Source of the DNA: a virus | DNA length: 25,069 nucleotides | Reading direction: 5' to 3' (one strand) | IMG/VR virus record: IMGVR_UViG_3300043434_000052 | Span: 1-25,069 of that record | Part shown: positions 1 through 25,069 of the stretch, piece after piece | How positions within the stretch are numbered: the first letter of the stretch is position 1 | Layout of the letters: every line of letters begins with the position of its first letter | The notes under the pieces: model-generated | Seen by the model: only the letters and a program-made list of their open reading frames with translations | Told to the model about the DNA's origin: nothing | Database searches by the model: none | Position numbers and translations under genes: made by a program

Positions 1-182
1 ATACGCACTGCCCACTCTAACCCATCAACTACACCTGTGGTGTACTGGTCGGTTACTGCTGGGCGTTCTGCCAATATCTTATTAATGATACGACCTAACT
101 TATCTCTTAACATCAAGTCTGCTTGTGTAAGAATCTGCGCTCGCATCTCTTGGGTCATATCGTCTTCTTCTTCTCTAATCAT
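1..182 (-). CDS. Hypothetical phage protein, C-terminus beyond left edge
   Basis: An ATG at 182-180 opens a frame that stays open for 60 codons to the window edge, so only the N-terminal part is visible. The start lies one base after the TGA of the ATPase gene, which implies translational coupling in the replication operon. The visible protein begins MIREEEDDMTQEMRAQ, is acidic at first, then helical with alternating hydrophobic residues, and ends in a segment with a VVDGLEWAVR motif. I do not recognise a family. Position after a helicase-like ATPase suggests a replication or DNA-metabolism accessory role, but this rests on context alone. Confidence 0.7.
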   Translation of the reverse strand, partial: MIREEEDDMTQEMRAQILTQADLMLRDKLGRIINKILAERPAVTDQYTTGVVDGLEWAVR

Positions 183-183
183 T

Positions 184-966
184 TCACACGCTTTCAGGTA
201 TGTCGTCCATATACATATACTCAGGATTAAATGCCAGCCACACATTTAGATTCGCGTTAGCATCTGCTTTGCCATAGCGATTCTTAACTGGTGCTACTGC
301 CATTGAAGTTCCCACAACTCCAAGTGTAGCAATAAGTGCTGGAAGTTGCGCCACTTTTCCCTGCAATGCAGAGCGTGGTTGGCAAGGTCTACCCTCTACC
401 GCTTCAGATGTATGGTGCAATACAATAATGCCAGCGTTAGTATGACGGGCTAGGAACTTTAACTCTTTCATAATGGCACGCATTGAGGCAAACTCTTCGC
501 CACCATCAGTTGCAATATCCATCAGGTTATCTACGAAGATAGCCACAGGTGGACATCCCCATAGTTCTTCAAATGCTTGAACCTCTTCATCAATATCTTG
601 TAGTGTTGGTGAAGATTCAAATGACCACACAATATGGCTACCACGAGCAAGGGTTGCTTTAGTCCAACCAGTATCGTTCTGTAGTAAATGCTCAACGTCA
701 GTTTGATTCTTACCTGAAATCATTGAGGCTAATCGCATAGCCATTGTATGTGCATTGGTATCTGCTGAGATGTAAAGAGTTGGAACTCTCATCTTAAGTG
801 CTAAGGCTAGGGCTAGTGTTGACTTACCTACGCCTGGCGTACCCGCCAACATAGATACTTCTGCCCTACGAAATATAATCTTGTTTGTATCAAATGCTCT
901 GAATACAGATGGCAATGGTTCTCCACCAATGTCTGCTCTGCCTACGCTACGAACTAATGTTCTCAT
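184..966 (-). CDS. RecA/DnaB-type ATPase (replicative helicase-like)
   Basis: The 260-aa protein is a single RecA-fold ATPase core. Walker A is GTPGVGKST at residues 42-50, Walker B is VAIFVD at 141-146, and a beta strand ending in two histidines (IIVLHHT, about 180-186) is typical of the DnaB/RepA-like motif H3 region. A late LQGK followed by KNRYGK (about 201-233) resembles the C-terminal loops of these ATPases. It lacks the N-terminal DnaB domain, so it is a stand-alone motor: a replicative helicase, a RepA-like hexamer or a recombination ATPase. The ATG at 966 has a strong SD (ACAGGAG) eight bases upstream. It follows the zinc-ribbon-like protein gene in the replication operon and lies one base before the next gene. 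Confidence 0.85.
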   Translation of the reverse strand: MRTLVRSVGRADIGGEPLPSVFRAFDTNKIIFRRAEVSMLAGTPGVGKSTLALALALKMRVPTLYISADTNAHTMAMRLASMISGKNQTDVEHLLQNDTGWTKATLARGSHIVWSFESSPTLQDIDEEVQAFEELWGCPPVAIFVDNLMDIATDGGEEFASMRAIMKELKFLARHTNAGIIVLHHTSEAVEGRPCQPRSALQGKVAQLPALIATLGVVGTSMAVAPVKNRYGKADANANLNVWLAFNPEYMYMDDIPESV

Positions 967-986
967 CTATTGCTCCTGTCTTAAGA

Positions 987-1032
987 TGATATAGGGGCAA
1001 TTGACTTCCCCACTACAACTACCCCTATATCA
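987..1032 (-). repeat. Perfect 11-bp inverted repeat between two replication genes
   Basis: TGATATAGGGG at 987-997 and its exact reverse complement CCCCTATATCA at 1022-1032 flank a 24-base loop. The element fills the only sizeable gap in the replication operon, after the stop of the 130-aa gene and just before the SD of the ATPase gene. No T-run follows the stem, so it is not a classic intrinsic terminator. An mRNA processing or stabilising hairpin, or a protein-binding site, is more likely. The arm half CCCCTATAT recurs in the hairpin at 2714-2727. Confidence 0.6.
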
Positions 1033-1039
1033 ATTCTAT

Positions 1040-1432
1040 TTAGTTAACTGGCTTGCACTGGTCAGCACCCTGCGGTTGAGGGCAAGACCAGAATGCGTAT
1101 GGTTGACCAGTCTTCTTTGATACACCGCTTCGGAATACACGTGCGCCGTGTACGCAAGTAGGGCTAGTAGTACCTGTACTTGACGGAGCCGCTGCCTGGG
1201 TTGGAGCGGAGGATGTGAATGGCGGAGTGCTTGGCGTGGAAGCGGTTGTCTGCAGGGGGGCTACATTGTATGCCGCAACTACTAGACGCTGAACGCTTGC
1301 AATCTGTGGTGAGTAATCACCAATGCCCTCTAGCAATACTGATAGTTCATCAGCAGTGTTAGCGCGAATGTTAATCATATCCCCTGCTGGGGTCTTGTAA
1401 GAAACCTGTAGTTTCCAGTCTTCGTTATTCAC
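1040..1432 (-). CDS. Hypothetical protein with C-terminal zinc-ribbon-like motif
   Basis: The 130-aa protein has three parts. An N-terminal alpha/beta domain of about 58 residues includes WKLQVSYKTPAGDMINI. A Pro/Ser/Thr/Ala linker covers about 59-91. The C-terminal tail has Cys93, His95, Cys117 and Cys126 in the pattern CxHG...C..C, which looks like a small zinc ribbon. The start is a GTG at 1432 preceded by a strong SD (ACAGGAGG), and it overlaps the end of the 41-aa ORF. Tails of this type occur on small replication-region proteins of actinobacteriophages. A single-strand DNA-binding or helicase-accessory role fits the position between nuclease and ATPase, but is inferred. Confidence 0.75.
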   Translation of the reverse strand: MNNEDWKLQVSYKTPAGDMINIRANTADELSVLLEGIGDYSPQIASVQRLVVAAYNVAPLQTTASTPSTPPFTSSAPTQAAAPSSTGTTSPTCVHGARVFRSGVSKKTGQPYAFWSCPQPQGADQCKPVN

Positions 1433-1550
1433 TATCTTCCTCCTGTGTTGTTAAATTGCCAAGCAACATTCTTGCTTCAGCCTTTGTAATTACTTTCAGG
1501 TCTAAGGCAACAAGGATGTCCTGACCTGAGATGTTGTAATTGATATTCAT
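1425..1550 (-). CDS. 41-aa hypothetical protein, translationally coupled
   Basis: This short gene has an ATG at 1550-1548 that overlaps the TAA of the nuclease fragment (TAATG). Its TAA at 1427-1425 lies just inside the next gene, whose GTG is at 1432. The product starts MNINYNISGQDILVALDLKV and ends with an acidic QEEDSE tail. Without it a gap of about 117 bases would separate two tightly packed genes, and both junctions overlap in the way typical of this genome. The middle, ITKAEARMLLG, reads like a short helical DNA- or protein-interaction segment. I do not recognise a family. Confidence 0.65.
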   Translation of the reverse strand: MNINYNISGQDILVALDLKVITKAEARMLLGNLTTQEEDSE

Positions 1551-2155
1551 TACTTCTCTTTCGTAAATGTGCAGTGTTCTGTTAATCCACAGAAACTACA
1601 ACTGGATAGATTCGGTAGAAATATACCAGACTTGCGAGCCTTATCAAAGCCAGCCACCATAAATTCTAGTTTGTCGTAGGTATAGTTACTGAGGTCAATC
1701 ATCTCTCCTGTCCCTGCCTCACGGCTCATCCAGTAGTTACCTAGATTGACTTGCACACCAAAGGTTTGTTCCAACCCAATCTTGTAGAAACCAAGTTGAA
1801 GAAACGAAGTTGGTCTGCGTGCTGATGTCTTAAGGTCAAGAATCACAAGTTCTCCATTAACCTCAAACACACGGTCAATCACCATCTTCACAGGCACGTC
1901 TGCGATTACGGGATTGAGTTCTATTTCAATGGCTCTCTCACCTTGAGGTGTTCGCCATATCTTCCATTCAGGATTGTTCTTACGCCATAAGATGTACTGC
2001 TCTACCCATACAGGTCCTTGCTCATTCCACCAGTTAGCGTCTTCCTTATTTGGATTTGCTTTGGTTGCTCTGCCAGCAACACGAGCATTAGTTAAATCTA
2101 TATCTTTAGTTTCTTTAGCCCAAGCCTCAGCCCATAGGTTAACAGTCACAATCAT
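1550..2155 (-). CDS. Cas4/RecB-like PD-(D/E)XK nuclease, C-terminal catalytic part
   Basis: The 201-aa product carries the catalytic core of a Cas4/RecB-like nuclease. Asp94 sits in VKMVIDRVF and DLK at 107-109 in LVILDLKTS (the D-x-K motif). Q120LGFY124 matches the QxxxY motif. Cys186, Cys189 and Cys195 near the C-terminus match the three clustered cysteines that bind a 4Fe-4S cluster in Cas4/AddB-type enzymes. The fourth cysteine and the conserved N-terminal His are missing here but present in the gene at 2410-2598. The ATG at 2155 has its own SD (ACAGGAGA), and an in-frame TGA three codons upstream rules out a longer start. It would process DNA ends in replication or recombination. It may work only together with the separate N-terminal fragment. 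Confidence 0.82.
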   Translation of the reverse strand: MIVTVNLWAEAWAKETKDIDLTNARVAGRATKANPNKEDANWWNEQGPVWVEQYILWRKNNPEWKIWRTPQGERAIEIELNPVIADVPVKMVIDRVFEVNGELVILDLKTSARRPTSFLQLGFYKIGLEQTFGVQVNLGNYWMSREAGTGEMIDLSNYTYDKLEFMVAGFDKARKSGIFLPNLSSCSFCGLTEHCTFTKEK

Positions 2156-2417
2156 TTCTCCTGTTCATCTGTGTTGCAATCATACCTTTAAGTAAGTCAA
2201 CTTGATTTTTAAGAGAATCGCTTCGCTTAACTTCTCTATCTAATTTATCTTTCCAAAACTTAGCCTGTTCAGCAGGGTCAGTTGGAATACGCTCACCATA
2301 CCAAGTTCCCTCTAACGACTTAAGTGTTTGGTTAACTAAGTTCTGGTATCCATACTCAATTAAGTTTACTGCAACGTGTTCAGGCTTTGATTCTTCTGTT
2401 TTCTTTTTCCTAGTCAT
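2139..2417 (-). CDS. 92-aa hypothetical protein lying between two nuclease fragments
   Basis: The product begins with a basic stretch (MTRKKKTEESK). A segment with GTWYGERIPTDPAEQAKFW follows, and then a predicted helix or coiled coil (about 55-82, many Lys/Asp/Leu), ending RRNDCDC. No HNH, GIY-YIG or LAGLIDADG motif is visible, so it does not look like a homing endonuclease. The ATG at 2417 overlaps the TAG of the 62-aa gene, and its TAA lies inside the start of the 201-aa gene. Both neighbours look like parts of one nuclease, so this ORF appears to have been inserted into that gene. It could also be a partner subunit. Function unknown. Confidence 0.75.
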   Translation of the reverse strand: MTRKKKTEESKPEHVAVNLIEYGYQNLVNQTLKSLEGTWYGERIPTDPAEQAKFWKDKLDREVKRSDSLKNQVDLLKGMIATQMNRRNDCDC

Positions 2418-2598
2418 TTAGTTTGTCCCACTCTTCAGTTGCTGCGTGGAATGCACGACCACCAGCAGACCATACGCTAGGTTCTTCAGGTAGTTGTAGT
2501 AAGCGACCTAAGTAATACTGATAGCCACAGGTCAGATAAGTTGTGAATGCTGAGTACGAGATGTGTCCAGGCAATTTGTAGTCGCCAAGTTGAATCAT
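2410..2598 (-). CDS. N-terminal fragment of Cas4/RecB-like Fe-S nuclease
   Basis: This 62-aa product matches the first segment of Cas4/RecB-type exonucleases. ISYSAFTTYLTCGYQYYLGR (13-32) is the usual S-x-x-x-(Y/F)-x-x-C-x-x-x-(Y/F) start, including the first Fe-S cysteine (Cys24). GGRAFH (46-51) supplies the conserved G...H of the nuclease. It stops after EEWDKLND, exactly where intact relatives continue into the LWAEAW region that opens the 201-aa product. The ATG at 2598 has a strong SD (ACAGGAGA) seven bases upstream. It is the first gene of the left operon and is preceded by a structured leader. Either the two parts reassociate or the nuclease is decayed. Conservation of all motif residues favours function. 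Confidence 0.78.
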   Translation of the reverse strand: MIQLGDYKLPGHISYSAFTTYLTCGYQYYLGRLLQLPEEPSVWSAGGRAFHAATEEWDKLND

Positions 2599-2603
2599 TA
2601 TTT

Positions 2604-2668
2604 TCTCCTGTTCTTTTACTACTTAAACCCCTCGGAGGACAGGAGATGCTCAACGAGGGGCTTAAGTA
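2604..2668 (-). promoter_or_regulatory. Structured 5' leader with anti-SD loop (candidate translational switch)
   Basis: In the minus-strand transcript the segments 2668-2654 and 2634-2620 form a 15-bp stem with one G-U pair (2661/2627). The 19-nt loop contains UCUCCUGU (2646-2639), the exact complement of the ACAGGAGA Shine-Dalgarno at 2611-2604 of the 62-aa gene. Pairing of loop with SD would make an H-type pseudoknot and hide the ribosome site. The geometry is easier if the A/U-rich lower stem opens and the 7-bp CCCCUCG/CGAGGGG part stays. The pairing is seen in the sequence; regulation is inferred. Confidence 0.5.
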
Positions 2669-2678
2669 AATCTATTAA

Positions 2679-2766
2679 GTTATATATATAATTATATATA
2701 TTATATTATATAAGGGGCTCCGCCCCTATATATATTATATATGATATATTATATATATTAATTATA
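2679..2766. promoter_or_regulatory. A/T island with central GC hairpin in divergent intergenic region
   Basis: Between the divergent genes at 2598 and 2793 lies about 85 bases of nearly pure A and T, mostly TATATA-type. It is interrupted only by a hairpin with stem GGGGC/GCCCC (2714-2718, 2722-2726) and loop TCC. The A/T flanks extend the stem if one A bulges. Many overlapping TATAAT-like hexamers are present on both strands, so divergent promoters are likely, but no single pair can be chosen. The place beside the replication genes and the easily melted sequence also fit a replication origin. Neither role can be proven here. Confidence 0.45.
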
Positions 2767-2792
2767 CACACTACTTTTAGAAAGTCAAATTG

Positions 2793-3380
2793 ATGAGTGA
2801 CCGACACGCCGAGGATTTTCCTAATTGGTTTGAGATGACCCCAGCAAAACAGAACTTTGAAATCTTCCTGAGTGGATTCAAAGATGAACCTGATTTGCAG
2901 TATCTTCAGTTGGGTGCATACACAGGTGATGCTTCGCTCTGGCTACTGGAGAATGTACTGACCAGTCATACCAGTCACCTGACTGATGTAGATACTTGGC
3001 AAGGTTCAGATGAGGAAGAGCATCACAAGATGGACTTCACTGATGTAGAAAAAGTTTATGACTTAAGACTTAAAGATAATCCTAAAGTTACCAAAGTTAA
3101 GTCAACTTCACTTAACTTTCTACGCACAGCACCACTCAACTTCTATGACTTCATCTACGTTGATGCTGACCATACAGCCATAGGCGTACTGCTTGATGCT
3201 GAATTATCTTGGGACTGTCTTAAGTCAGGTGGTGTCTTAGCCTTTGATGATTACGAGTGGAGTGATGGCAGAGGGGATAACTTCCGCCCTATGCCTGGCA
3301 TCAATTCGTTCCTTGATAGACACAAAGGGCAGTGGCTACCTGTCCAAAAGAACTGGCAACTCTGGATTCAAAAGATTTAG
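2793..3380 (+). CDS. Class I SAM-dependent methyltransferase (Methyltransf_24-like)
   Basis: This is the only plus-strand gene. The product (195 aa from ATG 2793) has a Rossmann methyltransferase core. YLQLGAYTGDASLWLL (37-52) is the SAM-binding motif I, DVDTW (65-69) the following acidic strand, FIYVDADHT (120-128) and GGVLAFDDYEW (146-156) the later strands. This layout matches Methyltransf_24-type small-molecule or sugar O-methyltransferases rather than DNA methylases, since no NPPY/DPPY motif is present. A TTG directly upstream (2790) is possible, but ATG is preferred. Its SD is weak (AGAAAG), unlike its neighbours. It faces the lysis operon and is bounded by an A/T-rich promoter region and terminator-like hairpins. 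I infer an accessory gene modifying host or virion glycans or a metabolite. Confidence 0.82.
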   Translation: MSDRHAEDFPNWFEMTPAKQNFEIFLSGFKDEPDLQYLQLGAYTGDASLWLLENVLTSHTSHLTDVDTWQGSDEEEHHKMDFTDVEKVYDLRLKDNPKVTKVKSTSLNFLRTAPLNFYDFIYVDADHTAIGVLLDAELSWDCLKSGGVLAFDDYEWSDGRGDNFRPMPGINSFLDRHKGQWLPVQKNWQLWIQKI

Positions 3381-3387
3381 ATTGTAT

Positions 3388-3417
3388 TTTGTACAAATTA
3401 TCTGAAAAATTGTACAA
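3388..3417. repeat. Pair of TTGTACAA palindromes 21 bp apart
   Basis: The palindrome TTGTACAA occurs at 3389-3396 (within TTTGTACAAA) and at 3410-3417. The centre-to-centre distance is 21 bp, about two helical turns. It directly follows the methyltransferase stop. The two copies can act as a double operator for a dimeric regulator. Because each is self-complementary, they can also pair with each other into a hairpin of about 10 bp, part of the convergent termination zone. Confidence 0.4.
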
Positions 3418-3469
3418 AAAAAGAACCCCCTAGATATAGAGATTGATTAAATCCCTACACCCAGAGGGT
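3416..3469 (-). terminator. Candidate intrinsic terminator of the late operon
   Basis: In minus-strand RNA, ACCCUC (3469-3464) can pair with GGGGGU (3430-3425), using one G-U pair, and the stem is followed by UUC and seven U (3422-3416). The loop is long, about 33 nt, and holds a small inner CCCU/AGGG stem. The position, 40-90 bases after the holin stop and before a convergent gene, is where the long minus-strand operon should end. The long loop makes this moderate evidence. Confidence 0.45.
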
Positions 3470-3478
3470 CTAGTCGTC

Positions 3479-3504
3479 TTAAAACCGCTTTAGAAGGCTT
3501 TTAA
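3479..3504. terminator. Hairpin at the convergent gene boundary
   Basis: TTAAAACC at 3479-3486 pairs with GGCTTTTAA at 3496-3504, with one bulged C. It lies immediately after the holin stop on the minus strand and about 100 bases after the methyltransferase stop on the plus strand. The short TTTTAA tail could give weak termination for plus-strand transcripts. It may simply protect mRNA ends. Confidence 0.35.
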
Positions 3505-3507
3505 TGC

Positions 3508-3723
3508 CTATTCTTTGGAGCCACGTCCGTAGGCTTTTTCATTCTTATCAGCCCATTTAGCCAGAGGTGCAGCCAATGCACCGATTAGAACAGCGTACTC
3601 AGGCTTCATATCAGTCAACAGGGCTATGCCCATTGTGATTGCTGAGGCTAGGACTGCTCGTAAATATGACTTAATTGCTGCCACTTCCTTTGGTCCAATA
3701 AACTTATTGATAAGTGCTTTCAT
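3508..3723 (-). CDS. Holin-like membrane protein
   Basis: The 71-aa product has two hydrophobic segments, about 19-37 (YLRAVLASAITMGIALL) and 42-57 (EYAVLIGALAAPLAKW), separated by a short TDMKP turn. A charged, Lys-rich C-terminus follows (ADKNEKAYGRGSKE). Size, two membrane spans and charged tail fit small holins that let the endolysin cross the cytoplasmic membrane. The ATG overlaps the endolysin stop (ATGA), so the two are translationally coupled. It is the last gene of the late operon. The order endolysin then holin is the reverse of the commonest order but is frequent in actinobacteriophages. Confidence 0.75.
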   Translation of the reverse strand: MKALINKFIGPKEVAAIKSYLRAVLASAITMGIALLTDMKPEYAVLIGALAAPLAKWADKNEKAYGRGSKE

Positions 3724-4211
3724 TGTTTACTCCATTTCGGTCTTCCGAAGCCAACGATATACACAGGTAGTTTGCGCTTATTGTTGGCTTTATAGGCGCG
3801 TACTTTTTTGGCAACACATCCGCCATTGCTTTGCGAACCAGTCTTTCCATCCTCGGTCGTATTGCCTTCAACCGTGATGAGTGTGCCATCATCCTTAACT
3901 TCAATGACGATACCAACGTGGTCTATGTTCGCACCATCTGGGAAGTTAAAGAAAACAATATCCCCGTACTCAGGTTTCTTGGTGGCTATATTCCACCATT
4001 GTCCCTTACCCTGGAATCCTGCTACTCCTGCTGGAGTGTAGACGCAACTAGGAATCCTAAGTCCTACTTGCTTGGCACACCAGTCAACAAAGTAACCACA
4101 CCAGAATTGTCCGTTGTTGTTGTTATATTTAACCTTGTTAGAATTTGCTGGCTTCTCTTTGGTTCCGACTTCACCTACTGCAGTGATACAGAAGTCTTCT
4201 CTTTGTCCCAT
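3720..4211 (-). CDS. CHAP-domain endolysin
   Basis: The 163-aa protein is a compact CHAP (NlpC/P60-like) peptidoglycan amidase or endopeptidase. The catalytic Cys is Cys38 in GQFWCGYFVDWC and the His is His98 in IDHVGIVIEV. Glu115 and Asn117 in VEGNTT complete the active site. YGDIVFFNF (82-90) is the usual strand before the His. It is preceded by an N-terminal helix (about 1-25) and no separate wall-binding domain is present. The Lys-rich C-terminus could help wall contact. The ATG follows the preceding TAA directly, with GGAGAAG as SD. It would cut cell-wall peptides at lysis, flanked by two small membrane proteins. Confidence 0.9.
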   Translation of the reverse strand: MGQREDFCITAVGEVGTKEKPANSNKVKYNNNNGQFWCGYFVDWCAKQVGLRIPSCVYTPAGVAGFQGKGQWWNIATKKPEYGDIVFFNFPDGANIDHVGIVIEVKDDGTLITVEGNTTEDGKTGSQSNGGCVAKKVRAYKANNKRKLPVYIVGFGRPKWSKQ

Positions 4212-4406
4212 TTACTTCTCCAATAAGAATTTATATATCTCGTCTAGTCGGTTCTCTAATCTTGCAATGCGGTCATTCATACTGCTACCAGAGTTAGGCT
4301 TAAGTTCATAGAGATAGTGCTTGACTAAGAATCTAATAGCAGCACCAACACCACCTATGATAGTCATTACGGATACGGCAATACCTGCCCACATTGCAAA
4401 GGTCAT
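4212..4406 (-). CDS. Small membrane protein with C-terminal coil (second holin-like protein)
   Basis: The 64-aa product has one N-terminal membrane segment (about 4-28, AMWAGIAVSVMTIIGGVGAA). A basic stretch follows, then a coiled-coil-like helix MNDRIARLENRLDEIYKFLLEK at the end. This plan resembles small single-span proteins next to lysis genes in actinobacteriophages. It may be a holin, an antiholin or a spanin-like anchor. The gene ends with TAA directly abutting the endolysin ATG and starts two bases after the tail protein stop. Which of the two membrane proteins forms the lethal hole cannot be decided from sequence. Confidence 0.65.
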   Translation of the reverse strand: MTFAMWAGIAVSVMTIIGGVGAAIRFLVKHYLYELKPNSGSSMNDRIARLENRLDEIYKFLLEK

Positions 4407-4408
4407 TT

Positions 4409-6628
4409 TTATACGGTCCTTATAGTTATCTCAAGTATTCCACCGAAGCCATCAAAGCCTCTATCTGGTGGAGTTCCACGAACGAATGCGATTTGTTCAA
4501 TGACGCATTGACGAGATTCACCAGTGGTTAAGTCTTGCCAAGTTACAACGTCACCGTTTTCTTCTACTGATTCCAATGCACCAATGCGGTCCCAGGCTCT
4601 ACCCTCGTAGCCTGTCTGCACGTTGTATCGGTCAGTCTCCACGTCATAGCAAAAGACGGGAAATCTAAGTAGTCTCTGGCGAGGCGTAGCAATAGTTGCC
4701 TTTGCCTGATAGCCTTTCATAATAGGACCAAGAGATGCATCATCACCATCTCTGTACATAATGAACTTGTAAGCAACATACTCCTGAGCAGATTGTGGCT
4801 GAGAGGTAGTTACTTCAATAGGTGGTACAGATGAATCGTATGAGATGTGGTCATACTCATTACCATCTGCATCCACGGTTTCTAAAGTCATAGAGCCATA
4901 GGTGAAATCACCACGAGCAACAAGACGCTTAAAGTTCTTAGGCTCTAGTGTGTTGTATCTAATGTATCCAGTTTGTAGATAACCATTAGAAATTAATTCT
5001 GTATTTGATTCTACGTAGATTGTGCCAGGTGTATTTACAATAGCGGTAGCAGATGCAACTGCGGTAGATGCAACAGTTGAAGTTACCGCTGATGTGTAGG
5101 TAAATGTAAATTCAGTTACAGCAGATACGGTCCACGGACCAGTTGATGAGTTAAAGTTTGAATCAACTCCCTGCACCCAGACCTCATCATCTACTGCTAG
5201 TCCGTGAGCGGTTGAAGTAGTAAGGGTTGCAACACCTGAAGTCATAGCCTTATTGGTAATTACTGTTCCAACAGTTACGCCTTGAGTAGTAAACATTAGT
5301 TGGTCAGTACCGTCAGCAAAGGCACAGGCAGTTGTATAACGACCTGAGACACCGCTTTGGTATAAGTCATTAGCCCAAGCAAAGCGTAGGGTTTCAATCT
5401 CCGCACTTAAGTCAATACGAATAACTCCTGGCTCGCCATCTACACCAGTAGCACACCATACGTAGTGGTCACGAGATGCGAAGTCATAGCAAGGTTGTGA
5501 TGTTTCTACAATCAGTGGTCCGTAGTTGATAGAGCCAGCATCATCTACCTGCGCTACGCGGATACCTTTATTGGTTCCAATAATCATATAGCCTAAGTAA
5601 TAGTGAATCTTGTAGACAATCTCGCCCGTTGGGAACTCTGCAGCAGTAATCGCTGAGGTAAGGGTAGGCATTGTGCCATTGCTTGCAAGAGTAAACTTAA
5701 CAATAGTTGACTGGATACCATTGTAACCAGCAACATAGATAGCAGTACCAGATGCAGCAACGCTTGTGTATACGTGGCTAGTAGATGGATGTGAGTAAAC
5801 AGCAGTAGGGAATGAGCCAGCGTTAGGCGCAAACTCATAGACTGCATTGTTGACGCACATAACAATACGTTCTTTTACAAACTCCATTACAGCATCAGTA
5901 ACTACAATAGATGGAGAAGCAAACATTGTGGTCGCTGAAGTTGATGCGTTGCCTGTTAATGCTTTCTTATAGACAGTGGCTTTGCCACCACCTGAAGCGT
6001 TATTAGTTACCCAATAGGCTGTAGTTCCATCATCACAGATACCATAAACAGGAAAGTCAGTACCAGCGTTGTAGTTGATGAAGTGTGTTTCATTACCATT
6101 GGTATCAATCTTGTCTACGTCATACTCGTCAGTAAGTAATACACCCTCAGTGTTATTCCACTTGATAGAGCGTAGGTATTGATTAGGTCGCCCGTTAGTC
6201 TTTAATGCGCCAGTTGTAATGTGTCCTGGGTCTACATTGTTAAGCAGAGTTACTTGTCCTGGGGTCCAAACATCTACGCCTTTAGATTCTGCATAGCGAT
6301 AGTGTCCTGGGCTATCAGATGTAGTTGATGCTGGGTCATAGAATGTAATGCCATCTCCATAGTGGAATGATGACTGGCTACGAATCCACCAACCAGTAAG
6401 TGACTGCTCACCTGGTTCAGTCTGGTTATCAAACTGTTCCTTACGAAAAGGTGCTGTCTGTCTGATATAAGGACGTGAATCATTGATAGCATAAATGAAT
6501 GGCATACCACCAATTGCTATATCATAAGCAATATCTGTGTTCTGCCAGATAGCAGATGTTGCTACTACACCAACGTCAACCGCAATCGCACGCGTAGCAC
6601 GACCCTCGGTAATATCACGACCAGCCAC
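4409..6628 (-). CDS. Large tail protein, beta-propeller-like, with inserted beta domain
   Basis: The 739-aa protein is beta-rich. The N-terminal 100 residues include GWWIRSQSSFHYGDGITFY. A middle section (about 150-440) has repeats such as TAYWVTNN, TAIYVAGYNG and DHYVWCATGVDG, which look like propeller blades. At about 452-533 sits an Ser/Thr-rich domain of a type found in many phage proteins. The C-terminus (650-739, LLRFPVFCYDVETDRYN and onwards) forms a compact domain. The start is a GTG at 6628 with a good SD (TAGGAGAATAA). Position after the fibre and adhesin genes and before lysis suggests a tail nozzle, baseplate or receptor-contact protein. The exact role is uncertain. There is no signal peptide or membrane span. 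Confidence 0.7.
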   Translation of the reverse strand: MAGRDITEGRATRAIAVDVGVVATSAIWQNTDIAYDIAIGGMPFIYAINDSRPYIRQTAPFRKEQFDNQTEPGEQSLTGWWIRSQSSFHYGDGITFYDPASTTSDSPGHYRYAESKGVDVWTPGQVTLLNNVDPGHITTGALKTNGRPNQYLRSIKWNNTEGVLLTDEYDVDKIDTNGNETHFINYNAGTDFPVYGICDDGTTAYWVTNNASGGGKATVYKKALTGNASTSATTMFASPSIVVTDAVMEFVKERIVMCVNNAVYEFAPNAGSFPTAVYSHPSTSHVYTSVAASGTAIYVAGYNGIQSTIVKFTLASNGTMPTLTSAITAAEFPTGEIVYKIHYYLGYMIIGTNKGIRVAQVDDAGSINYGPLIVETSQPCYDFASRDHYVWCATGVDGEPGVIRIDLSAEIETLRFAWANDLYQSGVSGRYTTACAFADGTDQLMFTTQGVTVGTVITNKAMTSGVATLTTSTAHGLAVDDEVWVQGVDSNFNSSTGPWTVSAVTEFTFTYTSAVTSTVASTAVASATAIVNTPGTIYVESNTELISNGYLQTGYIRYNTLEPKNFKRLVARGDFTYGSMTLETVDADGNEYDHISYDSSVPPIEVTTSQPQSAQEYVAYKFIMYRDGDDASLGPIMKGYQAKATIATPRQRLLRFPVFCYDVETDRYNVQTGYEGRAWDRIGALESVEENGDVVTWQDLTTGESRQCVIEQIAFVRGTPPDRGFDGFGGILEITIRTV

Positions 6629-6636
6629 TTATTCTC

Positions 6637-7356
6637 CTAGCCTTGTTGTTTGAATTTCTCTTGCATTGATTGCATAGTCCAGTACATTGCGTAGTAGTCA
6701 TAGTCCAGACTAAAACGCTTCATATGCTTAACTCTTGCCCCAGTGTGTGCGTGCAGTGGAACTCCTGCTGCTTTCATCTTTCTAAAGAAGATAATGTCCT
6801 CACCAATAAACTCATCATCAGATGAGCCACCAGTTTCTAGGAACATAGATTCGCCAGGGAACTTATCTCGCATCTTCTGGATGATTGACTTGTGCATTAA
6901 GACAAGACCAAAGCCAGCACAATCTACTTTGATAACTTCGTTATCAGGTAGTGGGTGAACGTATTGAATCTGGAACTCAGATACGTCATTGAATAGAACA
7001 GGATAAGGTTTCATAAGAGTTCCCTCATTCTCTTTAGAGATGAAGTAAACTCCACTTACGACAGGTCGTAGGTTCTTATCTGCTGTCTTCCATAGTTTTG
7101 CTATTACGTCTAAAGTCAGAACAATGTCTGAATCCACCCATAACAGCCAGTCAGTCTTGACTTTATCTGCCCAGTGGTCAAATGCCACCTGACGCTGACG
7201 ACCAATCTGGTTACCCTGCACACGAATTGATGTGGTAATAGGCATACCATTGGCTGCGCCAGTGATGGTGGCGTTCATTAACCCCTCGGCAAACTTGCCA
7301 TCTACTGTTCCATTGTCGCACCAAGCAAGTGCAACTGTTTCTTTTGGTCCTATCAT
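6637..7356 (-). CDS. GT-A type glycosyltransferase
   Basis: The 239-aa product looks like a GT-A fold glycosyltransferase. WLLWVDSDIV (70-79) holds the metal- and sugar-nucleotide-binding D-x-D motif. SGVYFIS and VDCAGFGLVLMHKS (about 101-157) form the acceptor-side strands. GEDIIFF (185-191) supplies the usual catalytic (E/D)D. His202, His204 and His211 in LHAHTGARVKHM match the terminal metal-binding His region. The N-terminal Rossmann strand is short. It has an SD (AAAGGGG) before ATG 7356 and sits between adhesin genes and the large tail protein. A likely job is adding sugars to the virion fibres or to host surface glycans. The donor and acceptor are unknown. Confidence 0.8.
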   Translation of the reverse strand: MIGPKETVALAWCDNGTVDGKFAEGLMNATITGAANGMPITTSIRVQGNQIGRQRQVAFDHWADKVKTDWLLWVDSDIVLTLDVIAKLWKTADKNLRPVVSGVYFISKENEGTLMKPYPVLFNDVSEFQIQYVHPLPDNEVIKVDCAGFGLVLMHKSIIQKMRDKFPGESMFLETGGSSDDEFIGEDIIFFRKMKAAGVPLHAHTGARVKHMKRFSLDYDYYAMYWTMQSMQEKFKQQG

Positions 7357-7373
7357 TTCGTCCCCTTTGTTTG

Positions 7374-7598
7374 TTACTTAGATAGTGCAGCGATTTCGTC
7401 AGCAGTCAAACCTAGCGCTGCTAACTTAGCCTGTGCAGATGCCTTTGCTTCTGCTGCTGCAGCCTCTGCTGCTTCGCGTTCTGCTTGTGCTTGTGCTGCT
7501 TCTGCCGCAGCCGCCTCTAACGCCGCTACTTCCTCTGCGGTTAATTCTATTTCCAGCGTTTCGCCAGTTTCGCAATTAACTTCAATGCGTGTTGCCAT
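7374..7598 (-). CDS. 74-aa Ala/Glu-rich coiled-coil protein
   Basis: The product begins with a short beta hairpin, RIEVNCETGETLEIELT. A long helix of Ala, Glu and Gln (about 20-60) follows, and the end is KLAALGLTADEIAALSK. Such proteins with an ELTAEE entry and LGLTADEIAAL exit are frequent near tail fibre genes of phages. Assembly helper or fibre-associated coil are reasonable ideas, neither proven. The SD is AAGGAGAAATAA before ATG 7598. There is no signal peptide or membrane span. Confidence 0.65.
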   Translation of the reverse strand: MATRIEVNCETGETLEIELTAEEVAALEAAAAEAAQAQAEREAAEAAAAEAKASAQAKLAALGLTADEIAALSK

Positions 7599-7608
7599 TT
7601 ATTTCTCC

Positions 7609-8121
7609 TTATGAGTTCTTGATACCGTATAGAAAGAATGATGAGCCTGTGACAAAGTTAGCCTGTGCAGTAACCGTTAGAGAGGTTATGGCTGCTGTAT
7701 CCCTAAACAATGATGCGGTTGCATCAATATAAGCGGTTGATAAATTATTTTCCTGCGCATTGAAAGATGATAATGGTTTATTGGTGCTTGCGAGATAATT
7801 AGGTAAATATACTTCGTGAGAACTGAAAGTGTTTGCCGTTGCGGTATTTCCACTCATAACGAATAATTGCATACGAGCCGAGTTAGTTTCTCTATTAGAA
7901 CCTGCTGACCCACCATCTCCGAATAAATTAGTATTAGAATAAATTGAAGAAGTTGAACCGTTAATTAAAAGATTTATTTCATTATTTCCACCAGCAGCAG
8001 AACCTCGTGCACTAATCCTCAACACCAAATCAGTATAAGTATTAGGAATAGCCGAAAAGGTAACAGATGCAGCAGATGATGAAAGCGTATTAGATGCGAT
8101 TAGATTATATGTTACTGGCAT
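7609..8121 (-). CDS. Adhesin-like beta protein, LYGIK paralog 3
   Basis: This 170-aa protein is one of three related neighbours. It shares SSSAASVTFSAIPNTYTDL near the N-terminus and ITSLTV...FFLYGIK at the C-terminus. The middle part varies and is rich in Ser, Asn and Thr, as in receptor-binding or fibre-tip domains. A beta sandwich is likely, since hydrophobic residues alternate throughout. Its ATG overlaps the TAA of the second paralog (TAATG), so the copies are translated in a chain. It lacks the N-terminal anchor seen on the first paralog. I infer a tail adhesin or fibre subunit. Confidence 0.65.
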   Translation of the reverse strand: MPVTYNLIASNTLSSSAASVTFSAIPNTYTDLVLRISARGSAAGGNNEINLLINGSTSSIYSNTNLFGDGGSAGSNRETNSARMQLFVMSGNTATANTFSSHEVYLPNYLASTNKPLSSFNAQENNLSTAYIDATASLFRDTAAITSLTVTAQANFVTGSSFFLYGIKNS

Positions 8122-8618
8122 TATGCCGCCTTAATTCCGTAAAGGGTTGCAGTTGTGCCTGCTGCCATTGTTCCGCTTACTGCTAAAGCGACTGTTGTTA
8201 TGGCAGAAGTACTTCGCCACAATCCGACAGTATTAGTAACTGATCCGCTGCCATTTAAATCCGCATTATCACTAGTTAATACAGTTTTATAGGTAGAACC
8301 AGCATAAGAAAATATATCTACTATTCTTAAAGTTGGGGTAGTTTGCAAGTTTGTTGTATAGGTTAAATCTATTTTGGTTCTATTTGATAATAATGACGAA
8401 GTAGCGGCTGTTCCATTACCTCTTAGGGCAGTTTGAGAATAATTAGTAGCAGTATCACTATTAAAATTTAAGTCTAACCCAACCGCAGTTGTTCCGATTG
8501 CCGTAACTATTAGCCTCAAATCCGTATAAGCAGAACTAATTGAACTAAACGTAATTGAAGCTGCTGCGCTACTTAGCGTAGTAGTAGCGATAGGCTCGTA
8601 AGTTGGTCCAGCTGCCAC
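8121..8618 (-). CDS. Adhesin-like beta protein, LYGIK paralog 2
   Basis: The product (165 aa from GTG 8618) shares TTLSSAAASITFSSISSAYT at its start and ITTVALAV...ATLYGIKAA at its end with its two neighbours. A longer frame from 8684 exists, but its first 22 residues are read from the end of the preceding gene and have no counterpart in the paralogs. The GTG at 8618, one base after the preceding TAA and with AAGGGAG six bases upstream, gives a protein aligned with paralog 3 from its first residues. Ser/Thr-rich beta structure. A tail fibre or receptor-binding part is inferred. Confidence 0.65.
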   Translation of the reverse strand: MAAGPTYEPIATTTLSSAAASITFSSISSAYTDLRLIVTAIGTTAVGLDLNFNSDTATNYSQTALRGNGTAATSSLLSNRTKIDLTYTTNLQTTPTLRIVDIFSYAGSTYKTVLTSDNADLNGSGSVTNTVGLWRSTSAITTVALAVSGTMAAGTTATLYGIKAA

Positions 8619-8619
8619 G

Positions 8620-9189
8620 TTACGCTCCCTTAATTCCGTATAGTGCAAAGGTTGAATTACTTGAAAAAAAGCCGCCATCAACATTTAATGTTAAAGTCGT
8701 AATAGCAGCAGTGTTAATTCTTTGACCACTAGTAAGCATTACTATTCCAGTACCATTAGCATCATAACCAGTTAAAGCCCTAATCGTTTTATTTTTAGTA
8801 GTTGAAGCGTAATCGTGAATATCAATAATTCCTACACCCATTTGAGCAGTAGTAGCGGAATCAGATTGTCTAAATTGTGCAATTCTTGTATTACTTACAT
8901 CAGATAATGTTGCGGCCGAAGTACCATTTCCATAAAGAGCGTGGTCAGAATAATTTGTACCAGTATCGCTATTTATTCTTAAATACATAACGTTATCAGT
9001 TGTGCCTCTAGACAAATATCTTAATTGTAAATGTGTATAAGTTCCAGGAATAGAACTAAAGGTAATTGTTCCGCTAGAACCTGTGCCTGTTACAGTAGCA
9101 ATGGACTCAAATGAAGGTGGCACATAATAAGAGTTGCCTACTAATAAACTACCACGCTTTAACTTATTGGCAATACTAGTTACTGCCAT
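8620..9189 (-). CDS. Adhesin-like beta protein, LYGIK paralog 1 with fibre anchor
   Basis: The 189-aa product combines two modules. Residues 1-25 (KRGSLLVGNSYYVPP) match the N-termini of the two glycine-rich proteins upstream, so this is probably a shared attachment segment. The rest (GTITFSSIPGTYTHLQLRYL ... FALYGIKGA) is the first of three tandem related beta domains. The ATG at 9189 lies 14 bases inside the previous gene. This copy carries the anchor and the two downstream copies do not. Anchored copy and free copies could assemble together at the fibre tip. A receptor-binding role is inferred from position and modular make-up. Confidence 0.68.
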   Translation of the reverse strand: MAVTSIANKLKRGSLLVGNSYYVPPSFESIATVTGTGSSGTITFSSIPGTYTHLQLRYLSRGTTDNVMYLRINSDTGTNYSDHALYGNGTSAATLSDVSNTRIAQFRQSDSATTAQMGVGIIDIHDYASTTKNKTIRALTGYDANGTGIVMLTSGQRINTAAITTLTLNVDGGFFSSNSTFALYGIKGA

Positions 9190-9547
9190 CTGTTACCTCA
9201 TCCCAAGATAGAGTTGCTTCATTCCAAATATAAAACTTGCCATCAGAAGGGTATGGAGTAGGAGGCTGCCATCTAGCATTATCATCTAGTGTCCAAGATG
9301 GGTATGGTTGAGGGGCAAAGAAATGGTCAGCAATAGGGTCATAAGTGCTTCCAATACCAGCATAATTCTTGCGGAAGGTTCCATTGTATGAAGTCTGAAC
9401 CCAACGAGTATCTTCACCAAATAAAGACTTGCAGAAGAGTACGCCTTTAGTTTCTGATTCTACTCCATCAAGTAGCAACTCATCATTGGCTACTACAATA
9501 ACTTGAGTAACTATATTGTTTTCATCTAGTTGTGCAAAGTGTGCCAT
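9176..9547 (-). CDS. Conserved 123-aa phage tail-region protein
   Basis: The product starts MAHFAQLDENNIVTQVIVV and contains WVQTSYNGTFRKNYAGIG, PQPYPSWTLD and a final WNEATLSWDEV. This recognisable small protein is widespread near tail fibre genes of aquatic phages. Its Trp-, Tyr- and Pro-rich C-terminal half looks like a surface-binding or assembly segment. The role is not established. The stop overlaps the next gene by 14 bases and the ATG at 9547 follows an SD-like AAGG. The steady presence in fibre clusters suggests a tail fibre accessory or assembly protein. Confidence 0.75.
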   Translation of the reverse strand: MAHFAQLDENNIVTQVIVVANDELLLDGVESETKGVLFCKSLFGEDTRWVQTSYNGTFRKNYAGIGSTYDPIADHFFAPQPYPSWTLDDNARWQPPTPYPSDGKFYIWNEATLSWDEVTDGSN

Positions 9548-9556
9548 TGATTTTCC

Positions 9557-10438
9557 TTAGAATGTAATTGAACCTGTGCTTGTAAATGTATAGTAAGTGT
9601 ATCCACCAGTAACAACTCTTGTAGGTGAGCCTGTTGTTGATGCTGCAGTGATGTTTCCAGCAAGTCTAAATATTACAAGACCTGAACCTCCAGTAGCGCC
9701 AGAAGCAGAACCATTAGAGCCACCTGCTCCACCTCCAGTATTTGCTGTACCGTTTTGACCAGCGCCAGAGTTGCTTCCATTACCGCCACCACCAAGTCCG
9801 CCGTTTGCTGCTGAACCAGACGTAGAGTATCCACCACCTCCACCACCTGCATAGTAACCACTAGCGCCAGTTGATGTTGCACTAGCCCAAGTAGACCAAG
9901 TATTTAAACCGTCTCCACCTGCACCAGCATTTGATGTAGTTCCATTTGTTCCAGCAGTTCCAGCGCCTCCGCCGCCACCATAACCTTCTTTTGATGTTGA
10001 AGAAAAAGAAATAGATGTTCCGCCAGTATTTCCATATCCTGTATAACCAGTTCCTGATGTTTGAGTTGCAGTTCCACCAGCACTGCCAGCACCGCCATTC
10101 CAACCACCACAGCCACCAGACCCGCCAGCGCCACCAACAGTGCTGTAACGAGAACCACCATAACCACCACCGACAGCAGTTATGCCAGAAACAGTAGAAT
10201 TATTTCCATTAGTACTTATTGCACCACCAGCACCTACGGTAACAGTATAAGAAGTTCCAACAATAAGAGCATAAGAAGAACCATAAGCAATACCACCAGC
10301 ACCTGCGCCACCGCCTTGTGTTTGGCTTCCGCCACCACCTCCAATTACTAAAATATCAGTTAATATTGGATTGTATGCGTTGTTACCAACAAGTAAACTA
10401 CGGCTGAATATACCTGTCTTAAGACTTCTAATTGCCAT
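9557..10438 (-). CDS. Glycine-rich tail adhesin with shared N-terminal anchor
   Basis: The 293-aa protein has a 25-residue anchor (KTGIFSRSLLVGNNAYNP), then DILVIGGGGG and a long glycine-rich body with GGGAGAGG, GGAGGSGGCGG and similar runs. Before the body come TSYTVTVGAGG strands, and the end is TTGSPTRVVTGGYTYYTF, a conserved capping segment. The layout resembles the glycine-rich tail domain of phages, which can pack as polyglycine type II helices, as in the T4-like gp38 adhesin. It is probably a receptor-binding fibre tip. The next gene upstream at 10447-11274 is a paralog. ATG 10438 follows an AAGGAA SD. Confidence 0.75.
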   Translation of the reverse strand: MAIRSLKTGIFSRSLLVGNNAYNPILTDILVIGGGGGSQTQGGGAGAGGIAYGSSYALIVGTSYTVTVGAGGAISTNGNNSTVSGITAVGGGYGGSRYSTVGGAGGSGGCGGWNGGAGSAGGTATQTSGTGYTGYGNTGGTSISFSSTSKEGYGGGGGAGTAGTNGTTSNAGAGGDGLNTWSTWASATSTGASGYYAGGGGGGYSTSGSAANGGLGGGGNGSNSGAGQNGTANTGGGAGGSNGSASGATGGSGLVIFRLAGNITAASTTGSPTRVVTGGYTYYTFTSTGSITF

Positions 10439-10446
10439 TGTATTCC

Positions 10447-11274
10447 TTAGTAAGTAATAGTGCCTGAACCAGTAAATTTATAAATATGATATGAACCAGA
10501 TGTAGTATAAGTAGGAGAACCTGTAGTAGATGTTGCTGCTTGCAATGCTCTAACAATTACAATACCTGAACCACCAGCAGAGTTTAGGAAATCAGTACTA
10601 CCATCTCCACCACCTCCACCGCCACCTGTGTTTACAGTACCTGAAGTTCCTTGTCCTCCAGAACTTCCCGCACCTCCTCCATAAGAAGCGGAACCACCAG
10701 AACCAGCGTAGGCTCCACCACCTCCACCGCCAGCATAGTTTGTTGATGTGCCAGAAATGCTACTAGTTACACCAATGCCACCAGTACCGCCAGCGCCAGA
10801 ACCGCCATTGGCTCCAACACCGCCAGCACCGCCTCCGCCACCACCTCCATAAGTTACAGAGTTACCACCAGCATATCCTTGTCCAGAAGTTCCAGCACCA
10901 CCTGTGTTATTACCATCACCGCAAGCACCACCACCAGAACCACCAGGATTACCGTTTCCGCCATAAGCGCCCATACCACCGCCATAACAAGTGAATGAAC
11001 CTAGTACAGAATTACTTCCATCTCCAGGAGAACCTCCACCTGGCGCACCAGCGCCAACAGTTACAGTATAAGAAGTTCCAGTAGTTAAGCCAGTTGTGCC
11101 AGTTAATAAACCACCAGCACCGCCTCCACCGCCACCGCGGGAACCACGACCTAAACCAGAACCTCCACCTGCAACAATCAAGTAATCAACTGATACGGTT
11201 GGTGTGTAATAAGAATTACCAGCAAGCAAACTAGAAGGTGAAACAACACCTGTCTTGAAACTTGAAATAGACAT
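10447..11274 (-). CDS. Glycine-rich tail adhesin, paralog
   Basis: This 275-aa protein has the same plan as the one at 9557-10438. The anchor is FKTGVVSPSSLLAGNSYYTP, and DYLIVAGGGSG enters the glycine-rich core. TGTSYTVTVGAGAPGG is a hydrophobic strand, many GGGGG runs follow, and the cap is TTGSPTYTTSGSYHIYKFTG. Cores of the two proteins differ in run length and in interspersed residues, as expected for receptor-contact regions under diversification. Its ATG overlaps the TAA of the 111-aa gene (TAATG). A receptor-binding tail tip role is inferred from the glycine-rich domain family and position. Confidence 0.75.
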   Translation of the reverse strand: MSISSFKTGVVSPSSLLAGNSYYTPTVSVDYLIVAGGGSGLGRGSRGGGGGGAGGLLTGTTGLTTGTSYTVTVGAGAPGGGSPGDGSNSVLGSFTCYGGGMGAYGGNGNPGGSGGGACGDGNNTGGAGTSGQGYAGGNSVTYGGGGGGGAGGVGANGGSGAGGTGGIGVTSSISGTSTNYAGGGGGGAYAGSGGSASYGGGAGSSGGQGTSGTVNTGGGGGGGDGSTDFLNSAGGSGIVIVRALQAATSTTGSPTYTTSGSYHIYKFTGSGTITY

Positions 11275-11609
11275 TAGGCAGCAGCCTCATCTCCAAACGC
11301 TTGGAAAGCAATATTTGCAGTAGAAGCATAAACTTTGATTACGTCTCCAGTAGCGAGTGTTAGACCTACTGTAATAATTGTGGTATCAGAAGCGCCAACC
11401 GTAATATCATATCCAAAGTATTGTTTATTCAAAATGGTTGCTGATACATCAGCAGAAGGTTGAATAATAATACGGAATGTAGCGGCAGTTGATGTGAGGT
11501 TTGCTACTGAAATACTAGATACAACCGCTTCCTTTGAGGAGGGAACTGTATATAGAGTTGTTACTGTAGTTGCTGATGGGTTTGATTGCCCAAGAACTTT
11601 TTTAGACAT
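11274..11609 (-). CDS. 111-aa beta-sandwich virion protein
   Basis: The product starts MSKKVLGQSNPSATTVTTLY and continues with alternating hydrophobic strands (AVVSSISVANLTSTAATFRI, TTIITVGLTLATGDVIKVY) and ends FGDEAAA. This is a short beta-sandwich protein common in the fibre regions of phages. It has no signal peptide or enzyme motif. It sits between the heptad-repeat fibre and the glycine-rich proteins and may be a fibre-attached decoration or a fibre adaptor. ATG 11609 has a strong SD (AAGGAGAAATA), suggesting high expression. Confidence 0.7.
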   Translation of the reverse strand: MSKKVLGQSNPSATTVTTLYTVPSSKEAVVSSISVANLTSTAATFRIIIQPSADVSATILNKQYFGYDITVGASDTTIITVGLTLATGDVIKVYASTANIAFQAFGDEAAA

Positions 11610-11618
11610 TATTTCTCC

Positions 11619-13316
11619 TTAAGCGCCCATCAGCATAAATACTGACGGTGTTGGGTCGGTTACGATTGTTGACCAAGAAGCAGATGTTCCGTTCGTAGTC
11701 AAATACTTTCCTGAGTTTCCAGTCTGGCTTGGTAGTGCATCTACTGTGTTCCATTGTACACCAGTGCCAGTTGATTGTAGATACTGACCGCTAGTACCTG
11801 AAGAAGCACCTGCGGTTAATGTGCCAGTCAAGGTTGCGTTGCTTAGAGTTAGCGCAGTTACTGTTGATACTGTTGTGCCAGAGGTAAGAGTTGTAGTACC
11901 AAGAGTAGGAGCGGTATAGGTTGCTGCAGCCGCTGCCCATTGGATTCCATAGGTAGCAGTAGATGCTGCGGTTAGAACATATCCGTCAGTTCCTACGCCT
12001 AGTCTTGCTGCTGTGTCTGCTGCAGAGCCTACAATCAAATCACCCTTAGCATCAATGATGCTTGCCTGGATTGCTGTAGTTACTGCTGCTGCTGCACTGG
12101 CTGCAGATACCGCTGCTGAGTTAGCAGAAGTCAAAGCAGATGATGCTGATGTGCTTGCAGATGATGCAGAAGTCGCTGCACTTGACGCTGAGGTAGCGGC
12201 AGATGACGCGCTAGTTGAAGCACTGGATGCTGAGGTAGCCGCTGCAGATGCTGAGTTAGAAGCAGTGGTTGCATAGCCAGCGATTGCTGCTACTGAGTTG
12301 GCTGCAGTAGTTGCAGAGTTTGCTGCGGAGGTAGCAGATGTGGCTGCAGAAGATGCAGATGTAGCAGCACTTGAGGCGCTAGTAGATGCTGAACTTGCTG
12401 AGGTGCTTGCAGCACTAGCAGAGTTAGATGCGCTAGTTGCGCTGGTCGCTGCAGCACTTGCTGAGTTAGCAGCAGAGGTCGCACTTGCTGCTGCACTTGT
12501 AGCAGAAGTTGCTGCGCTAGATGCACTGGTTGCAGCGGATGCTGCTGAGGTTGCTGCTGCCGTAGCAGAACCTAAAATGCTATCTACGTAATTCTTAGGA
12601 GTTGCTGAGGTATCAGACATACCTGCGCTAGATAGACCAGTAATGACTGGGCTACCACCAATGATAGGACTGGTCAGGGTCTTATTGGTTAGGGTCTGAG
12701 TTGCATCAACAATTACCACTGTGCCCGTTGTATTAGGCAGTGTGATTGTATTATCCTGAGTTGGGTCAACTACAGTCAGCGTAGTTTCATATGCGTCAGA
12801 AGTTGTACCCTCAAAGACCAATACTGCGCCAGCAGATGCTGTACCAGTAATGGTTGGGTCAGAGATAGTTGGGGAAGTTAAAGTCTTGTTGGTAAGAGTT
12901 TGTGTCTTAGCAGTACCTACTACATCACCCTCACCTGATGAGATGCCGTGAAGAGTGTGACCTGAGCCACTACCATCATTGTAGTAAGCAGACGCTTCAG
13001 CGTGTAGGTTAGCATCACGATAGTCACGACCAATTGCCATATGGCGAACAACAGCACCCGCTGAGTGGTCTTGAGCAGTTGAACCATCAATAGCACGAGT
13101 GATTGTAAAAGTATTGGTAGATACTGCAGTGGCATCTACAATTTCTTCAATCGCTGTATCTGGGTCAAGAACTAATGTAAATGTTCTTCCTGCTGGGATT
13201 GTTACACCACCTAGCAGAGCAGTGCCAGATACAACTGTAAACGAGGTTGCACCTGAAGTGATTGCTCCAGTCAGTGTTGTCTGCTGTGAGCGGGATGAGT
13301 ATTGGCGTGTAGTCAT
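11619..13316 (-). CDS. Tail fibre with 23-heptad Ala/Ser stalk
   Basis: The 565-aa protein has four parts. An N-terminal attachment domain (about 1-110) contains GAITSGATSFTVVSG and RHMAIGRDYRDANLH. A linker region (about 135-248) repeats TQTLTNKTLTSP twice. The stalk is a run of heptads at 250-410 of the form S-A-x-S-A-x-T. The head (411-565) contains QASIIDAKGDLIVG and AADTAARLGVGTDGYVLTA, as in many phage tail fibres. The stalk should make a trimeric Ala-coil. ATG 13316 has a GGAACC SD-like stretch. It probably attaches the adhesin block to the tail and mediates host recognition. C-terminal ending DPTPSVFMLMGA is short. Confidence 0.82.
   Translation of the reverse strand: MTTRQYSSRSQQTTLTGAITSGATSFTVVSGTALLGGVTIPAGRTFTLVLDPDTAIEEIVDATAVSTNTFTITRAIDGSTAQDHSAGAVVRHMAIGRDYRDANLHAEASAYYNDGSGSGHTLHGISSGEGDVVGTAKTQTLTNKTLTSPTISDPTITGTASAGAVLVFEGTTSDAYETTLTVVDPTQDNTITLPNTTGTVVIVDATQTLTNKTLTSPIIGGSPVITGLSSAGMSDTSATPKNYVDSILGSATAAATSAASAATSASSAATSATSAAASATSAANSASAAATSATSASNSASAASTSASSASTSASSAATSASSAATSATSAANSATTAANSVAAIAGYATTASNSASAAATSASSASTSASSAATSASSAATSASSASTSASSALTSANSAAVSAASAAAAVTTAIQASIIDAKGDLIVGSAADTAARLGVGTDGYVLTAASTATYGIQWAAAAATYTAPTLGTTTLTSGTTVSTVTALTLSNATLTGTLTAGASSGTSGQYLQSTGTGVQWNTVDALPSQTGNSGKYLTTNGTSASWSTIVTDPTPSVFMLMGA
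12087..12569 (-). repeat. 23 in-frame heptad (21-bp) repeats in the fibre gene
   Basis: Codons 250-410 of the fibre form 23 seven-residue units with no change of register. Most read S-A-(S/T/N)-S-A-(A/S)-(T/N). Two units in the middle, SVAAIAG and YATTASN, depart from the consensus but keep the spacing. At DNA level this gives 21-base units rich in GCA, GCT and AGC, with synonymous differences between copies rather than exact copies. Such tracts can change length by slippage or recombination. Confidence 0.85.
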
Positions 13317-13324
13317 TCAGGTTC

Positions 13325-14245
13325 CTATCGGCTGTAGTGAACTCGTAGTGGGAATTGACCCTGCTGTGCCTTAATCTCTTCATTGAGACGCTGGACATAC
13401 AGAGCGTAAAGTTGCTTAGTAGCATTACCAGATGCGTTGTATGGACGCTTACCATCAGTCTCGTCAGCCTGTGGGCTTAACTGACCAGCACGTGCTGGGT
13501 CAAGGAATGAGAGTAGTCGGTACGCTGCACCTAGAATAATTACATCTTTAGATGTTCCAGGTAAACCTGTAGTTGTCTGGAAGTCATCATTGCTATTTGA
13601 TAAAGTTGTTGGCTGTGTGATGTAGGTAACCTTAACTGTGCGTCCCGCTGTTACGTAATCACCAATTGTAATTGTCTGAGCACCAGAACCCCAGACTGTT
13701 TCATCCGCTAGTGAATCAAAATCCCAACGGCGAATAGGAATCCATTCCTGAGATGGTCCAACATCTTGCCACTCAAGACGTAAGATTCGGTCAATGTTCA
13801 AATCATTAAATCCATATGTATTGACTGCTGCGTTCCAGGTAAAGGTTGTATTCTTAATAGCCATCAACTGAGTTCCAACAGCACCAATTGTATCATTGAT
13901 TGCACGCTTAACTGAGTAGCGTGGGAAGATTGGAGATACGGTTACCTTAACGTCAATTGCGTGAGTTGCCGCTGTAGTACCCAAGTATCCGCGACCATAA
14001 GGAGCAATAGTTGCTGTGTTAGCAACGCGGTCAAATGAATCAACCCAGATTAGTTCCTCATCAATTTCAATAACACCCTTACCAATATCCTGAGTAGAAC
14101 CAAGACTTAAGATGGTAGGGCTAGATGATGGAGATGTGGTTGTGGTTACAGCCTGAGTTAGATATGTTGAACGCTCTTGCTGGAATGTATAACCTGAGAG
14201 ATTGATGAGAACTTCATCAATAAGATTTGTAAGAGTAGTGGTCAC
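13325..14245 (-). CDS. Head-tail adaptor or tail-tubular-like protein
   Basis: The 306-aa protein starts TLTNLIDEVLINLSGYTFQQ, a helix often seen at the start of adaptor/gatekeeper proteins. It continues with a beta-rich block (about 45-110, DIGKGVIEIDEELIWVDSFD and APYGRGYLGTTAATH). A helical part includes FPRYSVKRAINDTIGAVGTQLM. Near the C-terminus are helices with DVIILGAAYRLLSFLDPARAGQLS and VQRLNEEIKAQQGQFP. The plan fits head-tail adaptor or tubular proteins of short-tailed phages. The GTG at 14245 overlaps the preceding stop (GTGA). It lies between the basic cluster and the fibre, where an adaptor would be expected. Assignment is by layout, not a firm family match. Confidence 0.6.
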   Translation of the reverse strand: MTTTLTNLIDEVLINLSGYTFQQERSTYLTQAVTTTTSPSSSPTILSLGSTQDIGKGVIEIDEELIWVDSFDRVANTATIAPYGRGYLGTTAATHAIDVKVTVSPIFPRYSVKRAINDTIGAVGTQLMAIKNTTFTWNAAVNTYGFNDLNIDRILRLEWQDVGPSQEWIPIRRWDFDSLADETVWGSGAQTITIGDYVTAGRTVKVTYITQPTTLSNSNDDFQTTTGLPGTSKDVIILGAAYRLLSFLDPARAGQLSPQADETDGKRPYNASGNATKQLYALYVQRLNEEIKAQQGQFPLRVHYSR

Positions 14246-14517
14246 GAAGTGATGCTCCTTAATGCGTCAACTGGTGATAAATCTGTAGTCCCCGCTAGTT
14301 CGTTACAAACTGCTCCTAAGCCCTTGTAATCGTCAGGCTGACGTGTTGGGTCTGCCTTATAGTTAAGAGCACCAAGCAGAGCCTTGCCTGTTGTACCAGC
14401 CCATTCATTTGCTGCGCCAGTATCTGCAAGATAAGAGGCTAGACCTGGATAACTTGCGCCACCATTGGCAAGACGATTTAACTCGTCAGTAAATGTGCTA
14501 CCTGCTTCACCTGCCAT
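14242..14517 (-). CDS. 91-aa hypothetical virion-region protein
   Basis: The product MAGEAGSTFTDELNRLANGG continues with YPGLASYLADTGAANEWAG, a helical segment and DYKGLGAVCNELAGTTDLSP. It is short, Gly/Ala-rich and soluble. Helical repeats separated by NEWAGTTGK and NELAGTTDL suggest two similar halves with an N-E-(W/L)-A-G-T-T motif. Its ATG overlaps the preceding TAA and its stop overlaps the adaptor GTG. I cannot name a function. Placement just before the adaptor suggests a small connector or a head completion protein. Confidence 0.65.
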   Translation of the reverse strand: MAGEAGSTFTDELNRLANGGASYPGLASYLADTGAANEWAGTTGKALLGALNYKADPTRQPDDYKGLGAVCNELAGTTDLSPVDALRSITS

Positions 14518-14675
14518 TACTTAGCCTTTCTCTTAACTGCTGCATTGTCTACTAGATTTGGGTAAGGTCTACCCGCAGCCTTTGCACGCTTCTTAGCAGC
14601 AGTCTTCTGCGCTGGAGTAAGTGGTGTAGATTTCTTATTAGGATTCTTCTTATCCCAGAATGCTTTCTTCTTCAC
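14517..14675 (-). CDS. 52-aa Lys/Arg-rich protein
   Basis: This small gene starts at GTG 14675-14673, which overlaps the TGA of the previous gene (GTGA), and ends with a TAA sharing its last A with the next ATG (TAATG). The product (MKKKAFWDKKNPNKKSTPLT, then PAQKTAAKKRAKAAGRPYPN) has 14 Lys and 3 Arg in 52 residues and a single Trp. Overlap with both neighbours supports it as a real gene. A disordered, DNA- or RNA-binding tail-like protein is likely. It is part of a run of five basic small proteins. Confidence 0.65.
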   Translation of the reverse strand: MKKKAFWDKKNPNKKSTPLTPAQKTAAKKRAKAAGRPYPNLVDNAAVKRKAK

Positions 14676-14932
14676 CACTTCACCTTATCTGCCCAGTACG
14701 CTGCGCTCATCTTGCCTTTAGCAATGTTTGCCTTATGGCGTGCCTTAAATGATTTCTGTCTTGCTGTTGGTTGTTTGTCCCCAGTTACACCCTGTTGACC
14801 AAAGCGAATAGTCTTAACCTTGTCGCCCTCTTTAGCCACAACAACGTGTGACTTAGTTGGGTGCTTAGGTGTGCGCTTTGGCTTGTTGTAACCAGACACT
14901 CCTGCTCGCTCTAGTCGTGGGTCTTTTTTCAT
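14672..14932 (-). CDS. 86-aa basic phage protein
   Basis: The product starts MKKDPRLERAGVSGYNKPKR and contains HVVVAKEGDKVKTIRFGQQG, then TARQKSFKARHKANIAKGKM and SAAYWADKVKW. It is a recognisable small basic protein of aquatic phages. The centre holds a beta hairpin followed by a Lys/Arg/His-rich helix, in a way suggesting nucleic acid binding. Its ATG overlaps the stop of the preceding 53-aa gene. A packaged DNA-binding or head-associated role is plausible but unproven. Length is usual for its type. Confidence 0.75.
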   Translation of the reverse strand: MKKDPRLERAGVSGYNKPKRTPKHPTKSHVVVAKEGDKVKTIRFGQQGVTGDKQPTARQKSFKARHKANIAKGKMSAAYWADKVKW

Positions 14933-15090
14933 TTCTTTTTCTTCTTAGCCATTCCTGCTTCGCTTAGTGCGATAGCAACTGCTTGCTTCTTTGACTTTAC
15001 TACTGGTCCCTTTTTGCCTGAATGAAGTGTGCCAGATTTGAACTCTTTCATAACTTTGGCAACTTTCTTAGCACCTTTAGTCTTCTTCAT
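14929..15090 (-). CDS. 53-aa DUF6496-like Lys-rich protein
   Basis: The product MKKTKGAKKVAKVMKEFKSG, then TLHSGKKGPVVKSKKQAVAI and ALSEAGMAKKKKK, matches the signature of DUF6496-type proteins (VMxEFKxGxLHSGKKGPVVKxxKQAxAIALSEAG). These small basic proteins of unknown function are found in bacteria and phages. It has 18 Lys in 53 residues. ATG 15090 has a strong SD (GGAGG) and shares its A with the preceding stop (TAATG). The TGA overlaps the next gene's ATG. Its place in a late phage operon suggests a virion-associated or DNA-binding job. Confidence 0.8.
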   Translation of the reverse strand: MKKTKGAKKVAKVMKEFKSGTLHSGKKGPVVKSKKQAVAIALSEAGMAKKKKK

Positions 15091-15266
15091 TACATTCCTC
15101 CGCGTGACTTGAAGTAATCAAGATACTGTTTGTAGGTCATAGCGCCTGAGCGATATGCTGCAGACTGCTTAAACTCTTCAAGACTTGGTAATGCTGGTGA
15201 TGGTTTAGCCTTTGGCTTTGGAGCAGGAGTAACCTTGCCCTTTGGGTTTGGTCGCATATACGCCAT
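15090..15266 (-). CDS. 58-aa hypothetical protein
   Basis: The ATG at 15266 opens MAYMRPNPKGKVTPAPKPKA, a Pro/Lys linker. SLEEFKQSAAYRSGAMTYKQ and YLDYFKSRGGM follow as an amphipathic helical tail. The TAA shares an A with the next ATG. The gene was recovered by reading the strand between two known genes. The N-terminus resembles a disordered tether and the C-terminus a helix. The function is unknown. Position suggests a minor head protein. Confidence 0.7.
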   Translation of the reverse strand: MAYMRPNPKGKVTPAPKPKAKPSPALPSLEEFKQSAAYRSGAMTYKQYLDYFKSRGGM

Positions 15267-15267
15267 C

Positions 15268-15414
15268 TTACTTCTTCTTGCCCATCTTCTTCATAGCCAT
15301 CTTCTTTACGGCTTTCTTCTTGCCGTATTCCATCATCATTTCTTTCTTGCCCTCAGACTTTTCGTGCTTCTTCATCATCTTCTTTGATGAATACTTTTCG
15401 CCTTTCATAGACAT
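15268..15414 (-). CDS. 48-aa Met/Lys-rich protein
   Basis: The product is extreme in composition: 19 Lys and 10 Met out of 48 residues, in blocks such as KKMMKKHEKS, EGKKEMMMEYGKKKA and MKKMGKKK. The ATG at 15414 follows the previous stop by one base and the TAA is one base from the next ATG. Such tight spacing supports a translated gene. Composition fits a strongly cationic, disordered, nucleic acid- or membrane-binding peptide. No family beyond composition can be assigned. Confidence 0.65.
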   Translation of the reverse strand: MSMKGEKYSSKKMMKKHEKSEGKKEMMMEYGKKKAVKKMAMKKMGKKK

Positions 15415-15415
15415 A

Positions 15416-15871
15416 CTATGCTCCCAGTTCTTTCATTGTCTTTGCTATTGTTGGTGTTATCTTTTCTGCCGAAATCATTGAGTTGCCATCATAGGCTTTG
15501 CCCAATCTTTCGGAAGCCGTTACCGCTGCTTCTATCTTTGCCATAGAAGTTCCGCCAGGTTGTATGCCTTGCTTACGAGCATCCTTGTAGGCATCAAGTT
15601 CTTTATTGAACTTTTTATTGCTCATATTCTTTTTGCTGTTAGCATCACCAGTATTAAGTTCTAGTGTTCTAACTTTGCATCCAAAGCAATCTTCGCCACA
15701 ATCAATGTGGTCATACTCAATCTCTTCTTCATCCTTGAATGGAGTATCTGAAGTAGCATCACATAAGACACATCCATATAGTGATGGCTTGAAGTTATGG
15801 TGCTCATCAAAGCCCCACTCAAGAACCTTGCTTATATGACTACTGTGCTGTGAAGTTTGATTCTGTAACAC
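15416..15871 (-). CDS. 151-aa Cys-rich phage protein
   Basis: The product has a zinc-ribbon-like N-terminal half: GCVLCDATS near residue 33 and HIDCGEDCFGCKVRTLELN near 55. The second half, KFNKELDAYKDARKQGIQPG and GTSMAKIEAAVTASERLGKA, is helical. This pattern occurs in a recognisable protein of aquatic actinobacterial phages, though its function is not known. The likely start is GTG 15871, overlapping the 91-aa gene by 32 bases. Only a G-run about eight bases upstream serves as SD. The cysteine pairs suggest zinc binding. A head or packaging accessory role is inferred from its place after the capsid gene. Confidence 0.7.
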   Translation of the reverse strand: MLQNQTSQHSSHISKVLEWGFDEHHNFKPSLYGCVLCDATSDTPFKDEEEIEYDHIDCGEDCFGCKVRTLELNTGDANSKKNMSNKKFNKELDAYKDARKQGIQPGGTSMAKIEAAVTASERLGKAYDGNSMISAEKITPTIAKTMKELGA

Positions 15872-16115
15872 CTACGCCCCCCGCAATTAGTGCTGCTTTA
15901 GTTGTATCGTCTACTGTGTAGTTGTATCCACCGCGATAAACTTGTGGGTAAGTATCCAAAGTTCCGTCTTCTGGGTAACGGATTTGTCTGTAAGTTCCGC
16001 TGGTCTGCATAACAATTGTTACGCCTCTGTCCTGCTCATAGAACTCCCACAAACGGGCACTGCCACCAATAGGTCCCTCAAGGACTGTTGGTGTTACGAA
16101 TGTCCAGTTAGTCAT
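15840..16115 (-). CDS. 91-aa conserved virion-region protein
   Basis: The product starts TNWTFVTPTVLEGPIGGSAR and is beta-rich with an aromatic middle (LWEFYEQDRGVTIVMQTSGT, YRQIRYPEDGTLDTYPQVYR). The C-terminus, AALIAGGVGVTESNFTAQ, is a short helix. It follows the capsid gene at a distance of 61 bases that contain a hairpin. Its own SD is strong (AAGGAGGAACT before ATG 16115). A head-decoration or head-tail connector protein is suggested by position. I do not recognise a defined family. Confidence 0.68.
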   Translation of the reverse strand: MTNWTFVTPTVLEGPIGGSARLWEFYEQDRGVTIVMQTSGTYRQIRYPEDGTLDTYPQVYRGGYNYTVDDTTKAALIAGGVGVTESNFTAQ

Positions 16116-16142
16116 AGTTCCTCCTTAGTGAATCCACCATAA

Positions 16143-16162
16143 GGCTTGAGTTGCCCCAAGCC
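16143..16162 (-). other. Hairpin downstream of the capsid gene
   Basis: In minus-strand RNA, GGCUUGG (16162-16156) pairs with UCAAGCC (16149-16143) through a 6-nt loop, with one G-U pair. It sits about 15 bases after the capsid stop and before the next SD. No U-run follows, so full termination is unlikely. It may partly terminate or protect the abundant capsid mRNA. Confidence 0.45.
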
Positions 16163-16176
16163 CTACAGTCAACCAA

Positions 16177-17379
16177 CTACTTAGCAGCGATTGATGAACC
16201 TGAAGTGATTCGGTATAGAGCCTCATCACGGTAGACAGCGAAGCCAAGTACGCCGTACCAACCCATTGGGCGGAAACGCATCAACTTATCTGTTACGTTA
16301 CCGATAACAATGTGTGGCTCTTCTGCAACTGCTTCAGCCATAGCCTGTGCACCAGCAACGATTGTGTTGAATACACGAGTTACTGGAGTTACAGTGATGG
16401 TTGTTGAAACAGTAACAGCGCCTGTGTTAGCGGTATCTACTGTGATTGTGGTTGTTGAACCTGATGTTGAGATTGCAGAAATCTTAGCGCCTGAAGCGAT
16501 ACCTGTTCCTGAAATCTTGTCGCCAACTTCTGCGCGAGATGCGATAACAGAAGATGATGCAACACCTAGTGTGTAACCTGCTGATACACCAGCAACTGTT
16601 GCTGCTGTTGTAGCAAGTGCTGTCTGGTCTGCACCTGACTTAGCGTTGTAAAGACGTGGAGATTCTACGAAGAATGCACCCTCGTACTGACCGATTTCGC
16701 CAGCCCAAATCTTATCCACTGATGGAGATGTCTGTGCGTGAACGAAGTTCCAGCCCATATTTCCTGTTTCTGCACGTAGGTCGTGTGAAACTTCTGGGTG
16801 GATACCTGCCCAGTATTCTGAGCCACGGCGGTAGGTTGCCTTATTAGAACGCAACTTAGCAACAACCTTGCGGATGTCTGCTGAATCAATTGTGTCTGAA
16901 GCAGCAACTGTTGCAACTGTGGTTGCAGAACCTGAGTAAAGGTTGTTTGAACCTGAACGTAGGGTGGTCATTGCAACCTGGTCAATTGAATCTGCTAGGT
17001 TGAATGCAATGATGTTAGCGATTGCTGGGTCAACATCTGCAAGTGAGAATAATTCAAGTGCACGAGTTACAAGAACTGCGTTACCGTACTCGTTAAGAGT
17101 TACAGTTACTGATGTTGGTGTTGATAGAGCAACTGCATCTGGGTCAGTTGTCTCTGTTAGTGTGCTGGTTACAGCATCAAGGTCAACGTACTTCTGTAGA
17201 ACTACGGTTTGACCAGGCATTGCTTGACGTGCTGGGCGCTTATCTGCGACTGAACGGATTAGTGGTTCTGCGCGGAGAGCGAACTCCAGAAGACGGTCAT
17301 ACGCTTTCTGGACAAGACCAGCACCGCCTACTGTACCGCCGAGCGAGGTGCTGGAGGTATCTGTATATTGGTTGGACAT
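16177..17379 (-). CDS. Major capsid protein (N4-gp56-like) with inserted domain
   Basis: The 400-aa product matches the layout of N4-gp56-like major capsid proteins. An N-terminal helix region is followed by PGQTVVLQKYVDLDAVTSTL. Then come DQVAMTTLRSG and DIRKVVAKLRSNKA, then WAGIHPEVSHDLRAETGN and KIWAGEIGQYEGAFFVESPR. The C-terminus EEPHIVIGNVTDKLMRF, then GWYGVLGFAVYRDEALYRI, is well conserved. Between VESPRLYN and VFNTIVAG lies an insert of about 85-90 residues (245-334) rich in Gly, Ser and Thr. The ATG at 17379 has a strong SD (AGGAG). The scaffold gene is directly upstream. It forms the icosahedral head shell. Confidence 0.88.
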   Translation of the reverse strand: MSNQYTDTSSTSLGGTVGGAGLVQKAYDRLLEFALRAEPLIRSVADKRPARQAMPGQTVVLQKYVDLDAVTSTLTETTDPDAVALSTPTSVTVTLNEYGNAVLVTRALELFSLADVDPAIANIIAFNLADSIDQVAMTTLRSGSNNLYSGSATTVATVAASDTIDSADIRKVVAKLRSNKATYRRGSEYWAGIHPEVSHDLRAETGNMGWNFVHAQTSPSVDKIWAGEIGQYEGAFFVESPRLYNAKSGADQTALATTAATVAGVSAGYTLGVASSSVIASRAEVGDKISGTGIASGAKISAISTSGSTTTITVDTANTGAVTVSTTITVTPVTRVFNTIVAGAQAMAEAVAEEPHIVIGNVTDKLMRFRPMGWYGVLGFAVYRDEALYRITSGSSIAAK

Positions 17380-17412
17380 TGTTTAAGTCTCCTATGACTA
17401 TGAACGGATTGT

Positions 17413-17877
17413 TTATTGCTGCGAACGGAGCATTGCAATTAGTTCCTCTGCGCTTGAAGCGTTATTCAGACGGAGTTCTATTTCATCTGCTCTGTCGGGA
17501 GTTGTTGCACTCTGTGAAACAATGTCTTGCTGGCGTAATGCCGCAAGGTCTTGTTTGTTCTGAGGCTCTTCTACTTGAATACCAAATAGGTCGGCATTAT
17601 CATCAAGCCAGTTATTAACTGTCTCCTCGTTAATGTCGTCCAGGTCTTTCAAGATAAGACGTGCAGCCTTTGGATTAACTCCCTTTTTTTCTAGGACTGA
17701 TTTGACGGTTGATTCACGCTGCGTCTTGGAAAATCCCTCAAGTTGCTCAGTGAGTTCCTTAATACGTTTTTCACTTGCGCGATTGGCTTTGCGTAACTTT
17801 TTAACTAAGTCACCACCATCACTAAGTTCTACGTTATCTAGGTCTTCGTCTTCGTCTTCCCAGTAGTTGTTGCTCAT
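17413..17877 (-). CDS. Scaffolding protein
   Basis: The 154-aa product (from ATG 17877) has a very acidic N-terminus (WEDEDEDLDNVELSDGGD) and a coiled coil at about 24-60 (LVKKLRKANRASEKRIKELT). A helical middle includes LEKKGVNPKAARLILKDLDD, and the C-terminus is Gln/Asn-rich, ending ELIAMLRSQQ. This plan, and the position directly before the capsid gene, are typical of scaffolds that guide head assembly. A GTG at 17886 would give three more residues, but its SD would be too close. The ATG has AAGGG at the proper distance. It should be lost from the mature head. Confidence 0.85.
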   Translation of the reverse strand: MSNNYWEDEDEDLDNVELSDGGDLVKKLRKANRASEKRIKELTEQLEGFSKTQRESTVKSVLEKKGVNPKAARLILKDLDDINEETVNNWLDDNADLFGIQVEEPQNKQDLAALRQQDIVSQSATTPDRADEIELRLNNASSAEELIAMLRSQQ

Positions 17878-17886
17878 AGCAACCAC

Positions 17887-17997
17887 CCTTTCTATTCGTT
17901 GTTAGTCGCAGACCACAACTTGCACCAGGGGGAGTGGGTTGGCTTCTGCTACCAGTCTGTTACACTGACGGGGCTGGTCGGTCCGTTCAGGATTCTT
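17887..17997 (-). promoter_or_regulatory. Largest gap in the late operon, before scaffold and capsid genes
   Basis: This 111-base stretch is the widest intergenic space in the late region, where other genes overlap or abut. It sits just before the scaffold and capsid pair, so a promoter for high capsid expression or an RNA processing site would make sense. A weak -35/-10 pair (TTGTGG, 18 bases, TAGAAA) can be drawn on the minus strand, and I see no strong hairpin or ORF. This is only a candidate. Confidence 0.25.
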
Positions 17998-19506
17998 TTA
18001 GATTAAGCCAGAACCTCTGGCTTGTGATGCGAACGAGCGGCTACCAATGGTTCCTGCTTGTCCACTAAATGCTGATAGTTCTAGGTTTGCTAGATTCTGT
18101 AATGCTTCAGATTCTCGTGCTGATTGCTTGAAAACAATGTTCTCAATATCTGCTTGGGTCATAGGTTCCATACCATAGATACCAGCAAGTTTTGCTGCTG
18201 GTTCTCTAAGTTGTGAAACAGTCTTAAACTTACCTAGTGCTGACTGATATGTCTCACCCGCTGCAGCAAGAGATGCTGCACGCTCTTCAGTTAAGCCACC
18301 AGCAATTGCACCTACACCTAAAGCACCAAGACCTTGTTCCTCAGCAGCAGCAAGAACTTCATAACCTGCAAGTTCTTTCTGTAACTGCATAGAACCTTTC
18401 TCACCAAGAGCCAAAGCCTTAGCCAACTGAGTGCGGTCTAAGGTTGGGAAGTAGCGAGCAAGAGTGTCTTTCATTTCTTGTGGTGCTAAGTCAATTCGGT
18501 CAAAGATGTTTGTGATTCGGTTACCAAACTCTGTAGCAGATACACCTTTACCAATTACATCTCCCAAGAAGTCTTCAGTTGCTAAATCATTTAACCCTGT
18601 TGTCTTAAGCAAGTCAGCCATCTTAGACTGAGTAGCAAAGTATTCTGCAATAGTTGGAACTGTTACTGGTTGACCTGCAGCACGCTTATCCTGTAAGTCA
18701 AAGATACCTTTGAATCGCTTGGTGAAATCAACTAAAGCAGGATTCTTTCTAGCATCTTGTAGTGCTAAGTTAAATGATTCATCTACTGTCGCGCCAGTCT
18801 TATAGAACTTAGATACGGCTGCGTATAGTTCATTCGCCCACGGCTTTGCCATTTCTTCTTGACCAAAGAAAAGAGCCAGTGTGTTCTTAAATACATCTAC
18901 AGCCAAAGATGGAGTAACAGGTGCATTGGTTGTAGTAGAAGTTGTTTTATTGGTATTGTTTCCACCACCACCAGGAATTATCTGTGTTGTACCATCTGAG
19001 TAAGTGATAATAGTATTACCATTGGCATCTGTAGTAGTTGAAACTACAGTCTTTCCACCACCTGTTGATGTGCTACCAAATCCAGTTGCACGTATCTTCG
19101 CCCACTTTTGGTTACGTTCTTGCCACTGCCAGTAGTATCCCTCGCCTGGGTCTTCAGTAGGCTTATCGGCATAAGCGGCATTGCGAACATCACGTTCAGC
19201 ATTTTGCTTTTCAAATAAGTTTCCTAGAGGTGTTCCCTTTTTAGCCTTTAATCCACTACGCCAGTTGGTAACCCATTCATCATCAGTTACATTTGCAACT
19301 CCGTCAGTTTGACCAGCAATAGTCATAGGCTGAGTAAATGGCTTTGCGCCAGCAATATCAGTAGGAGTTGTTAAGCCAGCATTAATCAAGGCATTGTTCA
19401 ATCCAGTACGTGCGGCGTTAAGTGATTCTAGTTGGACCTGTGCCTGTACCTGTGGTGGTGTTAATGAGATTTCTCCACCATCAGTCATCATTATATCTTT
19501 AGGCAT
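17998..19506 (-). CDS. 502-aa probable virion-internal or head protein
   Basis: The protein has a mostly helical N-terminus (TPPQVQAQVQLESLNAARTG). A Trp-rich segment (EGYYWQWQERNQKWAKI) and a Gly/Thr/Asn-rich disordered linker (about 140-195) follow, then a long helical C-terminal part. That part includes MAKPWANELYAAVSKFYKTG, LAPQEMKDTLARYFPTLDR and an Ala/Gly-rich stretch EEQGLGALGVGAIAGGLTEE. It begins directly after the stop of the 366-aa gene. I do not recognise a named family. The location between a giant protein and the scaffold, and the helical content, suggest an internal head or ejection protein. Confidence 0.65.
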   Translation of the reverse strand: MPKDIMMTDGGEISLTPPQVQAQVQLESLNAARTGLNNALINAGLTTPTDIAGAKPFTQPMTIAGQTDGVANVTDDEWVTNWRSGLKAKKGTPLGNLFEKQNAERDVRNAAYADKPTEDPGEGYYWQWQERNQKWAKIRATGFGSTSTGGGKTVVSTTTDANGNTIITYSDGTTQIIPGGGGNNTNKTTSTTTNAPVTPSLAVDVFKNTLALFFGQEEMAKPWANELYAAVSKFYKTGATVDESFNLALQDARKNPALVDFTKRFKGIFDLQDKRAAGQPVTVPTIAEYFATQSKMADLLKTTGLNDLATEDFLGDVIGKGVSATEFGNRITNIFDRIDLAPQEMKDTLARYFPTLDRTQLAKALALGEKGSMQLQKELAGYEVLAAAEEQGLGALGVGAIAGGLTEERAASLAAAGETYQSALGKFKTVSQLREPAAKLAGIYGMEPMTQADIENIVFKQSARESEALQNLANLELSAFSGQAGTIGSRSFASQARGSGLI

Positions 19507-20607
19507 TTATACCCCGAATCCCATTGCTCGTGCTACGCCAACTGCGCTATCCATTGCCATACCTTTAGCCTTTGTTGTCTTTTCAAAGTTAGGATGATTG
19601 ATTGCCCACTCATAAATCTGTGCTGTTGTAGGGAATGCAGCATCACCCTTTACACCATCAGGACGTAAGAAGCGGTCAACATCTGGATTATCAAGAGTGA
19701 ATACGCTAGGGTCCATTTCCCAAGTGCTTGCAAGAATGTTTACAATTGGATTAGCAATATCTGAAACGGTTAAGTCAGGGTTATCTGCTAGACGCTTTGC
19801 TAATGCTGGATAATACTTCTGAGCCTGAGTAGATAAATCAATCTTAAACTTTGTTAGGTCTAGCCCACCTGATGCAATATTGATTCCATAGTTGCTAATC
19901 TCTTTATCACTTAGATTGCTAATGCCATATGACTTAAGTAGTGTCTTTACATTTTGGATAGCAGTAAGGGCTTTAGTTGGTAGGTTCTTAATATCACCCA
20001 ATGTAGCCTTAGCCCAGATATATGATTCAGTAAAAGCCTTAGCATCAAATAGTGATGGAGTAGTTACCTGCTCAATGCCACCATCTTTAGCCTTACGAGT
20101 AACTGTCTTGCCACCCAGTTTGGCTTCTGCCTGTAACTTATCAAAGAAGTCTTTACGGTCTTCAGCAGTAAATAGATTAGGGTCATAACCTAGACTTGCA
20201 GAAATCTTATTAAGCAAAGCATTAGATGTTATGTCGTCATACTCTGTATATGAGATAGTTGTACCAGTAACATCTGGTGCATTCTTGGTAAGAGTATTTA
20301 GAACATCCCACGGAGATTGCTTCTTGCCACCTTCGAATGCTGCAACTGCACCATCAATGATGCTATTCCAAAGGGTCTGGCGTTGTGCACGGGTAGGAGA
20401 AGTCTTGTTCTCTACTGAGATTAAGAACTCTTGTAGTGCCAGAACAGCCGCTTCGGGTAGAGAAGCAAATGCTTTCTTGACTACAGACGCATCAGCCTTA
20501 ACTAAATTGCCATTCTTGTCTGGCATCCAGATATAAGAAATCTCTTTTTTAGAACCCTTTGGCGATACTATAATCGTAGGTCCTGCAGGTGGTTTCTCTC
20601 CAGCCAT
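19507..20607 (-). CDS. 366-aa probable virion-internal protein
   Basis: The product starts MAGEKPPAGPTIIVSPKGSK and is soluble and mostly helical, with a YDDITSNALLNKISASLGYD segment. A long section follows with many Lys, Asp and Leu (KNLPTKALTAIQNVKTLLKS), then DLSTQAQKYYPALAKRLADN and ASTWEMDPSVFTLDNPDVDR. The C-terminus is AMDSAVGVARAMGFGV. The ATG shares its A with the stop of the giant gene (TAATG). No enzyme motif or signal peptide is visible. I infer a head-interior or ejected protein that works with its two large neighbours. Confidence 0.65.
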   Translation of the reverse strand: MAGEKPPAGPTIIVSPKGSKKEISYIWMPDKNGNLVKADASVVKKAFASLPEAAVLALQEFLISVENKTSPTRAQRQTLWNSIIDGAVAAFEGGKKQSPWDVLNTLTKNAPDVTGTTISYTEYDDITSNALLNKISASLGYDPNLFTAEDRKDFFDKLQAEAKLGGKTVTRKAKDGGIEQVTTPSLFDAKAFTESYIWAKATLGDIKNLPTKALTAIQNVKTLLKSYGISNLSDKEISNYGINIASGGLDLTKFKIDLSTQAQKYYPALAKRLADNPDLTVSDIANPIVNILASTWEMDPSVFTLDNPDVDRFLRPDGVKGDAAFPTTAQIYEWAINHPNFEKTTKAKGMAMDSAVGVARAMGFGV

Positions 20608-23600
20608 TAGCCAATATCCTCCAGACTATCATTTTGGAAATATCTATTGATGATGTTTTGCATTACTGGGTCCCACAAATCTAGGCTTGATTCAAGGTAA
20701 CCTAACCATTGTTCTTTTACCTGATTCTTTGTTCCAGTTGGTGCATCTTTGTATGCTTTAACTACAGAGTTTCGGTAATCAACAAAAGCCTTAGCGTGTA
20801 CCCAGAACTGAGTATTGCCAAACTTATCCATAAACTCTTTGTTCTTTACAATCTTTGTTAGACCGTAAGCATTAGCCCAGGCTAAATCGCCCTTTGTAAT
20901 ATTCTGCTTGTACTCTGCATACCAGACTTCGCTTCCTGCCTTAAGTGTTGTGTTTGCATATGTACGCAAAGCATCTACTAAATCAGGTACGCTGCGGTAA
21001 CTTGCATAGCCAGCATCCTTAGCAGCCTGGTTCAACTGGTCCTTATATTCGCTATATGCTTTCCAGTAACGAGACTTAGTAAGTTCATCCTCTACCATTG
21101 CTGGTGTCTTAAGTTGTGTATTAAGAACTGTGCCACCAGGTAGTGTTGTATTAGGGTCATTGAGGAACTTATTAACCTGTGGGTTATATTCCTTTGGCAA
21201 GTCTGCTGTAAGCAAACCTACGATAATAGGATTAACCGCTTCTAGTTCCTTAGCAAGACCCTTGAAATCATCCCATACTCGGCTATAAGCCTTAGCAGAT
21301 GGCGTGATATATGCACGCTTTTCCTGTGATGATACGAATAATCTATCAATTGGGAACTCTGCGCCTGGCATAGCCATACGAGATTGGAACTCTTTCTGTG
21401 CCGCTTCGTATGACTTAGTATCGCTTAAGCCCTTAGCCTTATACTTATTGACCAACATATTGTAGTAGTCAGTGAATAGGCTATCTGGCTTTGTTTCAAC
21501 ATACTGCGCTGAACCAAGAAGCGAGAAGAATTGGGTACGGAACTTACGCAAGTAGATACTTTGTGTACCTTTCATTACGCTTTCTTCTGTAGGCTTTGGA
21601 CCGTCACCCATCTCATAAAGAATCCATTGACGATTTGATTCAGAGATAAGTGAATCTACCCACATCTCATCAGTCATATCTTTAGATAGAGCGGTCTTTA
21701 GGTTCCTTGCCCACGCAGGAACAAATGTCTTTGCTAGTTGCTTTGTTACAGTAGTCTCTACGCCAAATGGGAATAGGTCATCATATGAATAGTTAGGAAT
21801 CTTGCCAATAGTTTTATCAACAAGTTTCTTAAGTTCTTCATTTGTATCTGGCTTATTGCCTACAAACTCACTTACTAAAACAGGAACTGCCCAAGATGCA
21901 CCAGGCAAGTTGGCAATAAAGTTAGTTGCACGTGCTGAAACAATAATGCCTTTGCCCTTATTAAATCCCATTTCCTTTGTACCAGGAATTAATAGATACT
22001 CTGCATCCATTGGGTTCTCTATTGGATTACCATACTTATCTACACCATATGAGTTATATAGGCTGTAGTAAGAATTAAGAAAACCAGCAGTACGTTTAGG
22101 TTGTCTAGCAGCAAATCCTGTATAGCGGTAAATACCACTAGCCATAGCATTAGGAAACGTCATTGTTGTTCTTGCTAGGTATAACGCACGCTGTTGACGT
22201 GGAATTGTATAGAAAACTTTAGATACATCTGCTACAAGTTCTGCTGCTGCAGCCTGACGTATAGCCATTAAGGTTGATAGAGATACTTCTTGACCTTGTG
22301 CTACAAGCATTTCAGCCTTAGCAACTGTACGTGATGCGTGTGATACTGTGCCCCATACTTCACGAATAAGGTTCTCAGGCTTACCTAGTTGACGGAATGC
22401 TGCAGATGTTAGGCTATCCGCGGCTGCACCTAACTGACGAGTAATAGTTGTTGGCTTACCATAAGGAACTTCTAGTGGCTGAATAGGAACCATCTGGTCC
22501 AACTTATCTGCCAATACGCGCTGCAAGTCTGTTTCTCTTACGGTTCCTGCTGCAGCAAGACGCTGTGCTTCTGCAGTTGGTAGGTAGCGATTGACGTATG
22601 AGATAGCCTCATCAACTATTTTAACAATATCTTCAGGAGAACGCCCTTGATTACGTGCATAAGATGCACCACGATTAGATAGCGCCCATTCAAGTAGTTG
22701 AGGACGTGATGCACCAGCAAGAATCTGGTCAATCAAAACGTCACCACGCATAAAGTTATTAACTACATAAGTCAATTCACCAAAGTAAAGTGGGTCTGCT
22801 ACGTTAGTAATACTTGCTGGGCTATTACGGAAGATAGTATTAATCTTTGCAACAGTAGCCTTATTACCTAGAACTTCAAGGGTACGTGTATTGGTGTTAG
22901 CAATTTCACTCATATATGCAGAGCCAAGATAGTTCTCGTTAGTAAATGATGGAAACTCAACAACCTGACCATTAGATAAAGTACGCTTTACTGTATCTGG
23001 CATTACTGGTTTCTTAGCATAACGCGCTTCTGCTACAGAAAATAGGTCTGCTCGTTCCTTTAACTTAGGTCCAATAGCGGTAAGAGCCTTGCCAATATTG
23101 TCGTAAGCCTTAGCAATCTCTTGGGTCATTACATTAAGTTCAGGTGCTAGGGTATTTATATCTCCAACAGCCTTAGCAATAGCAGCCTCTGCATTAGCAA
23201 TATCTGCCGCATAGCGCGGGTCTTTTGCTTCCTTAAGAGTTTCAATTCTACGTCTTAAGTTGTATACAGATGGTACTTCAATAGGCTTGCCATACTCAAC
23301 AGTGTAACGATTAAGGTTAGCCTCAATGTTATCTACTATCTTCTCGGCTGCACGTAAATCTTTCTTTACAATATCAGCCCAATCAGCCCTTGCTTTTGGT
23401 GATACACCTGGAACTTTGCTAAAGAACTGTTCGTATTGTGCATAAACCTGGTCACGAATAATGATTGCCTGGTTGTATTGCTCGGACAAAGCGTTAAGTT
23501 CGCGCTGGATTTCTTTCTTTGCGCTAGGAAAGATAGTCTTTGACTTCTCAATGTTACGCATAACAAAGTTAATGCCATTTTGAATGGTACTTTTTGCTGC

Positions 23601-25069
23601 AGTTGTAGCCATTGCTTGAGCAAATCCTGAACCCTCTGCAAGAACACCAGAAATCATAGGTTCCATTACGGAGTTCTTAGGAATATATGAGAATCGGTAC
23701 AACTGATTTAGGGAGAAAGCCTTATTTCCTAATTCAAAAACAGAACGTGCAGCATCTTTTGTAAGACCTGCTGCATTTTTTACAGAACCTACAACAACAT
23801 TCTTCTCGCGGCGGGCAGCACGTAGAATCATACGGTCAAGTTCGCCAAATGGAAGCATTGGCATAGCATTATTTAGTTGACGCTGGGTTTTAATATCAAC
23901 TGAGATACGAACACCAGTCGGGTCCATAGAGTGACCATACTGACGTAGGTCTCCGTGCACCGCACGTACGTTACTCATCAACTCTTCTACGAACTGGTCA
24001 ATGATTTCGTTATTGTAGAAGCCACGGCTATATGCAACTGTACGAGCAAGACGCTTATTAAGGCTATCAATTACTTCTGCACGAGCAGCATCTGTTTGAG
24101 CAGAGACAAATTCATCAATAATCTTACGGCGATAGTCTGATACAGTCATAGCGGTAAGGTCATCTGTAACAATGAACTTAGTTCCTTTAGTAAATAAAGG
24201 AGCGTCATCAAATACAGCAAGCAATTCATCAACGCCATCAAGAGGACGTAGACCAGAGTTGGTAACTAGACCCTTTGGCATATAGGTTCCAAACCATCTC
24301 ATTGCTACCGTAGCAGGTGCGCCAACAATATTGCCACCAAGAATGGTCTGAGTTACTCCACCAATCTCACTAAAGTCACGCTCAAGGCGTGCTACCTTAA
24401 GTTGCATAGCACGAGAGCGTGATTTTGCGTAAAGTTCCTTACCGATAATCGGTTCTGCTGGCTTATAGTTCTTGCCAAACATACGAGGCTCTACGCTTGT
24501 AAGACCAGTCTGAGGATTTAGTTCTTCTTTTAAGAACGCATCAAAAATTTCCTGTTGCTTTGGATTCTTTGCAATTGCATCATCAAATGCTTGCATCCAA
24601 CGAGCACGCTGTTCGGCTGTATATGTACGAACTTTGCCTGTTTCTAGGAAGTCCATCTGTACTTGCTTAGTTGCGTCAGCGATATACCATAGGTCATCAG
24701 ACATTTGAGCAGCAGTTAGGCGCTCAATTGCTGGACCATATCCCTTATCTGCTAACAATAAGTCACGAACAAATTGTGGGTCTTTTGTTTCTTTAAGCAA
24801 ACGTGGAAGATTTGGGTTAAGGCTGTGACGCTTTGCAATTTCAGTAATCTGAATGATGTTATCTGAAGCAGCAAGGTCTTCAATATCCTGACCAATAACG
24901 CTTAGGTTGCCCTCTGCTCCACCTGATTGACGATAACGAATATGTTCATCAGCCAAGTTTTCCCATTGTGGCATAGCGTCTGCATCACCAACACGAAACT
25001 TTGTAGTAAGTCCTGCACGAATTGATGCAGCCTTAACTGCCGCACCAGCCGCAGTACCTGCGCCCTGGA
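20607..25069 (-). CDS. Giant probable virion-internal/ejection protein, N-terminus beyond right edge
   Basis: An uninterrupted frame runs from the right edge to the TAA at 20607: 1486 residues are visible. The first internal ATG is at 24974, but 31 codons before it have no stop and no usable start. They include a Gly/Ala-rich segment (GAGTAAGAAVKAASIRAG), so the true start is outside the window. The protein is mostly helical and has long coil-like stretches (IQRELNALSEQYNQAI and others), a hydrophobic patch near VTQTILGGNIVGAPATVAMR, and no visible enzyme motif. Size, helical make-up and location before the scaffold fit large internal proteins that are ejected into the host, by analogy with T7 gp16 or N4 virion proteins. 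The assignment is inferred. Confidence 0.7.
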   Translation of the reverse strand, partial: QGAGTAAGAAVKAASIRAGLTTKFRVGDADAMPQWENLADEHIRYRQSGGAEGNLSVIGQDIEDLAASDNIIQITEIAKRHSLNPNLPRLLKETKDPQFVRDLLLADKGYGPAIERLTAAQMSDDLWYIADATKQVQMDFLETGKVRTYTAEQRARWMQAFDDAIAKNPKQQEIFDAFLKEELNPQTGLTSVEPRMFGKNYKPAEPIIGKELYAKSRSRAMQLKVARLERDFSEIGGVTQTILGGNIVGAPATVAMRWFGTYMPKGLVTNSGLRPLDGVDELLAVFDDAPLFTKGTKFIVTDDLTAMTVSDYRRKIIDEFVSAQTDAARAEVIDSLNKRLARTVAYSRGFYNNEIIDQFVEELMSNVRAVHGDLRQYGHSMDPTGVRISVDIKTQRQLNNAMPMLPFGELDRMILRAARREKNVVVGSVKNAAGLTKDAARSVFELGNKAFSLNQLYRFSYIPKNSVMEPMISGVLAEGSGFAQAMATTAAKSTIQNGINFVMRNIEKSKTIFPSAKKEIQRELNALSEQYNQAIIIRDQVYAQYEQFFSKVPGVSPKARADWADIVKKDLRAAEKIVDNIEANLNRYTVEYGKPIEVPSVYNLRRRIETLKEAKDPRYAADIANAEAAIAKAVGDINTLAPELNVMTQEIAKAYDNIGKALTAIGPKLKERADLFSVAEARYAKKPVMPDTVKRTLSNGQVVEFPSFTNENYLGSAYMSEIANTNTRTLEVLGNKATVAKINTIFRNSPASITNVADPLYFGELTYVVNNFMRGDVLIDQILAGASRPQLLEWALSNRGASYARNQGRSPEDIVKIVDEAISYVNRYLPTAEAQRLAAAGTVRETDLQRVLADKLDQMVPIQPLEVPYGKPTTITRQLGAAADSLTSAAFRQLGKPENLIREVWGTVSHASRTVAKAEMLVAQGQEVSLSTLMAIRQAAAAELVADVSKVFYTIPRQQRALYLARTTMTFPNAMASGIYRYTGFAARQPKRTAGFLNSYYSLYNSYGVDKYGNPIENPMDAEYLLIPGTKEMGFNKGKGIIVSARATNFIANLPGASWAVPVLVSEFVGNKPDTNEELKKLVDKTIGKIPNYSYDDLFPFGVETTVTKQLAKTFVPAWARNLKTALSKDMTDEMWVDSLISESNRQWILYEMGDGPKPTEESVMKGTQSIYLRKFRTQFFSLLGSAQYVETKPDSLFTDYYNMLVNKYKAKGLSDTKSYEAAQKEFQSRMAMPGAEFPIDRLFVSSQEKRAYITPSAKAYSRVWDDFKGLAKELEAVNPIIVGLLTADLPKEYNPQVNKFLNDPNTTLPGGTVLNTQLKTPAMVEDELTKSRYWKAYSEYKDQLNQAAKDAGYASYRSVPDLVDALRTYANTTLKAGSEVWYAEYKQNITKGDLAWANAYGLTKIVKNKEFMDKFGNTQFWVHAKAFVDYRNSVVKAYKDAPTGTKNQVKEQWLGYLESSLDLWDPVMQNIINRYFQNDSLEDIG

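Follow-up and report, generated by a model that had tools for sequence, protein, structure and literature searches.

The window analyzed here spans 25,069 nucleotides and is an entire virus record, a 25-kb phage contig. On its minus strand, two short open reading frames (ORFs) of 62 and 201 amino acids (aa) flank a third of 92 aa, and a hairpin lies upstream of the group. We refer to the products of the two outer ORFs as the N-chain and the C-chain. The features of the locus are as follows.

184..966, minus strand: DnaB-like replicative helicase (phrog_243), downstream of the C-chain gene on the same strand; Pfam/PHROG matches, as in PA6 and mycobacteriophages.
1040..1432, minus strand: L5-gp49-like protein of 130 aa; C-terminal match to Pfam Phage_gp49 (L5/D29).
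1550..2155, minus strand: C-chain gene, 201-aa ORF from ATG 2155; PDDEXK_1 and PHROG 1870 matches, alignment.
2139..2417, minus strand: 92-aa ORF between the N-chain and C-chain genes; ORF list, relatives, alignment with L001/L003.
2140..2410, minus strand: inserted DNA, 271 bp relative to the insert-free allele L001/L002, between AAATGACTA and ACCTATGGGC; offset of 443 compared to 172, alignment.
2155..2166, minus strand: second copy of GAACAGGAGAAA, within the 92-aa ORF, serving the C-chain start; sequence search, alignment.
2410..2598, minus strand: N-chain gene, 62-aa ORF; PDDEXK_1 and PHROG 1870 matches, relatives, alignment.
2602..2613, minus strand: ribosome-binding site of the N-chain gene, GAACAGGAGAAA; sequence search.
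2619..2669, minus strand: leader hairpin directly upstream of the N-chain gene; covariation in an alignment.

The neighborhood is similar to that in PA6 and mycobacteriophages, where a DnaB-like helicase likewise follows the exonuclease. The PHROG family name of the protein at 1040-1432, "ribonucleoside reductase class II," looks doubtful for a protein of 130 aa. Divergent from the nuclease operon, a 196-aa ORF (2790-3380, plus strand) resembles by eye a SAM-dependent methyltransferase and is a candidate for one.

The 62-aa and 201-aa ORFs match consecutive parts of the same nuclease profiles. In Pfam PDDEXK_1, positions 1-50 are covered by the 62-aa ORF (33.2 bits) and positions 67-176 by the 201-aa ORF (29.7 bits), against a gathering score of 22. 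The phage exonuclease family PHROG 1870 is divided in the same way, with positions 11-62 falling to the 62-aa ORF and positions 92-289 to the 201-aa ORF (E = 1.7e-44 for the latter). On sequence grounds, such complementarity is far beyond chance. When joined, the halves align over their full length, with nothing missing, to gp37 of Propionibacterium phage PA6, to Bxb1 gp62, Sheen 72 and Priamo 77 of mycobacteriophages, and to Hiro 56 of a Rhodococcus phage. The alignment with these single-chain homologs places the cut just after the GxxxH(x3)E helix that bears the catalytic histidine. The N-chain thus holds the N-terminal part of the PD-(D/E)XK fold, the first Fe-S cysteine (Cys24) and the nuclease histidine (His51, in GGRAFH), and the C-chain holds ID94, D107LK109, Q120xxxY124 and Cys186/189/195. 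The initial annotation had assigned these residues to the two products, had read them together as one complete Cas4/RecB-like Fe-S nuclease and had proposed the end-to-end alignment; both the positions and the reading are borne out. The profile of CRISPR Cas4 (PF01930) gave 19.2 bits with the C-half, below its cutoff of 22.7, and no match with the N-half, and a single-protein query of a genome collection returned no cellular or prophage relatives.

To survey related phages, in which the initial annotation had suggested looking for the same split, we scanned IMG/VR with each half, which returned 449 and 525 relatives, and fetched the best 80 per scan. A DNA pattern scan of IMG/VR gave further relatives, and the total was reduced to distinct proteins, leaving 127 N/C pairs; IMG/VR contigs account for nearly all of these, and a cultured phage record (OX376641, LanE43-AprF5) for one. 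The split is observed in every one of these 127 pairs from aquatic actinophages (best 80 of 449 and of 525, plus the pattern scan) and persists where the C-half has diverged to 43% identity. The halves overlap directly, with no insert, in 123 pairs. The overlap is 8 nt in 90 of them, mostly ATGACTAA or ATGAGTAA, and otherwise 20 nt (12 pairs), 11 nt (11 pairs), 4 nt (9 pairs) or 1 nt (1 pair). OX376641 has the same arrangement with an 11-nt overlap, and its phage, LanE43-AprF5, is one of two cultured phages of 'Ca. Planktophila' whose isolation has been reported (PMC10202952). Finding the split in a cultured phage links the clade to the Nanopelagicales and rules out a metagenome assembly artifact. 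Within a phylogenetic tree, all of the splits group in a single clade (support 0.98), to which the single-chain proteins of Cutibacterium phages, mycobacteriophages and Rhodococcus phages are sister and outgroup. Because of this topology, the tree favors a single fission, in an ancestor of the aquatic actinophages.

Inserts separate the halves in 4 of the 127 distinct pairs: the window and L003, which carry the 92-aa ORF, L072/L074, and L165/L211. The L001 allele lacks exactly the 271 bp found in the window and is 97-100% identical to it around the junction and 82-87% in one later stretch. The start ATG of the 92-aa ORF, inside AAATGACTAG, occupies the position of the ATG that begins the C-chain in insert-free relatives, and the inserted ORF supplies a new ribosome-binding site close to its own end. 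A near-identical allele has the split without the ORF, the split predates the insert, and the view that the 92-aa ORF is what divides the gene is not supported. Comparing positions 2139-2417 of the window with L003:947-1225, we found a dS of 0.08 for the 92-aa ORF and of 0.45-0.49 for the flanking halves, a disparity that suggests recent exchange or transfer of the insert between phages. The L072/L074 junction is filled by an unrelated 71-aa ORF (L072:2790-3001), and the L165/L211 junction by a 107-aa homolog of the 92-aa ORF, about 42% identical to it, together with an ORF of ~220 aa. These different natural inserts leave both halves intact. Homologs of the 92-aa ORF were found at this junction only, in two lineages, and it has no significant match in Pfam or PHROG; on these grounds we rejected its assignment as a homing endonuclease or as a member of a known family. 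The boundary between the half-genes is also a repeated site of insertion, with different ORFs in window/L003, L072 and L165/L211.

The 12-mer GAACAGGAGAAA occurs exactly twice, ahead of the N-chain gene at 2602-2613 and again at 2155-2166. The initial annotation had pointed out these same 12 bases before both halves, and the two exact copies are real, but their identity is partly a coincidence around an AGGAG core, because the second copy belongs to the coding sequence of the 92-aa ORF and reads GAACAGGAGAGA in L003, the sole close relative carrying the insert. An AGGAG does precede each half, as expected from the proposal that each has its own strong Shine-Dalgarno (SD) sequence; the second, however, sits just 2 nt from the annotated ATG (2155) of the 201-aa ORF. 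A GTG at 2149, two codons past this ATG, is 8 nt from the AGGAG and aligns with the ATG of the relative. In the window, this GTG is therefore the likelier start of the C-chain.

Many aquatic actinophages have this leader hairpin, placed before the nuclease gene or before a different gene farther upstream; where an N gene has no hairpin in front, one often stands ahead of another gene upstream. In an alignment of 33 examples, the sequence of the 16-pair stem differs near-completely between phages and the loop, TTGAGTACTCTCCTGTCCTC, is nearly constant. Two-sided changes occur in 16 of 19 pairs, 98.4% of cells pair, and none of 500 shuffles reached the observed value. The loop CTCCTGT(C) is complementary to (G)ACAGGAG, the Shine-Dalgarno/ribosome-binding site downstream. 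No Rfam family matches the window at gathering thresholds, and we propose the hairpin as a candidate new regulatory RNA element.

One contig, L207, carries the halves re-fused into a single 253-aa ORF (L207:2203-2964), which could be an error. Relative to its cousins, a 16-nt deletion removes the stop/start overlap, and the fusion is derived, since L207 is nested inside the split clade in the tree. Because the gene has been re-fused here, separateness of the chains would not be essential. We used this natural, unaltered single-chain sequence for structure modeling. AlphaFold2, run with 39 natural sequences, gave a model with a mean pLDDT of 78 and a pTM of 0.77 that is poor at about residues 61-90, after the junction; an earlier L207 model had a poor N-part. 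The best Foldseek matches were ACE1 (9iab, E 3e-8, TM 0.59) and AdnA (6ppr, TM 0.62), followed by MGME1, AddB, Dna2, EXO5 and type I-C Cas4. A profile search against PDB sequences agrees with these matches, and a PDB sequence search with the C-chain alone returned none. The model supports the fold predicted for the assembled enzyme, as distinct from the heterodimer itself.

Together, these results make it quite probable that the pair is a two-polypeptide Cas4-like (PDDEXK_1) Fe-S exonuclease, derived from a single ancestral fission, whose chains would co-fold around a cluster bridging both. In the window alone, the two short fragments of one enzyme resemble a broken gene, yet 127 distinct pairs, drawn from many separate assemblies and including that of a cultured phage, share the junction, with motifs and codon constraint intact. 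Indeed, CGxxYYL, GxA(F/V)H, MxxDR, D(L/I)KT, QL(A/G)FY and Cx(2-3)Cx5C are all present in 127 of 127 pairs, as are the catalytic motifs GxxxH, D, D/E-x-K and QxxxY, distributed over the two chains, and the four Fe-S cysteines, one contributed by the N-chain (C24) and three by the C-chain (C186/C189/C195). Pairwise dN/dS values have medians of 0.107 (N-half) and 0.120 (C-half); they come from a simple counting method on non-independent pairs and serve as a guide only. We conclude that both halves are under purifying selection and functional. The earlier argument from intact motif residues against decay is strengthened accordingly, as no pair has lost catalytic residues from either half, and the only uninterrupted relatives are distant single-chain homologs and the derived re-fusion in L207. 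Given the relatives, the isolate and the dN/dS values, we rejected a pseudogene or an assembly or sequencing error, whose probability is negligible. The C-chain carries the metal-binding D, DxK and QxxxY core and three cysteines, so it might be imagined to be the enzyme by itself, with the 62-aa protein a dispensable relic or regulator. We consider this unlikely: the N-chain is as constrained as the C-chain, its Cys24 and His51 are always kept, and it adjoins the C-chain at every locus but six, where the contig ends close to the C-chain and so omits the N-half.

The way in which the halves are expressed bears on a further alternative, that a programmed ribosomal frameshift joins them into a single chain. 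In 114 pairs the C-half is read in frame +1 with respect to the N-half, which it nearly always overlaps directly, as such a mechanism would need. However, it is in frame +2 in 12 pairs and in frame 0 in one, and the +2 pairs, 10 of them without any insert, belong to deep lineages with ATGA, GTGA or TAATG junctions. An in-frame start codon for the C-half is observed in all 127 pairs (ATG in 124, GTG in 3) and shifts position as the overlap changes; pairs that lack the ATG of the 8-nt overlap start the C-half instead at an in-frame ATG farther upstream. Moreover, the window, L003, L072 and L165 have complete ORFs separating the halves, a gap that a frameshift cannot bridge. Because the frame differs between lineages and a start is always present, separate initiation is favored, and we rejected a programmed-frameshift gene, which would have a conserved direction and site of shift and need no start of its own for the C-half, as very unlikely. 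Just 35 of the 127 pairs have an SD-like 4-mer ahead of the C start, so translation of the C-chain must usually depend on coupling, and coupled re-initiation is its likely mode in the insert-free form. We give about as little credence to the idea that the 92-aa protein is an obligate third subunit, or that its insertion created the split. The distant phages L165/L211 have a homolog of it at this junction, which speaks for such a role, but 123 of 127 pairs have no insert at all, L001 is a near-identical allele without it, an unrelated ORF fills the same site in L072/L074, and its low dS suggests that it was exchanged recently. The initial annotation had left the 92-aa protein as insert or partner; the 271-bp difference from L001 upholds the insert, and the many pairs without it count against a needed partner. 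The 92-aa ORF is more plausibly a late, small passenger gene at a permissive cistron boundary that may have some role with the nuclease and is probably not a required partner.

For the two-chain enzyme, gene layout and knowledge of the family suggest coupled translation, a heterodimer, a bridging cluster and exonuclease activity. The ancestral fission would have cut the chain just past the helix with the catalytic histidine. From one mRNA, the N-chain would be made first, and ribosomes ending it would re-initiate on the C-chain a few bases away, at overlaps such as ATGACTAA or ATGA. The two chains would then fold together into one nuclease, with one N-chain cysteine and three C-chain cysteines ligating a single Fe-S cluster and with an active site composed of the N-chain histidine and the C-chain D/DxK/QxxxY. 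Judging from its position, the enzyme may act in phage DNA replication or recombination, like the neighboring helicase. No extra dimerization segment has been added at the split point, so association of the chains would rest on the native interface alone. We lean slightly toward the stricter reading of an obligate heterodimeric Fe-S nuclease, fixed in this phage lineage, with two separately translated chains ligating one cluster 1 + 3 as an intermolecular "iron staple." If so, cluster assembly itself would join the enzyme, in a lineage whose hosts are among the most abundant bacteria of fresh water. With a minimal nuclease domain divided midway through its Fe-S site, this system is a natural case in which to ask whether two chains can be held together by an Fe-S cluster; L207 would serve as a natural re-fused control, and a phage-host pair is available in culture (E7/F5 on 'Ca. 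Planktophila'). For annotation, many aquatic phage exonucleases are preceded by a 62-aa "hypothetical protein" that should be regarded as part of the enzyme.

The closest known systems are the pfam12705 Cas4-like exonucleases of phages, including PA6 gp37, Bxb1 gp62 and the mycobacteriophage "Cas4 exonuclease" (PHROG 1870; PMC5704561, in which the word "split" does not occur). The proteins described here share with them whole-length homology, the catalytic and Fe-S motifs and the placement upstream of a DnaB-like helicase. Whereas those enzymes are one polypeptide, here there are two ORFs in different frames, some with whole ORFs between them. Membership in the family thus holds in all but the single-chain feature, and the pair is a split variant of it. 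Functional split enzymes are known from other phages, such as Aeh1 nrdA (split by mobE), gene 43A/43B of Aeromonas phage 25 and the T4 topoisomerase genes (PMC2988022), as well as the split PolIII alpha and RNA polymerase subunits of jumbo phages (PMC7824862). These are likewise one chain elsewhere and reassemble from separate chains, some with ORFs at the split. They are large, however, mostly polymerases, reductases or topoisomerases, whereas the present case is a minimal, single-domain Fe-S nuclease of ~260 residues, split clade-wide. Aeh1 nrdA owes its split to a homing endonuclease, whereas the 92-aa insert has no match among known endonuclease families. Our search of the literature available without subscription found no account of a split Cas4-like or RecB-like Fe-S nuclease. 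Among enzymes of solved structure, AdnA/AdnB, AddB, ACE1, EXO5, Dna2 and Cas4 share their fold with the fused cousin L207 and have the same order of motifs, Cys - His - D - DxK - QxxxY - three Cys. In those enzymes, the Cys1-to-Cys4 staple closes within one chain. In contrast to these AdnA/AddB/Cas4-type nucleases, the staple of the aquatic actinophage enzyme would bridge two.
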